From contig JAGAOU010000044.1 of assembly GCA_017623595.1 (NCBI GenBank), positions 1 through 64,000 of the forward strand: 64,000 bases of DNA, read 5' to 3'. The notes under the pieces are model-generated. The model worked only from the letters and a program-made list of their open reading frames with translations, searched no databases and was not told the DNA's origin. Of this stretch, positions 1-64,000 are shown in pieces. Position numbers and translations under genes: made by a program. This DNA is from Clostridia bacterium. Its GTDB lineage: Bacteria; Bacillota; Clostridia; Oscillospirales; UBA644. Numbering within the stretch: position 1 is the first letter of the stretch; each line of letters starts with the position of its first letter.

Positions 1-60
1 TCACACGCCGCAGGCGTATTTCATATTGCGAAGCAATATTTCACCCACCCGCAAGGGTGG
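1..60. repeat. Array of small hairpins with a 20-nt period (right end only)
   Basis: Three perfect hairpins follow one another: stems 5-9/13-17 (loop GCA), 23-29/33-39 (loop GAA) and 45-50/55-60 (loop GCAA). They are separated by the same hexamer ATTTCA at 18-23 and 38-43, exactly 20 nt apart, and the first bases of the window fit a further copy ending at position 3. The stem sequences differ completely while pairing is kept. The array clearly continues to the left of the window. All loops are of GNA or GNRA type. Confidence 0.75.
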
Positions 61-69
61 ATTTAGTTG

Positions 70-99
70 AAAAAAGCACTTCGAAAGAAGTGCTTTTTT
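70..99 (-). terminator. Terminator of tRNA-Leu
   Basis: A perfect inverted repeat with a GAAA loop (core stem 75-82/87-94) is flanked by A6 and T6, so it can terminate on either strand. It lies directly 3' of the minus-strand tRNA. Confidence 0.8.
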
Positions 100-100
100 C

Positions 101-185
101 TGGTGCGGTCGGGGGGACTTGAACCCCCACGAGTCTCCTCACTACCACCTCAAAGTAGCGTGTCTGCCTATTCCACCACGACCGC
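101..185 (-). tRNA. tRNA-Leu (anticodon GAG)
   Basis: The 85-nt gene folds as a class II tRNA with a long variable arm. The acceptor stem begins GCGGTCG and the gene ends with an encoded CCA (complement of 101-103). The anticodon stem CTACT/GGTAG carries the loop TTGAGGT, giving anticodon GAG, which reads CUC and CUU. Confidence 0.93.
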
Positions 186-208
186 ATATTCATTTTTCGT
201 ACCCGTAT

Positions 209-237
209 ATTATAGCAGATTTTGCGGCGCTTGTCAA
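209..237 (-). promoter_or_regulatory. Promoter of tRNA-Leu
   Basis: On the minus strand, TTGACA (232-237) and TATAAT (209-214) are separated by 17 nt, a full consensus sigma-A promoter about 25 nt upstream of the tRNA 5' end. Confidence 0.8.
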
Positions 238-341
238 GAGGTAAATATGAAAAAAATCGGAAATTATAAAAATTTTCCACGGTTTTTCGCTTGCTCTTCG
301 GGGATACTCTTTTCGAAGATGAAGAAAAGGAGCGACAAAAA

Positions 342-530
342 ATGTTACTGATGCATCGGAACAAATCCTGTGCCGCAAAAACGGTTTGCATTTCGGTTGG
401 CGTGCTGCTTGCGGCCCATATCGCCGCAGGGGTAATTCTCTGCAAGGGGATGCCGAAGCAGTCCCGTCTCTGTCGAATGATGAAAAAAGCAAAGCGCACG
501 GCGGTTGGGTTTGTGAAGGAAATTTTCTGA
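342..530 (+). CDS. Small single-pass membrane protein
   Basis: The product is 62 residues: a basic N-terminus, one hydrophobic helix at about residues 13-32 (SVGVLLAAHIAAGVILC) and a strongly basic tail with several Lys/Arg. The ATG at 342 is chosen because AAAGGAG (327-332) lies 9 nt upstream; a longer frame from 291 has no such signal. A terminator follows directly. I recognise no family. It stands alone between tRNA-Leu and the deacetylase gene, which converges on it. The basic tail would face the cytoplasm if the helix inserts N-out, but orientation cannot be decided. Confidence 0.55.
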   Translation: MLLMHRNKSCAAKTVCISVGVLLAAHIAAGVILCKGMPKQSRLCRMMKKAKRTAVGFVKEIF

Positions 531-535
531 AACAA

Positions 536-565
536 GCGGGACACTCTTTTGTTCGAGTGTCCCGC
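536..565. terminator. Bidirectional terminator
   Basis: A perfect 10-bp stem (536-545/556-565) lies between the convergent ends of the small membrane protein gene and the deacetylase gene. Its T-rich flank suits the plus strand best. Confidence 0.75.
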
Positions 566-571
566 AAATCT

Positions 572-1555
572 TTAATATGCGTTGTGGTAACGGATACCGG
601 GTGCCTTATAGTCGCCTAAAAGCTCCGAAACGGTGACAAATTCATAGCCTGCATCCTTCAACATGGGAAGGAGAATTTTGACGGCTTCGGCGGTATTTTC
701 GTAAATATCATGCATCAGAATGATGTCTCCGTCGGTGACATGCCCAAGCACATTGTTGACAATGGTGGTCACATTCGCTTCGCTGACCTTTTTGTATTGC
801 CAGTCATGGGGGTCCACATTCCACATAATAATCGAATATTGGGAGGCGGCAATGCGATCCTTTGTGATGTTTCCGCCGGGGGGACGCATAAGTGTGGGGG
901 CAACGCCGATGGCGCTTTGAATGGCATCGTGGGCCTGTCGCAGTTCAGAATCATAGACTTCCGTGCCGCAGGTTTTGAAGTTTGCCGTGTGGGTAAAACT
1001 GTGGCTTCCGATTTCATGGCCCAGACTTGCAGCATAGGCCATTGCCTCTCCGTTGGATCCCTTGACCCGATTTCCCACAACGAAATAGGTGCACTTTCCG
1101 CCGTATTTGACGAACTCCTCTGCGATTTGCCGCGTGAAATTGAAATGGGGGCCGTCATCGAAGGTAAAGGCGATTTTCTTTGACGTTCCGTCGTTGGGAG
1201 GGGGAATGATGGTTGTGACAACCACTTCTTTATCGGTGCTTGCCGTGCCGGTGTCGGTGGTTGTGTCGGTGTCTGTATCGGAAACCGAAGCCTCGGAGGA
1301 GGATGTGGTTTCGGGCAGATCTGTGTCGGTATCAACCTCCGAAAGGGTGGAGGAGGTCTGCGTGTCGGTGTCGGTAATTTCCATGTGCTGAGGAGAGGTG
1401 CTTGTTTCTTGGGACGGGGGCACTTCTTCTGTGGGGCGGTGCAGGTATGCTGCAATGGCCACGGCGCCCACAACAAGGATCACAAGGACCGTTACGGACA
1501 ACAAAGGGGGGATGCGAAAGCGCTTTTTTCCTCTTCTGGGACGGGCTCGTTTCAT
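572..1555 (-). CDS. Membrane-anchored polysaccharide deacetylase (NodB/CE4)
   Basis: The 327-residue protein has a basic N-terminus and one membrane helix (about 16-39). A low-complexity linker rich in Ser, Thr and Asp (about 40-110, with repeated TDTD motifs) leads to an extracellular NodB domain. CE4 motifs are present: TFDDGP (131-136), SHSFTH for the metal histidines, and RPPGG. The expected role is removal of acetyl groups from peptidoglycan or another cell-wall aminoglycan. The start follows AGGAGA. The gene is monocistronic, with its own promoter divergent from rsmG. The linker suggests the enzyme reaches across the wall. The exact substrate is not readable from sequence. Confidence 0.88.
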   Translation of the reverse strand: MKRARPRRGKKRFRIPPLLSVTVLVILVVGAVAIAAYLHRPTEEVPPSQETSTSPQHMEITDTDTQTSSTLSEVDTDTDLPETTSSSEASVSDTDTDTTTDTGTASTDKEVVVTTIIPPPNDGTSKKIAFTFDDGPHFNFTRQIAEEFVKYGGKCTYFVVGNRVKGSNGEAMAYAASLGHEIGSHSFTHTANFKTCGTEVYDSELRQAHDAIQSAIGVAPTLMRPPGGNITKDRIAASQYSIIMWNVDPHDWQYKKVSEANVTTIVNNVLGHVTDGDIILMHDIYENTAEAVKILLPMLKDAGYEFVTVSELLGDYKAPGIRYHNAY

Positions 1556-1598
1556 GGTTTTCTCCTATACATGGAAGGTAAATTTGATGTATACACAT

Positions 1599-1627
1599 AT
1601 TATAACATTCTTGATTGGGGTTGTCAA
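1599..1627 (-). promoter_or_regulatory. Promoter of the deacetylase gene
   Basis: TTGACA (1622-1627, minus strand) and TATAAT (1599-1604) are 17 nt apart. It lies back to back with the rsmG promoter. Confidence 0.75.
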
Positions 1628-1674
1628 TGTCATTTTTTATTTGTCAAAAAATGTTGCATTTTCTGTGGGATTCC

Positions 1675-1703
1675 TTGACAAACGGGGAAGAATATGGTAT
1701 ACT
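1675..1703 (+). promoter_or_regulatory. rsmG: Promoter of rsmG
   Basis: TTGACA (1675-1680), 17 nt, TATACT (1698-1703), with TGG before the -10. Transcription would begin near 1710, which rules out the ATG at 1710 as start of translation. Confidence 0.75.
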
Positions 1704-1730
1704 GATTCCATGAATATTCGGGAGGCATTT

Positions 1731-2462
1731 ATGGAATACGCTTCTGTGATTGAAACCGTTTTTCGGGAGAATAAATTGAATCTCACTCCGGCGCAGGGAG
1801 AGATGTTTTCGCATCTGACCGAGGAGATGCTTCGGGTCAATGCGTCGATGAACCTTACCGCCATTACCGATCCTTTGCAGATCGCCGTCAAGCATTATGC
1901 GGACTGCGCTTTTATGGCAAACCTCCCCCCGCAGGGGGCTACGGTTGCCGACATCGGAGCGGGGGCGGGGTTTCCTACGCTTCCTTTGGGGATTCTGCGT
2001 CCCGATTTGAAGATCACTGCCGTGGATTCCACCGACAAGCGCATGCGTTATGTGGAAGCAACCGCAGATCTCTTGGGGCTTGAACATGTGTCGGTGCTGA
2101 CGGCGCGTGCCGAGGAATTGGGAAAAAAGGCGAGCATGCGGGAATCCTTTGATTTTGTCACCGCCCGTGCCGTGGCGGCGCTGAACGTGCTTTGCGAGCT
2201 GTGTCTTCCCCTTGTGCGTGTGGGTGGCACCTTCTGCGCGCTGAAGGCTCAGGGCGGCAGGGAAGAGCTGGCGGCAGCGGAGCAGGCAGCGGATCTTTTG
2301 GGTGGAAAGGTGACGGAGATTTCAGAGTTTTCCTTGGTGGATCCCTCGAATACCACCGCTGAGGATGCTCTGCGACGGGTTCTGATCATCATCGAAAAAA
2401 TCAGCCCCACTCCGGAAAAGTACCCTCGACGCTATGCCCGTATCCAATCCGATCCCCTGTGA
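1731..2462 (+). CDS. rsmG: 16S rRNA (guanine-N7) methyltransferase RsmG (GidB)
   Basis: The 243-residue protein matches RsmG in length and motifs. It opens with the usual helical segment (LTEEMLRVNASMNLTAITDP), followed by the SAM-binding loop VADIGAGAGFPTLPL (about 72-86) and a second strand motif ITAVDST. RsmG methylates the G527 region of 16S rRNA using S-adenosylmethionine in the cytoplasm. The start is ATG 1731, with GGAGG 5 nt upstream; an ATG at 1710 would coincide with the transcription start. In many Firmicutes the gene sits next to mnmG near the origin; here it stands alone between a deacetylase and a terminator. Confidence 0.93.
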   Translation: MEYASVIETVFRENKLNLTPAQGEMFSHLTEEMLRVNASMNLTAITDPLQIAVKHYADCAFMANLPPQGATVADIGAGAGFPTLPLGILRPDLKITAVDSTDKRMRYVEATADLLGLEHVSVLTARAEELGKKASMRESFDFVTARAVAALNVLCELCLPLVRVGGTFCALKAQGGREELAAAEQAADLLGGKVTEISEFSLVDPSNTTAEDALRRVLIIIEKISPTPEKYPRRYARIQSDPL

Positions 2463-2503
2463 TTGCGCTAAACCAAATCGGTATAAACCAATGCAAAAAC
2501 ATA

Positions 2504-2562
2504 ACTCCCGTTTTTTTCGTTGTATTCCGTAGATACACGCAAAAAAACGGGAGTTTTTCTTT
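2504..2562 (+). terminator. Terminator of rsmG
   Basis: An inverted repeat of ACTCCCGTTTTTTT and its complement (2504-2517/2541-2554) ends in a run of T, directly after rsmG. Confidence 0.75.
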
Positions 2563-2574
2563 TAAATAACGGGG

Positions 2575-2892
2575 TCAATCAAAGAGATCGTCGGAATCCT
2601 CGGCGGAACGATTCTTTCTGTCCGAAAACCACACCCAAAGAATAAATGCGATGGGAAGAATTACCATCATCCATCCTGCATAGGAGTCTGCACCATTGCA
2701 GATCAGAATGATAATCCCCGCTACAACCAACACCAAAAGCACGATTCCGAGAATGCTTCCGATTTTATTCATGGTCTTTTTCTTTTTCCCCGAAAAACGG
2801 TCTGTGCGGAGAATCTTTTTGCCGATTAGCGAGAATAATTTGAGTAGGGGTTCTCCGAATATTTCGATGATGATTTCAATGACATCATCCAT
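2575..2892 (-). CDS. Small membrane protein of unknown function
   Basis: The product is 105 residues. An amphipathic N-terminus (MDDVIEIIIEIFGEPLLKLF) and a basic stretch (KKKK) precede two closely spaced membrane helices at about 44-64 and 72-88. An acidic tail follows. It starts 9 nt after the stop of the upstream minus-strand gene, so the two form one transcript. I recognise no family. The paired gene gives no functional hint beyond co-expression. Confidence 0.7.
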   Translation of the reverse strand: MDDVIEIIIEIFGEPLLKLFSLIGKKILRTDRFSGKKKKTMNKIGSILGIVLLVLVVAGIIILICNGADSYAGWMMVILPIAFILWVWFSDRKNRSAEDSDDLFD

Positions 2893-2901
2893 GGTGTAGC
2901 C

Positions 2902-3957
2902 TCATTTTAAGAACTTCTTGCGGTTTTCTTCCAGAATGGCATTCCGTTCCCGATCGCGGATGCGACGGAAAGCCTCCTTTGTAATAGCCCAGGTTTTTTC
3001 GGGATTGTCGGAGCGGTAATCGTTGGATTCGCTGCCCCGATATCCCCAACCGAGGATGCAACGGGCCCCCGCGTCATAGGCGGCATCGGTGGCTACGATG
3101 ATTTCTTCTTCCCGCCCGTAGGGCACACCGTAGGTTTGGATCCAAAGATTGTGCTCCTTGTTGTATTTTGTACAGACGTCAAGGTTTTTCTTGGTTCCTT
3201 CGTACACAAATCCGTAGGGATTGAATTCTTCATCTCTGCGGTGATACCAGTAAGGATCGGAGCCGATATTCTCGATGTAAGGCAGAGAACAAATTTGTTC
3301 CACGGAGTCCAGATTCAGCCCGATGTGGGCACTCAACATGACCACAATCACGTTCTTTAGCCCAAGATTATGACTGTATTCGGTCATTTCTCGGAAATAG
3401 TCGATGATGGTGTCGGTGCGGAATTGTTCCGTGTCCTTGTCCATCAGAAGGGGCATGGGGCGATTGTATTTTTCTTCAAACAGCTTTTTGCAGCGGGGGC
3501 AGGTACAGGTGTAATAATGCCCTTCTCCGTCGGGAACTGCTTTTGCGGGGAGGTGGGGCTCGTCCCAAAAAACAGTTTTGCCTCCGATTTCCGCCACGGC
3601 GTCCAGCCAATCTTTTGTGAACTGACGGAATTCGGGACTGTTGAGACAGATGTTGGGATGCAATTCTCCGTTGCTGTAGATTAGGTTGTTCCCCGGATGA
3701 AAGCAGAGGAATTGGGAGCGATCCCCCGGTGTTCCCGCAAGGCCCCAGTTGTCGACCCAGACCTCCATGCCCGCATCCTCGGTAATGGCAAAAATATCCT
3801 TCATGACGTTTTTGTGGCGCCGCCAGTCTGTGTGGGAAAGCATGTGAACCACAATGTCCATATCCGCTTTTGCGATCTCTTTCATGTCCTCTCGGACGTG
3901 AGATGGCATACGGTTACCGTGGTAGGCGATTCCTGTTTGCAGCGATCTTTTCGGCAT
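2902..3957 (-). CDS. Predicted TIM-barrel protein, glycosidase-like, unknown function
   Basis: The protein is 351 residues from the ATG at 3957, chosen for GGGAGG upstream; a longer frame to 4044 would cross the promoter. There is no signal peptide or membrane helix. Alternating hydrophobic strands and acidic turns (MEVWVDNWG, KTVFWDEPHLP, NVIVVMLSAHIGLNLDSVEQI, CILGWGYRGSESNDYRSDN) look like a glycoside-hydrolase-type barrel, with candidate acids in VFWDEP. A CTCPRCKKLF motif could bind zinc or iron. Family assignment is inference. It is co-transcribed with a small two-helix membrane protein. Confidence 0.65.
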   Translation of the reverse strand: MPKRSLQTGIAYHGNRMPSHVREDMKEIAKADMDIVVHMLSHTDWRRHKNVMKDIFAITEDAGMEVWVDNWGLAGTPGDRSQFLCFHPGNNLIYSNGELHPNICLNSPEFRQFTKDWLDAVAEIGGKTVFWDEPHLPAKAVPDGEGHYYTCTCPRCKKLFEEKYNRPMPLLMDKDTEQFRTDTIIDYFREMTEYSHNLGLKNVIVVMLSAHIGLNLDSVEQICSLPYIENIGSDPYWYHRRDEEFNPYGFVYEGTKKNLDVCTKYNKEHNLWIQTYGVPYGREEEIIVATDAAYDAGARCILGWGYRGSESNDYRSDNPEKTWAITKEAFRRIRDRERNAILEENRKKFLK

Positions 3958-3988
3958 ATGAAAAACCTCCCTTTGTTTTGTTAAGGAT

Positions 3989-4017
3989 ATTGTAGCACAG
4001 TTTTTTGTGTTTGTCAA
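3989..4017 (-). promoter_or_regulatory. Promoter of the TIM-barrel/membrane protein pair
   Basis: TTGACA (4012-4017, minus) and TACAAT (3989-3994) with a 17-nt spacer. Confidence 0.7.
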
Positions 4018-4038
4018 TGCGTTTTTGTTGTTTGCCCC

Positions 4039-4067
4039 TTGCATTTTGTTGGGTTTTGTGGTATAAT
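4039..4067 (+). promoter_or_regulatory. Promoter of the isomerase-kinase fusion gene
   Basis: TTGCAT (4039-4044) and TATAAT (4062-4067) with a 17-nt spacer and TGG before the -10. The predicted start lies at the ribosome-binding site (AAAGGAG 4074-4080), so the leader is very short. Confidence 0.65.
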
Positions 4068-4092
4068 TTCATCAAAGGAGTGTGATTTTCCC

Positions 4093-5964
4093 TTGAAACC
4101 GTTGAAGCTGATTCCCGCCTATAAGGATTATCTTTGGGGCGGACGTAAATTGAAGGAGATTTATCATAAAAATTCGCCCCTCGATCCCACGGCGGAAAGC
4201 TGGGAGTTGAGTGTGCATCCCGACGGACAGTCTGTGATTGCGGAGGGAGAATTCCGCGGAAGAACGTTGGCGGACTATATTGCTAAGGATCCCTCTGTTT
4301 TGGGTACCGCCCGCAAGGGGGATGTTCTTCCCGTTTTGGTCAAGCTGATCGATGCCAATGATGATCTGAGTGTTCAGGTTCATCCCGACAATGCTTTTGC
4401 CGAGCAATGGGAAGGGCAGAACGGGAAAACCGAAATGTGGTATGTGGTACAGGCCGATAAAGGTGCCGGTATTGTCTATGGGCTGAAGGATACCGTTTCG
4501 CGGGAGGCATTTGCTGAGGCTATCCGAACAAATCGGGTGATGGATCTGCTGGAACGGGTGGATTCGGCCGCAGGACAGGTGTTTTTTGTGGATGCGGGGA
4601 CGGTGCATGCCATCGGAAAAGGGAATCTTATCGCAGAAATCCAACAGAATTCCAATGTAACCTACCGTCTTTACGATTATGACCGACGGGATAAAAACGG
4701 CAACCCCCGTCCCTTACACGTGGAAAAGGGCGTGGCCTGCGCCCGTCCCGAAAGGGCAATTCCCCGTGAAATTCCTTTGTGCAGCGACGGTACTCGTCTT
4801 TTGGGCAGCTGTGAATGGTTTCAGGTGCGGGAGATGACCGTGAAGGGCGAATTTTGCGGAAAAGGTACCGAGGAAAGTTATTTGTGTCTTATGTGTGTAA
4901 AAGGTGATCTGACGCTAAATGGGGCGCCGTTTCCTGTGGGACAGACCCTCTTTTTCCCTGCGGGGGAGGGCGAGTACCGTCTGGAAGGTGATGGCACGGT
5001 CCTTCGGATCACCCATCCGCCTCGCTATTATGTGGGAATTGATCTCGGCGGTACAAACATTGTCGCTGCCGTGGTGGATGAGTACGGTGTGATCTACGGT
5101 CGGTCTGAACGGAAAACCGCTGCGCCCCGTCCTTGTCAAGCGATATTTGACGATATGGCGGCCTGTGTTTATGATGCGGTTACAGCCTCGGGACTTTTCA
5201 TGGAGGATATTGTTTCGGTCGGAATCGGTTGCCCCGGCGCAGTGAACAAAGCCGAAGGAACAGTGGAATTTTCCAACAATCTGGACTTCTATGATGTCCC
5301 CATCGTTGCATATATGGAAAAGGCTTTGCGGAAACCCATTCTTGTGGAAAACGATGCCAACGCCGCCGCGTGGGGTGAGTTTTTGGCGGGAAGCGGCAAC
5401 GGCGTAAACAATATGGTTATGCTTACCCTCGGTACGGGTGTTGGCGGCGGAATTGTCTGCGACGGCCGCCTTATGACAGGTGCCTGGGGAAAAGGGGCTG
5501 AATTGGGCCATATGGTGATTGTGTCGGACGGTGAGGAATGCACCTGCGGCAGAAAGGGCTGCCTGGAGGCCTATGCATCCGCCACCGCGCTCATTCGACA
5601 GACCAAGCAGGCCATGCTTACCCATCCCGAAAGTGCCTTATGGCGGGAAGTGGGAGGTGATTTGGAGAATGTGACGGGAAAAACGGCATTTTTCTCCTCC
5701 GATCCTGTGGCAAACGCGGTTGTGGAGCAGTATGCGGAATATTTGGCGGAGGGAGTTGTGAATCTGGTCAATATTTTCCAACCCGAGGTGATTTCCCTGG
5801 GCGGCGGGATCAGTCGATCGGGTGATCGGTTGCTTCCTTTGCTGCAAAGGGCAATTCGGGAGCGCTCCTTTGCCCGTTTCGGGAAAGAAGAGACCAAAGT
5901 GGTCTGTGCCTCCCTTGGCAACGATGCGGGAATCATCGGTGCCGCCCTGCTTTGGAAAAATTAA
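4093..5964 (+). CDS. Fusion: mannose-6-phosphate isomerase plus ROK sugar kinase
   Basis: A single frame of 623 residues joins two complete enzymes. Residues 1 to about 308 are a type I phosphomannose isomerase. It has the opening KLIPAYKDYLWGG and the four zinc ligands Gln95 and His97 (QVHPDN), Glu114 (EMWYVV) and His172 (TVHAIG). From about 311 a full ROK kinase follows: ATP motif GIDLGGTN, catalytic ENDANAAAWGE, GTGVGGG, and the zinc motif GHM...CxCGxxGC. Together it could phosphorylate mannose (or fructose) and interconvert M6P and F6P. The TTG at 4093 is the only in-frame start after the Shine-Dalgarno (12 nt away, rather long). Substrate of the kinase is inference; glucose or ManNAc remain possible. 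Confidence 0.9.
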   Translation: MKPLKLIPAYKDYLWGGRKLKEIYHKNSPLDPTAESWELSVHPDGQSVIAEGEFRGRTLADYIAKDPSVLGTARKGDVLPVLVKLIDANDDLSVQVHPDNAFAEQWEGQNGKTEMWYVVQADKGAGIVYGLKDTVSREAFAEAIRTNRVMDLLERVDSAAGQVFFVDAGTVHAIGKGNLIAEIQQNSNVTYRLYDYDRRDKNGNPRPLHVEKGVACARPERAIPREIPLCSDGTRLLGSCEWFQVREMTVKGEFCGKGTEESYLCLMCVKGDLTLNGAPFPVGQTLFFPAGEGEYRLEGDGTVLRITHPPRYYVGIDLGGTNIVAAVVDEYGVIYGRSERKTAAPRPCQAIFDDMAACVYDAVTASGLFMEDIVSVGIGCPGAVNKAEGTVEFSNNLDFYDVPIVAYMEKALRKPILVENDANAAAWGEFLAGSGNGVNNMVMLTLGTGVGGGIVCDGRLMTGAWGKGAELGHMVIVSDGEECTCGRKGCLEAYASATALIRQTKQAMLTHPESALWREVGGDLENVTGKTAFFSSDPVANAVVEQYAEYLAEGVVNLVNIFQPEVISLGGGISRSGDRLLPLLQRAIRERSFARFGKEETKVVCASLGNDAGIIGAALLWKN

Positions 5965-5974
5965 GATTGAATGA

Positions 5975-6000
5975 AGAGGTCGGACATGTGTCCGACCTCT
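5975..6000. terminator. Terminator-like palindrome
   Basis: A perfect 26-nt palindrome lies 10 nt after the fusion gene and 22 nt from the convergent AraC gene end. It lacks a long T run, so strength is uncertain. Confidence 0.6.
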
Positions 6001-6021
6001 ATGTGTTTACGAATGTTATAA

Positions 6022-6819
6022 TCATTCTTTGCAGTGCTTTTTTCGGTATTCCAGAGGCGAACGCCCCGTATCCTCCTTGAAAACGCGGCAAAAGTAAGAA
6101 ATGCTGCTGAATCCGCAGCGCCCGCTGATTTCCGTTACGGAGAGAGATGTTTGCTCCAAAAGACTTTTTGCCGAAATGATACGGGTTTTCAGAATATAAT
6201 TCATTACGGTCAGCCCTGTGCATTTCTTGAATTTTCGGCAAAAGTGGTATTTACTGACGTGGACGGCGTTGCAGATGTCATCCACGGTCAATGCGGAGGC
6301 AATATTTTGGTTGATGTATTCAATAGCTTGTTCCATGGTTCCTTTGATTTCTCTTGCGCTCTCCGCTGAGCCCCGATCGGGATAGGTTAGGAGTTGCAAA
6401 CACGCAGAGAGAAAGATTTGGTCAGCGCATAGCGAGGTTTGACTCTCTTCAATTTTGCGAAAAATAGTTTCGACCTCGGCACTGTCCTCCGCAGTAAGCT
6501 GTGTATAGACAATTTTTCCCCGATCAAAATGTTCTAACGTATTTCCCTGAGGTAGAATTTCTGACAGTTTTTGAATCAGATCTCCCGGAAAAAACAGTTT
6601 GCTCCGATCGTAGGCCTCGGGGGGATCGGGCATGGTGTAGTGCATGGCTCCTGCGCCTACAAAACAGAGTACGCCTTTTCGGATGGGGTAGGTTTTTTCT
6701 CTGCAGACGATGCTTCCTCCGTCGGAGTGCATGAATATGATCATGGCTTCCTCTGAGGCGTGCCAGATCTTAAACATGGAATCCTTCCCCCGGTCATGGT
6801 GTCTGACAGTTCCGATCAT
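6022..6819 (-). CDS. AraC-family regulator divergent from the sialidase/NanA operon
   Basis: The 265-residue protein has an N-terminal cupin-like sensor part (VGAGAMHYTMPDPPEAY) and a C-terminal AraC DNA-binding domain with two helix-turn-helix units (about 165-260: ALTVDDICNAVHVSKYHFCRKFKKCTG and SVTEISGRCGFSSISYFCRVFKEDTGRSPLEYRK). It starts at ATG 6819 after a GAGGTGA site. It is transcribed away from the sialidase-like and nanA genes, whose promoter has a poor -35 box. Activation of that operon in response to a sialic-acid-type ligand is the natural inference. Confidence 0.88.
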   Translation of the reverse strand: MIGTVRHHDRGKDSMFKIWHASEEAMIIFMHSDGGSIVCREKTYPIRKGVLCFVGAGAMHYTMPDPPEAYDRSKLFFPGDLIQKLSEILPQGNTLEHFDRGKIVYTQLTAEDSAEVETIFRKIEESQTSLCADQIFLSACLQLLTYPDRGSAESAREIKGTMEQAIEYINQNIASALTVDDICNAVHVSKYHFCRKFKKCTGLTVMNYILKTRIISAKSLLEQTSLSVTEISGRCGFSSISYFCRVFKEDTGRSPLEYRKKHCKE

Positions 6820-6838
6820 ATTATATCACCTCACCCTT

Positions 6839-6867
6839 ATTATAGCACAATTTTTCATAAAAAGCAA
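6839..6867 (-). promoter_or_regulatory. Promoter of the AraC gene
   Basis: TTGCTT (6862-6867, minus) and TATAAT (6839-6844), 17 nt apart. Confidence 0.65.
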
Positions 6868-6896
6868 TAGCAGTAAAAAGCAGGGCAATATTTTCG

Positions 6897-6925
6897 TAGA
6901 TTTTTTGTAATTTTTGTGATATAAT
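6897..6925 (+). promoter_or_regulatory. Probable activator-dependent promoter of the sialidase/nanA operon
   Basis: A consensus -10 TATAAT (6920-6925) has only TAGATT at the -35 position (6897-6902). Such a weak -35 next to a divergent AraC gene fits an activator-dependent promoter. Confidence 0.5.
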
Positions 6926-6957
6926 TAACGCAATAACATTGAAACGGAGTGTGTGTT

Positions 6958-7998
6958 ATGGCTATTGAAAAATTTATCGTAAGCCGCGACGATTCCATTT
7001 ATGAGGCGTGGCCTGACGTTGTGTTGACTGACGGGGGAAAACTGATCTGCGTGTTTTCCGAGTGCGAGCACCATTTGGATCGCACCAATGCCCGCATTGT
7101 GATTTGTGAAAGCACCGACCGCGGTCGCACCTGGTCCGAGAAGAAACCCCTTACCGAAAAAGGAGTCAAGGAGAATTATTTCAATTGCGCCCGCATTTCC
7201 AAATTGCGGGACGGACGTCTCGCCATTGTTTGCGATAAAATTTTAAAAAATGAAAACAGTAGTGCGGAGCAGTATCTTTGGTTTTCCGATGGGGAGGGGA
7301 CCTGTTGGAGCGATCCTGTTTGCCTCCCCTTTTGCGGCATTGTTCCGGATAAGCTGCAGCAACTGAGAAACGGACGTATCCTGCTTGCGGCTCATTTCAA
7401 GAGCCCTGAAACGGGCAGGCTGGAACAATATCTGTGGTACAGCGACGATAACGGTTCCTCTTGGTCGGAACGCATCACTGTTGCTTCCGATCCGAAATAC
7501 AATCTCTGTGAGGTCTCGATTTTGGAATGTGGCGGAGGAATGCTGGTGGCCTTTTTGCGGGAAAATTCTCGGGACGGGCACGATATTCTGAAAACCATTT
7601 CCTACGATAACGGAGAGACCTGGTCGGATTTGTATTTCACCCCCATGGATTGCGGACACCGCCCTGTTTCGGGATTTCTGCAGGACGGGCGGGTGATGGT
7701 GACCTATCGCTATATTCCCAGTGCAACCCAAAATACGTTTGCCGCTTTCTTTGATCCCGAATCCCTCACGGAAACCGACCGCAAGGCTCAGCGGGGACGC
7801 ATCATGCCTCTTGACTATGATCGCAATTCTTCTCCCGATTTGGGATATACGGGTTGGGTTCAGTTTGAGGATGGTGAGCTTTATGTGGTCAATTACATCA
7901 AGGACGATGCGGACAAGGCTTATATACGCGGCTACGCCTTCCGCCCCGAAGACGTGATGCTTCCTGAACGCAAAACCGCCACAAAAAATGTATTTTAA
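6958..7998 (+). CDS. Cytoplasmic sialidase-fold (BNR repeat) protein
   Basis: The 346-residue protein carries four Asp-box repeats of the S-x-D-x-G-x-x-W type: STDRGRTW, SDGEGTCW, SDDNGSSW and SYDNGETW. This indicates a six-bladed sialidase-type propeller. There is no signal peptide, so it acts in the cytoplasm, and no FRIP motif of classical GH33 sialidases is seen. It is followed after 12 nt by nanA, so a role in sialoside or sialic-acid derivative handling is likely. Whether it is a true hydrolase cannot be decided here. ATG 6958 is chosen over an upstream ATG (6949) because of spacing from ACGGAG. Confidence 0.82.
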   Translation: MAIEKFIVSRDDSIYEAWPDVVLTDGGKLICVFSECEHHLDRTNARIVICESTDRGRTWSEKKPLTEKGVKENYFNCARISKLRDGRLAIVCDKILKNENSSAEQYLWFSDGEGTCWSDPVCLPFCGIVPDKLQQLRNGRILLAAHFKSPETGRLEQYLWYSDDNGSSWSERITVASDPKYNLCEVSILECGGGMLVAFLRENSRDGHDILKTISYDNGETWSDLYFTPMDCGHRPVSGFLQDGRVMVTYRYIPSATQNTFAAFFDPESLTETDRKAQRGRIMPLDYDRNSSPDLGYTGWVQFEDGELYVVNYIKDDADKAYIRGYAFRPEDVMLPERKTATKNVF

Positions 7999-8010
7999 AG
8001 GAGTTCTTTT

Positions 8011-8886
8011 ATGATCGACAACGAATTTAAAGGAATCTTTACTGCCCTTCTTACTCCCTTTGATTCCAACGGCAAAATCAACGAAAAACAACTGGAAAAG
8101 CTTGTCAAATTCAATATTGAAAAGGGCGTTTGCGGCTTCTATGTCTGTGGAAGCACAGCCGAGGCATTTCTCATGTCTAAGGAGGAGCGGATGCAGATTA
8201 TGGATGTTGTCAAATCTGCCGCAGAGGATCGCACTCTTATTGCTCACATCGGATCGCTCAATGAGCGCGATGCCGCAGAGATGGGGCACCATGCCAAGAC
8301 CTTGGGATACGATGCCGTTTCTTCCGTGGCGCCCTTCTATTATAAGTTCTCCTTCGAGGAAATCAAAAACTACTATTTTCGCTTGGCAGATGCATCCTCT
8401 CTTCCAATGTTGGTCTACCATTTTCCTGCCTTTTCCGGCGTGAATATGGGGGTGGGGGAGATGGCGAAATTTCTCTCCGATGACCGCTTTATGGGCATCA
8501 AATATACTTCCAACGATTTTTTTATGATGGAGCAATGTAAGACCGCCTTTCCCGAAAAGGTTTTGTATAACGGCTTTGACGAAATGTTTTTGTCGGGCCT
8601 TGCTATGGGTGCTGACGGTGGTGTGGGCAGTACCTATAATTTTATGGCCGATAAATTCGTAAAAATCCGCGCCCTCTTCGGCGAAGGAAGAATGGAAGAA
8701 GCCCGAGCTCTTCAACAGCAGGCGAATCACATCATCACCGTCCTCTGTAAAATCGGTGTCATGCAGGCCGAGAAAGAGGTTCTCAATCAACTGGGCTTTG
8801 ATTTCGGTGTTTGTCGCAATCCCTTCGGTGAACCCACCACCGAGGAAAAGGAACTGATCCGTAAGGAAATTCTTCCCAATCTGTGA
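8011..8886 (+). CDS. nanA: N-acetylneuraminate lyase
   Basis: The 291-residue protein is a full-length member of the DHDPS/NAL aldolase family. It shows CGSTAEAF (the GST[G/A]E carboxylate-binding loop), the catalytic tyrosine in LVYHFPAFSG, the Schiff-base lysine 164 in MGIKYTSND, and YNGFDEMF typical of NanA. It splits N-acetylneuraminate to ManNAc and pyruvate. It follows the sialidase-fold gene with AAAGGAG upstream of the ATG. No nanE or sialic-acid-type nanK is adjacent; the ROK domain upstream at 5 kb is fused to an isomerase. Confidence 0.9.
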   Translation: MIDNEFKGIFTALLTPFDSNGKINEKQLEKLVKFNIEKGVCGFYVCGSTAEAFLMSKEERMQIMDVVKSAAEDRTLIAHIGSLNERDAAEMGHHAKTLGYDAVSSVAPFYYKFSFEEIKNYYFRLADASSLPMLVYHFPAFSGVNMGVGEMAKFLSDDRFMGIKYTSNDFFMMEQCKTAFPEKVLYNGFDEMFLSGLAMGADGGVGSTYNFMADKFVKIRALFGEGRMEEARALQQQANHIITVLCKIGVMQAEKEVLNQLGFDFGVCRNPFGEPTTEEKELIRKEILPNL

Positions 8887-8898
8887 CGAAAAAAATGA

Positions 8899-8931
8899 GG
8901 GTGCCACCTTTTTTGATGCGGCACCCTTTTT
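8899..8931 (+). terminator. Terminator of the nanA operon
   Basis: A 7-bp GC-rich stem (8899-8905/8920-8926) is followed by T5. It also separates the convergent second BNR cassette. Confidence 0.75.
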
Positions 8932-8948
8932 GTGTCTTTATCGGTATT

Positions 8949-10319
8949 TTACAGATCTCTGAAGCTTTGCAGGCGATGGAAGGTGGAGTAGTTGGAATCG
9001 TGGAAGTTTGCCGCTTGATTGAGGGCGGTGCGGCACAGATAGATCAAATCCTCCCCGTCAAACAGAAAATCCACATACTGAAATCCCACTTGTTGCGGAT
9101 TGCAATGGCGGTAATCCAGAAGATCGGTTACTGTTTCCCAATGTGCCAGATCCTTGGAGCGGATCAATGATAGCAGATTGCGGGCGTTGTCGGGGCATCC
9201 GTCATGCAGACGGCAAATGATGGAATAATAACTACGGGAGATCGGGTCGTATTGCACCGTAAACTTGGAAAAGGTGGTTGGCATATCAATCAGGCTGTGG
9301 AATTTCAGCGGCGCGTGGGGATTCTCGGTGTCCACCTCATAAGCAAGGATCTGTCCCCGCTTCCCGAAGCGCATCAGGTTCAGCAGTCTGCCCTCGGGGG
9401 AGAGGGTGAGCGTCCCCTCGATGGTCATGGTGTGGGTCGGCAATCCCTCACATCCCTTCCATGCGGGATTGAAGGGGACCGGGTCGGTGAAGATCCAGTT
9501 TTCCGCTACGGTCAGATCGTCTTCGATGGAGCAGGACATGACCATGGCTGCATGCCCGTATTCCTTGTTTTTCCAGGTGCCCCATTCCAGCGTATTGTAA
9601 ATTCTCCCCTTGTGGATCAACAGATTCTGCGGATTTTTATGCACGCCCTCAGACCCGTTTTTGCCGTTGGCTCCCCGCAGAAGCACGGTGGGTGTATCAA
9701 ATGTTTTGCCTCCGTCCCGGGATTTTCCGATCAGCAGGTCTCCATATTCGGTGCTGACTCCGAGAAGGTAAACCTCTCCCTTGTGCAGGAACAGCTTTCC
9801 CCAGAAGCAGGGCATGACCTCGGTCTGATAGTGCCAGCTTTTGCCCCCGTCGTCGGAGCGGAAAATCAGTGTCAGATTCTGTGGGTGTTGACCTGCGAAA
9901 ACGTCCATGGAGGCCAACAGATATCCGTCGGGATGCTTCAGCAGCGAGGGCGAGCAGAGATAGCGCCCGGAATAGGTATAGGCGGTGTCCTCCGGGTGCA
10001 GATAGTTGACGACGGTTCCCGGTACGCTCCCCGTGCGGGCAAGACGGATGCGGCTTTTTGTGTTGCCCCGTGTGATATATATTTCATAGTCCGTGTCGGG
10101 CGTAAGATCGGTCAGATCATATATCCCTCGGTCGGAAACGCCGTGAAGACAAAAGTCCCCTTCGCCTCGGACACGGAAGAAAATTTCACAGACACCGTCT
10201 CCCAACCATTCCAGCCGAATCTCCCGTTCTCTCGGTGCGATGCGGCAAAGATAGGGATCGCCCACCTCGGTCAGAAAGGGACGGTAGGGGCTATAAGACC
10301 ATCGACTGCAGCCCCTCAT
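8949..10319 (-). CDS. Sialidase-fold (BNR) protein with N-terminal Fn3-like domain
   Basis: The protein is 456 residues. An N-terminal beta-rich part (about 20-95, ending DLTPDTDYEIYITRGNTKSRIRLARTG) resembles a fibronectin-III-type domain. A propeller region follows with Asp-boxes SDDGGKSW and SRDGGKTF. There is no signal peptide. The start codon overlaps the stop of the upstream aldolase gene (ATGA, 10316-10319), so translation is coupled. It is not a close copy of the sialidase-fold protein at 6958. The substrate is unknown; partner context suggests an acidic sugar. Confidence 0.75.
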   Translation of the reverse strand: MRGCSRWSYSPYRPFLTEVGDPYLCRIAPREREIRLEWLGDGVCEIFFRVRGEGDFCLHGVSDRGIYDLTDLTPDTDYEIYITRGNTKSRIRLARTGSVPGTVVNYLHPEDTAYTYSGRYLCSPSLLKHPDGYLLASMDVFAGQHPQNLTLIFRSDDGGKSWHYQTEVMPCFWGKLFLHKGEVYLLGVSTEYGDLLIGKSRDGGKTFDTPTVLLRGANGKNGSEGVHKNPQNLLIHKGRIYNTLEWGTWKNKEYGHAAMVMSCSIEDDLTVAENWIFTDPVPFNPAWKGCEGLPTHTMTIEGTLTLSPEGRLLNLMRFGKRGQILAYEVDTENPHAPLKFHSLIDMPTTFSKFTVQYDPISRSYYSIICRLHDGCPDNARNLLSLIRSKDLAHWETVTDLLDYRHCNPQQVGFQYVDFLFDGEDLIYLCRTALNQAANFHDSNYSTFHRLQSFRDL

Positions 10320-11257
10320 TGCGCCTCTCCCGAAGCCAAAAATGCTTCCAGTGCGTCGGTGGCGTGTTTCATCTGCCGCATGCAGCTTTTTGCGTAGTCG
10401 TTCATTTCCTCGCTCTTACGGTTTCGGGCAATATTTTCGGTGGGAATGCCGCACAGATTCATGTGATATTTTGCAGTCAGCGGATAAGGAAGCCCCGTTT
10501 CGGTGAAGCCGAAGGTTCCCAGCACCGATTGTACCAAATTCGCCTTTTCGGGCTCTTTATCAAAATTTTCTCCGAGCCATGCATAAAGCCTTGGATGGTA
10601 GTTGCACATGATTCCGCAATAACCGTCACATCCGTTTTGCATAGTCTCCAAAAGGGTTTGACAGTTTGCGTTCAGCAGGCGGAAGGAGCTTCCCTTCAGT
10701 TGAAGGCACCGTTCTTTGATGGTTTCCGCATCGCAGCAGGTGTCCTTCATATAGCGGAATTTGCCCGTGGAAAGAGCCCAGTCCAGTATGCGGGGTGTGA
10801 CCAAACGCTTATAGGGATAGGGGCATTCATAGAATCCCAGCGTCACATCCTCGGGAAGACGGGCAAGGAGCTTTTCCGCATTGGCGATAAACACTGCATC
10901 TCCTTCCTTGTTGGGGTCCAGCCGATTGGTAATCAGAATCAGGCAGTCGGTTCCCGATGCCCAAATGGCGTTCAGCTCCTCCGCCTGTCCCTCCAAGGAA
11001 TCGGAAACATGGCCCGAGGATACTATCGTAAAGGGGCGGTTATGTGTCCTTTCCAATTCCTTTGCGCGGGTATAAACCGTGCGGTTCAGTGCCACCCGTT
11101 CCTCCAAGGAAAGGAAAAAAATCTCGCTGGATTGACAAACGGCAAAGATGCCCGTCAATCCTTGTTCAAAATACCAGTCTACGTATTTTTTTGCCGTTTC
11201 AAGATCTACCGATCCGTTGGCGGTGTAAGGGGTGATCATCGTCGTAAACATTTCCAT
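10316..11257 (-). CDS. Aldolase of the DHDPS/NAL family, altered substrate loop
   Basis: The 313-residue protein keeps the family's core: an MITPY opening, Tyr143 in FYECPYPY and a Schiff-base lysine at 171 (FRYMKDT). The usual GST[G/A]E loop that grips the substrate carboxylate reads CQSSE (41-45), so the substrate probably differs from free N-acetylneuraminate. The start at 11257 follows AGGAGG; a longer frame to 11326 would overlap the promoter. It is the first gene of a two-gene operon with the BNR protein downstream, divergent from an AraC regulator. Confidence 0.82.
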   Translation of the reverse strand: MEMFTTMITPYTANGSVDLETAKKYVDWYFEQGLTGIFAVCQSSEIFFLSLEERVALNRTVYTRAKELERTHNRPFTIVSSGHVSDSLEGQAEELNAIWASGTDCLILITNRLDPNKEGDAVFIANAEKLLARLPEDVTLGFYECPYPYKRLVTPRILDWALSTGKFRYMKDTCCDAETIKERCLQLKGSSFRLLNANCQTLLETMQNGCDGYCGIMCNYHPRLYAWLGENFDKEPEKANLVQSVLGTFGFTETGLPYPLTAKYHMNLCGIPTENIARNRKSEEMNDYAKSCMRQMKHATDALEAFLASGEAQ

Positions 11258-11281
11258 AGCAATATCCTCCTGATACCTTTT

Positions 11282-11310
11282 ATTATACTGAGAAACCGTA
11301 AAAAAGGCAA
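11282..11310 (-). promoter_or_regulatory. Promoter of the second aldolase/BNR operon
   Basis: TTGCCT (11305-11310, minus) and TATAAT (11282-11287) with 17 nt between. Confidence 0.65.
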
Positions 11311-11352
11311 TACGTACCGTGGACACGAGTTTATATTTTTAAGACATTTCTC

Positions 11353-11381
11353 TTGACATTTTTTCAGAAGTATGGTATGAT
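11353..11381 (+). promoter_or_regulatory. Promoter of the second AraC gene
   Basis: TTGACA (11353-11358), 17 nt, TATGAT (11376-11381), TGG before the -10. Predicted transcription start near 11388 gives a leader of only about 15 nt, consisting almost wholly of the ribosome-binding site. Confidence 0.7.
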
Positions 11382-11403
11382 GTAAAAAAGGAGGGGATAT
11401 GGT

Positions 11404-12225
11404 TTGCGTATTTTGTATCGCCAACGGGAGGCAAGTCCTTTTGCCCGCCTTGGCATTCGGGATTGCTATCTGAAGGACCTTTGCTGGGAAGCCGATGGCA
11501 AGAATCTGGTGTCAAAACTCCACCATCATCGGGAGTTTGAGGTTCATATCCCGGTCCGGGGCGGACAGGTGTATGAGATTGACGGGCAGGAATATTGTCT
11601 TTCGCCGGGGGGATTCTTGTTGATTCCTCCCTTTTGCAGACACCGTACCATCCGTGTTTCCCGGGATTTTCGGAAATATTCCCTGACCTTTTCCGCAGAA
11701 CAGATTCCCGATACCGTGAAGATTGCTGCTGTCCCCGGGGAAATTTGGGAGTGTGTCGACGGGCTTGTGCGGGAAAAACAACGCAACCGACCGTATTCTG
11801 CGCTGATTGTGGAAAATCGCACCCTGGAGTTGTTGCTGCTGCTTTTGCGTCAATGCGGATTGAAAGAGGATGTTGCCTCTGTTCCGATGTGTGAGGAAGA
11901 GGATGAACGGCTGATTCTTGCGAAAAAATATATATCGGACAATTTGGATCAGGATTTATCACTTTCGGACATTTCAGCCTATTGTCATTTGTCTGCCCGC
12001 CAGTTGGCCCGCATCTTCCTTTCCCGGGAAGGGGTTTCTCCTACCCGTTATCTCCTGGATCGACGTCTTGCCGTTGCCTGCGCTCAGATTCGGGATACGG
12101 ATTTGCCCTTGAAGCAGATCAGTGCCTCCGTGGGGTTCTCAAATGAATATTATTTTAATTCCGTTTTCAAGCGCCATATGGGAATTCCTCCGGGGATGTA
12201 CCGTGCGATGTACCGAAAAGGATAA
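11404..12225 (+). CDS. AraC-family regulator of the second aldolase/BNR cassette
   Basis: The 273-residue protein has a cupin sensor domain (KLHHHREFEVHIPVRGGQVYEIDGQEYCLSPGGFLLIPPFCRH; metal-like histidines HHH) and a C-terminal AraC domain (about 175-270: LSLSDISAYCHLSARQLARIF and PLKQISASVGFSNEYYFNSVFKRHMG). The start is TTG 11404, 7 nt after GGAGGGG; an ATG at 11399 is out of frame. It lies divergent from the aldolase/BNR pair and so probably controls it. The sensor sequence differs from that of the regulator at 6022. Confidence 0.87.
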   Translation: MRILYRQREASPFARLGIRDCYLKDLCWEADGKNLVSKLHHHREFEVHIPVRGGQVYEIDGQEYCLSPGGFLLIPPFCRHRTIRVSRDFRKYSLTFSAEQIPDTVKIAAVPGEIWECVDGLVREKQRNRPYSALIVENRTLELLLLLLRQCGLKEDVASVPMCEEEDERLILAKKYISDNLDQDLSLSDISAYCHLSARQLARIFLSREGVSPTRYLLDRRLAVACAQIRDTDLPLKQISASVGFSNEYYFNSVFKRHMGIPPGMYRAMYRKG

Positions 12226-12230
12226 AGATA

Positions 12231-12254
12231 GACCGCTGCCAAAAGGCAGCGGTC
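12231..12254. terminator. Bidirectional terminator
   Basis: A perfect 10-bp stem with an AAAA loop sits between the convergent AraC and antiporter genes. Confidence 0.7.
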
Positions 12255-12276
12255 GATTGTTGTTTGTTTGAAAGGA

Positions 12277-13590
12277 TCAGGCTTCGCTCTTGTTCTTTGC
12301 CTGTTGCAGCTTTTCGTTGCGGCGGTTCTTGACCTCATCGGACATGGGCTTGATTTCGCCTGCCGCCTGCAAAGCCATGCGGGTAAACAGGGGCCCGAAG
12401 ATTTCATAAATCAGCACTGCAAAGAGGGTGATGTTTCGGATGATTGCACCGCTGGATCCCAGCTCGGGAGTGGCTGCGGCAATGGTGCACATGCCCAATG
12501 CGACTCCGGCTTGAGGAAGCAGGGTGATCCCCAGATATTTGCAGATCTTCGAATCGCACTTGACCAGTTTTGCGCTTCCGTAGGTACCAAGATATTTCCC
12601 TGCGGAACGGGCAAGAATGTAAATCACACCTGCCAGCACCACATAGCCGTTCTTCAGAATGTCCAGATCCAACTCAGCGCCGCTGATCACAAAGAAGAGG
12701 GCGAAGAGGGGAGAGGTCCATTTGTCTGCCCGCTCCATCAGATCGTGAGCCAGAGGACAGATGTTGCAGAACACCGTTCCCAGCATCATGCAAACCAAAA
12801 GGGAGGAGAACTGAATATGTACGGGACCTACATGGAAGTCGATCATCGCCAGCGATGCGGTGATAAAGACAAATGCGATGGTCAGATTCAAACGGTTTGT
12901 GTTGGAGTTGAACAACTTTTCCAGTTGGGTCAGAATCCATCCCATAATCGCACCGAGGATCAAGGATGCGAGGATTTCCACAAAGGGATTGACCAGGATG
13001 GAGATCAGATCGGGTGTGCCGCTTGCCATTGCACGGGCAATCCCGAAGGAAACGGCAAATACAACCAGGCCTACCGCATCGTCCAGTGCGACAATGGGAA
13101 GCAGAAGCTTTGTCAGGGGACCGTTGGCCTTATACTGTCTTACCACCATCAGCGTTGCCGCCGGAGCTGTTGCTGTGGCAATGGCCCCCAGCACCAAAAC
13201 AGTTGGCAAGGGGAGAATATCGGGAATCAACAGGTGCAGTCCAAACAGGGCCGCATCTACAAAAATGGTTGCGGCCAAGGCTTGCAGAATGCCGATCACA
13301 GTGGCTTGCTTGCCCGTCTTTTTCAATTCGGAGAGTTTGAACTCGCTTCCGATGGAAAAGGCGATAAAGCCCAGGGCAACCTCGGAGATCAGACCAAGGC
13401 TTTCTACTGCTTCATGGGAGGTGAAGCCCACACCCTCCTGATGGAGGAGCGTTCCCAGACAGTGGGGGCCGATGAGCACTCCCGCGATCAGATATGCGGT
13501 CACTGAGGGCAGTTTCAAAGGCTTGAACAGGCGGGTCATCAAAAGACCTGCCAGCAGTGCAATGGATACGGAGAGGAGAATTGTTTCCAT
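12277..13590 (-). CDS. CPA2-family cation:proton antiporter (KefB-type membrane domain)
   Basis: The 437-residue protein has about 12 hydrophobic segments and matches the Na+/H+ exchanger fold, with TAYLIAGVLIGP at residues 31-42, TATAPAATLMVVRQY and LDDAVGLVVFAVSFG, where the DD pair is the expected ion site. It ends soon after the membrane domain with a short charged tail, so there is no TrkA-N (RCK) regulatory domain as in long Kef proteins. It would exchange a monovalent cation for protons. ATG 13590 is taken as start; a longer frame to 13671 overlaps the tRNA terminator. Confidence 0.87.
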   Translation of the reverse strand: METILLSVSIALLAGLLMTRLFKPLKLPSVTAYLIAGVLIGPHCLGTLLHQEGVGFTSHEAVESLGLISEVALGFIAFSIGSEFKLSELKKTGKQATVIGILQALAATIFVDAALFGLHLLIPDILPLPTVLVLGAIATATAPAATLMVVRQYKANGPLTKLLLPIVALDDAVGLVVFAVSFGIARAMASGTPDLISILVNPFVEILASLILGAIMGWILTQLEKLFNSNTNRLNLTIAFVFITASLAMIDFHVGPVHIQFSSLLVCMMLGTVFCNICPLAHDLMERADKWTSPLFALFFVISGAELDLDILKNGYVVLAGVIYILARSAGKYLGTYGSAKLVKCDSKICKYLGITLLPQAGVALGMCTIAAATPELGSSGAIIRNITLFAVLIYEIFGPLFTRMALQAAGEIKPMSDEVKNRRNEKLQQAKNKSEA

Positions 13591-13668
13591 AAAATATTCT
13601 TCTTTCTGAGGCGTTTTTGTGCCATGTGATTTTAATGGGTTAGCGGCTGCTGTTTTTGATAAACCAAA

Positions 13669-13698
13669 CAAGGAACTTTTGATTGCAAAAGTTCCTTG
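13669..13698 (-). terminator. Terminator of tRNA-Arg
   Basis: A near-perfect hairpin (13669-13680/13687-13698) followed on the minus strand by TTTGGTTTAT, directly after the tRNA. Confidence 0.7.
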
Positions 13699-13703
13699 TC
13701 GGT

Positions 13704-13780
13704 TGGCGTACCCGAAAGGATTCGAACCTTCGACCTTCAGAGTCGGAGTCTGACACTCTATCCAGCTGAGCTACGGGTAC
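13704..13780 (-). tRNA. tRNA-Arg (anticodon CCG)
   Basis: The 77-nt gene begins GTACCCG and ends CGGGTAC-G-CCA with an encoded CCA. The anticodon stem TCAGA/TCTGA carries the loop CTCCGAC, giving anticodon CCG, which reads CGG. D and T arms are regular. Confidence 0.93.
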
Positions 13781-13811
13781 AAGTCATTCAATTGGAAATT
13801 TCCTACAGAAG

Positions 13812-13840
13812 AGTATACCACAATTTTATCCGAAATGCAA
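13812..13840 (-). promoter_or_regulatory. Promoter of tRNA-Arg
   Basis: TTGCAT (13835-13840, minus) and TATACT (13812-13817), 17 nt apart, with TGG before the -10. Confidence 0.7.
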
Positions 13841-14037
13841 GAGTTTTTTGCGAATGTGCGATTTTATTCACAAATGTAAAAAGGAGATTTGTCCTTGTTA
13901 TGGGACAAAAACTCTTCGGATGGGGATGTTGACCGCCGACGGGAAAAAAATTCCTTGTTATGCTCTTTAAATCAATGGATTTATGACGAAAAAGAATTGA
14001 CAAAACCTACGAAAAAATTTGTCGATTTGACATACTT

Positions 14038-14066
14038 TTGACATGCATAGGTGGTACTCTTAAAAT
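14038..14066 (+). promoter_or_regulatory. Promoter of potABCD
   Basis: TTGACA (14038-14043), 17 nt, TAAAAT (14061-14066). A second TTGACA stands 12 nt upstream (14026-14043 region) and could serve another start. Confidence 0.65.
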
Positions 14067-14072
14067 GCTTAC

Positions 14073-14238
14073 TTAGATATAGTTGGAAGAGCCATACTCG
14101 GGGCGTATTTGTTTCTGTTCGTTCCCGTCGAAAGTCAACTCTTGGAAACGCAGCCAAAAGGAATGAATCCGAAAATTCAATACTGCGGCGAAGAAAGGAT
14201 TGAAAGAAGCGCAATATTCTTTTTTTGGAGTGGTGAAC
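14073..14238 (+). other. Long untranslated leader of potABCD
   Basis: About 166 nt separate the predicted transcription start from the potA start codon. I see no known riboswitch, no strong terminator and no short reading frame with a good ribosome-binding site in it. The 250 nt before the promoter (13790-14037) hold only the tRNA-Arg promoter. Confidence 0.4.
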
Positions 14239-15756
14239 ATGGATAAGGAAAATGTCATCATTGAACTTGTGGGAGTGTCGAAGGTTTATAACGAAACCGT
14301 TGCGGTGGATAACTTCAACTTCTACGTGAAAAAAGGCGAATTCGTTTCGTTTTTGGGGCCCTCCGGGTGCGGAAAGACCACAACTCTGCGCATGATTGCC
14401 GGGTTTGAGCATCCCACCGAGGGCAAAATTCTTTTGAACGGAAAGGATATTTCCGAGCTCCCCCCCTATGAACGTCCCGTCAATACGGTGTTCCAGAAGT
14501 ATGCTCTCTTCCCCCATCTGGACGTTTATGACAACGTGGCCTTCGGGCTGAAATTGAAAAAGATTCCCTATGAAACAACAGACAAGCAGGGGAATAAGGT
14601 CACAAAATATCGTAAGCTGACCAAGGCGGAGATTTCCAAAAAGGTCACCGAGGCATTGAAGATTGTGGATCTTGAGGAGTTTGAATGGCGTGATATCACC
14701 ACACTCTCCGGCGGCCAGCAACAGCGAATTGCCATCGCCCGTGCCATTGTCAACGAGCCTCAGATTCTGCTTCTCGACGAGCCCTTGGGTGCTTTGGATC
14801 TGAAGATGCGCAAGGAAATGCAGTTGGAACTGAAGGAAATGCACCGTAAACTGGGCATTACCTTTATTTACGTTACCCACGATCAGGAGGAAGCCCTCAC
14901 CATGTCCGACACCATTGTGGTCATGAAGGACGGGCAGATCCAGCAGATCGGCACCCCCGAGGATATTTACAACGAACCCAAGAATGCCTTTGTTGCCGAC
15001 TTTATCGGGGAGAGCAACCTCTACGAAGGAGTTTACATGGGCAACCGCAAGGTTCGCTTCCTGAATCATATCTTTGACTGTGTGGACGATTTTGCCGCCA
15101 ACGAAAAGGTGAACGTTGTGGTCCGTCCCGAGGACGTCACCTTCGCCGAAGCGGGAAAGGGCATGATCGACGGCATCCTGACCGAAAAGGTCTTTAAGGG
15201 AATTCATTACGAATACACCATGATGGTGGGCCGCAACGAGGTCACCATCCAGTCCACCGAAAGCAAGGAGATCAATCTTCCCGTTTCGGTGAACATTGCC
15301 CCCGATCTGATCCATATCATGAAGAAGGATATGCTTTCCAACGTCTATGACGATGCTTACATTGACAACGATAACCGCGTTATCATCGCCGGCGGCGCCT
15401 TTGATTGCGATGTTACCCAGCTGATCCCCGGCTCCCATCTGGACGAGGAAGGGTACGTTGTGGCGCCCGACGGCAAGATGTATGATTTCAAGGATGCGGA
15501 CGTTCTTGCCGATGTTGCATTTTCCGACATTGAAATCGTGGACAACGAGGACGGCGGCGTGGTCTGCGGTCGCATTGTTTCCATGATCTATTTGGGCAAC
15601 CATTATCAGGTTCTGATCCGTACCGAGGACGACGAGGATTTTGTGGTTGATACGGAATATACCTGGAACGAAGATGACCGTGTTTCGGTTCTCATCCCCG
15701 CGGAAAAGATCCGCCTGAAGCTGCGTGGGGAGGCGTCCAAGTATGTCAAAAATTAA
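14239..15756 (+). CDS. potA: Spermidine/putrescine ABC transporter ATPase PotA, long form
   Basis: The 505-residue protein is the cytoplasmic ATPase of a polyamine importer. It shows Walker A GPSGCGKT (40-47), signature [14 protein letters not shown], Walker [13 protein letters not shown] and the switch histidine in VTHDQEEA. After the ATPase (about 1-245) comes a TOBE-type domain (RPEDVTFA). This is split by an insert of roughly 100 residues rich in Asp/Glu ([16 protein letters not shown] to VDNEDGGVV). Typical PotA is about 370 residues, so the insert is unusual. ATG 14239 follows GGAG by 8 nt. The stop overlaps potB. Confidence 0.92.
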
Positions 15757-16540
15757 ATTTACCCGTAAATGGCTCGCCCTTCCCTATGCGTTGTTTATGA
15801 TTTTGTTTGTGGTGATCCCTCTTTTTCTGATTTTGGCTTATGCCTTTACCGATGCAGAGGGAAATTTCACCTTTAACAATCTGCTTACCTTCTTCGGGAA
15901 CGGGTCCAGCATCAATACCATTCTTGTTTCCTTTATCATCGGTGTGGCCAATACGGTGATCTGCCTGCTGATCGGCTATCCCGTTGCCTATTTTCTTGCC
16001 CATCGGGATATGAAGATGCCTGCGGTGATGATGCTTCTGTTTATCATGCCCATGTGGATCAACTTCGTCCTGCGCACCGCCGCATCCCGTGATCTTCTGT
16101 TTTGGATTGGCATCAACGGCGGTGAATACCCTTATCTCGCCACTATGATCGGTATGGTCTATAACTACCTTCCCTTTGTGATTCTGCCCCTGTATACCAC
16201 CATGACCAAATTGGATTACAGTCAGATTGAGGCCGCTTCCGATCTGGGAGCCCGTCCCCGTCAGACCTTCACAAAGGTGATCCTTCCCATGACCGCGCCG
16301 GGCATCGTGTCCGCCGCTACCATGGTCTTCATGCCCACCATGTCGTCCTTCGTCATCAGTGACGTTATGGGCGAACGGAAGCTGTCGCTGATCGGCAACA
16401 GCATCCAGTTGTATTTTGATCAAGGGCTCTGGCATATGGGCAGTATCGTTGCTGTCGTCATGCTTCTGCTCATTGCCATCGGTATGTTCGCAACGAAGAA
16501 CGTGCAGAAAGAAGACGATGTCAGAGGTACGATGCTATGA
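15743..16540 (+). CDS. potB: Spermidine/putrescine ABC transporter permease PotB
   Basis: The 265-residue permease has six predicted membrane helices and the EAA-type motif [25 protein letters not shown] that docks to the ATPase. The start at 15743 overlaps the end of potA by 14 nt, with GGGGAGG inside potA as ribosome-binding site. It forms the transmembrane pore with PotC. Confidence 0.92.
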
Positions 16541-17328
16541 AAAAAGCCACTCGTATTTTTGCCCGCATTTTTGTTTGGACCATGCTGGTGCTGATGTATG
16601 CGCCCATTTTGGTTCTGATGGTCTTTTCCTTCACCGAAGCGGACACCATTGGCGTATGGAACGGCTTTTCCTTCGGATTGTATCCTCAGCTGTTTCAGGA
16701 TGAGGAGCTTGTTACCGTGGTTCTGAATACGATCCTTGTGGCCCTTGCCTCCGCCGCCGTTTCCACGGTTTTGGGAACCATGGGTGCCATCGGGATTCAC
16801 TACAGTCGCCGTCGTATGAAGGCCGCATTGGAGGGTGTTTCTCAGATCCCCGTTATGAATGCGGAGATCGTAACCGCCCTGTCCCTTACCGTTCTTTTTG
16901 TCTATTTCGGTATTCAGTTCAATTTTATTACGCTTCTCATCGGTCACGTGGTTTTGACGCTGCCCTTTGTGGTTCTGAGCATCAATCCCAAGCTGCAGCA
17001 GATGGATCCCAACATCTATGAGGCTGCCCTCGATCTGGGGGCCCGCCCCTCCCATGCCCTGCGGCGGATTATTCTTCCTCAGATTATGCCCGGGATCTTC
17101 AGCGGATTTTTGCTTTCCGTGACTCTGTCTCTGGACGATTACATTATCACCGCTTTTACCCGCGATACATCCTTCTCCACCCTCTCCACCTACGTTTACG
17201 GTGCGACTGCCAAGGGTGCTTTGCCCCCCACACTGCGGGCGTTGACGACGGTGATCTTTGTTTTTGCTCTGGTTCTGCTGATCGTTATTAACATCCGTTC
17301 CCATCGGAAGAAGGAGGCTGCAAGATGA
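16537..17328 (+). CDS. potC: Spermidine/putrescine ABC transporter permease PotC
   Basis: The 263-residue permease has about six membrane helices and the coupling motif EAALDLGARPSHALRRIILPQIMPG. Its ATG overlaps the potB stop (ATGA), and its own stop overlaps potD in the same way, so all four genes are translationally coupled. Confidence 0.92.
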   Translation: MKKATRIFARIFVWTMLVLMYAPILVLMVFSFTEADTIGVWNGFSFGLYPQLFQDEELVTVVLNTILVALASAAVSTVLGTMGAIGIHYSRRRMKAALEGVSQIPVMNAEIVTALSLTVLFVYFGIQFNFITLLIGHVVLTLPFVVLSINPKLQQMDPNIYEAALDLGARPSHALRRIILPQIMPGIFSGFLLSVTLSLDDYIITAFTRDTSFSTLSTYVYGATAKGALPPTLRALTTVIFVFALVLLIVINIRSHRKKEAAR

Positions 17329-18764
17329 TGAAACGTTTCTTGTCTCTTCTTCTTTTGAGTGTTCTTGTTCTTGGTTGTTTCTCTGCATGCGGCTCTGAGT
17401 CGGAACGGGTCCTTCGGGTATACAACTGGCAGGACTACATCGATGAAGGGGATGATGAAACCCCATCGGTCCTCGATGCGTGGGCAGAGGATTACTATGC
17501 TCGTACCGGAGAAAAGGTTCGGGTTCAGTATGATACCTTCGAAACCAACGAAACCATGCTCAACACCTTGAAGACGGGAAAATCTCAGTACGATCTGGTT
17601 TGTCCCTCGGATTACGTGATTCAGAAAATGATTGCCGCCACCGAAAACGGTACCGACGACAATCTTGCTCTGGAAAAGTTTGACTATTCCAAGCTGGAAA
17701 ACTATACAAACTATGCCTCTCCCTATATCAAGCAGGTTTTCGGCGAAAATGGATTTGACGGATATGCCGTGGGCTATATGTGGGGGACTGTGGGAATTAT
17801 CTATAATCCCGAATACGTGGACGAGGAAGACACCAAGTCCTGGGAGATTATGTGGAATCCCAAGTATCAGAACCGCATCACCCTCAAGGATTCCGTGCGG
17901 GATGCTTATATCCCCGCCATGTCTGCCGTGTATCGGGAACAGATACTTGCGCTGGACGGCCTGGGGCTTTCCTCGGCGGAATACCGCAAACGTCTGGGAG
18001 ATCTGATGAACAGCACCGCCTCTGAGGACATCGACGCCGCAGGGGAGGCCCTCAAGTCCATGAAGGACAACATCTACGGTCTGGAAGTGGATAGCGGCAA
18101 GACCGATATTGTTGCGGGAAAGATCCACATCAATCAGGCATGGAGCGGAGACGCGGCCTACGCTATCTATGAAGCGGAGGAGACCGCAGGGGTTCAGCTG
18201 AATTTCTCTGTGCCCGAGGACGGCGGCTCGGTTTGGTTTGACGGCTGGGTTATGCCCAAGGGAGCCGATACAGAGTTGGCACATGATTTAGTCAACTATC
18301 TCTGCGCTCCCGAGGTTGCGGTGCGCAACATGGATTATATCGGTTATACCAGTATCGTCGCCGGGGATGAAGTGTTTGATTATGTTTTGGAAAGTTATTC
18401 CGCCGAAGATGGGGAACATACCGTTGATTTGACCTATTATTTTAACGGAACCCTCTCCGAGGACTATTATTCCGAGGACGGAAAAATTTTGGTTCAGACC
18501 GATGAGGTCGGACGGATGTTCTCCGCCCAGTATCCTGAAGAGTCTGTGGCCCTGCGCGGATTTATCATGCGGGATTTTGGGAACAAAAACGAAGAGGTTC
18601 TGACCATGTGGGCAGGATTTAAGTCCAACAACATTGCTCCCGAAATTCTCATTGCCATCTTCTCTGTGATTATTCTCGGTGCGGTTGCGGTCTTTCTGTG
18701 GTTTACCAAACCCAAGCGGGACTCCGCCCGCCGCCGCAAGGAATGGCTTGCCAAGCAGAAATAA
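17325..18764 (+). CDS. potD: Polyamine-binding lipoprotein PotD with a C-terminal membrane anchor
   Basis: The 479-residue solute-binding protein starts with a lipoprotein signal (LLLLSVLVLGCFSAC; acylated Cys at 18 or 22). It continues with the PotD-type opening RVLRVYNWQDYIDEG and the pocket motifs QYDLVCPSDYVIQKM and GKIHINQAWSGDAAYAIYEAEE. Unusually, it ends with a clear membrane helix (about 440-460, EILIAIFSVIILGAVAVFLWF) and a basic cytoplasmic tail (KPKRDSARRRKEWLAKQK). The protein would be tethered at both ends beside its own permease. Typical PotD is about 350 residues and lacks this tail. Confidence 0.9.
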   Translation: MMKRFLSLLLLSVLVLGCFSACGSESERVLRVYNWQDYIDEGDDETPSVLDAWAEDYYARTGEKVRVQYDTFETNETMLNTLKTGKSQYDLVCPSDYVIQKMIAATENGTDDNLALEKFDYSKLENYTNYASPYIKQVFGENGFDGYAVGYMWGTVGIIYNPEYVDEEDTKSWEIMWNPKYQNRITLKDSVRDAYIPAMSAVYREQILALDGLGLSSAEYRKRLGDLMNSTASEDIDAAGEALKSMKDNIYGLEVDSGKTDIVAGKIHINQAWSGDAAYAIYEAEETAGVQLNFSVPEDGGSVWFDGWVMPKGADTELAHDLVNYLCAPEVAVRNMDYIGYTSIVAGDEVFDYVLESYSAEDGEHTVDLTYYFNGTLSEDYYSEDGKILVQTDEVGRMFSAQYPEESVALRGFIMRDFGNKNEEVLTMWAGFKSNNIAPEILIAIFSVIILGAVAVFLWFTKPKRDSARRRKEWLAKQK

Positions 18765-18782
18765 AAGAATATAACGCAAAAA

Positions 18783-18808
18783 GGGACTTGCCTGCTTAGG
18801 CAAGTCCC
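18783..18808 (+). terminator. Terminator of potABCD
   Basis: A perfect 10-bp stem (18783-18792/18799-18808) just after potD. It also faces the end of the convergent HAD gene. Confidence 0.7.
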
Positions 18809-18822
18809 TATATTTGTATGGT

Positions 18823-19473
18823 TTAAAGCAAGATTCTTTCGATGTCTTTCGGGGTATGGGCGATATGTTCCGGCCGTGCGGCGGTGAGCTCTTCGGGGCT
18901 ACCGTAGCCGTAGGTGACGGCCATGGCATCCATGCCCGCTTCGTGGGCGCCGTTGACGTCAAATTTGCGGTCGCCCACCAAAATGCATCGGGAGCGGTCT
19001 GTTACACCTGCTTTCCCTAAAATGTATTCCACCACATCTGCTTTGTTTGTTCGGCTTTCGTCCATGGCTGCACCACCCACTCCGTCAAAGAAGCGCAGAA
19101 GGTCAAAATGCTCCAAAATCCGCAGGACAAATACCTCGGGCTTTGACGATGCTACCAAAAGGATTTTTTCCGCTTTTTTCAGGGCGTTAAGCAGTTCGGG
19201 GATGTGGGGGTAAACCTCATTTTCAAACAACCCCGTCACGCTGAAATATTCCCGATAGACCTCCACAGCCTCCGTTGCCTGCTCCTTGGAAAATCCGTAA
19301 GATCCCATAAAGGAATCAATCAGCGGCGGCCCGATAAAATGCTCCAGTTCCCGTCGGTCCTTTACTGTGATCCCATAGTGATTCAGCGCATACTCCACGG
19401 ACTTTGTGATTCCCAATCCGGGGTCTGTTAAGGTCCCGTCCAGGTCAAACAAAACCACATCGTAGGTTTTCAT
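18823..19473 (-). CDS. HAD-family phosphatase, phosphoglycolate-phosphatase type
   Basis: The 216-residue protein has the HAD motifs FDLDGTLTD (about 8-16), VASSK and CILVGDRKFDVNGAHEAGM, and a helical cap of the Gph/PpaX type. It hydrolyses small phosphate esters with Mg2+; phosphoglycolate or pyrophosphate are possible. It starts 1 nt after the prfA stop, with GGGGAGGAATAAG as ribosome-binding site, so it is co-transcribed with prfA. Confidence 0.85.
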   Translation of the reverse strand: MKTYDVVLFDLDGTLTDPGLGITKSVEYALNHYGITVKDRRELEHFIGPPLIDSFMGSYGFSKEQATEAVEVYREYFSVTGLFENEVYPHIPELLNALKKAEKILLVASSKPEVFVLRILEHFDLLRFFDGVGGAAMDESRTNKADVVEYILGKAGVTDRSRCILVGDRKFDVNGAHEAGMDAMAVTYGYGSPEELTAARPEHIAHTPKDIERILL

Positions 19474-19474
19474 C

Positions 19475-20545
19475 TTATTCCTCCCCGTTTGCCCGCAGCT
19501 TTTCGGCCTGCTCGGCGGTGATCAATGCGTCGATCAGTTCATCTAGATCCCCGTCCATAATGGCTTGAATCTTATACAACGTAAGGCCGATGCGATGATC
19601 TGTCACCCTCCCCTGAGGGAAATTGTAGGTGCGGATTCGTTCGCTTCGGTCTCCCGACCCCACCTGAGAGCGGCGTGTCGACGTGATTTCCGATTCCTGC
19701 TCCGCCCGTTTCTGCTCTAAAATGCGGGAACGGAGAATTTTCATGGCCTTGTCCTTGTTTTTGTATTGACTGCGCTCGTCCTGACAATCTACCGTAATCC
19801 CCGTGGGAATGTGGATAATGCGGATGGCAGATTCGGTCTTATTGACGTGCTGTCCCCCTGCACCCCCCGAACGGTGGGATTCGATCAACAGATCCTTGGG
19901 GTCAATTTCCACGTCCACATCCTCTGCTTCGGGAAGCACCGCCACCGTAGCGGCAGAGGTTTGGATGCGCCCCTGGGATTCGGTTTCGGGGACCCTTTGG
20001 ACGCGGTGAACGCCGCTTTCATATTTGATCCGCCCGAAAGCGCCCGTTCCTTCCAGGGAGATCACGGCTTCCTTGATGCCCCCCAATTGGGTCTCATTGA
20101 CCGAAAGAAGCTCGATTTTAAAGCCGTGCTTGTCGGCATACATGGAGTACATGCGCAGCAACGAACCTGCAAAGAGGGCCGCTTCCTCTCCGCCTGTGCC
20201 CGCCCGAAGCTCCAGAATGACGTTTTTTTCATCGTCGGGATCTTTTGGAATCAGCAGAATCTTCAGCCGTTCCTCGGTTTCGGTCAGGGCATCCTTCGCC
20301 TCTTTCCACTCTTCCTTGGCCAGAGCTTTCAGCTCCGCATCCTCGGCGGAAAGCAATTCCTCCGCCTCCCTTGCCCGTGTGTTCCAGGCCTTCCAGCGGC
20401 GGTAGGTTTCCACCAATTCTTCCAATTGCTTCTGTTTTTTTGTCAAGTCTTTCAGACGACTCGGATCGGAAAGCACGGCAGGATCGCAGAGCAATTCTTC
20501 GTTTTTGATATAGTTTTCTTCGATCTCGTTCAGTTTTTCAAACAT
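19475..20545 (-). CDS. prfA: Peptide chain release factor 1
   Basis: The 356-residue protein has the catalytic GGQ (230-232, in [15 protein letters not shown]). The stop-codon-reading tripeptide is PET (186-188), matching the PxT of RF1 rather than SPF of RF2, so it reads UAA and UAG. The length is typical. It is translated just before the HAD phosphatase. The presence of an intact RF1 matters for the TAG codon found at 31052. Confidence 0.96.
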
Positions 20546-20559
20546 ATGGGCTCCTGCCT

Positions 20560-21036
20560 TTATTTTTCAAGAATGCATGTTCCGTTCAGCACGGCGCGAT
20601 GCAGATCGTTTCCGTGATATTCCAGCTTCAGGGAGAAAAAGGGAATCTCTCGATCGAGAAGATCCAAAAAGATTTTATCTCCCTCCCACTGAGGCAGGGA
20701 GCGGAAGACCTCGCGGGAGATCCACTGCAGTTCCCCTTCGTTACACTCTTTGGTCAACATCCCCTCGGTTTTTGTAGCAGTAAACAGGTGCATGTGTTCT
20801 CCTTCGTAGCGGTCGGAGACAAAGGTGACAATTCCTCGGTAGCGGAATTCGGTCATGGTCAGTCCCGTCTCTTCCTTCACTTCCCGCAGGGCGCAATCTT
20901 CGGGAGATTCATTCTCTTCAAAATGACCTCCGATACCGATCCACATGCCTTCGTTCAGGTCCTGCTTTTTTTTGATCCGATGGAGCAGAAGCATTTCTTC
21001 TCCTCGGTAGATGTAACATAAGGATGTCTCTTTCAT
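20560..21036 (-). CDS. Nudix hydrolase (MutT-like)
   Basis: The 158-residue protein carries a complete Nudix box, starting [18 protein letters not shown] and ending KEETGL (about 37-59). A 8-oxo-dGTP diphosphatase-like role is likely from the opening [39 protein letters not shown] 21036 follows GGAGG; a start at 21057 would precede that site. It lies 14 nt upstream of prfA and may belong to the same transcript. Confidence 0.86.
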
Positions 21037-21057
21037 AAAAGCCTCCGTGTAAAACAA

Positions 21058-21081
21058 AAGGTCTGCAAAGCTGCAGACCTT
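21058..21081 (-). terminator. Terminator after the XRE gene
   Basis: A 9-bp inverted repeat (21058-21066/21073-21081) followed on the minus strand by TTGTTTTACA. Located between the XRE gene and the Nudix gene. Confidence 0.6.
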
Positions 21082-21087
21082 ACTGTT

Positions 21088-21300
21088 TCATCGTCTTTTG
21101 GGATTCTCACTCTGACCGAGCAGGTAGTCCACCGAAACGTTATAGAAATTCGACAGGCGAATCAGCACGTCGGTGGGGATGTCTCTGGCTCCCAACTCAT
21201 AACGAGAGTAGCAAACCTGAGAGCAGCTGAGGATCTGGGCGATGTCTGTTTGTGTGAGATCGTGGTCTTCCCGAAGATCTCTGATCTTTTGGTACTGCAT
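21088..21300 (-). CDS. XRE-family helix-turn-helix regulator
   Basis: The 70-residue protein consists almost wholly of a Cro/CI-type HTH: LREDHDLTQTDIAQILSCSQVCYSRYELGARDIPTDVLIRLSNFYNVSVDYLLG. It lacks any sensor domain. AGGAGT precedes the ATG. Solitary; target genes are unknown, and an inverted repeat in its own promoter region suggests self-regulation. Confidence 0.85.
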   Translation of the reverse strand: MQYQKIRDLREDHDLTQTDIAQILSCSQVCYSRYELGARDIPTDVLIRLSNFYNVSVDYLLGQSENPKRR

Positions 21301-21350
21301 GACGGATACTCCTGTTGTGTGATTTTTTGTATGTTGTGTTCATGCAGTGA

Positions 21351-21375
21351 GTGCAGGAAGAAACTGCACTCCTGC
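21351..21375. promoter_or_regulatory. Inverted repeat in the XRE promoter region
   Basis: GAGTGCAG and CTGCACTC are separated by 7 nt. On the minus strand the repeat lies just downstream of a TATAAT (21384-21389 region), where a repressor or an mRNA hairpin could act. Operator function is inference. Confidence 0.35.
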
Positions 21376-21470
21376 GCACTGTCATTATAGCACACTTTTT
21401 CTCAAAATGTGTGAAAATAAACCGAATTGGTATAGAACTTTTTGTAAAATCCTTGATTTTGTCACAAAAA

Positions 21471-21502
21471 ACAGGGTGGACCACTTGATATATCCACCCT
21501 GT
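21471..21502 (-). terminator. Terminator of the DeoR gene
   Basis: A perfect 10-bp stem (21471-21480/21493-21502) followed on the minus strand by T6, 50 nt after the DeoR stop. Confidence 0.75.
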
Positions 21503-21554
21503 TATATAACCCCGTTATGGTTTGCGCTTTGTCAATCCCTGTCGGAAGCGGTGT

Positions 21555-22292
21555 TCAATTTCGGATCATTTTCTCAATTTGCGGGGGCAGGGGCGCATCG
21601 GAAACAATCTCGTCAATCTCGGTTACTGAGCCCATGTTGTAGAAATAGGTCTTGCCGAATTTTCCCGAATCGCAAAGCAGAACCTTCTTTTTGCAGACCG
21701 TAAACATTGCCTTGCGCAGGTCTGCCTCCTCTACGGCCCGATCGGTCATGCGTCCGTCCTCGGTCAGTCCGTGGCAGGAGAAAAACAGGATGTCCGCATT
21801 GATGTTTTTCACAAAGGCTGTGGCAGAATCCCCCACATAGGAGAAGGAATGAATGCGCATCTGTCCGCCCGTGCAAAAGGTTCGGATGTTTGCCTCTGCC
21901 AACGCAACGGCGGTTTTTGCTCCGCTGGTGATGACGATCAGATCCTTATAGCGGGCAAGGTAGGGCACCAGATGGTAAGCGCTGGTGGATCCGTCCAGCA
22001 TGATGACCATGCCGTCCTCCACCAGTGCAGAGGCTTTTCGCCCGATTTCCGCTTTGACCGACGAGCGCTCTTGTTCCCGAAGCAGAAAGGGAATCTCCTG
22101 ATCCGCGGCGCTGGGGTGCAGAATGGCTCCTCCGTACCGTTTTGTGATCAGTCCCTTTTTCTCCAACTCCGTAAAGTCTCTGCGCACGGTGGGTTCACTG
22201 ACATGCAAAAGCGCCGCCAGCCTTGCCACGGTAACCGATGGGTTTTTGTTGAGTTCTTCCAAAATGCGGCGATGCCGTTCTTCGATGAGCAT
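21555..22292 (-). CDS. DeoR-family repressor of the hexosaminidase operon
   Basis: The 245-residue protein has the DeoR N-terminal winged helix (RHRRILEELNKNPSVTVARLAALLHVSEPTVRRDFTELEKKGLITKRYGGA). A C-terminal sugar-phosphate sensor domain follows (DGSTSAYHLVPYL, VITSGAKTAVAL, GLTEDGRMTD, LCDSGKFGK). Such repressors usually release DNA on binding a phosphorylated sugar. ATG 22292 follows AAAGGAG. Its promoter overlaps that of the divergent GH20 operon, which also encodes a sugar-phosphate dehydrogenase and kinase, fitting control by a pathway sugar phosphate. Confidence 0.88.
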   Translation of the reverse strand: MLIEERHRRILEELNKNPSVTVARLAALLHVSEPTVRRDFTELEKKGLITKRYGGAILHPSAADQEIPFLLREQERSSVKAEIGRKASALVEDGMVIMLDGSTSAYHLVPYLARYKDLIVITSGAKTAVALAEANIRTFCTGGQMRIHSFSYVGDSATAFVKNINADILFFSCHGLTEDGRMTDRAVEEADLRKAMFTVCKKKVLLCDSGKFGKTYFYNMGSVTEIDEIVSDAPLPPQIEKMIRN

Positions 22293-22348
22293 GACAGACT
22301 CCTTTACCGTGATTGTTTGTGACGATTTGTAAAAATTTACGTTCCCTC

Positions 22349-22377
22349 TTGACTTTTCGCGGGAATTGTGGTAGAGT
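22349..22377 (+). promoter_or_regulatory. Promoter of the GH20 operon
   Basis: TTGACT (22349-22354), 17 nt, TAGAGT (22372-22377), TGG before the -10. It faces and interleaves with the DeoR promoter. Confidence 0.6.
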
Positions 22378-22391
22378 ATTGCTATAGTCCT

Positions 22392-22420
22392 ATTATAATA
22401 TAAAAAAGACGGTTTGTCAA
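22392..22420 (-). promoter_or_regulatory. Promoter of the DeoR gene
   Basis: TTGACA (22415-22420, minus), 17 nt, TATAAT (22392-22397). It lies within the predicted leader of the GH20 operon. Confidence 0.7.
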
Positions 22421-22438
22421 TCAGCATTGGGAGGTTTT

Positions 22439-23878
22439 ATGTTAGATAATATTCTGCCTACGCCGAAATCGGTGGCCTCTCGGGATGAGACGGTTGTTTT
22501 AAGCCAAAAGATATCGTTTGATTCCGCTTTTTCATTGCAGGCAGAGGCTTTTTGTCGCTCTGTGAAGATTTTGTACGGAATTTCTTTAACGGAAGGGGAA
22601 GGCGGCATCGTCCTTTGTAAGGATTCTTCCTTGGATGAGGAGAGTTATTGGTTGGATGCGAAGAATGGAGGCCTTTGTCTTGCCGCACGGGATGCACAGG
22701 GGATTTGCTATGCCGCCGCAACGGCGTTGAGCTGCCTTTTTGTGCAGGATGGGATGCTGATGTGTCCGATGGTTCGGATTGATGACCGTCCCGATAAGGA
22801 TTTTCGCGGGCTGATGGTGGATCTTTCTTCTCAGTGGCTTCCTTTGCGTTGTGTTTTGAAATATGTGGATGCCTGCTATCTTTTGAAGATTAAATATTTG
22901 CATCTGCATTTTATCGATATGGATCGCTATACCTTGCCCTCCAAGGCATTTCCCCTGATTGGCGGCGGAAAAGAGCAATATACCGAGAGGGAAATTGAGA
23001 TTCTTAACGAATATGCGTTAGCGCGAGGGGTTTCCATTATTCCCGAATTTGAAGCTCCCGGTCATGTGGCATCTTTGACCCGTACGTATCCTCAAGTGTT
23101 TGGGAACAACATCCCAGATAACCCCAATCTTAAGGTTGAGACCGAGGTGGGATTTCTTGCTGCCGATAGTGTGCTTTGCCCAGGGAAGAAAGAATGTTTT
23201 GACGGGATCCGCACACTGTTGACCGAGATGTGTGAGATGTTTCCCTATTCTCCATACATTCACATTGGAGGGGATGAGGCTGCCTATCTTGTATGGGATC
23301 ATTGTCCTGACTGCATTGCCTACATGAAAGATCATGATATTTCCGATTCTCATGAGCTTTACAGTGAGTTCGTCGGGCGGGTCGCCCGTTTGGTCTTGGA
23401 TTTGGGCAGAACTCCCATCGTTTGGGAAGGTTTTCCCGAAAAGGGTGTTCAATATATTCCCAAGGAGACGATTGTCATTGCCTGGGAGAGTCTCTATATG
23501 TTGGCCCCCGATCTCCTGAAGCATGGTTTCAAAATTATTAACGGTGCGTGGACACCGTTGTACATTGTGGATAACCCCGATTTGCGTTGGGGGCCCAAGG
23601 ACATTATGGCATGGAATGTGTATCGTTGGCAGCATTTTTGGGACAGATCTCCCGCAAAACTGAATCCGATCCATCTTGACCCCACGGAAAATGTTTTGGG
23701 GGCTCAGATATCTTCTTGGGGATGCACGTTTGAACAGGGCATCGGGCGGGCTGTGGAGCATCTTTGTGCCCTTACGGAGCGCACCTGGAATGTTCAGCGG
23801 ATTCATGATGATGCGGCTTACGGTCGCAGACAGCGGGAGATGGCGCTGGAGGTGTTCCATCTGATTCAGGAACGGTAA
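22439..23878 (+). CDS. Cytoplasmic beta-N-acetylhexosaminidase (GH20), copy 1
   Basis: The 479-residue protein has the GH20 plan: an N-terminal alpha/beta domain (about 1-115), then the barrel beginning DDRPDKDFRGLMVDL. The catalytic Asp-Glu pair is in HIGGDEA (279-280). Further motifs are PEFEAPGH and a tryptophan-rich end. No signal peptide is present, so it acts on imported oligosaccharides, releasing GlcNAc or GalNAc by substrate-assisted catalysis. GGGAGG precedes the ATG. The next gene is a same-length paralogue. Confidence 0.9.
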   Translation: MLDNILPTPKSVASRDETVVLSQKISFDSAFSLQAEAFCRSVKILYGISLTEGEGGIVLCKDSSLDEESYWLDAKNGGLCLAARDAQGICYAAATALSCLFVQDGMLMCPMVRIDDRPDKDFRGLMVDLSSQWLPLRCVLKYVDACYLLKIKYLHLHFIDMDRYTLPSKAFPLIGGGKEQYTEREIEILNEYALARGVSIIPEFEAPGHVASLTRTYPQVFGNNIPDNPNLKVETEVGFLAADSVLCPGKKECFDGIRTLLTEMCEMFPYSPYIHIGGDEAAYLVWDHCPDCIAYMKDHDISDSHELYSEFVGRVARLVLDLGRTPIVWEGFPEKGVQYIPKETIVIAWESLYMLAPDLLKHGFKIINGAWTPLYIVDNPDLRWGPKDIMAWNVYRWQHFWDRSPAKLNPIHLDPTENVLGAQISSWGCTFEQGIGRAVEHLCALTERTWNVQRIHDDAAYGRRQREMALEVFHLIQER

Positions 23879-23929
23879 CCGACGCCGCTTTCTCATGAAA
23901 AAATGAAATCTATTATTGGGAGGTTTTTT

Positions 23930-25369
23930 ATGTTTCATACGATTTTACCCACACCGAAAACAGTGAATGCCGAAAAGGAATCGGTGCGTATTTTGCCCCA
24001 TATTTCCTTTGATGCGGTTTTCAGCGGACAGGCTGAGGCCTTTTGTTCCTCGGTTCAGCGGTTGTTTTCCGCAGATCTTTCCGAGGGAGAAGGAGGCGTT
24101 GTTTTGGTTGCGGATCCGTCTTTGACGGAGGAGGCCTATACGTTGGATGTGACCGAGGATGGGATGATTCTGCGTGCAGGGGATGCCCACGGTATGGCGT
24201 TTGCGCTGGCAACAGCCCTGCAATGTCTTCAGGGGCACGGGGAAGAGCTCTTCTGCCGCAAGCTTCATATTGAAGACCGTCCCGATAAGGAATACCGTGG
24301 CCTGATGGTGGACTTGGCCCGGGATTGGCACCCCTTGAATACCCTGAAGAAATACGTGGATGTGTGCTTCCTTCTTAAGGTCAAATATTTACATTTCCAT
24401 TTTATTGACATGGAGCGTTATTCTCTGCCCTCCAAGGCTTTTCCGAAGATCGGCGGCGGGAGAGAGCAGTATACGGAGGAGGATATCCGCCTTCTTAACG
24501 AATATGCTTTGGAACGCGGAATTGTGATTATCCCCGAATTTGAAGCCCCCGGGCATGCCGCATCCTTGACCCGTACCTATCCCGAGGTCTTTGCCAATCG
24601 GATTCCGGACGGCAAGGACGGCCGCATCGAAACCGAGGTTGGCGTCCTTTCTTCGGACAGCGTTCTTTGCCCCGGTAAGAAAGAATGTATGGACGGTATC
24701 AAGACTCTGCTGACCGAAATGTGCGAGCTTTTCCCCCATTCTCCTTATATTCATATCGGGGGAGACGAGGCGGCTTATCCTGCGTGGGATCACTGTGTGG
24801 ATTGCGTTGCATACATGAAGGAGCACGGCATTTCCGATGCTCATGAGCTTTACAGCGAATTTGTGGGACGGGTTGCGCAGATGGTTCTGGATCTGGGCAG
24901 AACTCCCATTGTTTGGGAGGGCTTCCCTGAAAAGGGCGTTCATTACATCCCCAAGCAGACCATCATAATCGCATGGGAAAGCCTTTATATGCTGGCTCCC
25001 GAATTTCTGAAGCACGGATTCAAGATCATCAACGGCTCCTGGAAGCCTTTGTATATTGTGGACAATCCTTCCCTGCGCTGGGGACCCAAGGAAATTATGG
25101 AGTGGGATGTATATAATTGGCAGAATTGGTGGGAAAAATCCGCCGCATTCCTCAATCCTATCCGAGTCTCTCCCACAGAGGATGTCCTCGGTGCTCAGAT
25201 TTCTTCCTGGGGTTGCACCTACGATCAGGACATCAGCCGCGTGGTTGAGCATCTGTGCGCACTTACTGAGCGAACCTGGAATGTCCGCCGTCTTCACAAC
25301 GATGAGGCCTTCGGCGCCCGCATGAAGGATGTCGCCCGTACCGCCTTCCGACTGATTCAGGACAGATGA
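23930..25369 (+). CDS. Cytoplasmic beta-N-acetylhexosaminidase (GH20), copy 2
   Basis: This 479-residue protein aligns with copy 1 without large gaps and has HIGGDEA at the same place (279-280). The two differ at many surface positions and in the N-terminal domain, so this is an old tandem duplication or one kept for different substrates. Differences near the active site include NPDLRWGPKDIMAWNVYRWQ in copy 1 against NPSLRWGPKEIMEWDVYNWQ here. It has its own GGGAGG ribosome-binding site, 51 nt after copy 1. Confidence 0.9.
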   Translation: MFHTILPTPKTVNAEKESVRILPHISFDAVFSGQAEAFCSSVQRLFSADLSEGEGGVVLVADPSLTEEAYTLDVTEDGMILRAGDAHGMAFALATALQCLQGHGEELFCRKLHIEDRPDKEYRGLMVDLARDWHPLNTLKKYVDVCFLLKVKYLHFHFIDMERYSLPSKAFPKIGGGREQYTEEDIRLLNEYALERGIVIIPEFEAPGHAASLTRTYPEVFANRIPDGKDGRIETEVGVLSSDSVLCPGKKECMDGIKTLLTEMCELFPHSPYIHIGGDEAAYPAWDHCVDCVAYMKEHGISDAHELYSEFVGRVAQMVLDLGRTPIVWEGFPEKGVHYIPKQTIIIAWESLYMLAPEFLKHGFKIINGSWKPLYIVDNPSLRWGPKEIMEWDVYNWQNWWEKSAAFLNPIRVSPTEDVLGAQISSWGCTYDQDISRVVEHLCALTERTWNVRRLHNDEAFGARMKDVARTAFRLIQDR

Positions 25370-25490
25370 TTATTTTTGATTATTTTATGATTGTTTTGTG
25401 ATTTTTTATAAACTTTTGCGGCGACGGTTGACTTTTTGATGGTTTTGTGGTTAAATGAAAGAAAATACCGTCGTTCAGGAGGTTTTTAAT

Positions 25491-26744
25491 ATGAAAACGA
25501 AAGCCGTCCGTCTTTACGGAGCTATGGATATGCGCCTGGAGGAATTTGAACTGCCTCAGATTCAACCCGATGAGGTTCTTTTGAAGGTGGTCTCCGACTC
25601 TCTTTGCGCATCTACGTATAAAGCGGTCAAGCAGGGAACCATGCACAAGCGCGTTCCCCCCGATATTGCGGAGAATCCTGTCATCATCGGTCATGAAATG
25701 GCAGGGGAGATCATTGAAGTAGGTTCTGATCTTGCCGACCGCTGGAAGGTTGGACAGAAAATTGTCATTCAACCCGCCCTCAAGCTGGAATCCGGTTACG
25801 ATCCCGGATATTCTTATCCCTACATCGGCGGCTCATCTACTTATGCGGTGGTGCCCCGTATTGTTCTGGAGCGCAATTGCATGATCCCCTATGAGGGTGA
25901 CGCCTTCTTCAAGGGCTCTCTTGTGGAATCTCTCGCCTGCATTTACCGTGGATACCTTGGCTTCTATCACACCGATTACACCAACTATGTCCGTACCGAC
26001 GGCGCAAAGGTGGGCGGTCGCATCGCCATTTTGGGTGGCGCGGGTCCCATGGGGCTGGGTGCGGTGGATCTTGCCTCCGGTTATGCGGGTGTTAAGCAGA
26101 TTGTTGTTACCGACCTGAGCGAGGAGCGCCTTGCCTATGCCCGCAGCAAATGTACCCCCGAGGAGGCGGCACGCCGCGGCACCGAGCTGGTTTATCTCAA
26201 TACCTCCGATATGGAGGATCCCACCGCAGAACTTCTGAAGATCTCCGAAGGGGGCTTTGACGATGTGTTTGTTATGGTTCCTGTCCCCGCCCTGTTCAAT
26301 ATGGCGGAAAAGATCTGTCGTGAGGATGGCTGTGTGAACTTCTTTGCAGGTCCTCCCATCCACGATTTGCAGGGATCTCTCAACCTGTACCGTGTCCATT
26401 ATGACGGCATCCACGTGGTGGGTACCGCAGGCAGTATCCCCAAGGATATGGAGGACGTGATCGGTCTGATTGAGGCCAACAAGATCAATCCCGGAACATT
26501 GGTTTCCCATATCTGCGGTCTGAATACGGTGATCGACACCATCAAGGCCATGGAGAAGCCCAACGGCGCCAAAAAGGTGTGCTATACCCATTTGAATCTT
26601 CCCCTGATTGCTGTGGACGAGCTGGATCAATGGGGCGAAAAGGATCCCATGTTCAAGGAGCTTGCGGCAATTGTGAAGCGGAACGACGGTCTGTGGTGCG
26701 CCGAGGCCGAGGCATATCTGCTGGAGCATGCTCCCAAAATCTGA
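25491..26744 (+). CDS. Zinc-type sugar(-phosphate) dehydrogenase, sorbose-1-phosphate-reductase-like
   Basis: The 417-residue protein belongs to the medium-chain dehydrogenase family. It has a candidate zinc Cys in SDSLCAST, GHEMAGEI, and the NAD(P) fold GGAGPMGLGAVDLA followed by the acidic-turn strand IVVTDLSEER. Overall form resembles L-sorbose-1-phosphate reductases, which interconvert ketose-1-phosphates and hexitol-6-phosphates; this is inference. The neighbour is a PfkB kinase of the 1-phosphofructokinase type, which would fit ketose-1-phosphate metabolism. AGGAGG precedes ATG 25491. Confidence 0.75.
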   Translation: MKTKAVRLYGAMDMRLEEFELPQIQPDEVLLKVVSDSLCASTYKAVKQGTMHKRVPPDIAENPVIIGHEMAGEIIEVGSDLADRWKVGQKIVIQPALKLESGYDPGYSYPYIGGSSTYAVVPRIVLERNCMIPYEGDAFFKGSLVESLACIYRGYLGFYHTDYTNYVRTDGAKVGGRIAILGGAGPMGLGAVDLASGYAGVKQIVVTDLSEERLAYARSKCTPEEAARRGTELVYLNTSDMEDPTAELLKISEGGFDDVFVMVPVPALFNMAEKICREDGCVNFFAGPPIHDLQGSLNLYRVHYDGIHVVGTAGSIPKDMEDVIGLIEANKINPGTLVSHICGLNTVIDTIKAMEKPNGAKKVCYTHLNLPLIAVDELDQWGEKDPMFKELAAIVKRNDGLWCAEAEAYLLEHAPKI

Positions 26745-26752
26745 GGTGAGCC

Positions 26753-27676
26753 ATGAAAATTATCACCCTTACCCTGAACCCCGCCATTGATGTTCATTGC
26801 CATACCGCAACCTTCAAGCCCTTTAAGGAAAATCACTGCACCGTCACCGATCGGGAATGCGGCGGCAAGGGGGTCAACATCTCCCGCGCCCTGACCGTCA
26901 ACGGCGTGGACAGTCTTGCCTTTGTGGTGCTCGGCGCCGAGAACGGCAATGATTTTCGCAACAGTCTGATTCAGGACGGCCTGACCCTTTCTGCGGTGAC
27001 CGTTCCCGGTCGGATTCGTGAAAATATCACCCTCCATTGTGACGATTCCGATGAGACCCGTATTTCCTTTGCCGGTTTTGCGGCGGACAATACGCTTCTG
27101 GAGAAGATTGATGCCGCTGTTACCCCACAGGTGGACAACGCTTCCATCGTTACGCTGACCGGCTCCAATCCCAAGGGGCTTTCGGTGGACGGCCTCAAGG
27201 AGCTGCTCCGCAAATGGACCCGATTGGGAGCGAAGATTGTGATCGATTCCCGTTCCTTCACCCTTGCGGATCTGATCGAGATGAAGCCTTGGCTCATCAA
27301 GCCCAATCAGGAAGAAATTTCCGCCTATCTGGGGCAGGAAATTGATACCTTTGATCAGGTGGTCGCCGCCGCTCGGAATCTGTATGATCAGGGCATTTCC
27401 AATGTCATGATCAGCCTGGGACCCCAGGGGGCTCTGTTGGTTTGCAATGAGGGCGTTTTTGCCGCAATTCCGCCGAAAATTGAGGCTCTTTCCACCATTG
27501 GTGCGGGGGATTCCTCCATTGCAGGTTTTCTCTCTGTCGCCGAAAAAACTGCCGCTGATCGTTTGCGCACTGCTGTTGCCTTCGGCACCGCCGCCTGCCT
27601 TACGTCGGGGACAAAGCCGCCCCTGCCCGCAGATGTGAAATCCGTTTGGGAAAAAGTGACGGTAAACAATATCTGA
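26753..27676 (+). CDS. PfkB-family sugar kinase (1-phosphofructokinase / tagatose-6-phosphate kinase type)
   Basis: The 307-residue protein has the opening ITLTLNPAIDV, ECGGKGVNISRAL, and the C-terminal ATP/anion-hole motif STIGAGDSSIAGFL. These are typical of FruK/LacC kinases that phosphorylate ketohexose phosphates to bisphosphates. It follows the dehydrogenase by 8 nt and ends the operon. With GH20 and DeoR upstream, a route for an amino sugar or hexitol is possible; the precise sugar is unknown. Confidence 0.85.
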   Translation: MKIITLTLNPAIDVHCHTATFKPFKENHCTVTDRECGGKGVNISRALTVNGVDSLAFVVLGAENGNDFRNSLIQDGLTLSAVTVPGRIRENITLHCDDSDETRISFAGFAADNTLLEKIDAAVTPQVDNASIVTLTGSNPKGLSVDGLKELLRKWTRLGAKIVIDSRSFTLADLIEMKPWLIKPNQEEISAYLGQEIDTFDQVVAAARNLYDQGISNVMISLGPQGALLVCNEGVFAAIPPKIEALSTIGAGDSSIAGFLSVAEKTAADRLRTAVAFGTAACLTSGTKPPLPADVKSVWEKVTVNNI

Positions 27677-27692
27677 AATTTTTCATACAAAG

Positions 27693-27724
27693 AGAGATCC
27701 CTCGTTAACGGGGGATCTCTTTTG
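27693..27724 (+). terminator. Terminator of the GH20 operon
   Basis: A 9-bp stem (27693-27701/27712-27720) followed by TTTT. Confidence 0.75.
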
Positions 27725-27745
27725 ATACTTTTTCGTATTGTTCGG

Positions 27746-28579
27746 TTATGTTTCTTTTTTGCCCTTTCGGTAGTTGCCGGGGGAGGTTCCGTAATGGTTT
27801 CGGAAGGTTTTGATGAAGTAACTCAGGTCGCTGAATCCGCATTCCAAAGCGATTTCCGTGATGGATTTGTCTCCCCGCTTCAACAATTCCGCAGCCCGCT
27901 CCACACGGTATTCATTGAGGTAGCGGATGGGTGTTTTCCCTGTGATATTTTTGAAATATTCTCCGAAGTATTTTTCGCTCAATCCTGCCGCATGGGAGAG
28001 GTCCTGCAGGGTGATGGGGTCTGCGTAATGCTCTCGCAGAAACAAAATCGCCTGCTCAAAGGAGGCCAATCGGAATTTGCGCCCCTCGGACCGAGGCTCC
28101 TGCCGCGGTTCGGGGGAACGGATCCATTCGGTCAGCAGGGCAAACAGGGCCGCCAGTGCTTCGGTCTGATACCCTCTTTGCCGACACCGCAAGGTCTCCG
28201 TCAATGTCGGAAGCGGAGCTTGGCAGGGACCGATACGAAACTGAGACAGGATTTCCGCCGCCTTTTTCTTTGTGGATCCCTGAAGAATTTCGGTCAATCC
28301 CGCTCCGTCGAAAACAACGCATTCATACCATGCATCCTCGGGTATGCCGCTGTGCACCGTCCCGTGGGGAATCAGGGCAAACTGCCCCTCTGTCATCCTT
28401 TTTGATATGCCGTCCACCGTCAGCGTCAGCGTTCCTCTTCGCAGGAGCAAAAGCTCTGCCTCCGGGTGCCAATGGTGCATCATCACATAGCGGGGATGGC
28501 TTTTGTCCACGGAATAGTACGCCATGGGAAAGCCTTCGGTTTTGTGGGTAATGGATTCGCGGCAAAGATGGAAGATCAT
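27746..28579 (-). CDS. AraC-family regulator divergent from fucI
   Basis: The 277-residue protein has a cupin domain (MMHHWHPEAELLLLRRGTLTLTVDG, GQFALIPHGTVHSG) and a C-terminal AraC domain (ITLQDLSHAAGLSEKYFGEYFKNITGKTPIRYLNEYRVERAAELL and ITEIALECGFSDLSYFIKTFRNHYGTSPGNYRK). ATG 28579 is chosen, 8 nt after AAGGAG; a GTG at 28588 would overlap that site. Divergence from fucI suggests it activates fucose use. Confidence 0.87.
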   Translation of the reverse strand: MIFHLCRESITHKTEGFPMAYYSVDKSHPRYVMMHHWHPEAELLLLRRGTLTLTVDGISKRMTEGQFALIPHGTVHSGIPEDAWYECVVFDGAGLTEILQGSTKKKAAEILSQFRIGPCQAPLPTLTETLRCRQRGYQTEALAALFALLTEWIRSPEPRQEPRSEGRKFRLASFEQAILFLREHYADPITLQDLSHAAGLSEKYFGEYFKNITGKTPIRYLNEYRVERAAELLKRGDKSITEIALECGFSDLSYFIKTFRNHYGTSPGNYRKGKKET

Positions 28580-28674
28580 GACGCGCACTCCTTTTTCCGG
28601 AAATTTTTTTGCATTTCTACGGTTTTATTTGAAAAAAAAAGAGAAAAAACCGGAAATTGTTATACTTTATCCTT

Positions 28675-28703
28675 ATTATAGTACAAGACAATTCGGTTGT
28701 CAA
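28675..28703 (-). promoter_or_regulatory. Promoter of the AraC gene next to fucI
   Basis: TTGACA (28698-28703, minus), 17 nt, TATAAT (28675-28680). Confidence 0.7.
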
Positions 28704-28713
28704 GAGGTATAAT
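28685..28713 (+). promoter_or_regulatory. fucI: Probable activator-dependent promoter of fucI
   Basis: TATAAT (28708-28713) has only AAGACA 17 nt upstream (28685-28690). It overlaps the AraC promoter on the other strand, so expression of one should affect the other. Confidence 0.5.
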
Positions 28714-28746
28714 AAAAATATAAAAAATTTTTCGGAGGTACGTTTT

Positions 28747-30543
28747 ATGGCTCGTTATATCGGTTCTTTTCCCGTCATCGGCATTCGTCCCACCATCGAC
28801 GGACGGCGCGGTGTTTTGGGGGTTCGTGAATCTCTGGAAGGACAGACCATGCAGATGGCGAAGTCTGCCGCTAAGTTGTTGGAGGAAAATCTGCGTTACA
28901 GTGACGGTACTCCCGTGAAAACGGTGATCGCCGACACCACCATCGGCAGAGTTGCCGAAGCCGCCGCCTGCGCAGAGAAATTCCGCAAGGAGGGGGTTGA
29001 AATCACACTGACCGTGACCCCCTGCTGGTGCTACGGCTCCGAGACCATGGACAGTGACCCGAATACCATCAAAGCGGTTTGGGGCTTTAACGGCACCGAG
29101 CGTCCCGGCGCGGTGTATCTTGCCTCTGTGTTGGCCACCCATGCTCAGAAGGGACTTCCCGCATTCGGGATCTACGGCCATGATGTCTGTGATGCGGACG
29201 ATACGGAAAACATTCCCGCAGATGTGGCGGAAAAGATTTTGCGCTTTGCCCGTGCCGCGGTTGCCGCTGCCACCATGCGAGGCAAATCCTATCTGCAGAT
29301 CGGTTCTGCCTGTATGGGCATCGGCGGGTCGATGATTGATTATAATTTTATGGAAGATTATCTCGGTATGCGTGTGGAATCCGTGGACGAGGTGGAACTG
29401 ATCCGTCGCATGACCGAAGAAATTTATGACAAGGCAGAGTTCGAAAAGGCGCTGAAATGGGCGAAGGAATCCTGCATCGAGGGCTTCGACAAGAACCCCG
29501 AAAACCTGCAGAAGTCCCGTGCCGCCAAGGGTTCCGATTGGGAATTCGTAGTTAAAATGGCGGTCATCATCAAAGATCTTATGTCTGGCAACGCCAACCT
29601 GCCCAAAGGGTGCGAAGAGGAATCTGTGGGGCACAACGCTATCGCCGCAGGGTTCCAGGGACAGCGCCAGTGGACCGACTTCTATCCCAACGGCGATTTT
29701 GCAGAGGCCATGCTGAACACCTCTTTTGACTGGAACGGAATCCGTGAGCCCTACATTTTGGCTACGGAGAACGATATTCTCAACGGCATCGGCATGCTGT
29801 TCGGAAAGCTTCTGACGGGGCGCGCTCAGATGTTTGCCGATGTGCGTACCTGTTGGAACGGAGCCTCGGTCAAACGGGTTACGGGCTATGAGCTGGAGGG
29901 CCACGCCAAGGATGCGGACGGCTTTATTCATCTGATCAATTCCGGTGCATGTTGTTTGGATGCCAACGGTGAGGCGAAGGATGTCAACGGTGCGGCGGTT
30001 ATGAAACCTTGGTATGAGGTCACCGAAGCCGACCAAAAGGCGATTATGGAAAACACCACCTGGAATTATGCGGATCTGGGCTATTTCCGCGGCGGCGGTT
30101 ATTCTTCCCGCTTTTTGACCCGTGCCGAAATGCCCGTCACCATGATCCGTCTCAATCTGGTCAAGGGCCTCGGCCCCACTTTGCAGATCGCAGAGGGCTG
30201 GACCGTTTCCCTCCCCGATGAGGTTTCCGATGTGCTTTGGAAGCGCACCGACTATACCTGGCCCTGCACCTGGTTTACCCCCCGCATTACGGGACAAGGT
30301 GCCTTTGCCTCGGCCTACGATCTGATGAACAACTGGGGCGCCAACCACGGTGCTATCTCTTACGGACACATCGGTGCTGATCTGATCACGTTGTGCTCGA
30401 TTCTCCGTATCCCTGTGTCTCTGCACAATGTGGAGGAGGAAAAGATCTTCCGTCCTGCCTGCTGGAATGCCTTTGGTATGGATAAGGAAGGTCAGGACTA
30501 TCGGGCTTGTCAGACCTACGGCCCCCTCTTTAAGAAGGTTTAA
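28747..30543 (+). CDS. fucI: L-fucose isomerase
   Basis: The 598-residue protein is of standard length for FucI. It opens [28 protein letters not shown] and has the metal/catalytic motifs ATENDILNG (Glu) and [11 protein letters not shown] (Asp), and the C-terminal [23 protein letters not shown]. It converts L-fucose to L-fuculose (and D-arabinose to D-ribulose) with Mn2+. GGAGG lies before ATG 28747. No fuculokinase or aldolase is next to it here; the following gene is an interrupted SGNH hydrolase. Confidence 0.95.
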
Positions 30544-30544
30544 T

Positions 30545-31150
30545 ATGGAAGATTTTACCTATCAGACAGGGGAGACCGCTGTCCCCCTTGAAACCTACGA
30601 ATGGGATCGCACTTGGTTTGAGCACACCGAGAATACCTCCGCAAAACGGGTGTTTTATATCGGAGATTCCATTTCCTGGGGGATCCGTCCCGAGGCGCAA
30701 AAAATGGCAGAATCGGAGTTTTTGATCGATGCTTTTGCCACATCCAAGGCCTTGGACAATCCCTTCTTTCTTCCCACGTTGGATCTGCTCCTTCGGCAGG
30801 GAAGACCTCCCGCACTGATGCTTGTCAACAGCGGACTTCATGGCTGGCATCTGGAGGATAATGTCGAATACGCAGAAGGGATGAGGCAGCTTTTGAGATC
30901 CTTGAAGGAACGCTGTCCCTCCGTCGCCGCGGTGCTCACTACCTGTGTTTCGGATCCGCGGCGCAACGAACGGGTCAAAACCCGCAATGCTGTTGTGCAA
31001 AAAATTGCGGAAGAGCTGAACTGCCCCATTCTTGATTTCTATTCCCCATCCTAGAATTGTTCCCATACCGACGGCGTACACTTCAACGGGGATGGCTACC
31101 GCACCCTTGCCGAAACTCTCATATCCCGCGTTCGAACCCTTCTGAAATAA
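30545..31150 (+). pseudogene. SGNH/GDSL hydrolase interrupted by one in-frame TAG
   Basis: The frame starts 1 nt after fucI and encodes an SGNH hydrolase: block I FYIGDSISWG (nucleophile Ser), block II/III VNSGLHGWHLEDN. A TAG at 31052-31054 would end the protein at 169 residues. However, the same frame continues without further stop to TAA at 31148-31150 and supplies the missing catalytic block V, DGVHFNGDGYRTLAE (Asp-x-x-His). So a single stop separates the nucleophile from its Asp-His pair. It may be a fresh nonsense mutation, a sequence error or a readthrough codon. Intact, it would be 201 residues and could deacylate sugars. Confidence 0.8.
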
Positions 31151-31153
31151 TCG

Positions 31154-31190
31154 ATCCCCCGCAATTCTTCGGAGTTGCGGGAGATTTTTT
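31154..31190 (+). terminator. Terminator of the fucI operon
   Basis: A stem (CCCGCAA 31158-31164 with TTGCGGG 31175-31181) followed by T6. Confidence 0.75.
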
Positions 31191-31283
31191 GCAAAAAAAG
31201 CTTCGTTTGAAAACTTTTTGTTAAATTATTAAAAAACCTGTCACATTCTTCGATTTTTTTCGTGTATATAGAGTGAAAGCCCA

Positions 31284-31313
31284 TTGACAAACACTGTGGG
31301 GCTATGATAAAAT
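31284..31313 (+). promoter_or_regulatory. Promoter of the exported-protein pair
   Basis: TTGACA (31284-31289), 18 nt, TAAAAT (31308-31313). Confidence 0.6.
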
Positions 31314-31347
31314 AAAATTGTAAGATAAAACGAAAGAAGGTGCTGAA

Positions 31348-32400
31348 ATGAAAAAGAAATTTTCCTTTGTACTTTGCCTGTTGATTGTGTTGCTTTGTTT
31401 TTGTTCCTGTGCTCCGCAGGCGGCTTCGGACGGAACTTCCGACGGTTCCACCGATTTGGCAGCAGATGCGACGCAGACGGAAAAGAAGTTGCCGCAGAAT
31501 CCTCCATACGGTCCCCAACCGTATACTTACGACAGGGAGAATCGTACCGTTCTTTCGGATGAAGAACTTTCCCGTATTCCTTCAGCAGATGTGACAGGTG
31601 CTTGGATTTATCGAGATTCCGACGACGGGGATGAGGTTTCTTTTTCAAAGAATTTTCCTTATTCGTATCCGGGCACAAAGGTGGAGGATGCCGTTCCGCC
31701 CGAGAATGTGCGGAACTGTTATCTCTTAAATGGGAAAAAGGTGTGGGGAACTTATAAATCCACAATGCGAGCGGCCCATGATGCGGGAACGACCTATCAT
31801 GTGTATACCGTTGATGGGGGTGGAACCTTTGGCTTGACTGAGGACGGAAAGCTTTGTACGTATCGGTATCCGGCAAAGGGCGATGCCCCTTATCAGGGGG
31901 ATCTTGATCGTGTTTTGTCTCGGGGGAAAATGATTTACGAAGAATTGTCCGGGATGGAATCAAGCCGTGTAATTGCCGAGCAGCGCATGGACGATTCCGG
32001 CGGTTGTGTTATATATTTGTACAACTATGCGTTTCTTCCCCGTGAGGCGTTTGTTGACGGCACGCCTATGGCTACTTCCTATGAGTTGGTTTTTGATAAG
32101 CGTCAGCAGACGCCATTCAGTCTGACATATTTTCCCAAAGAATATTCCGACGAAATGAGAAATGTTGAGGTTGCTACGGCCGGTATTGCGGCAGCAATAC
32201 AGGAAACACGCTTTATGGTGGAGCAGCAAGGGAAGGCGTTTCGTCGCGTTTCTGCGAAATATTCCGGCCATTTTATTGGCGAAGACGGTGAATTGTATGG
32301 CATTTATACCGTTTCCTTTGCTTTGACAGATGAACTTCCCCAACTTTTGACGACATGTCAAGTGGCCTGCCGTCTAACAGGTGAAAATGCGGTAGGGTAA
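31348..32400 (+). CDS. Lipoprotein of unknown function
   Basis: The 350-residue protein has a lipoprotein signal (MKKKFSFVLCLLIVLLCFCSC, acylated Cys about 21). A Ser/Thr/Asp linker follows, then a soluble domain with many aromatic residues and alternating strands (GTTYHVYTVDGGGTFGLTEDGKLCTYRYPAKG; GGCVIYLYNYAFLPREAFVDGTPMATSYELVFD). I recognise no domain. The next gene encodes another exported protein and starts 18 nt later, so they are one operon. Confidence 0.72.
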   Translation: MKKKFSFVLCLLIVLLCFCSCAPQAASDGTSDGSTDLAADATQTEKKLPQNPPYGPQPYTYDRENRTVLSDEELSRIPSADVTGAWIYRDSDDGDEVSFSKNFPYSYPGTKVEDAVPPENVRNCYLLNGKKVWGTYKSTMRAAHDAGTTYHVYTVDGGGTFGLTEDGKLCTYRYPAKGDAPYQGDLDRVLSRGKMIYEELSGMESSRVIAEQRMDDSGGCVIYLYNYAFLPREAFVDGTPMATSYELVFDKRQQTPFSLTYFPKEYSDEMRNVEVATAGIAAAIQETRFMVEQQGKAFRRVSAKYSGHFIGEDGELYGIYTVSFALTDELPQLLTTCQVACRLTGENAVG

Positions 32401-32418
32401 GGAAAGGAGAAGATGTGC

Positions 32419-33690
32419 ATGAAAAAAATCTCCGGACTGTTGCTCGGAATCGTGTTCGCTGTTTCCTGCTTTGTTCTTCCCTCCTTTGCCATTTCTATGG
32501 TGCAGGATACCTACGATACATTGGAAGAATATGAAGCCTACCTTGCGGAACAAGATGATCTTCCTCCCAATTTTGTGCGTTATGAAGAACTTGCACCCTT
32601 CGGCGAATTTGAATCCTTTGTTCCGGTTGCCCAGGTTTTTGCTGTTGATGAGCATAAAAAGTACTACTATCGTTTGAAGGATGAAAACAATATCTCATAC
32701 ACTATCACGATCTATTCCTATGATTACGGGGATTATCCTGAGGAGAACTTGCCTTTGGAAGGGGAACTTGGGGAAGACCTTCGTACGCATCCTTCCGGAA
32801 CGGACGGTTATGTGGTAGTTGGTGATGCGGTGTATGTTTATGATGTCGGAATTTTGAAGCGCATTGTTTGGTTCCGCAATGGGTTAAGCTTTACCTTGTC
32901 TGTTCCCTCCGATTATCCTGCAAGGGAAAAGAATACCGTTGTTTCAAAGCTTTTGTCCCAATCCGCTTCTTCTGATGCGTTGGAATTCTTTTCTCCCGAA
33001 GTGCCCTTGGAAACACGCTTTTCCGTCGTGAAAGGGGAGACTGCTTTTCGGGCGTATTTGGAAGATTCTTGGCAGCCCGAAGGGTTTTTCCTGCCCGAAG
33101 ATTTTGCAGCCCTCGGGACATTTGAGTGCTTTTGGCGTATTACCGATTCGCCTGCGGATTTCAGCCGTTATGCCTATTCGTTCCTTGACAAGGAAGGCCT
33201 TCGTTGGTTTGTGAAAGTTCTTCCCAATGAAATCCCTCATAACCATGAATATTGTGTAGCGGCACCGAAGTCAAAGGATTTGTATCATATTGGGTATACG
33301 TTCCCAAGCTGTTACTATTCGTTGGGAGATTACTGTTATCTTTTTGATAATACCGGTTTTCGTCATATTTTGTGGATTGAGGGGGATATCCGGTTTGAAA
33401 TACACTGTTCCTCCGAATATCGGAATGTAAAAAAGTATAATGATGAACCCTCGCCTATCTTTTCGCCCGCAAAGGCGGAGAGTGTTTTAAACAGTCTTGC
33501 CCGAACCGGTTCCCATGGAAAAGATTCTCTTGATGTTCCTACGGATTCAAGTTTTGAATCTTCAATTTCCACTGTCGATGTAGGTCAGTGCGATGGGGTA
33601 TCGTTGTTCCTTACGATCGGGATCGTAACTCTTCTTGTTGTCGGCGGGGCGGTGACTGCAATCTTCTTATTGAAGCGAAAGAAAGCATAA
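32419..33690 (+). CDS. Exported, C-terminally anchored protein of unknown function
   Basis: The 423-residue protein has a signal peptide (MKKISGLLLGIVFAVSCFVLPSFA), a large extracellular part, a Ser-rich stalk and a C-terminal membrane helix (SLFLTIGIVTLLVVGGAVTAIFLL) followed by KRKKA. The outer part contains two similar halves: APFGEFESFVPVAQVF at about 54-69 and AALGTFECFWRITDSP at about 233-248 open comparable stretches, followed by YYRLKDE and AYSFLDKEG. This indicates an internal duplication. No family recognised. ATG 32419 is preferred over ATG 32413 by spacing from AGGAGA. Confidence 0.72.
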   Translation: MKKISGLLLGIVFAVSCFVLPSFAISMVQDTYDTLEEYEAYLAEQDDLPPNFVRYEELAPFGEFESFVPVAQVFAVDEHKKYYYRLKDENNISYTITIYSYDYGDYPEENLPLEGELGEDLRTHPSGTDGYVVVGDAVYVYDVGILKRIVWFRNGLSFTLSVPSDYPAREKNTVVSKLLSQSASSDALEFFSPEVPLETRFSVVKGETAFRAYLEDSWQPEGFFLPEDFAALGTFECFWRITDSPADFSRYAYSFLDKEGLRWFVKVLPNEIPHNHEYCVAAPKSKDLYHIGYTFPSCYYSLGDYCYLFDNTGFRHILWIEGDIRFEIHCSSEYRNVKKYNDEPSPIFSPAKAESVLNSLARTGSHGKDSLDVPTDSSFESSISTVDVGQCDGVSLFLTIGIVTLLVVGGAVTAIFLLKRKKA

Positions 33691-33697
33691 TTTATCA

Positions 33698-33736
33698 GAG
33701 AGCTCTCCGTTCTTTTGCGGAGAGTTCTCTTTTTTT
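33698..33736 (+). terminator. Terminator of the exported-protein pair
   Basis: A 12-bp stem (33698-33709/33718-33729) followed by T7. Confidence 0.85.
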
Positions 33737-33820
33737 AGTGTCCATTGTGCATGGTGCCTAATTTTTTAAAATTCTTTTATAAACTTTGTGTACAAAGTAT
33801 AAGAAATTGCAAAAACCCTC

Positions 33821-33849
33821 TTGACAACAGTCGGAAAATATGCTATAAT
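33821..33849 (+). promoter_or_regulatory. Strong promoter of the large RNA
   Basis: A full-consensus TTGACA (33821-33826), 17 nt, TATAAT (33844-33849). Transcription would start near 33856. No reading frame follows it for about 700 nt. Confidence 0.85.
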
Positions 33850-33855
33850 AAAGCC

Positions 33856-34553
33856 ACAAAGAAGAGAACCCCCGACAGGAGGAAATCCTCAATCAGCGCC
33901 AAAGGGTGCATAGCGTCGGAGAGGAAATCTTTGTAGTCAGGAGACGAGGAGTATGAGAAGTCCCAACATTTGATCAGGGTTGCCCGACAAGGTGTCGCGG
34001 TACCCCAAAACGACTTACCCGATCCGATAAAACCGGCCGTGATCCGAAAGGAGACGCGAAAGATGAGAAGCCCCAACATCTGAGTTGGGAGCCGTAGCAA
34101 AGGGTTACGGTATCCCAAACAAATCACCATTAAAAACCGGTCGTTCCCCGGAAAGGAGAACGGGAAATGAGAATTCCGAAAAAGTAAGACGGGTCGCTCC
34201 GTAAGAGGCGGTGCGTCCCTTGAAATAGTAACCCCCGGTCCTTCCCCGTAAGGAGAAAGGAAGAGGAGTATGAATCTTCAGAAATTCATGAAGCTTCAGA
34301 CCGAATGAAACGGGGATTCGGATAATTCGTCCGAATTCCTGCCCAATCAAAACATCGTGTTTTTCCATGAGGCTTGACTCCCATGAAGTAGTTAGATCCG
34401 CACATGCCGTGCGGGGTCGGGAAAACCGACAGGCCCGAATCTATGAAAGAGGTACGGACCCATGTTTTGAGTTGATCCGCGGCGATCTGGAAGCCGTGAG
34501 TTGAGACTAAAATTAAAAATAAGTCAAAGGGCTGTCGCTTATGCGGCAGCCCT
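33856..34553 (+). ncRNA. Large structured RNA built from four diverged ~100-nt modules (unassigned class)
   Basis: About 700 nt of non-coding sequence follow a consensus promoter. The 5' part can form a junction: CCGAC/GTCGG (33872-33876/33915-33919) enclosing two hairpins (33877-33889, 33896-33909). Four modules follow, marked by AGGAGA at 33939, 34049, 34154 and 34251. Modules 2-4 begin with a hairpin whose outer stems differ but pair (CGT/ACG, CGTTC/GAACG, CCTT/AAGG) and whose inner end is CC-GNNA-type loop-GG. An ATGAGAA-like purine linker follows. A second hairpin then covaries in all four: 33977-34005, 34085-34118, 34191-34219, 34314-34339. The 3' part has further hairpins (34395-34418). 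Size and complexity recall the ROOL/OLE/GOLLD classes, but I cannot match it to any. The 3' end is uncertain. Confidence 0.72.
34528..34553. terminator. Shared terminator of the large RNA and the facing operon
   Basis: An 11-bp stem with a TTAT loop. On the minus strand it is followed by TTTGACTTATTTTTAATTTT, on the plus strand only by CAGTTTG, so it is better suited to the minus-strand operon. Confidence 0.65.
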
Positions 34554-34605
34554 CAGTTTGTCGATAAACCCCAAAAAGAATCTTTTTGTCTTATACAATC
34601 CTTTT

Positions 34606-34971
34606 TCATTTTCTGTTGTATCTCTTTTTACAGAAGGAGCAAAGCTCTTTTCCGTTTTCGACGGCATCTCGAAAGGTTTGACCGATAATCGTTTTGGAGC
34701 GGGAAAGGGAAGAGCAGTCTGTATACAGATGAAATTTTGCTCCCGATGCGGTGACATAAACAATATCCGAATCCTGTAGTTGAGGATATCCCTCCGGGAT
34801 CGGTTTTTGCTCCACAGCTTCTTCCCACGGTGTCTTCTCTTCCAGCTCCGCACCTGCCTCTGCCACAGAGCGCTCATGGATACCCTGCCCGATGCCAATG
34901 GCTATTACGGCAATAAAGGCAATCAGCAATACTCCGATGACACAGATGCTTTGCAATCGACGGTGGCTCAT
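34606..34971 (-). CDS. Small membrane protein with a C-terminal His-Cys3 metal site
   Basis: The 121-residue protein has one N-terminal membrane helix (about 8-29), an acidic/proline linker and a short globular domain with His81, Cys86, Cys111 and Cys114 (FHLYTDCSSLS ... LCSFC). This is the spacing of the small H-x4-C...C-x2-C domain seen at the ends of some nucleases and phage or competence proteins (domain recognition by motif only). Its ATG overlaps the stop of the ribbon-helix-helix gene (ATGA). It converges on the large RNA. Function unknown. Confidence 0.72.
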   Translation of the reverse strand: MSHRRLQSICVIGVLLIAFIAVIAIGIGQGIHERSVAEAGAELEEKTPWEEAVEQKPIPEGYPQLQDSDIVYVTASGAKFHLYTDCSSLSRSKTIIGQTFRDAVENGKELCSFCKKRYNRK

Positions 34972-35147
34972 TGTTCACTGTCGGGAATTATCCCGTTTTG
35001 CGCCTCAAAGGTGCGGATGTATTCTTCCAGAATGAATTCGATTTCCTTGTTTTCCGATCTCTTGTGGGTTGCGGCGATCACCTTCAGCTTGTGGTGCATT
35101 TCTTCCGAAATCCGCAACGAGAAGGGCTGATAATATTTTCCGTTCAT
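34968..35147 (-). CDS. Ribbon-helix-helix DNA-binding protein
   Basis: The 59-residue protein has the Arc/MetJ form: a beta strand (QPFSLRISEEMHHKLKVIAATHKRSENKEIEFILEEYIRTFE) followed by two helices. ATG 35147 follows GGGGAAT; a longer frame to 35177 lacks a site. It is translationally coupled to the membrane protein at 34606. Such small repressors often control their own operon or belong to toxin-antitoxin-like pairs; no toxin family is recognised. Confidence 0.75.
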   Translation of the reverse strand: MNGKYYQPFSLRISEEMHHKLKVIAATHKRSENKEIEFILEEYIRTFEAQNGIIPDSEQ

Positions 35148-35315
35148 AATTGATTCCCCGTTTCCATTTTTTTCCACTTTCTTATTATAACATATAATTG
35201 CAATCTTTAAGAATTCAATTTGATGTCAAATTTTTAAAAATTTGTGTGCTTCTTCCTCTTTTTGTTTTTGTTTTCCCGATTTTTCTTTCTTTTTTTGAAT
35301 TTTCCTCAAAAACAA

Positions 35316-35344
35316 TTGACAAAATCCGACAAACGTGGTAGAAT
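35316..35344 (+). promoter_or_regulatory. Promoter of the anion transporter gene
   Basis: TTGACA (35316-35321), 17 nt, TAGAAT (35339-35344), TGG before the -10. Confidence 0.75.
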
Positions 35345-35374
35345 AGGTCGGAATAAAAAAGGGAGATTTTTTTT

Positions 35375-36505
35375 ATGCACATCAGAAATGCCAGGTTTGC
35401 GCCGCTGCGCTTCTTTTATAAAAATCCCGTGCTCACCATTGCTCTTTTGCTGGCGGTGGCGTCGGCGTTTTTTGTTCCCCCCGATGGGGAATATTTGGGC
35501 TACTTTGATTTTCGTACGCTGACCTGCCTGTTCTGTACTCTTGCGGTGATTTGTGCCCTGCAGGATTTTCACTTTTTTACTATCCTTGCGGAGCGGCTGG
35601 TGCTTCTGACGGGGAATCTCCGCATGGCGGTGCTCTCTTTGATTGTTATCACCTTTCTTGGGTCTATGGTGCTTGCCAATGATATGGCTCTTCTGACCTT
35701 TTTGCCTCTGGGGTATACGGTTCTGAAATCCACAGACAACATGAAATACCTTGCCCCCGTCTTTATTCTGCAAAATATTTCCGCCAATTTGGGCGGCATG
35801 CTGACTCCCTTCGGAAATCCGCAGAATCTTTACCTCTATTCTTATTTTAATATTCCTACGGGTGAATTCCTTCAAATCATGTTTCCGCCCTTTGTGATGG
35901 CTGTGATTTTGCTTATGGTTTGTACTTTGTTTTTCCCTGTTCGCCGTCTTGTTCTTTCGGCTCGGACACAGGGAAAACTTCTGACCAGGAAAAATATTTT
36001 TTTTCTCATTCTTTTCGCCTTTTCCGTGGCTATCGTTTTTCGTCTGTTCCCCTATTGGATTGGACTTCTTGTGGTTCCGTTTTGTCTTTTCTTTACCGAT
36101 CGCAAGTCCCTGCTTGAGGTGGACTACGGGTTGCTTCTCACTTTTGCCTGCTTTTTTGTCTTTGCCGGAAACCTGTCCCGTATTGAGGTTGTTCGGGAAT
36201 ATCTCTCGGTTCTTCTGGCGAAGAACCCGTTGCTGGTCAGCATCGGTTCCTGTCAGGTGATCAGCAATGTGCCTTCTGCCGTGCTTCTTTCCAATTTCAC
36301 AACCGATTATGCACCGCTTTTGGTGGGGGTAAATCTCGGTGGAACGGGGACGCTGATTGCATCTCTTGCCAGCCTGATTACCTTCCGTAAATACCGCAAA
36401 CGGGCGCCCGGGACAACGGTAAAGTACTTTTTGTTGTTCTCTGCCTTTAACTTCGGATTTCTGTTTCTGCTTACCGCAGCGGAATATTTTATAATGTATC
36501 TGTAA
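35375..36505 (+). CDS. ArsB/NhaD/CitM-superfamily anion transporter
   Basis: The 376-residue protein has about ten membrane helices. It shows ion-transporter superfamily motifs in both halves: NLGGMLTPFGNPQNLYLY near 148-165 and SNVPSAVLLSNF with GGTGTLIASLASLITFRKYRK near the end. These re-entrant loops bind Na+/anion in the family. Candidate substrates are citrate, a dicarboxylate or another anion. It is followed 15 nt later by a sugar isomerase gene, so the pair may be co-transcribed. Confidence 0.83.
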   Translation: MHIRNARFAPLRFFYKNPVLTIALLLAVASAFFVPPDGEYLGYFDFRTLTCLFCTLAVICALQDFHFFTILAERLVLLTGNLRMAVLSLIVITFLGSMVLANDMALLTFLPLGYTVLKSTDNMKYLAPVFILQNISANLGGMLTPFGNPQNLYLYSYFNIPTGEFLQIMFPPFVMAVILLMVCTLFFPVRRLVLSARTQGKLLTRKNIFFLILFAFSVAIVFRLFPYWIGLLVVPFCLFFTDRKSLLEVDYGLLLTFACFFVFAGNLSRIEVVREYLSVLLAKNPLLVSIGSCQVISNVPSAVLLSNFTTDYAPLLVGVNLGGTGTLIASLASLITFRKYRKRAPGTTVKYFLLFSAFNFGFLFLLTAAEYFIMYL

Positions 36506-36520
36506 TAAGGGGGTAGTGCC

Positions 36521-37459
36521 GTGATTGAATTGTCCTTGCAAACCGGTGAATTTGTAGATGTGTTGGGAGCGGATCGCGCCTACAGTCTGCTGAAAAAATA
36601 CGGTTTTTCCTGTGTGGATTGGAATTTTGATCTGTGTTGGAATAAAAAAACGGTGGTGAAAGGTCCTTATGAGGGACAGTGTATTTTTGAGCGCCCTTTG
36701 AATGAGGTTTTGGAGTATTTTTCAGAGGATCTTGCGGCACAGAAGCGCTATGGGATCCGTCCCGGGCAAGCCCATGCTCCCTATCCCGCCTATGCCCCCG
36801 GATATCCCGATTTCTCTCCCTATGCCCGCAAAATTTATGGTCGTTGCATTGAGTTTTGTGACGCAGTCGGAATTCCTTATTTGGTTATTCACGGAATTTC
36901 CCGTATGTATAATGAAGATCTGTCCGAGGATGCGGTGGACGAATTGAATTGGGAGCTTTACAGCGGTCTTATTCCCGTGTTGCAGAAGACAAACGTGACG
37001 GTTTGCCTTGAAAACCTGTTTACCCGCAGTTTCCGCAACGGCCTGCATGCGGGCTTTGGCTCCGATGCAAAGAAGGCCGCCCAATTGATCGACCGTCTTA
37101 ATGAAGCGGCAGGGAAGGAGTGTTTCGGCTTTTGCCTGGACACGGGACATCTTACGTTGGTTCGTTTGGATTTTCGTTCCTTTATCCCCGCCCTGGGGAA
37201 TCGTATCAAATGTCTGCACCTGAACGACAATGATCAGTCGGGGGATCATCATCGGGTTCCTTACGGCGGCCTTGCCGATTGGGAGCGGTTTTATTCCGAA
37301 ATGCGTAAGGTCGACTATCGGGGCACGGTGAATTTTGAGACACATAAGCAGTATTCTCTCGATACTCTTTACGATCCCGATTTTATCGAGCCTTGGCTTG
37401 CCTATCTTGCGGTGTGCGGCCGTATGATGGGGCAACGGATGGGGCTGAAAGACAAATAA
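36521..37459 (+). CDS. Sugar phosphate isomerase/epimerase-like TIM barrel
   Basis: The 312-residue protein belongs to the xylose-isomerase-like (AP endonuclease 2) fold. Metal-ligand candidates are in YLVIHGI, NVTVCLENLF (Glu), FGFCLDTGHLTL (Asp-His), IKCLHLNDN and GTVNFETHKQ (Glu). The start is GTG 36521 after AAGGGGG. Substrate unknown. Confidence 0.82.
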   Translation: MIELSLQTGEFVDVLGADRAYSLLKKYGFSCVDWNFDLCWNKKTVVKGPYEGQCIFERPLNEVLEYFSEDLAAQKRYGIRPGQAHAPYPAYAPGYPDFSPYARKIYGRCIEFCDAVGIPYLVIHGISRMYNEDLSEDAVDELNWELYSGLIPVLQKTNVTVCLENLFTRSFRNGLHAGFGSDAKKAAQLIDRLNEAAGKECFGFCLDTGHLTLVRLDFRSFIPALGNRIKCLHLNDNDQSGDHHRVPYGGLADWERFYSEMRKVDYRGTVNFETHKQYSLDTLYDPDFIEPWLAYLAVCGRMMGQRMGLKDK

Positions 37460-37490
37460 ATGCCGAAAAATGCATAATGTATGATTTTTA

Positions 37491-37531
37491 TGTAATTTCT
37501 CCCCCTTTTGCGGGGAGAAATATTACATTTT
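37491..37531 (+). terminator. Terminator after the isomerase gene
   Basis: A long stem joining TGTAATTTCTCCCC with GGGGAGAAATATTACA, followed by T5. Confidence 0.75.
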
Positions 37532-37553
37532 TATTACTTTTCCGCCCAATCTA

Positions 37554-37582
37554 TTGCAAAATTTTTCGAAATGGTGTATTAT
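37554..37582 (+). promoter_or_regulatory. Promoter of serC-serA
   Basis: TTGCAA (37554-37559), 17 nt, TATTAT (37577-37582). The leader is about 40 nt, too short for a T-box. Confidence 0.6.
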
Positions 37583-37630
37583 TGTATGTATCTTAATTTC
37601 AACGCCGAAAGGCAGACAAGGAGAAATGAT

Positions 37631-38707
37631 ATGAGAGTTTACAACTTCGCCGCAGGACCTTCTACTCTTCCTCTCGAAGTGCTGGAACAGAGCCGCAATG
37701 AAATGCTGGACTACAATGGCACCGGGATGAGCGTCGTGGAGATGTCCCATCGATCTAAGCCCTTCCAGGCAGTGAACGACGAAGCGCAGTCATTGCTCCG
37801 TGAATTGATGAATGTCCCCGACAACTACTATGTCCTTTTCGTTCAGGGCGGTGCTTCCCAGCAGTTTGCTGCGGTTCCCCTGAACCTGATGAAGAACAAG
37901 AAGGCCGATTATATCGTAACCGGTAACTTCGCGGGGAAGGCCCAGAAAGAGGCTACAATTTACGGTGATGCTGCCATCGCCGCCTCTTCTAAGGACAAGA
38001 ATTTTACTTACATCCCCGATGTGGATAAAATTTCCTTCCGTGAAGGCATCGACTATGTTCACATTACCTCCAACAACACCATCTTCGGTACCAAGTACAA
38101 CAAATTCCCCGAAGTGGATTGTCTGGTTGCAGACATGAGCTCCAACATCCTCAGCGAGCCTGTGGATGTGTCCAAGTTCGGTCTGATCTACGCCGGTGCA
38201 CAGAAGAATATCGCCCCCGCAGGCGTGACTTTGGTCATCGTCCGTAAGGATTTGGTGGACGATCAGGAGCCTTTGGCTTGCTGCCCCACCATGCTGAAGT
38301 ATTCCGTTCAGGCGAAAGAAAACAGCCTGTACAATACGCCTCCCTGCTACGGAATTTATATGTCCATGCTCATGTTCCGTTGGCTGAAGAAAATGGGCGG
38401 CGTTGCCGAAATGCAGAAGATCAACGAATACAAAGCCGGTCTTCTCTATGATTTCATCGACAACTCCTCCTTCTATACCAACCCCGTCGTGGCTGCCGAC
38501 CGCTCCATCATGAACGTTCCCTTTGTTACCGGCTCCGAAGAAATGGATGCCAAGTTCGTCAAGGAAGCCACCGCTGCCGGTCTGGTTTCCCTGAAGGGCC
38601 ACCGTCTTGTCGGCGGTATGCGCGCTTCCATCTACAATTCCATGCCCGTGGAAGGCGTCAAGGCTCTCATCGACTTTATGAAGAAGTTCGAAATGGAAAA
38701 TAAGTGA
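37631..38707 (+). CDS. serC: Phosphoserine aminotransferase
   Basis: The 358-residue PLP enzyme has the SerC opening RVYNFAAGPSTLPLEVLEQSRNEMLDYNGTGMSVVEMSHRSK, and the PLP lysine in YAGAQKNIAPAGVTLVI. It makes phosphoserine from 3-phosphohydroxypyruvate and glutamate. AAGGAGAA precedes ATG 37631. serA follows 11 nt later, so both steps of serine synthesis are co-expressed. Confidence 0.96.
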   Translation: MRVYNFAAGPSTLPLEVLEQSRNEMLDYNGTGMSVVEMSHRSKPFQAVNDEAQSLLRELMNVPDNYYVLFVQGGASQQFAAVPLNLMKNKKADYIVTGNFAGKAQKEATIYGDAAIAASSKDKNFTYIPDVDKISFREGIDYVHITSNNTIFGTKYNKFPEVDCLVADMSSNILSEPVDVSKFGLIYAGAQKNIAPAGVTLVIVRKDLVDDQEPLACCPTMLKYSVQAKENSLYNTPPCYGIYMSMLMFRWLKKMGGVAEMQKINEYKAGLLYDFIDNSSFYTNPVVAADRSIMNVPFVTGSEEMDAKFVKEATAAGLVSLKGHRLVGGMRASIYNSMPVEGVKALIDFMKKFEMENK

Positions 38708-38718
38708 GGAAATTCGCA

Positions 38719-39882
38719 ATGAACAATATTCTTACTCTGAACGCCATCAGCGATAAGGCCAACGTGGCGTTTAACGAAAATTACACCATCGGTTCGGACG
38801 TTGCCAATCCCGTTGGGATTATGCTCCGTTCCTTCAATATGCACGAATACGATCTTCCCGCCGATGTCATCGCCGTGGCCCGCGCCGGTGCCGGCACCAA
38901 CAATATCCCCTGCGATAAGTACGCCGAACAGGGCGTTGTGGTGTTCAATACCCCCGGTGCCAACGCCAATGCCGTGAAGGAAATCGTCATCACCGCTCTG
39001 CTTCTCGGTTCCCGCAAGATCTCCGAAGCCATGGATTGGGTTAAGACCCTGAAGGGTAAGGGAGACGAAGTGGGCAAGCTGGTGGAAAAGGGCAAAAATC
39101 AGTTCGTCGGCCCCGAAATTCAGGGCAAAACGCTGGGTATCATCGGCCTCGGAGCCATTGGTGCCCGTGTTGCCAACGCCGCCATCGCTCTGGGAATGGA
39201 AGTTGTGGGCTATGACCCCTATCTTTCCGTGGAAAGCGCTCTTTCCATGTCCCGTCATGTGGTTCGTGTCAACGACCTGGACACTCTGATCAAAACCGCT
39301 GATTATATCTCCCTCAACGTTCCTCTTCTGAAGGACAATAAGGGCTTTATCAACGCCGATATGATCGCTAAGATGAAGGACGGCGTGGTGATTATCAACG
39401 CTGCCCGCGGTGAATTGGTGGACAATGATTCCATCCTCGCCGCCACCAAGTCCGGCAAGGTCGCCCGCTATGTTACCGACTTCCCCAACGATGCCCTCAT
39501 CGGTGAGGAAAACATCGTTTGTATTCCCCATCTGGGTGCTTCCACCCCCGAAGCGGAAGACAACTGTGCCGTCATGGCCGCCCATCAGTTGGTGGATTAC
39601 ATCGAAAACGGTAACATCGTCAACAGTGTCAACTATCCCGCCTGCTCCTGCCCCCGTGCGGGTGCCATGCGTATCTGCGTGCATCATGCCAATCAGCAGA
39701 ACATGATCGCCCAGATGACCACCCTTCTGGCCGCCGAAGGAGTCAACATTGAAAACCTGCTCAATAAGAGCAAAGGAAACTATGCTTACTCTATCATCGA
39801 CACCAATACCCAAGTTTCCGAACACACCGTGGAAGCCATGAAGGCCGTCGACGGCATCATCCGTGTCCGCGTCATCCACTGA
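38719..39882 (+). CDS. serA: D-3-phosphoglycerate dehydrogenase
   Basis: The 387-residue protein has the D-2-hydroxyacid dehydrogenase fold: GKTLGIIGLGAIGARVANAAIALGMEVVGYDPY (NAD site), NAARGELVD, and the catalytic His in IPHLGASTPEAEDNC. A C-terminal ACT domain (about 320-387, NMIAQMTTLLAAEGVNIENLLNKSKGNYAYSIID) could allow serine feedback. It oxidises 3-phosphoglycerate. The start is ATG 38719, nine nt after GAGG; an in-frame GTG at 38704 overlaps the serC end. Confidence 0.95.
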   Translation: MNNILTLNAISDKANVAFNENYTIGSDVANPVGIMLRSFNMHEYDLPADVIAVARAGAGTNNIPCDKYAEQGVVVFNTPGANANAVKEIVITALLLGSRKISEAMDWVKTLKGKGDEVGKLVEKGKNQFVGPEIQGKTLGIIGLGAIGARVANAAIALGMEVVGYDPYLSVESALSMSRHVVRVNDLDTLIKTADYISLNVPLLKDNKGFINADMIAKMKDGVVIINAARGELVDNDSILAATKSGKVARYVTDFPNDALIGEENIVCIPHLGASTPEAEDNCAVMAAHQLVDYIENGNIVNSVNYPACSCPRAGAMRICVHHANQQNMIAQMTTLLAAEGVNIENLLNKSKGNYAYSIIDTNTQVSEHTVEAMKAVDGIIRVRVIH

Positions 39883-39900
39883 TTTCAGTAAACAAGTACA

Positions 39901-39936
39901 AACCTCCCGAGGAACGATCCTTCGGGAGGTTCTTTT
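39901..39936 (+). terminator. Terminator of serC-serA
   Basis: A 10-bp stem (39901-39910/39922-39931) followed by CTTTTG. Confidence 0.75.
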
Positions 39937-40031
39937 GTTGTGATATCCTTCTTTTTTTGCTGTGTTTTGGACGTGATGTTGAAGGAAGGACGGAAAAAGA
40001 AGGAAATGAAATTGAAATTTTAACGGAATTC

Positions 40032-40060
40032 TTGACAAATGGGAGATAATATGTTATGAT
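40032..40060 (+). promoter_or_regulatory. Promoter of the VanY-type peptidase gene
   Basis: TTGACA (40032-40037), 17 nt, TATGAT (40055-40060). Confidence 0.7.
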
Positions 40061-40115
40061 ATAATATATTATTGTGTTTACTCGTCCCCCAACGGGGGTT
40101 ATGCAGGAGTTTTTT

Positions 40116-40979
40116 ATGGACGGACAAAAAATTGCGGAGAATCGCCCCGCCTTGATCGGTTTGACGGTCCTTGTTGCCGCCACGCTTTTGGTCTTTGGCC
40201 TGGTGTTCTTCGATCTTGGCAGTGTCTTTTCCGATGACGGAGAGACACCTCCTCAGGTGGTCGCTCCCGAGGATCCTTCTACGGACAATACGGATAATGT
40301 TTCGGAGCAGATTGCCGAATTCCGCAACATGATGAATTATTATCGCACCCGCCTGGATTCCCCCTATCTCATCTTTGTCAATGAGCAGAATCCGCTTCCC
40401 GAGGGGTATACCGTGGAGTTGGCTTCGGTCAACGGTGCGGATGGGACGCTTCGCTTGGACCGTGCCGCCGCCGCATCTATGAATTCCTTTTTGACTGCGG
40501 CGGAGAATGCGGGCTATTCCGTCTCTCTTCAGTCGGCGTACCGCACCGAGGCAGAGCAGAAGAAGGTATACGACAACGCTGTTTCGGGCTATGTCAAAGG
40601 AGGCTACAGCACCGCTGAAGCTAAGTCCATGGCCGCCGCCGCGGTGGGCTCTGTCAACTGTTCGGAGCATCAGCTGGGCCTTGCGGTGGATTTTGACCCC
40701 CGTTGTCTGACCCAGACGGGCAACGACGGCACCACCTTTGAGAGTTATCTGACCTCCCATATCTACAAGTATGGCTTTATTCTCAGCTTCCCCGAATCCG
40801 ATCCTGCCAAGGAGGCCACGGGACGGGATGCAAACACCGGACATTATCGCTTTGTCGGCATTGAGGTTGCTCAGGATATGCAGGAGCGAAGATACGCAAC
40901 CCTTCCCGAATATCGGGCTTATCTTACTGCACAGATCACCTATTGTCAACAGCAGATTGAAGCCTTGGAAAAGAAATGA
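40116..40979 (+). CDS. Membrane-anchored D-Ala-D-Ala carboxypeptidase (VanY/peptidase M15B)
   Basis: The 287-residue protein has one N-terminal membrane helix (about 10-35), an acidic/Pro linker and an M15B domain with the zinc motif SEHQLGLAVDFD (SxHxxGxAxD) and GHYRFVG near the end. It would trim D-Ala from peptidoglycan stem peptides outside the membrane. GCAGGAG precedes the ATG. It heads a run of closely spaced genes (zinc ribbon membrane protein, cyclophilin, sugar isomerase). Confidence 0.9.
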   Translation: MDGQKIAENRPALIGLTVLVAATLLVFGLVFFDLGSVFSDDGETPPQVVAPEDPSTDNTDNVSEQIAEFRNMMNYYRTRLDSPYLIFVNEQNPLPEGYTVELASVNGADGTLRLDRAAAASMNSFLTAAENAGYSVSLQSAYRTEAEQKKVYDNAVSGYVKGGYSTAEAKSMAAAAVGSVNCSEHQLGLAVDFDPRCLTQTGNDGTTFESYLTSHIYKYGFILSFPESDPAKEATGRDANTGHYRFVGIEVAQDMQERRYATLPEYRAYLTAQITYCQQQIEALEKK

Positions 40980-40986
40980 GTAAAAT

Positions 40987-41355
40987 ATGAAGTTTTGTTC
41001 TTTTTGCGGTCGACAGGCCGCGGATTACGCCAATTTCTGCCCCCGTTGCGGACGTCCCTTCACCCTTCGGACCGTGCCGCAAAAACCGGCACTGGGGCAT
41101 CATGACCGCATGGCCATCGCCGGCTTTGTTCTCTCGCTGATGGGACTTCTCAGCTTCATCACAACGCCATTGCAGATTGTTTCGCTGATTTTGTCCCTTG
41201 CTTGCGGGGATGCAAAGCGCTGCAAGGTGCTGCGTGTTCTTGGCATTGTGTTTTCTTGCGTCGCTCTGTTTTTGTCTTGTTGCTTCTGGATCGTGTTTTT
41301 CTCCGATCCTCAATATTTTCTCGATCAGATTCTTTATCCCGAATATATCTATTAA
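40987..41355 (+). CDS. Zinc-ribbon membrane protein
   Basis: The 122-residue protein begins with a zinc ribbon (KFCSFCGRQAADYANFCPRCGRPF, four Cys), followed by two to three membrane helices in a DUF4190-like part (IAGFVLSLMGLLSF ... VLRVLGIVFSCVALFLSCCFWIVFF). It lies 7 nt after the peptidase gene. Function unknown. Confidence 0.8.
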   Translation: MKFCSFCGRQAADYANFCPRCGRPFTLRTVPQKPALGHHDRMAIAGFVLSLMGLLSFITTPLQIVSLILSLACGDAKRCKVLRVLGIVFSCVALFLSCCFWIVFFSDPQYFLDQILYPEYIY

Positions 41356-41367
41356 GGAGTGTTTTTT

Positions 41368-41958
41368 ATGAGTATTCAGACTTCTCTTCCCGCAGCGGGC
41401 GATACGGTTGCCTTGATGCATACTTCTATGGGGGACATCAAGATTAAATTCTTTCCGGAGCAGGCGCCCAAGGCGGTGGAGAACTTTTTGACCCATGCCA
41501 AAAACGGTTATTACAACGGAATTATCTTTCACCGTGTCATTCCCGATTTCATGATTCAGGGCGGCGACCCCAACGGAACGGGTATGGGCGGCGAAAGCAT
41601 CTGGGGCAGACCATTCCCCGATGAATTCTCTCGCGAGCTTTTCAATCTGCGCGGTGCTCTTTCCATGGCCAATTGCGGCCCCAATACCAACGGAAGCCAG
41701 TTTTTCATTGTTCAGGCGAAATCGGTGGATCCTCGCATGATGGCGCAGGTCCGTGAGATTTATCCCGAGGACGGTGCCAATGACTATGCCGCTTTGGGCG
41801 GCACGCCCTGGTTGGATTTCCGTCACACCGTGTTCGGTCAGGTTTATGAAGGTATGGACGTTGTGGACGCCATTTGTGCTGCTCCCCGCAACTCCTCCGA
41901 TAAGCCCCTGGAGGACATTGTGATCAATTCCATCGACGTTCTTTCTTACGAAGCGTAA
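41368..41958 (+). CDS. Cyclophilin-type peptidyl-prolyl cis-trans isomerase
   Basis: The 196-residue protein has the cyclophilin core: [26 protein letters not shown] (catalytic Arg in FHR), PDEF, and [19 protein letters not shown]. It has no signal peptide, so it acts in the cytoplasm as a folding catalyst. ATG 41368 is 8 nt after AAGGAG; the upstream GTG (41359) lies inside that site. Confidence 0.93.
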
Positions 41959-41993
41959 AAAAACAATTTCTATAAATTCGGAGGTTTATTATC

Positions 41994-42959
41994 ATGAAAT
42001 TAGGTGTACTTGCAGTTCTTCTCAGCGATCTTCCCTTAAAGGATGCCCTGGCGTATCTGAAAGAATCCGGCGCACAGATGGTGGAAATCGGATGCGGCGG
42101 ATTCCCCGGAAAAGCTCATTGTGATCCCGAAATTCTTCTCAACGATGAGGCCGCTTTTGCTGAGTTCAAAAAGACCGTCGAGGAATCGGGTCTTCAGATC
42201 TCCGCTTTCTCCGCCCACGGCAATGCCGTTCATCCCAATCCCGAAATTGCCGCAAAATTCCATAAGGATTTTGAAAATGCCGTTCTTTTGGCTGAAAAAA
42301 TGGGTGTGGATCGGGTCATCACCTTCTCCGGTTGTCCCGGCGACTGCCCCGAATCCAAGCATCCCAATTGGGTGACCTGTCCCTGGCCCGATGATTTTTC
42401 CGAAATTCTCGAATATCAGTGGAACGAAGTTCTGATTCCCTACTGGAAAAAAGAAGTGGAATTTTGCCGCGTTCACGGTGTTGACAAGATCTGCTTCGAG
42501 CTTCATCCCGGATTCTGCGTTTACAATCCCGAAACCCTTCTGCGTCTGCGTGCCGCCGTCGGTCCCGAAATCGGCGCAAACTTTGATCCTTCCCATCTGA
42601 TCTGGCAGGGCATCGATCTCGTCCGCGCCATCTATGCGTTGAAGGATTGCATGTTCCACTTCCACGCCAAGGACACCAAGATCGACAAGTACAATGTTTC
42701 GGTTAACGGCGTTCTCGATACCAAGCACTACGGCGAAGTGGCCGACCGTGCATGGGTCTTCCGTACCGTAGGCTACGGCAACGACGAAAAATACTGGAAG
42801 GATATCGTTTCCGCTCTGCGCACCATTGATTACGATTACGTCATGAGTATTGAACACGAGGATTCTCTCCTCTCTCCCAAGGAAGGCTTGAGAAAGGCCA
42901 TTTCTGTTTTGAACAATGCAATTACCTTTGAAGGCAAAACCGAAATGTGGTGGGCTTAA
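41994..42959 (+). CDS. Sugar phosphate isomerase/epimerase (IolE/hydroxypyruvate-isomerase-like)
   Basis: The 321-residue TIM barrel opens MKLGVLAVLLSDLPLKDALAYLKESGAQMVEIGCGG. It has metal-ligand candidates in KICFELHPG (Glu), GANFDPSHLIWQGID (Asp-His), MFHFHAKDTK (His) and VMSIEHED (Glu). This is the complete metal set of the family. Its relatives act on inositol-derived or other keto sugars; the substrate here is unknown. GGAGG stands 10 nt before ATG 41994. Confidence 0.87.
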   Translation: MKLGVLAVLLSDLPLKDALAYLKESGAQMVEIGCGGFPGKAHCDPEILLNDEAAFAEFKKTVEESGLQISAFSAHGNAVHPNPEIAAKFHKDFENAVLLAEKMGVDRVITFSGCPGDCPESKHPNWVTCPWPDDFSEILEYQWNEVLIPYWKKEVEFCRVHGVDKICFELHPGFCVYNPETLLRLRAAVGPEIGANFDPSHLIWQGIDLVRAIYALKDCMFHFHAKDTKIDKYNVSVNGVLDTKHYGEVADRAWVFRTVGYGNDEKYWKDIVSALRTIDYDYVMSIEHEDSLLSPKEGLRKAISVLNNAITFEGKTEMWWA

Positions 42960-42970
42960 GGACGTTAAAA

Positions 42971-43136
42971 CGTCGGTCTTTTCCGTCCTTTCCCCCTCGA
43001 CGTACACAAAGTACGCCGTCGGCGGAAAGCTCCGCAAAATACCTTCCGTTTAAACGCCCTTAAGGGTGCGGTCAGAGGTGGTTTTGCGTCGGTCTTATCC
43101 GTTCTTTCCCCCTCGACGTATACAAGTACGCCGTCG
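42971..43136. repeat. Pair of ~50-nt imperfect direct repeats
   Basis: Copies at 42971-43021 and 43087-43136 share about 90 percent of positions by eye and lie 116 nt apart between two genes. Each contains an inverted repeat around CGACGTA...GTACGCCGTCG; in the first copy the stem extends outward to CTTTCC/GGAAAG. The differences between copies (cacaaa/tacaa, ttttcc/ttatcc) spare most of the stem. No gene lies in 42960-43212. Confidence 0.7.
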
Positions 43137-43212
43137 ACATGGGCGGTAAAGCCGTATGATTTTTATTTTCTTTGCATACCCTTAAATATGAGCGGGAATT
43201 TCCCGAAAGGAT

Positions 43213-43818
43213 GTGGTGACTTTGGTGGATTGGGAGACTTTGCGGTCGGCCTGTGAGGCCTGTCACCGCTGTCCTTTGGGGCAGACCCGCACCAATCTTG
43301 TCTTTGGGGTGGGCAACCCCGAGGCCGAGATTCTGTTTGTCGGGGAGGGGCCCGGGGAGCAGGAGGATTTGAAGGGGGAGCCCTTTGTCGGCAAGGCAGG
43401 GATTTTGCTGGACAAAATGCTGGCTTGTATCGGCTTGAGTCGGCAGGAAAATGTTTATATCGCCAATATCGTCAAGTGCCGTCCGCCCCACAATCGGGAT
43501 CCTCTTCCCGAGGAGCGGTTTTCCTGCTTGCCCTATCTGCGGGAGCAGACCAAGCTGATTCGTCCCAAGATTATTGTCTGTCTCGGCAAGGTTGCGGCAA
43601 CCACCTTGATTGACCCTTCCTTTTCCATCATGCGATCCCATGGTGTGTGGTATGAGCGAAAGGGTTTTTGGATGATTGCAACCTTTCATCCCGCCGCCCT
43701 TCTGCGCAACGAGGGGTTGAAGAGGGATGCCTATGCCGATCTTCTCCGCATTCGTGCTAAATACGAGGAATTGACTTCCGATTCAAAAAAAGAGCCGCCC
43801 GCAGAAACGGACGGCTGA
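43213..43818 (+). CDS. Uracil-DNA glycosylase, family 4 (4Fe-4S)
   Basis: The 201-residue protein has the cluster cysteines in CEACHRCPLG (C-x2-C), VKCRPP and IIVCLGKVA. The active-site motifs are GEGPGEQED and HPAALLRN. It removes uracil from DNA. The start is uncertain: GTG 43213, GTG 43216 or TTG 43222 all lie just after AAAGGA (43205-43210); the last two have better spacing. Confidence 0.9.
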   Translation: MVTLVDWETLRSACEACHRCPLGQTRTNLVFGVGNPEAEILFVGEGPGEQEDLKGEPFVGKAGILLDKMLACIGLSRQENVYIANIVKCRPPHNRDPLPEERFSCLPYLREQTKLIRPKIIVCLGKVAATTLIDPSFSIMRSHGVWYERKGFWMIATFHPAALLRNEGLKRDAYADLLRIRAKYEELTSDSKKEPPAETDG

Positions 43819-43885
43819 AAAAGGAAGAAACGGAGAAGTAAAACATCGATTGTAATTATACCCGATTTTTCCTGCGAAACAAAGG

Positions 43886-43926
43886 GAAATCTGTCTTCTC
43901 TTCCGAAGAAGTTTCCGACAGATTTC
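43886..43926 (+). other. Strong hairpin in the leader of the small coiled-coil gene
   Basis: GAAATCTGTC (43886-43895) pairs with GACAGATTTC (43917-43926), with an inner CTTCT/AGAAG stem. A second pairing, CTGCGAAA with TTTCGCAG (to 43930), is mutually exclusive with part of it. The Shine-Dalgarno AAGGAGG starts at 43931, directly after the stem. It could end the UDG transcript or modulate translation. Confidence 0.5.
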
Positions 43927-43945
43927 GCAGAAGGAGGAATTTTTT

Positions 43946-44209
43946 ATGAATCAAGAATTTGTGAACACAAGCAAGCGGATTCTGCAGAACGTAGGGGAGA
44001 AGGCCTGTGATCTGGCCGATGCTGCCCGTATCCGTCTGAAAATCGCCAATCTGGAAAGCGATGTCAGTCTCAAGACCCGCAAATTGGGCCGTTTGGCCTG
44101 CGATCGTCTGGACGAGGGGGAGCTTGTCATGGATGAGGCCATGCAGTCTGTTTACAATGAAATTACCGAACTCAAGCAGAGAATTGCCGCTCTGAAGGAG
44201 GAACTTTGA
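43946..44209 (+). CDS. Small coiled-coil protein of unknown function
   Basis: The 87-residue soluble protein is almost wholly helical with heptad-like spacing (ARIRLKIANLESDVSLKTRKLGRLACDRLDEGE ... VYNEITELKQRIAALKEEL). No domain recognised. Its stop overlaps the TTG start of mtnN, so the two are translationally coupled. Confidence 0.75.
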   Translation: MNQEFVNTSKRILQNVGEKACDLADAARIRLKIANLESDVSLKTRKLGRLACDRLDEGELVMDEAMQSVYNEITELKQRIAALKEEL

Positions 44210-44889
44210 GATACCTTTTGATTTGTGCCATGGATTCTGAGGCCGACGGCTTTCGCGCCATGCTGTCCGATCGGGTGGATGAAGAGCTTTCGGGGATGCT
44301 TTTTTCTTCCGGTGATCTGAAGGGGATTCCCGTTACGGTGGTGAAGTGCGGCGTCGGCAAGGTCAATGCCGCCCTTTGTGCCCAGACTGCCATTCTCCGT
44401 TTCGCTCCCTCTGCCGTCATCAATGTGGGCGTCGCGGGAGGCGTGGGAAAGGGCGTTGTCACCGGGCATGTGGTGATCGCCGATGACACGATACAATATG
44501 ATTTTGATCTGACCGCCATCGGGGAAGAGGACGGGCTTGTTTCTGCCTGCGATTCTACCCTGGCTCTCGCTCTTTATTCCGCTGCCCGCACGGTGTTGCC
44601 TGAGGATCGGGTTTCCTTGGGGCGCATTGCTACGGGGGATCGGTTTGTGGGAGATTCTCTTACCGCCTCCCGGATTCGAGATCATTATAATGCCCTTGCC
44701 TGTGAAATGGAAGGGGGCGCCGTAGCTCAGGTTTGTGCCCGTTCCGGGGTTCCCTGCGGGGTGCTCCGTGCCATTTCCGACAATGCAAATGAGCATTCCG
44801 AGGTGGATTTCCCCACTTTCCTCGCTTCTGCCGTGGCAGATACGGAAAAAATTCTCTTTTCTTATTTTTCTTCTCTGAAAGTTGATTGA
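44206..44889 (+). CDS. mtnN: 5'-methylthioadenosine/S-adenosylhomocysteine nucleosidase
   Basis: The 227-residue protein has the PNP/UDP family fold: an ICAMDSEADGF opening, GVGKVNAAL, VINVGVAGGVG, IATGDRFV, CEMEGGAVAQVC (ribose-binding Met-Glu) and the catalytic Asp in RAISDNA. It cleaves MTA and SAH to adenine and a thioribose. TTG 44206 is the start, after AAGGAGG. The assignment to mtnN rather than another purine nucleosidase rests on the CEMEG and SDNA motifs. Confidence 0.88.
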   Translation: MRYLLICAMDSEADGFRAMLSDRVDEELSGMLFSSGDLKGIPVTVVKCGVGKVNAALCAQTAILRFAPSAVINVGVAGGVGKGVVTGHVVIADDTIQYDFDLTAIGEEDGLVSACDSTLALALYSAARTVLPEDRVSLGRIATGDRFVGDSLTASRIRDHYNALACEMEGGAVAQVCARSGVPCGVLRAISDNANEHSEVDFPTFLASAVADTEKILFSYFSSLKVD

Positions 44890-44891
44890 TT

Positions 44892-46487
44892 ATGGCCAAT
44901 CCTACCGAAAAACAGCCCCTTCGCCGAGGCTTTATGCTGGGGGCGCTGATTCTGTCCCTTTCGGGCTTTTTGTCCAAGCTGTGCGGCGCCATTTTTAAGA
45001 TTCCCCTTACCAATTTGGTAGGGGCCACCGCCATGGGATATTTCGGCTCGGCCTATTCCATTTACAATTTTCTTCTTGCTTTGGCAACGGCGGGAATCCC
45101 CACGGGAATTTCCACTATGATTGCCCGCTCCATTGCAAAAAGAAAATACAAGGATATTTCCGCTTTGCTGAAGATCGCCGCCTCCATTTTTGTGGTCTTC
45201 GGCGGGATTCTTACGGTGCTCGGAATGGTCTTCGCTCGCCCCCTCGCCGTTATGATGAATTCGGAAGACGCATATTGGTGCATGCTTGCCATTATGCCCG
45301 CCGTGTTCTTTATCACCGTTGTTGCCATCTTCCGCGGATTTTTCCAGGGGCATAATAATATGGTCCCCACGGCGGTATCCAATGTTATCGAAGCATCGCT
45401 GAAGCTTGTTGCGGGCTACGGTTTTGCCCTGATTTTGCATATGCAGGGGTGTTCACCTTCCCAGGTTGTTGGCGGCGCTATGGCAGGGGTCACCTTCGGC
45501 ACGGTCATCTCCGCTCTGTTTATGCTGGTTCGCTATCTGACCCGTGGGGTGTCCTATCGGTTGACGGTGGAGGATTGCCTGCATGACGAATCCACGCCCC
45601 GCAAGGAATTGACCAAAGACTTTTTGGCCATCACCTTCCCTGTGATGATCTCGTCTGTGACGGCGAATCTGATGAGTGCGCTGGATTCCTTTTTCGTGGT
45701 CAATCGCATGGAGCTTTACATGTCCAACGATGCGGCAAATCTGCGCTGGGGATGCTATAGCAGTATGGCACTGACCCTCTTTAACCTGCCGTCATTTTTC
45801 ATTATTTCCATCGGCACCAGTCTGGTGCCGTCCATCTCCATGGCCTATGCCCGCAAGGATAATCTGACGATCAAAAATACCTTGGATTCCGCCTTGAAAT
45901 ATTCCTCTATTCTGGCCTTCGGCTTTGGTTTCGGGCTCAGTTCCGTGGCAGAGGGGGCGGTTCGTCTCTTCTACGGCGGACAGTCTCAGACCGCCATTGC
46001 CATCGGCAGCCAACTTTTGGAGATCGTTTCCTTTGCGCTGATCTGTGTGGGGTTGACCAACGTCACTGCCTCCATCCTGCAGTCGGTGGGAAAGGCCCAC
46101 ATGTCCGTGATTTCCGTGGCAGTGGGTTCGGTGATCAAAACTCTGTGCACCTTTTTCCTCGTTTCCGTGGAGGAAATCAACATCAACGGTGCACCTCTTT
46201 CCACCAACATCGCTTACCCCATTATGCTCTTGATGAATCTGTATTTTATCCGAAAATATCTGGGTTACACCCCGCGAATTCTTGATATTCTCGCCAAGCC
46301 TTTGATCTGCGCCGCAGGCTGTTTTGCAGCCGTAAAAGGCGTAACCCGGCTCCTCGGAGACCTTGCAACCGCCAGATGGGCCGTTTTTCCCGAAATTATG
46401 GTAGGAATTGTTGTGTATATTGCACTAATTTTTGCCGTAAAACTGGTCACTATTTGTGAAATACGGAAAACTTTTCGGAAATCGTAA
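44892..46487 (+). CDS. MOP-superfamily flippase, SpoVB-like
   Basis: The 531-residue protein has about 14 membrane helices and matches SpoVB/MurJ-type lipid II or polysaccharide flippases: RGFMLGALILSLSGFLSKLCGAIFKIPLTNLVGATAMGYFGSAYSIYNFLLALATAGIPTGISTMIAR, and FRGFFQGHNNMVPTAVSNVIE. In a spore former, a role in spore cortex peptidoglycan is likely. ATG 44892 lies 2 nt after the mtnN stop; the ribosome-binding site is weak, suggesting coupling. Confidence 0.85.
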   Translation: MANPTEKQPLRRGFMLGALILSLSGFLSKLCGAIFKIPLTNLVGATAMGYFGSAYSIYNFLLALATAGIPTGISTMIARSIAKRKYKDISALLKIAASIFVVFGGILTVLGMVFARPLAVMMNSEDAYWCMLAIMPAVFFITVVAIFRGFFQGHNNMVPTAVSNVIEASLKLVAGYGFALILHMQGCSPSQVVGGAMAGVTFGTVISALFMLVRYLTRGVSYRLTVEDCLHDESTPRKELTKDFLAITFPVMISSVTANLMSALDSFFVVNRMELYMSNDAANLRWGCYSSMALTLFNLPSFFIISIGTSLVPSISMAYARKDNLTIKNTLDSALKYSSILAFGFGFGLSSVAEGAVRLFYGGQSQTAIAIGSQLLEIVSFALICVGLTNVTASILQSVGKAHMSVISVAVGSVIKTLCTFFLVSVEEININGAPLSTNIAYPIMLLMNLYFIRKYLGYTPRILDILAKPLICAAGCFAAVKGVTRLLGDLATARWAVFPEIMVGIVVYIALIFAVKLVTICEIRKTFRKS

Positions 46488-46495
46488 ACTCCCTC

Positions 46496-46524
46496 TTGCA
46501 AAATTGCAAAAAATAGTGTAAAAT
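46496..46524 (+). promoter_or_regulatory. Promoter upstream of hup
   Basis: TTGCAA (46496-46501), 17 nt, TAAAAT (46519-46524). Transcripts would start near 46531. Confidence 0.6.
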
Positions 46525-46533
46525 AGTATTAAC

Positions 46534-46573
46534 CCCGGTTTTCCTTGCAATCAAGCCAAAAACCGGGTTTTCC
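46534..46573 (+). terminator. Terminator-like hairpin at the start of the hup leader
   Basis: CCCGGTTTT (46534-46542) pairs with AAAACCGGG (46559-46567), followed by TTTTCC. It can end the flippase transcript, yet it lies just downstream of the hup promoter and so would open the hup mRNA. Confidence 0.6.
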
Positions 46574-46667
46574 TTCCGCATTTGTCCGACGGAGGAATTT
46601 CTTTTGTGAATTCACACCCTGAGTAGGGGCTTGAATAAATAACTTTTTCTTAAAAGGAGAAAAGAAA

Positions 46668-46943
46668 ATGAATAAGTTTGAACTGATCTCTGCCGTTGCC
46701 GCAAAGATGAACATCTCTAAGAAGGATGCTACCGAATTTTTGAACTGCACTCTGGATACCATCACCGAAACCCTCGCTGCCGGTGACAAGGTTCAGTTGG
46801 TTGGCTTTGGTAACTTCGATGTTCGTGAAAGAGCCGAAAGAGAAGGCCGCAATCCTCAGAAGCCCGAAGAAACCATTAAGATTCCCTCCACTAAGGTTCC
46901 CGTCTTCAAGGCCGGCCGTATCCTGAAGGACGCTGTGAAATAA
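46668..46943 (+). CDS. hup: DNA-binding protein HU
   Basis: The 91-residue protein has the HU/IHF fold: MNKFELISAVAAKMNISKKDATEFLNCTLDTITETLAAGDKVQLVGFGNFDVRERAEREGRNP, with the DNA-minor-groove arm GRNPQKPEETIKIP and C-terminal FKAGRILKDAVK. It bends and compacts DNA. AAAGGAGAA precedes ATG 46668. It is placed before the RqcP-like, yabP, yabQ and divIC genes, a common Firmicutes order. Confidence 0.96.
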   Translation: MNKFELISAVAAKMNISKKDATEFLNCTLDTITETLAAGDKVQLVGFGNFDVRERAEREGRNPQKPEETIKIPSTKVPVFKAGRILKDAVK

Positions 46944-46946
46944 GAA

Positions 46947-47189
46947 ATGCGTCTGGATAAGTATCTGAAGGTTTCTCGTCTGATCAAGCGGCGCACGGTG
47001 GCAAGCGATGCCTGCTCTGCGTCCCGTGTCAATGTCAACGGCAAGCCCGCAAAGCCTGCCCATGATGTGAAGGTCGGCGATATTCTGGAGATATCTCTCG
47101 GTGTTGCTCCTTTGAAGGTGGAAGTGGTTCGGGTCACCGAACACGCACAAAAGGCAGACGCCGATTCTATGTACCGAGTCATAGAGTGA
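46947..47189 (+). CDS. S4-domain RNA-binding protein, RqcP/Hsp15-like
   Basis: The 80-residue protein is a single S4 domain (MRLDKYLKVSRLIKRRTVASDACSASRVNVNGKPAKPAHDVKVGDILEI). In Firmicutes this protein (RqcP) helps tail stalled nascent chains on the 50S subunit. It starts 3 nt after hup. Confidence 0.9.
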   Translation: MRLDKYLKVSRLIKRRTVASDACSASRVNVNGKPAKPAHDVKVGDILEISLGVAPLKVEVVRVTEHAQKADADSMYRVIE

Positions 47190-47232
47190 GCCTCTTCCTC
47201 ATATCCTTATAGGGTAGAGGGGTGATTCATCT

Positions 47233-47493
47233 ATGACCGATACGCAAAGCATGACTCTGAAAAACCGTTCCGCCCTTTCGGTCACGGGCGTGACCGAGGT
47301 CTTCGGTTTTGACGATTCTTCCGTTTCCATGGCAACGTCCCTGGGCGATCTTCTTGTGAAGGGGAAAACCCTGCGGATTTCCCGCTTGTCCCTTGATGTC
47401 GGCGAGATTGAGATTGAGGGAACCGTGGATTGCGTGGAATACACAAAGTTGAGACGTAATAAGGAATCCTTCCTCACCCGTATTTTTAAGTAA
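47233..47493 (+). CDS. yabP: Sporulation protein YabP
   Basis: The 86-residue protein matches YabP (LKNRSALSVTGVTEVFGFDDSSVSMATSLGDLLVKGKTLRISRLSLDVGEIEIEGTVD). In B. subtilis it is needed for sporulation and acts with YabQ in the mother cell. Gene order with the S4 gene and yabQ is conserved. Confidence 0.9.
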   Translation: MTDTQSMTLKNRSALSVTGVTEVFGFDDSSVSMATSLGDLLVKGKTLRISRLSLDVGEIEIEGTVDCVEYTKLRRNKESFLTRIFK

Positions 47494-47507
47494 GGGGGCG
47501 GGTGAGG

Positions 47508-47915
47508 ATGGTTCTTTCCAATTCCCAACAGGCTACGGTGTTGCTGTTGTCCTTGTTGTTCGGAATGGGGTTGGGTGCCTTTTTCGATGTGTTTCGAATG
47601 GTGCGCCTCTTCGTCCGATGCTCCGCAGTGACGGTCTTTTTTCAAGATCTGTTCTGCTTCCTTACTTCCGCCCTGGCCTCCTTCTTGTTTGTTTTTGAGG
47701 TCAATGACGGTACGGTGCGGCTCTTTATTCTTGCCGCTTTTTTGATGGGAGGCCTTGCCTTCCGTCTTACCGTCGGGCAACTGTTGCTCCGTCTTTGTGC
47801 ACGGACAAAAAGCTTTTTTTTATTGCGCAAACATCGCAATACACACAAACATCAAAATCGAAAAAAGAAGAAAAAGCAGAGGGATGACAATTGCGTAAAC
47901 GAATCAAACGCTTGA
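47508..47915 (+). CDS. yabQ: Sporulation protein YabQ
   Basis: The 135-residue membrane protein has about three helices (ATVLLLSLLFGMGLGAFFDVFRMVR; FFQDLFCFLTSALASFLFVF; RLFILAAFLMGGLAFRLTVG) and a very basic tail (KHRNTHKHQNRKKKKKQRDD). ATG 47508 is chosen by its 9-nt spacing from AAGGGGG. It overlaps the next gene by 25 nt. Likely required for spore cortex formation. Confidence 0.85.
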   Translation: MVLSNSQQATVLLLSLLFGMGLGAFFDVFRMVRLFVRCSAVTVFFQDLFCFLTSALASFLFVFEVNDGTVRLFILAAFLMGGLAFRLTVGQLLLRLCARTKSFFLLRKHRNTHKHQNRKKKKKQRDDNCVNESNA

Positions 47916-48169
47916 TCCAGTTTTTTTTGATCGTTGTCTTTGCTGTCTGTTTGGTGAACTTTGTCGCTAAAAAGATCGACATTGCGGAGACCGAGGCGGA
48001 GAGCGCTCGGATTCGGGATAGGATCCGCGAACAGGAGTTGCGAAACGGAGAATTGGAAGACATTCTTTCCGACGAAAATATCGACGATTTTTACCGCAAT
48101 CTCGCAGAGGATAATCTGGGGTACGGTACTGCCGACGAGAAGATTTATCAGGATATTTCCGGGTATTAA
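47891..48169 (+). CDS. Septum formation initiator, DivIC/FtsB-like
   Basis: The 92-residue protein has a short basic N-terminus, one membrane helix (about 8-27, LIQFFLIVVFAVCLVNFVA), a coiled coil (DIAETEAESARIRDRIREQELRNGELEDIL) and a C-terminal domain ending NLGYGTADEKIYQD, typical of DivIC. It links divisome components outside the membrane. The start is TTG 47891, within the end of yabQ. Confidence 0.87.
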   Translation: MRKRIKRLIQFFLIVVFAVCLVNFVAKKIDIAETEAESARIRDRIREQELRNGELEDILSDENIDDFYRNLAEDNLGYGTADEKIYQDISGY

Positions 48170-48202
48170 GCCGGAACCCAATCAAACAATGGAAGGAGCC
48201 CG

Positions 48203-48679
48203 GTGCGGTGTTCCCTCGGATGCCGTACCGTCCGTATATTTATGGCAATTGAAGTAGGGGCTATTATTGAAGGAAAAGTAACCGGAATTGCGAAGTTCGG
48301 TGCCTTTATTGCATTGGATGAGGGCAAGTCCGGTCTTGTACATATTTCCGAGGTTTCTGCCGGTTTTGTCACCGACATTAACGAACACCTTAAGGTGGGC
48401 GATGCTGTGAAGGTTAAGGTGATCGGCATTGACGAGAAGGGACGGATTAATCTGTCTGTTCGCCAGGCACAACCTAAACCGGAACCCGCTCCCCGCCCCG
48501 CCCGTCCCCCAAGACAGGCCCCCCGCCCCGAACCTGAGGTGGATTTTGTTCCCGTCGAGCAAAAGGGTCCGGCATCCTTTGAAGATATGCTCCAGAAGTT
48601 TAAGCAGGACTCCGATTCCAAGCTTTCCGACCTGAAAGCAAAGGAAGATGGCCGCGGCCGCAAACGCTCCCGTAAATAA
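48203..48679 (+). CDS. S1 RNA-binding domain protein (YabR-like)
   Basis: The protein has one S1 domain (VGAIIEGKVTGIAKFGAFIALDEGKSGLVHISEVSAGFVTDINEHLKVGDAVKVKVIGIDEKGRINLSVRQA) followed by a Pro/Arg-rich linker and a basic tail (GRGRKRSRK). The start is unclear. GTG 48203 has AAGGAG 4 nt upstream. ATG 48242 gives the family's usual MAIEVG opening but has no ribosome-binding site. Genes of this kind follow divIC in many Firmicutes. Confidence 0.87.
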   Translation: MRCSLGCRTVRIFMAIEVGAIIEGKVTGIAKFGAFIALDEGKSGLVHISEVSAGFVTDINEHLKVGDAVKVKVIGIDEKGRINLSVRQAQPKPEPAPRPARPPRQAPRPEPEVDFVPVEQKGPASFEDMLQKFKQDSDSKLSDLKAKEDGRGRKRSRK

Positions 48680-48685
48680 AGAATC

Positions 48686-48714
48686 ACGTGCCGTTTTACG
48701 GCACGTAGTTTTTT
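48686..48714 (+). terminator. Terminator of the hup-yabP-S1 run
   Basis: A 7-bp stem (48686-48692/48700-48706) followed by T6 after AG. Confidence 0.75.
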
Positions 48715-48725
48715 GAATAAACGTA

Positions 48726-48758
48726 AAAGACCTGCAGGTGTGGTGCCTGCAGGTCTTT
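48726..48758 (-). terminator. Terminator of the HAD hydrolase gene
   Basis: A 13-bp perfect stem (48726-48738/48746-48758) just after the stop on the minus strand, followed by TTTACG. Confidence 0.75.
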
Positions 48759-48761
48759 GTG

Positions 48762-49484
48762 TCAATTTAAGTAATCTTTTAAATAGTCGCCGAGCTTGGT
48801 ATAGTCGTCGACACAGACGAAGGAGATGTCGGATTTGTAGACGGCTTCATCGTTTCCGCCGGGGCCGTAGTCGTCTCCTACGTAAACCACCTGATCGTGG
48901 GAAAGGCCGTGTTCCTTGCAATAGCGATCCAATGCATGATATTTGTCGTAGGGCTTCGGTGCCATGTCAAAGGAAGAACTTCCTCCGACAAAGACTACAT
49001 ATTCGGGGAAGTCCGACACCACGCGGTCATAGAATTTGCGGCGTTTGGAACGGTCCGGATCGAAGGCCAATTTGTCTTCGATGTCCGCTTTTGTTCCGAG
49101 AATTGCGTAGGTGATGCAGCCTGAGGGGTGATATTCCACACTATTGCCTTTGTATTCCGTATATCCATAATCCCGTCGAAGAGCATCGACGCGGGCTTCG
49201 ATGGTTGCTTTGTCGCAGGCGGTCAGGCTTTCGTTTCGCAGAATGTCAATGTCCTTTGTTTCGGAGTTGTATTCCGCATACTGCATGCCGTAGTTTCCGA
49301 TGATGTCGATGGGAAAGTGTCCCATTTGTTCAAAGATGCGTCTGCACTGGCCGGCGCCCGCCATGAGAAGCTTGTACTTCTTGGAAAGGGCTTCCAGGAT
49401 AGCCCGATTTTCGGGGGATAGAGGGGATTTGTGTTGGGTAAGGGTTCCGTCCAGGTCAAAGGCGATGAGCTTGATTTCTTTCAT
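48762..49484 (-). CDS. HAD-IIB hydrolase, phosphomannomutase/sugar-phosphatase-like
   Basis: The 240-residue protein has motif I FDLDGTLTQH, a C2-type cap (YGMQYAEYNSETKDIDILRNE), and SSSFDMAPKPYDKYHALDRYC with motif IV VYVGDDYGPGGNDEA. The overall form recalls eukaryote-type phosphomannomutases and sucrose-phosphate phosphatases. Enzyme activity cannot be decided. ATG 49484 follows GAGGAG; a longer frame to 49499 crosses that site. Confidence 0.82.
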   Translation of the reverse strand: MKEIKLIAFDLDGTLTQHKSPLSPENRAILEALSKKYKLLMAGAGQCRRIFEQMGHFPIDIIGNYGMQYAEYNSETKDIDILRNESLTACDKATIEARVDALRRDYGYTEYKGNSVEYHPSGCITYAILGTKADIEDKLAFDPDRSKRRKFYDRVVSDFPEYVVFVGGSSSFDMAPKPYDKYHALDRYCKEHGLSHDQVVYVGDDYGPGGNDEAVYKSDISFVCVDDYTKLGDYLKDYLN

Positions 49485-49534
49485 TTTTTGTCTCCTCAAG
49501 TGTGTTTTTTGTTTTACACCGTTCGTCGACTTCT

Positions 49535-49563
49535 ATTATAGCACATTTTTCAGTAAATTGCAA
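49535..49563 (-). promoter_or_regulatory. Promoter of the HAD hydrolase gene
   Basis: TTGCAA (49558-49563), 17 nt, TATAAT (49535-49540, minus). Confidence 0.65.
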
Positions 49564-49599
49564 TAGGGTTGTTAGAATTATTTTTGCTTATGAAAGGCA

Positions 49600-49681
49600 C
49601 ACGTGGGAGAGGCCAACGGACTCTCCCACGTGCCCGCCCCCGAGGGGGCGGGCACGCCCGATGCTCTGCATCGGGGCGTGC
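49600..49681. repeat. Three contiguous GC-rich hairpins 3' of spoIVA
   Basis: Back-to-back inverted repeats: 49600-49611/49621-49632 (12 bp perfect), 49632-49641/49644-49653 (10 bp) and 49652-49664/49668-49681 (13 bp with one bulge). Neighbouring stems share their edge bases, so only one fold of each pair can be complete. They begin 20 nt after the spoIVA stop on the minus strand and have no T run. Confidence 0.7.
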
Positions 49682-49701
49682 GCTCCTTCAATGGGAGTGT
49701 A

Positions 49702-51180
49702 TCAAAGAATAATGCAGATCAGTCCGCCGCTACCCTCATTTGTGATCCGTTCCAGGGTTTCCTGTAGCTTCAAGCGGGAGTCATCGGTCAGATGATTCAA
49801 CTTTGTGTGTAGCCCTTCTGTTACCAGCTCATGCAGAGACTTTCCGAAAATATTGCTGTCCCACAAGGAGTTTGGATCGCTTTCGAATTCCGCCAGCAAA
49901 TATTTGACAAGGTCCTCCGACTGCTTTTCGTTGCCCACAATGGGCGCGACCTCGGTTTCAATAGTGGCCTTAATTATGTGATAGGATGGAGCCGATGCCC
50001 GCAGTCGCACGCCGTATCGTCCGCCCTGCTTCATGATTTCGGGCTCTTCCAGGGCCAATTCCTCTACGGAGGGGGTAACTACGCCATATCCCTTCAGATT
50101 TGCTTCCGTAAAGGCTGCGGAAAACTTGTCAAACTGTGCCTTTGATCGGGACAATTCCGAGAGTACAGCGATCAGATCGCCTTCGTTTTCCACTGTAAGC
50201 CCGGTGGTTTCGCTGAGAATCTTATAGAAAAGCTCCTGCGGCAGGGCTGCATGGATGCGAACCGTCCCTTCTCCCAATTCCACGCCATCGGTGTCACATT
50301 CTGTGATGTATTCGTTTTGGCGCAGGGCATCAATCAGGCAATCCGTATCACGGATTTTTTTCAGGGAGCGTCCCGTTTCGCAGATCCGGTTCAGGATGGC
50401 CCGGCGTACCGGGTGATCTTCCTCCAGATAGTTGATCCATGCGGGCATTTTTATACCGATACGACGGATGGGAAACTCAAAGAGAATCTGTTCCAGAATA
50501 CGTCGCACTGTCTTTTCAGACAGATTCATGCAGTCTACGGGAATGACGGGGACTCCGTATTTTTCCTTCATTCCGTTGCAGAGTTCCCCCGTTTCCACCG
50601 CACGTGGTGTTGCCGTGTTCAGCAACACCACAAAGGGTTTGTCGATTTCCTTCAACTCATGAATGACCCGTTCCTCTGCCTCCAGATAACCCTCTCTCGG
50701 AATTTCTCCGATGGTTCCGTCCGTTGTGATGACAAGGCCGATGGTGGAATGCTCCCGTATGACCTTTTGCGTCCCAACTTCTGCCGCCATGTTGAAGGGG
50801 ACAGGCTCCTCAAACCAGGGGGTGCGTACCATGCGGGGCTGATCATTTTCGATATACCCCAGAGCATCGGGGACAATGTATCCCACGCAGTCGATCAGGC
50901 GCACGCGGAAGGATGCGTTTTCCTGCAGATTTACCTCCACCGCCTCATTGGGAATAAACTTCGGCTCGGTGGTCATGATGGTGCGCCCTGCGGCCGATTG
51001 TGGCATTTCGTCGGTGGCGCGGTCCTTTCCGTAGGGATCGGAAATGTTGGGAAGCACCAAGGCTTCCATGAATTTTTTGATAAATGTGGATTTTCCGGTC
51101 CGTACCGGTCCCACAACCCCGATGTAAATGTCGCCGCCCGTCCGAGCGGCAATGTCATTGTAAATGCTTGTATTTGCCAT
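49702..51180 (-). CDS. spoIVA: Stage IV sporulation protein A (spore coat ATPase)
   Basis: The 492-residue protein equals B. subtilis SpoIVA in length. It opens MANTSIYNDIAARTGGDIYIGVVGPVRTGKSTFIKKFME with Walker A GPVRTGKS (24-31). It polymerises with ATP around the forespore and forms the base of the coat. GGAGGAAG precedes ATG 51180. Presence marks a spore former. The gene stands alone, bounded by terminator-like hairpins on both sides. Confidence 0.97.
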   Translation of the reverse strand: MANTSIYNDIAARTGGDIYIGVVGPVRTGKSTFIKKFMEALVLPNISDPYGKDRATDEMPQSAAGRTIMTTEPKFIPNEAVEVNLQENASFRVRLIDCVGYIVPDALGYIENDQPRMVRTPWFEEPVPFNMAAEVGTQKVIREHSTIGLVITTDGTIGEIPREGYLEAEERVIHELKEIDKPFVVLLNTATPRAVETGELCNGMKEKYGVPVIPVDCMNLSEKTVRRILEQILFEFPIRRIGIKMPAWINYLEEDHPVRRAILNRICETGRSLKKIRDTDCLIDALRQNEYITECDTDGVELGEGTVRIHAALPQELFYKILSETTGLTVENEGDLIAVLSELSRSKAQFDKFSAAFTEANLKGYGVVTPSVEELALEEPEIMKQGGRYGVRLRASAPSYHIIKATIETEVAPIVGNEKQSEDLVKYLLAEFESDPNSLWDSNIFGKSLHELVTEGLHTKLNHLTDDSRLKLQETLERITNEGSGGLICIIL

Positions 51181-51250
51181 AGCGCTTCCTCCGTGCATCA
51201 ATTTCGTTTTGTACAAACTTATGATTCTTTCGGGGAAGATATGCAAAAAA

Positions 51251-51278
51251 AGACCGATACCACCGTCGGTATCGGTCT
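51251..51278 (-). terminator. Terminator of the glycerophosphodiesterase operon
   Basis: An 11-bp perfect stem followed on the minus strand by T7. Confidence 0.85.
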
Positions 51279-51295
51279 TGAATGTTGTGAAGCTT

Positions 51296-52129
51296 TTATC
51301 TTCTTCTCTCGGTCTTCTTTAAGAAGTAGTCACAGTGGAAGAGCCAGTCGGTCTGAATAATGTCGAATCCGCGGTCTGCCATCCATCCCCAACCCTTTTC
51401 GGGGTCTTCGATGACCGAAATATCGTCGGTATGTCCTCCGCCGATGATTTCCTTGACGTTATACACAATGGAATTGGCCCAAACGGTTTTGCCTGCGGCG
51501 TGCATTTTTTCAATGTATTCTTTCGAGGCGATGGGATCTTTATCGCTACGGAACAGGCATTCGGTTCCGACCCAACGCATCTTACGGTTTTTGAACCGTT
51601 CCAGGCCGTCGTCTTCGGTCCATACCATGGGCATGAAGGGGAGATCGGGGGCATAGGTTTCGATATCGTTGAGTTGATCGTCTTTGATATAGCACTTGAT
51701 CAGAACCTGATCCTCCATACCCCGTTCCCGTACCAGCTTTGCGATGGCATCGGGGTTGCGCCAGAATTTATCCAGATTGACAATGGCCTTGCCCTTCAGC
51801 ATGTCCAGCGCCTCTTCCAGACGCATGATATTGTTGTAGGTGGGGACACTGTCGGAGTTTGCCAGCTTCAGCTGTGCCACAAAATCCGAGGGATAATTCC
51901 GAATGGAGTCATACATGCGCAGATGGATTCGTTCCATTCCGGGATGTTGAATGAACAGACGTCCATCAGAGGAGTTTTCCACGTCCAGCTCCACGATGTC
52001 CGCATCGTAATTCAACGCAACCTGAAAGGCTTCCCGAGAGTTGCAGGGTACATTTGTGCCGCAGGAGCCCCGATGGGCTGCCAGCAAAACGCCTCGCTTC
52101 TTGTTTAATTCAAGGAAAGGATTATTCAT
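51296..52129 (-). CDS. Glycerophosphodiesterase-family protein, divergent type, copy A
   Basis: The 277-residue protein keeps LLAAHRG, the ELD metal pair (ADIVELDVENSSDG) and a second His, but the usual HD is HPG (LFIQHPGME), and PENT is replaced by CNSREAF. No signal peptide. The remainder (VNLDKFW, GWGWMADRGFDIIQTDWLF) fits the GDPD barrel. It is close to the next gene in sequence and identical in length, so the two are tandem duplicates. Activity on glycerophosphodiesters is not certain. Start 52129 after GAGGG. Confidence 0.82.
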   Translation of the reverse strand: MNNPFLELNKKRGVLLAAHRGSCGTNVPCNSREAFQVALNYDADIVELDVENSSDGRLFIQHPGMERIHLRMYDSIRNYPSDFVAQLKLANSDSVPTYNNIMRLEEALDMLKGKAIVNLDKFWRNPDAIAKLVRERGMEDQVLIKCYIKDDQLNDIETYAPDLPFMPMVWTEDDGLERFKNRKMRWVGTECLFRSDKDPIASKEYIEKMHAAGKTVWANSIVYNVKEIIGGGHTDDISVIEDPEKGWGWMADRGFDIIQTDWLFHCDYFLKKTERRR

Positions 52130-52146
52130 GTGAATTCCCTCTTTTC

Positions 52147-52980
52147 TTATTTTCTTCTGCCGGTCTGCTTCAGATAGGTATCGCACTGGAAGAGCCAGTC
52201 GGTCTGAATGATGTCAAAGCCGCGGTCTGCAAGCCAGCCCCAGCCGATTGCGGGATCTTCGATCAAAGAGTTGTCGTCGCTATGTCCGCCGGACAGTTCT
52301 TTGCGGTAGTTATACATGATAGCATTGCCCCAAACGGTTTTGCCTGCATTGTGCATGGCTTCAATGTATTCGGGGGAGGCGATGGGATCGGTGTCCTTTG
52401 TGAACAGGCATTCGCTGCCCACATAACGCACGTTAAAGTTCTTCATCAGCTCCAGGCAGGGATCTTCCGTCCAAACCATGGGCATCAAGGGCATATCGGG
52501 GGCATATTTTTCGGTATCCTTGATCTGATCCTCCTTCAGAGAGATCTTCAGAAGAACCTGATCCTGCATGTTTCGTTCCCGTACCAGCTTTGCGATAGCT
52601 TCGGGATTCATCCAGAACTTGTCCAGATTGATGATGCATTTTCCCTTGAGGAAATCCAAAGCTTCTTCCAGGCGGAGAATGGGATGGGCGGTTTCGCCGC
52701 CGTCATCGTTGGACAGCTTGAACTGTGCGATGAAATCTGAGGGATATTTTTTGATGCTGTCCTTCAGACGGATGATGTGGGGCTCCGTTCCGGGATGGAG
52801 GACGAACAGCTTTCCGTCGGCGGTGCGCTCGATGTCCAGCTCCACGATATCTGCATCATGATTCAGTGCAATCTGAAAGGCAGGCTTGGAGTTGAAGGGG
52901 ATGTTTCCTCCGTAATAACCGCGATGAGCGGCCAGAAGAACGCCTCTTTTTTTGTTCAGCTCAATGAAGGGGTTGTTCAT
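52147..52980 (-). CDS. Glycerophosphodiesterase-family protein, divergent type, copy B
   Basis: Also 277 residues, with MNNPFIELNKKRGVLLAAHRGYYGGNIPFNSKPAFQIALNHDADIVELDIERTADGKLFVLHPGTEPH. Like copy A it has HPG in place of HD. The two differ mainly in the middle (IQHPGMERIHLRMYD against VLHPGTEPHIIRLKD). AAGGAG lies 10 nt before ATG 52980. Copy A starts 17 nt after its stop. Confidence 0.82.
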   Translation of the reverse strand: MNNPFIELNKKRGVLLAAHRGYYGGNIPFNSKPAFQIALNHDADIVELDIERTADGKLFVLHPGTEPHIIRLKDSIKKYPSDFIAQFKLSNDDGGETAHPILRLEEALDFLKGKCIINLDKFWMNPEAIAKLVRERNMQDQVLLKISLKEDQIKDTEKYAPDMPLMPMVWTEDPCLELMKNFNVRYVGSECLFTKDTDPIASPEYIEAMHNAGKTVWGNAIMYNYRKELSGGHSDDNSLIEDPAIGWGWLADRGFDIIQTDWLFQCDTYLKQTGRRK

Positions 52981-52998
52981 AATAATACGCTCCTTTTT

Positions 52999-53730
52999 TT
53001 ATCTGAAATATGTTTTATTTTTCTCTTTGTAAACTGCTGCCAGATCCATGCGGTTGGTCAGTAAGGTGTCTACGCCCATGGCAAAGTATGTTTCGTAGTC
53101 AGCTTCTGTGTCGGCATAGAAGAGATTGCATCGGATTCCCTTTTCGTGGAGGGTGTCAATGGTGGTTTTATCAAACATTCCGAGCCAAAACTGTACGCCC
53201 GTGCAATGATACCGTTCCGCCATTTCCACAATTCCGATGGTATCCTTCGGCAATTGAATGGCGGTGCGGGGAATTTCGGGGGCAATGCGCTCCATCCACT
53301 CCAGCTCGGATGGGGAGCCCGCAAAATACACATACCCCTCCGCATTGTATTGTTTTGTCAACTTTTGCAGCTCACGAATGATAAATCCGTCTTCGCCGTG
53401 TACTTTAAGATGAATATTAAAGGTGATTTTTCCTGCAAATTGGGCAAAAACCTCCTCCGGAGTACAGAAGCGGGCAACCCAGCCTTGCTTTCCGCCTACA
53501 TTCAGTGCCTTCAGTTCCTCCAGTGCATGCTCTTCCACGCGGCCGCTTCCGTCGGAAATGCGCTCCAGCACGGGGTCGTGGCAGACCACAAGTTTTCCGT
53601 CTTTGGTCAGACGTATGTCAAACTCAATTTCATCCGCACCCAACGCCAAAGCCGCACCAAATGCGGGCAGGGTGTTTTCGGGCATCAGCGCCGAGACGCC
53701 CCGATGGGCACAAAAGCGTTTCTTTTCCAT
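52999..53730 (-). CDS. Glycerophosphodiester phosphodiesterase, canonical type
   Basis: The 243-residue protein has all standard motifs: AHRGVSALMPENTLPAF, DEIEFDIRLTKDGKLVVCHDPVLER, and late MGVDTLLTNRMDLA. It hydrolyses glycerophosphodiesters to sn-glycerol-3-phosphate and an alcohol with a divalent metal. It is cytoplasmic. AGGAGG precedes ATG 53730, and it heads the three-gene operon from the promoter at 53777-53805. Confidence 0.9.
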   Translation of the reverse strand: MEKKRFCAHRGVSALMPENTLPAFGAALALGADEIEFDIRLTKDGKLVVCHDPVLERISDGSGRVEEHALEELKALNVGGKQGWVARFCTPEEVFAQFAGKITFNIHLKVHGEDGFIIRELQKLTKQYNAEGYVYFAGSPSELEWMERIAPEIPRTAIQLPKDTIGIVEMAERYHCTGVQFWLGMFDKTTIDTLHEKGIRCNLFYADTEADYETYFAMGVDTLLTNRMDLAAVYKEKNKTYFR

Positions 53731-53776
53731 GATTTCCTCCTGCATGTTATTGCTCAAACGAAATCTTTCTTCTTGT

Positions 53777-53805
53777 ATTATACACTTTTTTGAGATGACT
53801 GTCAA
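53777..53805 (-). promoter_or_regulatory. Promoter of the glycerophosphodiesterase operon
   Basis: TTGACA (53800-53805, minus), 17 nt, TATAAT (53777-53782). Confidence 0.75.
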
Positions 53806-53836
53806 TACTTTTTCCGCAAAAACACAGATCTTTCGC

Positions 53837-53869
53837 AAAAAAAGACGCATCGTGGAGATGCGTCTTTTT
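53837..53869 (-). terminator. Terminator of the VTT-protein/two-component operon
   Basis: A stem of GACGCATC and its complement with A/T runs on both sides, just after the VTT gene stop. Confidence 0.8.
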
Positions 53870-53878
53870 CGATTGGAG

Positions 53879-54622
53879 TTATTCTTCTGTGGGGAATTCG
53901 TTTGGTTCGTTTTTCGCTTTTGATGCCTTGCGGGGTTTGATGATCGTTCGATAGATCAGAATTCCCGCCAGGCTGAGCACTGCCATGACGGCAAAGGCAA
54001 TGATTGCCTTCATGTAGTCCTGTTCCCCCAGGGAGTCTCCGCTGACGGTGGAGGTTACAATGGAGGGAATCCGCGCAATGGCGGAAATGAGGATCCAAGT
54101 TCCCAGCTTCATGTCGGTCAGTCCCACAAAATAGCAAAGCAGATCTTTCGGGGTTCCCGGGATGAGGAAAACCAAAAAAGTGATCAGGTTGCGCCGTTTT
54201 GCCGTGCGCAGAAACCAAAGAGATTGGATTTTTTCAAGGGGGAAGAAGATCTCCACCAGCCTCACGCCGAATTTCTTAACCAAAAGAAAGACCAGCACTC
54301 CTCCCACCGTGGTGGCGATCATGCAGAGAATGGTTCCTTCCAGAAAACCGAAGGCATAACCTGCCCCCAGCTCCAGCGGTTCTCCGGGGATAATGGCGAA
54401 GACTACCTGAAACACGGTGATGGCGATAAATACCAAGTGGCTCCAAAATCCGAATCCGTCGATCCATGCGCGGAAATCTTCGGGATTTTTGATGAAGCGG
54501 ATCAACGGCATGCCGATAAGCAGCGTGACCAGCCCCATGAATAGGATCAGCACCCCAAAGGTGATTCCACCAAAGATTTTTTTCTGTTTTTCGGTCAGAT
54601 GCTGGAACTTTTTCCGTGTCAT
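53879..54622 (-). CDS. TVP38/TMEM64-family (VTT domain) membrane protein
   Basis: The 247-residue protein has about six hydrophobic segments and the paired re-entrant motifs of the DedA/VTT superfamily: IPGEPLELGAGYAFG (about 89-103) and IPGTPKDLLCYFVG (about 156-169). Relatives move lipids across membranes. It starts 12 nt after the histidine kinase stop, so it belongs to the same operon, perhaps as a target or helper. Confidence 0.88.
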   Translation of the reverse strand: MTRKKFQHLTEKQKKIFGGITFGVLILFMGLVTLLIGMPLIRFIKNPEDFRAWIDGFGFWSHLVFIAITVFQVVFAIIPGEPLELGAGYAFGFLEGTILCMIATTVGGVLVFLLVKKFGVRLVEIFFPLEKIQSLWFLRTAKRRNLITFLVFLIPGTPKDLLCYFVGLTDMKLGTWILISAIARIPSIVTSTVSGDSLGEQDYMKAIIAFAVMAVLSLAGILIYRTIIKPRKASKAKNEPNEFPTEE

Positions 54623-54634
54623 GAGTAAATCCTT

Positions 54635-56581
54635 TTATTCTTCGGAGGGTTTGTCTTGTTTCTGTAGCGGGAATGTGAGAGTGACCTTAAACAGATCGCC
54701 GTCGATCTGAATACGGAAGGTGCCCTTTTGCAGTTCGGTCAGACTGCGGGCAATGGCAAGGCCGAGGCCGCTTCCCTCGGTGTTTCGGGATTGATCTCCC
54801 CGCACAAAGCGTTCGGTCAGCTCGTCGGGGTCAATGTTCAGCGGATCCTTGGAAATGTTGCGGAAGGTAATTACCGCCTGATCAGCCTCCGAGGTCAGGG
54901 TCAGATAGACCCGTGTGGAGGGAAGGGCATATTTGCAGATGTTGTTCATCAGATTCTCAAAGATGCGCCACAGTCGCCGCCCGTCCGCCGAAATCGTTAC
55001 GGGGCGTTCGGGGGCTGTGAGCAGAACGGTCAGATCTGCCTTCGCGGTTTTTTCTTCATATTCACCCACCGTTTGTTCCAGTAATACCTTCAGATCGCAA
55101 GGGGCAAAGTTCACCGAAAGCACGCCGGAGGATGCTTTGGAGGCCTCCACAATGTCGTCGGTCAGCTTTTTCAGCCGCGCCGACTGTCTTTGCAGAACCT
55201 TCAGATATTCCGCCGATGTTTCCGAAAGGTTTTGTTCCTTACTCAGAAGATCGGTGTAATTGATAATGGAGGTCAAGGGTGTTTTGATGTCATGGGAGAC
55301 GTTGGTGATCAGTTCGGTTTTCATCCGTTCGCTTTTGATGCGCTCGTTTACCGCCGCATTCAGCCCTTCTCCGATACGGTTCAGGTCCTCTGCCTGTTCC
55401 TTCAGAGGGCCGATCAGATACTTGTCCTCCACCCGTTCCCACAGGTTGCCTCGGGCCATGGCTTTTGTCTTCTTCTGCAGATAGGAAAAGCCCAGTGCAA
55501 TCAGTATTCCGCAAACAAACAGAGCAATCCATTCCAGCACCAGCAGCACAAAAACCCCACCGTCCCGGGAAAGCAGTCCGAGTATGATGTTGCACACCGC
55601 CAAAAAGCCCATCACGGCGGCGACACCGGGGATGACGGGCAGTTTGCGGATCAGCTCCAAAATGCCCTTGAGCAATGTTTTGCAGAGGCAGATGATTCGG
55701 GAGAGTATGCGGTAAAGAACCGTGTTCTTAAGCAAGGTTTTTCCTTTGATGCGGGCCGCAACGGTATAGAGCAGCCAACAAAGGAGAAGGCTTGCGGTTT
55801 CACAGATCAGACCTGTGAAAACGATGGGAGCAAGGGCTTGAAAGTTCTCGAACATGCGCCCCACTTGGTAGAGCAATGCTGTTGCACCCAGTCCGATGCC
55901 TGTAAGAGCTGCCAAAACCAAATCCAAAGGGATGCGGTCTGCTGCGTTCAGGAATATCTCCTCGATATTCTTTTTTCGCCCTGCGGAGCAGCAGAGCAGG
56001 ACAAGGGATACCGCGGCAAGAATAAGACTGACGCCCGTAAGAATCGGCAGCGGAGTTCTCCAGGGGCGGAGGCGTTCTATCTGTGCTTTGGCAGCTTCGA
56101 TGGATTTGACTGTTTGGGAGGAGGACAAAAATCCGCCTTCCAGCCGATACCGGTCATAAACATCTTCCGGATAACGACTGCTTTCATAACGCAGTTCCTC
56201 TTCGCTGAGGAAAACGCCTCTTGTGGAATCGGATGCCCCATGCTCGAGAACAAAATAGCACACAAAGGTGCTTGTTGCGTTTTTGATGCCCGTGTCCCGC
56301 AGGGGCTCCGTGCCGTTTTTCAGTCGGATGGAGTAGACAAAATCCTGCAACACAGGCTCGGTAACCGCCCCGTCCAAATAGCGAATGATAGCAGAATAGA
56401 GAGAATTCTCCGCACGGTATTTCATGGAGCGTTCTTGAGGCGTAACATAATCCTCCTCGAACACCCCCTCGCCCTCCAGCACAAGGGTGGTCAACCCGAA
56501 GGCAACCGTTGCCAATAGGGCAAGAGAGGCAATAAGGGCAAGAAAAAATTTAAAAGGTGCGGATTTGAGCAGGTGTTTCAT
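54635..56581 (-). CDS. Sensor histidine kinase with a multi-helix membrane domain
   Basis: The 648-residue protein has an N-terminal helix (about 11-34), an extracellular domain (to about 175), then about five to six further helices (to about 365). A cytoplasmic kinase follows: H-box NVSHDIKTPLTSIINYTDLLS (His about 431), N-box NLMNNICKY, G-box GSGLGLAIARSL. It autophosphorylates and passes the phosphate to the OmpR-type regulator encoded 2 nt upstream. The signal is unknown. Confidence 0.9.
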   Translation of the reverse strand: MKHLLKSAPFKFFLALIASLALLATVAFGLTTLVLEGEGVFEEDYVTPQERSMKYRAENSLYSAIIRYLDGAVTEPVLQDFVYSIRLKNGTEPLRDTGIKNATSTFVCYFVLEHGASDSTRGVFLSEEELRYESSRYPEDVYDRYRLEGGFLSSSQTVKSIEAAKAQIERLRPWRTPLPILTGVSLILAAVSLVLLCCSAGRKKNIEEIFLNAADRIPLDLVLAALTGIGLGATALLYQVGRMFENFQALAPIVFTGLICETASLLLCWLLYTVAARIKGKTLLKNTVLYRILSRIICLCKTLLKGILELIRKLPVIPGVAAVMGFLAVCNIILGLLSRDGGVFVLLVLEWIALFVCGILIALGFSYLQKKTKAMARGNLWERVEDKYLIGPLKEQAEDLNRIGEGLNAAVNERIKSERMKTELITNVSHDIKTPLTSIINYTDLLSKEQNLSETSAEYLKVLQRQSARLKKLTDDIVEASKASSGVLSVNFAPCDLKVLLEQTVGEYEEKTAKADLTVLLTAPERPVTISADGRRLWRIFENLMNNICKYALPSTRVYLTLTSEADQAVITFRNISKDPLNIDPDELTERFVRGDQSRNTEGSGLGLAIARSLTELQKGTFRIQIDGDLFKVTLTFPLQKQDKPSEE

Positions 56582-56583
56582 GG

Positions 56584-57276
56584 TTATTTCCCCCGTTCGA
56601 TCTTGTACCCCTGCGCCCAGACCACCTTCAGATAGCGGGGCTCGGCAGGGTTGATCTCAATTTTTTCACGGAGGTGGCGGATGTGAACCGCAACGGTGGA
56701 TTCTGCGCCGAAGGGAGCATCGTTCCAGACTTTTCGGTAGATTTCTTTGGGTGAAATGACTTCCCCGGGATGCTGCATAAAAAGTCTGAGAATGTCATAT
56801 TCCGTGGGCGTAAGACTTACAGGTTCTCCGTCAACGGTAACGGTTTTTGCCTTGTCGTCCAGTTCAATGCCGCCGCAGATATAAACGTCGGTTTTTTTCA
56901 CCGCTCCGCCCAAGGTGGTGTAGCGGCGCAACTGAGAACGGACACGGGCAATCAGCTCCACGGGATTGAAGGGCTTTGTGACATAGTCATCCGCCCCCAG
57001 ATTCAATCCGAGAATTTTATCGGTGTCCTCGCTTTTTGCGGTGAGGAGAATGACGGGCACGTTGGATGTCTCTCGGATCTTCACCGTGGCGGACAATCCG
57101 TCGGTGTCGGGCATCATGATATCCATAAGCACCAGATCAATCTCGGTTTTTGCAAGGATTTCCAGTGCCTGCCTGCCGGAATAGGCCTCTTCCGTGGCAA
57201 AGCCCTCTGCGGTCAGATAGATCTTCAGGGCGGATACGATATCCTTTTCGTCGTCGCAAATCAAAATTCGGTTCAT
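56584..57276 (-). CDS. OmpR-family response regulator
   Basis: The 230-residue protein has a receiver domain (acidic pocket CDDEKD, phosphorylated Asp52 in LMDIMMPD, LLTAKSEDTD, Lys in DYVTKPF) and a C-terminal winged helix (SLTPTEYDILRLFMQHPGEVISPKEIYRKVWNDAPFGAESTVAVHIRHLREKIE). ATG 57276 follows GGAGG; the longer frame to 57315 lacks a site. It forms a two-component system with the kinase. Confidence 0.93.
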   Translation of the reverse strand: MNRILICDDEKDIVSALKIYLTAEGFATEEAYSGRQALEILAKTEIDLVLMDIMMPDTDGLSATVKIRETSNVPVILLTAKSEDTDKILGLNLGADDYVTKPFNPVELIARVRSQLRRYTTLGGAVKKTDVYICGGIELDDKAKTVTVDGEPVSLTPTEYDILRLFMQHPGEVISPKEIYRKVWNDAPFGAESTVAVHIRHLREKIEINPAEPRYLKVVWAQGYKIERGK

Positions 57277-57354
57277 GTCTTTCAACCTCCGAGGACAGTA
57301 TATCACATTCCGCATTAAGAAAAAAGAGGGGGAGTTTTTAAGATTGTTTTAAGT

Positions 57355-58722
57355 TTATACCATCGTCTCCGGGCGGATGAGACGGTCAAATTCTTCTCCG
57401 TCCATAAGCCCAAGCTTTTCGGCGGCCTGCTTGAGGGTAATGTTTTCCTTATAAGCGGTCTTGACCACCTTTGCGGCGTTTTCATATCCGATATGGGGAT
57501 TGAGGGCCGTTGCAAGCATGAGCGAGCGGTCCAGATTTTCCTTCATTTTGTCTGCATTCGCCTCCATTCCCGCGAAGCAACGCACACGGAAGGATTCCAT
57601 GCCGTCGGCCAAAAGGGTAAGGGATTGCAGATAATTGTAAATCAATACGGGCATGAATACGTTCAACTGGAAGTTTCCTTGACTTGCCGCCATGCCCACG
57701 GCCACGTCGTTGCTCATTACCTGTACTGCGATCATGGTCATCGCCTCGCATTGGGTGGGGTTGACCTTTCCCGGCATAATGGAGCTTCCCGGCTCGTTTT
57801 CGGGGATTTTGATCTCGCCGAGGCCGCAGCGGGGGCCCGATGCAAGCCAGCGGATGTCGTTGGCGATTTTCATCAGATCGGCCGCCAGCGCCTTGAAGGC
57901 TCCGTGGGAAAAGACCAGCGCATCCTTGGAGGTAAGACTGTGAAATTTGTTTTCTGCCGTAACGAAGGTTGTCCCCGTCAATTTTGAGACCTCTTCGGCC
58001 GCCAAAGTGCCGAATTCCTTCGGGGCATTGATTCCCGTCCCCACGGCGGTGCCTCCCAGAGCCAGCTCCCGCAGGGGAGGCAGGGTTTGCAGAATCATAT
58101 CTCTTCCATGCTCCAGCATGGAGCGCCAGCCCGAAATTTCCTGCGAGAAGGCGATGGGGGTGGCGTCCATCAGATGGGTTCTTCCGCTTTTAAGGATGCC
58201 CCGATGGGCTTCTTCCTTTTCTTTCATGGATGCGATCAAGCGCTCCAGGGAGGGCAGAAGCTTTTTTTCGATGCCTGTCACCGCGGCGATGTGCATGGCT
58301 GTGGGGAAGGTGTCGTTGGAAGATTGGGACATGTTGGCGTGGTCGTTGGGATGAATCATTTTTCGCCCCGTCGCACGATTTGCGTAGCCCGCGATAACCT
58401 CGTTGGTGTTCATGTTGGACTGGGTTCCGCTTCCCGTCTGCCATACGGCCAAAGGAAATTCTTTGTCAAGCTCGCCCTCTGCAATGGCACGGCATGCCTC
58501 ACGGATGGCGTCCCGTTTTTCTTCGTCCAACTTTCCCAAACGGAAGTTTGCTTCGGCGGCGGCTTGTTTCAGAATCCCGAAGGCGCGAAGGATCTCTTTC
58601 GGCATTTTTTCGGTTCCGATGGGGAAATTCTCCAGACTGCGCTGGGTCTGCGCCCCCCACAGACGGTCTGCGGGGACTCGGACTTCTCCCATGGTATCAT
58701 GCTCGATGCGATAATCACTCAT
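57355..58722 (-). CDS. fumC: Fumarate hydratase class II
   Basis: The 455-residue protein has the fumarase/aspartase signature GSSIMPGKVNPTQCEA and the opening DYRIEHDTMGEVRVPADRLWGAQTQRSLENFPIG, with SGRTHLMDATPI. It hydrates fumarate to malate. It starts at 58722, overlapping the end of the YfhO-type gene by 8 nt, so it is co-transcribed with it. Class II in an anaerobe is of note since many Clostridia use the iron-sulfur class I enzyme. Confidence 0.94.
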   Translation of the reverse strand: MSDYRIEHDTMGEVRVPADRLWGAQTQRSLENFPIGTEKMPKEILRAFGILKQAAAEANFRLGKLDEEKRDAIREACRAIAEGELDKEFPLAVWQTGSGTQSNMNTNEVIAGYANRATGRKMIHPNDHANMSQSSNDTFPTAMHIAAVTGIEKKLLPSLERLIASMKEKEEAHRGILKSGRTHLMDATPIAFSQEISGWRSMLEHGRDMILQTLPPLRELALGGTAVGTGINAPKEFGTLAAEEVSKLTGTTFVTAENKFHSLTSKDALVFSHGAFKALAADLMKIANDIRWLASGPRCGLGEIKIPENEPGSSIMPGKVNPTQCEAMTMIAVQVMSNDVAVGMAASQGNFQLNVFMPVLIYNYLQSLTLLADGMESFRVRCFAGMEANADKMKENLDRSLMLATALNPHIGYENAAKVVKTAYKENITLKQAAEKLGLMDGEEFDRLIRPETMV

Positions 58723-61453
58723 TGCTTTCGCCTTCACTTTCTTCCGTGCGGCTTTCTTCGGAGGGAATGGTATCGGTTGTGGGAACCGTCTTTTTGACGG
58801 GCTCGGGATCCTTAAAAGTGGGGAATCCCTTACGGTAGATTACGGCAAGGGCGACAAAAGCAATCAGACAAACCACCGAAACAATAACGCCCAGGGTGAA
58901 TCCCTTCGGGATATAGCGCAACTCCACAGTATGGGTTCCTGCGGTGAGATAGGCTCCGATGTAGGGTGCCTTGTAGGTGTCCCGGATTTCGTTATTGACT
59001 ACATAGTATCCCCCGAGCATGGGCTGAATTTCAGCCTCCTTGCCGTCCACATACAGATGCCAGTCATCGGTATAAGGAACGATAGAGCAGAATAATCCGT
59101 CTTCCTTGACAGTGATATCGCCCTTCAGATGGGTGTCGGAGAAATCGGTGGGGTTCCAGGTTTCATCGCTCAAATTTGCCCAACCTTCATCGAAATTGTC
59201 TTCGTTGAAATAATAAAGGTAAAAGCTGATGCGTTTGTTGGATTCGTTGGGATCTGCGGTGATGCGGACACTGATGGTTTCTCCCGCCTTTACCTCGCAG
59301 ACGGGGCCGATATACCGTAAGGAGGCTACGGCGTGATTGTATACCTCTCCCGATTCGGTGGTGACCTTAATGTTGCCGCCTCCCGAAACGCGCATGTAGG
59401 CATAATAGGTGCCGGTGTTGTTGGCTTTGTAGGTCAGATCCAAAACACCGTCGTTGTCATTTGTGGAGTAGTTGTATTCAGATCCGCTGACCTGGAAGGA
59501 TTCGAAGTTATAATCTTCATGGGATATTGCGGTATTTTTGAAGAAAATGCTTTTTTCCGAGCCGGTCAATTTTTGGAAGAGTCCGTTCTGTACGCTGAAG
59601 GGACTGTTGGAGTATTGCATGTCCTGAATGGATTCGTCCACCATGAAGCCCGCCCCCAGGAAGGCATTGTTTTTGTAAACCTTCAGCGTTTCGGAATCAT
59701 AATAATGCTCGGTTTTTGTGCCTCCCATCAGCTCGCCGCCGCGGACGGTAACATACTTGACACCGAGAAGGGCATTGTTCAGGGGAGAGGAGAAATTGTA
59801 ATAATAACTGTTTGCCCCCGTGGTGAAGCCCAGGGAGGACATGAGCTTGGTGATGCTGCGGTTTGCGGTGGAGGAGAACTGACCGATGCCGCGATAACGG
59901 TACATTACTCCGTCGTTCAGATAGTAACGGCAGCTCATTTCGGTACGCCAGAAGGTGGGGTCCATCTCTTCCAGGGTTTCATTGAGCTTTGTCAGCTCCT
60001 CCTGCTTGTAAGGATAGTTGGTGTAACTGGTTTTTCCCACTGTGTCCATGCTCAGGGTGAGGCTTGCCACCATTTCCCCGGAGATCAGCACGCACAAAAA
60101 GACCGTAAATGCTTTCTTTTGCAGATACTTCCGTTCATACAGGAACATGAACAGAAGGTAGGCGCAGAGAAGAATAATGTTTGCCATGGTTTTTTCGGTT
60201 CCGAGGGAAAAGCAGGAAAGGCCGATCATCACTGCTCCCAGCCCCGTGATTCCCAAAAGGTCTCCGGTGCTCATTTCCTTGAGCAGCAAGAATCCCCGAT
60301 AACCCATCAGCAGGATCACAAAGCTGATCAGGAAGGTGTATCGTCCGGGGAGCATGTTGGGGAATCGGAATCCGTGAAGTATGAAATCCAGCACGTTATA
60401 ATTGGAGCTGAAAATGAAAAATACCAAAAACAGGGCATGAATAATCTTGTCCTGCAGGGAGATCTTGCGGGACCGCATATAAACGGCGATCAGAAGCAGC
60501 GGCAGAACGCCGCAATACAGGTTTGGCAGGCCCTCCATGGCGGTGGGCTTGTTGAAGGCCAGCATGTTGCCGATCACTTCCAGATAGGAATCGTAAAATT
60601 CCGATGCACCCAAACCTCCCGATGCGGCAGAATCGGTGTAGGAGAGAGCGCTTGCCGCATGGATCAAAAGGAATGCTGTCAATCCTCCGCCCAAGATGGA
60701 GCATCCGCCGAATTGCAGCAAACGGCCGAGGAAGGGTCTTCCGTAAACCTGGCGGATAGCGGCGATGCCGAAAAAGGCGATGACACAGAAATAACAGACA
60801 AAAACGCCCAAATAATAATTCGAGAGCACCGCCAAGGCAAGGGCGATGACATAAAGACGGAACTTTCCTTCCGTTACAAGCTTGTAGAGCCCCAAAAAGA
60901 CCAGGGGAAGCAGGGCCACGGTGTCCATCCAGATGGTGTCCCAATAGTAGCCCATGATAAAACTGCAGAAGGCGAACATCCATCCGAAGAAGGTGATGGA
61001 TGCATCGTTTTTGCGGAAGATGCTCTTCAGCATAATGGCGAAAAAGAGTCCCGCACATCCGATTTTGATGGTCAGAAGCAATGCCATTACATCCCGCAAC
61101 ATAGCGGCGGGGAAGAAAACGGTCAGCAGATTCAGGGGAGATGCAATATAATAGGCGATTAAAGAACCGTAGTCGGTTCCCATGCCGCCGTTCCAACTCC
61201 AGAACAACGATTCACCGTTCTGCAGCCGTGCCTGAAATTCCTGAAGGAAGGGATAATATTGCTCTCTCAGATCGGAGTATAGCATCTGCCTGTCCCCGAA
61301 GGGGTGAACTCCGCAGACCGCAAAACCGATCCACATGCCCAGGAAGGGGAGCAGAAATGCCAAAATCAGCCAGATAGGGTTGCGGCTGACCTTGGCCGAG
61401 GTATCGGTGAGAGGTCCCGAAAAGGTGTTGTTTTTCAGTAAAGGTGATGTCAT
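58715..61453 (-). CDS. YfhO-family large membrane protein
   Basis: The 912-residue protein has a GT-C-like membrane part with 12 or more helices (about 28-480). After the first helix comes a loop with acidic residues (DRQMLYSDLREQYYPFLQEFQARLQNGESLFWSWNGGMGTD). A long extracellular domain (about 490-850) and a last helix (IPKGFTLGVIVSVVCLIAFVALAVIY) follow, ending in an acidic tail. YfhO proteins decorate wall polymers, such as lipoteichoic acid, with sugars. ATG overlaps the yfbR stop. Confidence 0.87.
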   Translation of the reverse strand: MTSPLLKNNTFSGPLTDTSAKVSRNPIWLILAFLLPFLGMWIGFAVCGVHPFGDRQMLYSDLREQYYPFLQEFQARLQNGESLFWSWNGGMGTDYGSLIAYYIASPLNLLTVFFPAAMLRDVMALLLTIKIGCAGLFFAIMLKSIFRKNDASITFFGWMFAFCSFIMGYYWDTIWMDTVALLPLVFLGLYKLVTEGKFRLYVIALALAVLSNYYLGVFVCYFCVIAFFGIAAIRQVYGRPFLGRLLQFGGCSILGGGLTAFLLIHAASALSYTDSAASGGLGASEFYDSYLEVIGNMLAFNKPTAMEGLPNLYCGVLPLLLIAVYMRSRKISLQDKIIHALFLVFFIFSSNYNVLDFILHGFRFPNMLPGRYTFLISFVILLMGYRGFLLLKEMSTGDLLGITGLGAVMIGLSCFSLGTEKTMANIILLCAYLLFMFLYERKYLQKKAFTVFLCVLISGEMVASLTLSMDTVGKTSYTNYPYKQEELTKLNETLEEMDPTFWRTEMSCRYYLNDGVMYRYRGIGQFSSTANRSITKLMSSLGFTTGANSYYYNFSSPLNNALLGVKYVTVRGGELMGGTKTEHYYDSETLKVYKNNAFLGAGFMVDESIQDMQYSNSPFSVQNGLFQKLTGSEKSIFFKNTAISHEDYNFESFQVSGSEYNYSTNDNDGVLDLTYKANNTGTYYAYMRVSGGGNIKVTTESGEVYNHAVASLRYIGPVCEVKAGETISVRITADPNESNKRISFYLYYFNEDNFDEGWANLSDETWNPTDFSDTHLKGDITVKEDGLFCSIVPYTDDWHLYVDGKEAEIQPMLGGYYVVNNEIRDTYKAPYIGAYLTAGTHTVELRYIPKGFTLGVIVSVVCLIAFVALAVIYRKGFPTFKDPEPVKKTVPTTDTIPSEESRTEESEGESNE

Positions 61454-62034
61454 TGTTGGTCCTCCGTCATTTCGTCCAGGGTTTTTCCGAAGCTTCCCAA
61501 AAATTCTTCTTCAAACACCCGCAGACTTTGCAAGGGCATGTCCTGCAGCTTTTGCCACAGAGTTTTTTCCGCCGAAACGAATTCACGGTTTCCCGCCTGC
61601 CGCTCGGCAATGCATTTGATGTATGCGGAAAGGGTGTCCGCCGCCTTTACGTAGATCCATTCCGGCTCCCGTTCTCCGTTGAGAATGTCGGAATAATCCT
61701 CCTGAAGGTCTGCGGGCAATTTCGCAAGGAGCGTGTCCTTTGCGTAATCTTCCACTTCTCTGTATCCACCCAAAATCTCCCTGCTGTAATACTTGACCGG
61801 TGTGGGGAGGTCTCCCGTGATGGTCTCCGCCGCATCATGGTACAGGGCAAGAACCGCAGCACGGTCGGGATTTAATTGTGCCCCGAAACGGCGGTTTTCA
61901 ATCAGCACCAGGGCGTGCGCGATGGTGGCGGTCTGTTGTGCATGCTCTGTAAGGTTTTCGGGGATGGTGCTCCGCATCAGGCCCCAACGGCGAATGAAGC
62001 GCATGCGGTCGATGAATGCAAAGAAATGGAACAT
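61450..62034 (-). CDS. HD-domain 5'-nucleotidase YfbR-like
   Basis: The 194-residue protein has the YfbR/HD signature: RRWGLMRSTIPENLTEHAQQTATIAH, ALYHDAAETITGDLPTPVKYY (HD metal site), and the late D in KAADTLSAYIKC. It dephosphorylates deoxyribonucleoside 5'-monophosphates. GAGGAGGGAG lies before ATG 62034. It starts the operon that continues to the YfhO gene and fumC. Confidence 0.88.
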   Translation of the reverse strand: MFHFFAFIDRMRFIRRWGLMRSTIPENLTEHAQQTATIAHALVLIENRRFGAQLNPDRAAVLALYHDAAETITGDLPTPVKYYSREILGGYREVEDYAKDTLLAKLPADLQEDYSDILNGEREPEWIYVKAADTLSAYIKCIAERQAGNREFVSAEKTLWQKLQDMPLQSLRVFEEEFLGSFGKTLDEMTEDQQ

Positions 62035-62060
62035 AATGCTCCCTCCTCAAAGAAAAAACA

Positions 62061-62085
62061 GAGAGACGAGGCATCCCCGTCTCTC
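62061..62085 (-). terminator. Terminator of prs
   Basis: An 8-bp stem (62061-62068/62078-62085) followed on the minus strand by TGTTTTTTCTTT. Confidence 0.75.
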
Positions 62086-62097
62086 CGTTCTGAGTTC

Positions 62098-63270
62098 TCA
62101 GTTCTCGGACTGTTCTTTCTTGTAACGTTCCAGAAGAGCTTTGATCTTCTGATGGGGATCCAACAGTTTGGAAACCGACTGGTTCTGATGCATGGCAAGG
62201 ATGTAGTAAGCGATGTACTTGGAGCAGTCCACTTCGGTGAACCAATCCTTGGCCAGCAGTTCGGGAGTGCGGTAGGTCAGGTTTGTGGAGAGTACGCCTG
62301 CGATCACACCGTCATCCACGGCCTTCTGGAATTTTTCCAGCCCTTCGGTGAACAGACCGTAGGTTGCGGTGACAAAAATTCTCTTTGCGCCCTTTTCCTT
62401 CAGCTCGTAGGCAAGGCCCAGCATAGAGTCCCCGGAAGCAATGATGTCATCGGCCACCAGAATATCCTTGCCCGCAACGGCGTTACCCAGATATTCATGG
62501 GCGACGATGGGGTTGCGACCGTTGACTACGGTGGAGTAGTCGCGGCGCTTGTAGAACATACCCAGGTCTACGCCCAGAACCGATGCGTAGTAGATGTTTC
62601 TCTGCATAGCGCCTTCGTCGGGGGAGACCACCATCAGGTGATCCTTGTCCAACTGAAGGTCTTTGTACTTCTTCAACAGCGCTTTGAGCACCTGATAGGT
62701 GGGCATCACGTTATCAAATCCCATAAAGGGAGTTGCGTTCTGCACACGGGGGTCATGGGCGTCAAAGGTGATGATGTTCTTTACGCCGATGGCTTCCAGC
62801 TCCTGCAGCGCCACTGCGCAGTCCAGAGATTCCCGGGTGGAGCGCTTGTGCTGACGGCCGCCGTACAGGGTGGGCATAATGACCGAGATGCGGTAGGCCT
62901 TACCGGAAATGGCCTGAATGGCGCGCTTCAGATCCTGGAAATGATCGTCGGGAGACATGGGAACCTTGCGACCGAACATTTCGTATTCCAAGGAGTAGTT
63001 CCCCATATCGGCTACGATGAACAGGTCGTATCCGCGGGCGGATTCCTTCAGCACGGCCTTGCCGTCGCCGGAGGTGAAGCGGGGGCAGTTGACTTCCATA
63101 ACCATGGAGTCCCGCATTTCGGGGTCATCCTTGTAGTGAGGATAGCGATCGTGGTACCATTTTGTCAGGTGCTTGTCGATCTTCTTGCTCAGCTCGACAG
63201 CGCCGGGCATCGCAAGAACGCCCAGGGGAAAGAATTCGTTGGGGTGGGTGATAAACTTTTGTTCGTCCAT
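62098..63270 (-). CDS. prs: Ribose-phosphate pyrophosphokinase, long form
   Basis: The 390-residue protein has the PRPP-binding motif DILVADDIIASGDSML, the flexible-loop-like YGGRQHKRS, and ITFDAHDPRVQN. It makes PRPP from ribose-5-phosphate and ATP. It is about 75 residues longer than the common 315-residue enzyme, with an extended N-terminus (HLTKWYHDRYPHYKDDPEMRDSMVMEVNCPRFTSGDGKAVL) and tail. ATG 63270 follows GGAGAAG. Confidence 0.93.
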   Translation of the reverse strand: MDEQKFITHPNEFFPLGVLAMPGAVELSKKIDKHLTKWYHDRYPHYKDDPEMRDSMVMEVNCPRFTSGDGKAVLKESARGYDLFIVADMGNYSLEYEMFGRKVPMSPDDHFQDLKRAIQAISGKAYRISVIMPTLYGGRQHKRSTRESLDCAVALQELEAIGVKNIITFDAHDPRVQNATPFMGFDNVMPTYQVLKALLKKYKDLQLDKDHLMVVSPDEGAMQRNIYYASVLGVDLGMFYKRRDYSTVVNGRNPIVAHEYLGNAVAGKDILVADDIIASGDSMLGLAYELKEKGAKRIFVTATYGLFTEGLEKFQKAVDDGVIAGVLSTNLTYRTPELLAKDWFTEVDCSKYIAYYILAMHQNQSVSKLLDPHQKIKALLERYKKEQSEN

Positions 63271-63366
63271 GATGATCTTCTCCGTATCTTTATTTTTCTC
63301 TATACAATTTTTCGTTGGAATAGCGGAAAAGAAGAGCATAGCCCAAGGCTCACTCTTCTTGTCGTG

Positions 63367-63657
63367 TTATTCCTCTTCGTCGGCGCGGTCCAGCCAAATG
63401 GTAGCGATTTCCATAGCGTCTGCCATGGATTTCTTTTCGGTCTTCTGAATAACGCGCTCGTTGGGTTTTGCTTCGGGGTCGTTGTTCTGCAGTTCCACGG
63501 AAATACGGGTGGATTTTTCAATATCCCCGTCGGGAGAGGACGCAAGAATCTGCATCATCACCACGTTCTTATCGTTCAGATTTCCGTAGAAAATAACATT
63601 GCCCGAACGCACCAAGGGACGTCCCTTGTAGGACAGGAAGGAAGTTTCCTTTGCCAT
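63367..63657 (-). CDS. Conserved-looking small protein of unknown function
   Basis: The 96-residue soluble protein has a beta-rich first half (FLSYKGRPLVRSGNVIFYGNLNDKNVVMMQILASSPDGDIEKSTRISVELQ) and a helical acidic end. GGAGG precedes ATG 63657, and it has its own consensus promoter. prs follows 96 nt after its stop, possibly in the same transcript. No family assigned. Confidence 0.78.
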   Translation of the reverse strand: MAKETSFLSYKGRPLVRSGNVIFYGNLNDKNVVMMQILASSPDGDIEKSTRISVELQNNDPEAKPNERVIQKTEKKSMADAMEIATIWLDRADEEE

Positions 63658-63699
63658 ATCAATGTGCCTCCGTTCCGAAATTTGAAATAGATATATAAT

Positions 63700-63728
63700 A
63701 TTATATCATAAAAGTACGCCGTTGTCAA
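63700..63728 (-). promoter_or_regulatory. Promoter of the 96-residue protein gene (and perhaps prs)
   Basis: TTGACA (63723-63728, minus), 17 nt, TATAAT (63700-63705). Confidence 0.75.
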
Positions 63729-63818
63729 GCCGAAAGTGCGAAAAAAGTTGTACATTCTTTTGGCTTGTGAGAATATTTTTCCCTTTTTGCGTGCATACTT
63801 GCGGTGAGGTGATTTATT

Positions 63819-64000
63819 ATGTTACAACTGACCCAAAAAGAAACCGCCCTTCTCAAGGACATGAAGGACCAGGAGCAGCTTTGTGCTGACAAATATACCC
63901 GTCACGCCCAATGCGCCAAGGATCCCCAGCTGAAGAATCTTTTTTCTCAGATGGCGGCCACGGAAAACGAGCATCTGAACACCCTGAATCAGATCTGCTC
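63819..64000 (+). CDS. Spore coat protein F-like (ferritin-like), partial
   Basis: The first 60 codons run off the right edge. The sequence MLQLTQKETALLKDMKDQEQLCADKYTRHAQCAKDPQLKNLFSQMAATENEHLNTLNQIC matches the start of CotF/ferritin-like helical-bundle proteins, with a second helix FSQMAATENEHLNTL. GAGGTGA precedes ATG 63819. Likely a spore coat component. Confidence 0.75.
   Translation, partial: MLQLTQKETALLKDMKDQEQLCADKYTRHAQCAKDPQLKNLFSQMAATENEHLNTLNQIC

Follow-up and report, generated by a model that had tools for sequence, protein, structure and literature searches.

A structured RNA of about 700 nt encoded in the window, which is the whole 64,000-nt stretch of a Clostridia bacterium contig that was analysed, appears to carry six tiny genes. 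They consist of 6, 6, 6, 12, 2 and 2 codons and are each preceded by a ribosome-binding site; the peptides of ORF1-6 are MRSPNI, MRSPNI, MRIPKK, MNLQKF-MKLQTE, MK and MF. Several tandem ORFs (two for MRSPNI, one for MRIPKK and one for a doubled hexapeptide) thus specify near-identical peptides on one RNA. Judged from the sequence, ORF1-4 are very likely to be real and translated, and with slightly more reserve we consider this likely for the six micro-ORFs as a whole. Our confidence is lower than for ORF1-4 in the case of the two-codon ORFs, where the argument consists of the conservation of the Shine-Dalgarno sequence (SD), the start and the stop.

The initial annotation had described this region as a non-coding RNA without any gene, in which AGGAGA recurs at positions 33939, 34049, 34154 and 34251. 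AGGAGA is present at all four positions, but it is an SD with a short ORF behind it. AGGAGA, 7-8 nt and ATG make up an SD and a start codon, and the invariant core of each module consists of an SD and a micro-ORF. What had been taken as an ATGAGAA-like RNA linker is likewise the start of a micro-ORF under amino-acid-level selection. The modules would therefore repeat because a translated cassette repeats. The ORFs and the first SD are located as follows.

33939..33944, + strand: SD of ORF1, AGGAGA, with 9 nt from AGGAG to ATG
33953..33973, + strand: ORF1, MRSPNI-stop; the same peptide in five species, with its three variable sites all in third codon positions
34063..34083, + strand: ORF2, MRSPNI-stop; MRNPNI in one species, cassette missing from one
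34167..34187, + strand: ORF3, MRIPKK-stop; MKIPKK and MKIDKK in relatives, with SD, start and stop kept in five species
34270..34308, + strand: ORF4, MNLQKF-MKLQTE-stop; a doubled six-codon unit with 7/10 variable sites in third position (0/5000 shuffles)
34383..34391, + strand: ORF5, two-codon minigene MK-stop; GAGG 9-10 nt upstream, present in 5/5 species with TAG/TGA stop interchange
34462..34470, + strand: ORF6, two-codon minigene MF-stop; GAGG 9 nt upstream, MC-stop or GTG TAC stop in relatives

The codons of ORF1 are ATG AGA AGT CCC AAC ATT TGA. A synonymous arginine change from AGA to CGC was observed in ORF2 of one species, and the stop of ORF3 interchanges between TAA and TGA. ORF4 (its sequence in module 4 is MNLQKFMKLQTE) is a direct repeat in which both halves begin with ATG, and the internal methionine is kept in 5/5 species without an SD. 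The AGGAGA of ORF4 occupies 34251-34256, while a better-spaced SD, AAAGGA, lies just 3' of it. In ORF6 the SD, start and stop are kept across species and the second residue is not, which suggests that the act of translation is conserved there rather than the peptide.

An alignment of five congeneric species of one genus was scanned blindly for start-stop pairs that are conserved and span no more than 12 codons. The scan returned the six micro-ORFs together with the internal methionine of ORF4 and nothing else, and each of the six is preceded by an SD wherever it occurs among the genomes. The identical scan of the reverse strand of this alignment gave no conserved start-stop ORF, and no longer conserved ORF was found on either strand of the RNA region. 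Column shuffles, which do not preserve local clustering of conservation, yielded a single SD-led ORF in 1/3000 cases and a two-codon SD-led ORF in 0/3000. The window sequence alone contains three strict SD-led ORFs, a number reached 3 times in 20,000 dinucleotide shuffles.

Within ORF1-4, the variable sites are distributed as 4/4/15 over the three codon positions, with 15 of 23 in the third (p = 0.0017). Amino-acid differences number 30 compared with 79 +/- 8 in shuffles (0/5000); in the two alternative frames they number 97 and 87. Tested singly, ORF1 (p = 0.012), ORF2 (p = 0.0018) and ORF4 (0/5000) are significant whereas ORF3 is not (p = 0.17). Since only five species of one genus are compared, these statistics rest on few independent changes. 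Stops were observed to swap among TAA, TGA and TAG without loss in four of the six ORFs. Conservation is highest on the ORFs (93% for ORF1, 90% for ORF3 and 91% for ORF5), with linkers at 58-73% and the 3' tail at 47%.

These results make it very improbable that the RNA is a non-coding scaffold or particle whose SD-ATG-stop patterns are accidental or serve as binding motifs. Although the strong fold and covariation described below would suit such an RNA, six conserved SD-led start-stop pairs are found where about none is expected by chance, the codon-position pattern and the stop interchange are those of coding sequence, and the ORFs exceed the hairpins in conservation. The earlier idea of a scaffold that binds several copies of one partner can be retained only insofar as the repeated partner would be the ribosome, and no test result speaks for the pseudo-symmetric RNA particle that had also been suggested.

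The structural part of the initial annotation was borne out. The 700-nt transcript folds with z = -5.6 (0/20 shuffles fold equally well), and four diverged modules of ~100 nt with covarying helices are present in an autonomous RNA. Its structure appears to be under selection, as homologues with compensatory changes were found in the congeneric species. The structural elements are listed below.

33872..33919, + strand: 5' multi-stem junction with a conserved GAGG-AAAT-CCTC hairpin; compensatory changes in the closing stem
33977..34006, + strand: stop-proximal hairpin 1; covariation, beginning 3 nt past the ORF1 stop
34038..34058, + strand: SD hairpin 2, with the SD AGGAGA (34049-34054) in its 3' arm
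34087..34116, + strand: stop-proximal hairpin 2; covariation, 3-nt spacing
34142..34162, + strand: SD hairpin 3, with the SD AGGAGA at 34154-34159
34191..34219, + strand: stop-proximal hairpin 3; covariation, 3-nt spacing
34240..34260, + strand: SD hairpin 4, with AGGAGA at 34251-34256
34312..34339, + strand: stop-proximal hairpin 4; compensatory changes, 3-nt spacing
34397..34430, + strand: two hairpins 3' of ORF5; compensatory changes

The SDs of modules 2-4 sit in the 3' arm of a small hairpin whose arms change yet still pair, as had been noticed from the single sequence. The arms are CGTG/CGCG, CGTTC/GAACG and CCTT/AAGG, and these hairpins have counterparts in relatives. A comparable weak SD hairpin occurs in module 1 of some species only. 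The second hairpin of each module was also said to covary, and this was confirmed for 14 modules from five species: 94.9% of cells are paired compared with 84.2% in shuffles, double changes number 16 against 5, and the covariation score is 0.549 against 0.314 (0/500 shuffles for each measure). The 5' junction and the 3' hairpins that frame the repeats both carry compensatory changes.

The spacing between stop and hairpin was observed to be fixed. Stop-N3-(G/C)GG is found in 19/19 modules, with GGG in 18 and CGG in one, and the three spacer bases are free to vary. At the sequence level, this stop-N3-hairpin order supplies a feature of leader-peptide attenuators, namely a short ORF followed by an alterable structure. 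The stop-proximal hairpins are not attenuators on the evidence of their sequences, which have no U-tracts, and neither an intrinsic terminator nor a sequestered gene RBS was found as an output of the cassettes, no gene RBS following them. A UGA read-through element (SECIS-like) was considered and rejected, as TAA or TAG also serves as the stop in two of the four ORFs with a hairpin and in both minigenes, and hairpin indels break any shared frame.

The ends of the transcript are defined by the following features.

33821..33849, + strand: promoter TTGACA-N17-TATAAT with extended -10 TG; 12/12 consensus match
33856..34556, + strand: predicted transcript of about 700 nt, its start inferred from the promoter and its end from the hairpin at 34528-34553
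34528..34553, + strand: GC-rich hairpin (inverted repeat), probable terminator; found in 5/5 species

The promoter had been called perfect, which it is in the window, and it is common to 5/5 congeneric species with a single -10 change in one. A strong terminator (33697-33730) stands after the end of the upstream gene, and the genes 3' of the RNA are on the opposite strand up to 35375. From this upstream terminator and the opposite-strand genes downstream, the RNA is evidently a standalone transcription unit, despite the modest U-tract of its probable terminator on the + strand. The same hairpin has a longer T-rich tail on the minus strand and may also serve the convergent gene for a small Cys-containing protein, so the terminator is perhaps bidirectional.

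No regulated gene was found 3' in the same transcript (the genes there are convergent, the probable terminator lies between and synteny is kept), and with no co-directional gene downstream the RNA is no ordinary leader. A multi-ORF leader or attenuator whose regulated gene was lost or is reached by read-through is accordingly improbable. Each cassette does resemble a stalling leader ORF followed by a hairpin, and tandem leader ORFs exist in mgtCBR (PMC3641672); however, the next + strand gene begins 0.8 kb past the probable terminator with its own promoter-like site, the intervening genes are on the minus strand and convergent in five species, and the cassette hairpins have no U-tracts.

We propose that the RNA is an array of ribosome-engaging cassettes in which the nascent peptide, the stop codon and the hairpin set the dwell time of the ribosome, a reading to which we give an even chance. 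An autonomous, strongly transcribed and structured RNA would then work by being translated. The main cassette would consist of a weak SD hairpin, an ORF of 6 codons (or 2 x 6 codons), the stop, 3 nt and a hairpin clamped by GGG:CCC, and two SD-led two-codon minigenes would come after the main cassettes. The ribosome would open the SD hairpin and synthesise the hexapeptide, and by standard ribosome geometry the GGG:CCC clamp would have to be opened in the translocation step at which the stop codon enters the A site. In the solved hexapeptide case, MsrDL (MYLIFM), the ribosome stalls at the stop and covers the first half of the next hairpin (PMC10314930). The dwell time at the stop may similarly be set jointly by peptide identity, stop codon and hairpin, and ribosome occupancy would alter how the RNA itself folds, how long it persists or how it binds its partners, so that it could act in trans as a sensor of, or a sink for, translating ribosomes. 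Since there is no gene in cis, the output has to be exerted in trans, either by the RNA or by released peptides.

This one model covers the conserved peptides, the two-codon ORFs with a free residue, the SD hairpins and the fixed register. It counts against the model that neither MRSPNI nor MRIPKK contains a recognisable arrest motif of a known kind. The comparisons show coding selection on the micro-ORFs, the SDs, the stop-to-hairpin register, the covariation and the autonomy, from which we infer actual translation, dwelling and an output in trans.

The dwelling model is placed slightly ahead of a micropeptide polycistron, neither being proven. According to the latter, which we regard as a serious though lesser possibility, the RNA would be an mRNA for finished hexapeptides (MRSPNI twice, M[R/K]IPKK and a doubled unit, M[N/K]LQxF-MK[L/I]QTE) that function once released, either as leaderless signals or as ligands inside the cell, with the hairpins tuning initiation and stability. 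The peptides are indeed kept through synonymous changes, including that of arginine from AGA to CGC, one peptide is encoded twice, and a strong promoter is combined with the absence of a gene in cis. However, peptides this short have no export signal, and both the exact 3-nt stop-to-hairpin register and the two two-codon ORFs, one with an unconserved second residue, would be left unexplained. A dual-function regulatory RNA that pairs with target mRNAs, in which translation of the micro-ORFs only protects from decay, has a very small chance of being correct. Such an RNA would be autonomous and structured with a strong promoter, as seen here, and ribosome loading can protect RNA, but protection alone would not conserve amino acids or the stop-hairpin register.

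Homologues were found in 4/4 congeneric genomes examined, with best-matching stretches 74-81% identical. The genomes with the RNA are metagenome-assembled genomes of uncultured ruminant-gut Clostridia. Genes for L-fucose isomerase and a GDSL-like protein lie on one side, and on the other are those for the small Cys-containing protein, a ribbon-helix-helix protein, a CitMHS transporter and a serC-like aminotransferase, although contig ends cut some syntenic neighbours in relatives. Two predicted lipoprotein/membrane genes without a Pfam family (31348-33690, + strand) lie between the GDSL-like gene and the RNA; this pair was not found in two relatives (G003 and G004), where the GDSL-like gene is the upstream neighbour of the RNA. 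The convergent neighbour at 34606-35177 (- strand) comprises the ribbon-helix-helix protein and the Cys-containing protein. The latter is apparently membrane-anchored, has no Pfam family and is 39-48% identical among congeners compared with 77-96% for the nearby serC and CitMHS.

A covariance model of modules 3-4 was searched against 20 genomes of the family (including the genus), 394 of the order and 391 of the class, and only the five genus members were recovered. The weak matches inspected were mostly terminators, with a further terminator in G007 on a contig that also carries a Cys-protein homologue, and one was a CRISPR array (repeat GTCGCTCCGCCTCACGCGGAGCGTGGATTGAAAT, L054, G346 contig C6), a false match. 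The best non-member matches inspected are ribosome-binding sites of ordinary genes, for example HU. That of the HU gene (AAAAGGAGAAAAGAAAATG, 46644-46705, + strand) is one of the best non-member matches and nearly identical in four congeners, and the matches ~10-12 kb from the array are such HU sites and not further modules. A pattern of an SD plus an MRSPNI-like ORF was found in 20 stretches among ~85,000 species, four being the known congeneric genomes, with no further member. Three of the remaining 16, chosen as the most plausible, were inspected and lie inside ordinary genes, while the others come from unrelated phyla in a number that fits chance expectation. Another candidate cluster of micro-ORFs (L077) falls within a gene that appears to be an ordinary coding one. 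Blastn of the RNA in phages and plasmids returned nothing, and in viral contigs two patterns gave one candidate match each and a third none. The locus is thus syntenic and apparently genus-restricted as far as searched.

Rfam models at the gathering threshold gave no match over the region, and a relaxed threshold gave chance matches only (best E 0.26). No Rfam family is matched, ROOL, OLE, GOLLD and HEARO included. ROOL, GOLLD and OLE are comparable as large ornate RNAs of similar size from Bacillota; here, in contrast, Rfam is not matched and the core is very likely translated. SgrS and RNAIII are dual-function bacterial sRNAs in which a structured RNA also carries an ORF. That ORF is single and longer, whereas the present RNA has six micro-ORFs as repeating units. 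The insect gene tarsal-less/polished rice/mille-pattes carries tandem 11-aa ORFs and resembles our case in having tandem tiny ORFs for near-identical peptides on one transcript. It differs in being eukaryotic, with longer peptides, another motif, no SDs or hairpin register and no homology. An SD with a two-codon ORF is found in the lambda bar minigenes. The axe-txe mini-ORF has the same composition (PMC8708949). Unlike in both of these, the two minigenes here end an autonomous RNA behind six-codon cassettes. A eukaryotic precedent for one such cassette is the MAGDIS uORF (PMC4505036).

MsrDL and mgtM/mgtP (PMC3641672) share with our cassettes an SD and a very short ORF with residues that matter, and the MsrDL type also shares a hairpin directly behind the stop, with a 5' arm that could be covered by a dwelling ribosome (PMC10314930). 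Those ORFs, however, precede in cis a gene that they regulate through a terminator or RBS, whereas the four cassettes and two minigenes here make up a transcript of their own, which no gene follows and whose cassette hairpins have no U-tracts. No described class of autonomous RNA with repeated SD-hexacodon-stop-hairpin cassettes was found in Rfam or the freely accessible literature; as far as checked, the parts are known and the arrangement is not. Tentatively, we suggest a new class of autonomous bacterial RNA, with translated cassettes of fixed geometry and two-codon minigenes, that would park or count ribosomes and act in trans through a ribosome-dependent fold.

If this holds, a bacterial transcript that any annotation rule would class as non-coding would be a polycistron of six-codon and two-codon genes, and a natural system would lock nascent hexapeptide, stop codon and hairpin in one repeated geometry. 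It would then be directly testable whether ribosome dwelling on micro-ORFs can drive a trans-acting RNA. Should the peptide reading be true, the RNA would fit better among small-protein mRNAs, as an extreme variant. Gene callers miss ORFs of such size, which here had been taken for RNA structure; in practice, an 'ornate' RNA with repeated AGGAGA/ATG cores should have these examined for coding capacity before it is labelled a scaffold. Elsewhere in the window, a Gut-1 RNA (Rfam RF01706) was observed at 1-69 and 104-185 on the - strand, where it is cut by the window edge and adjoins a tRNA-Leu.
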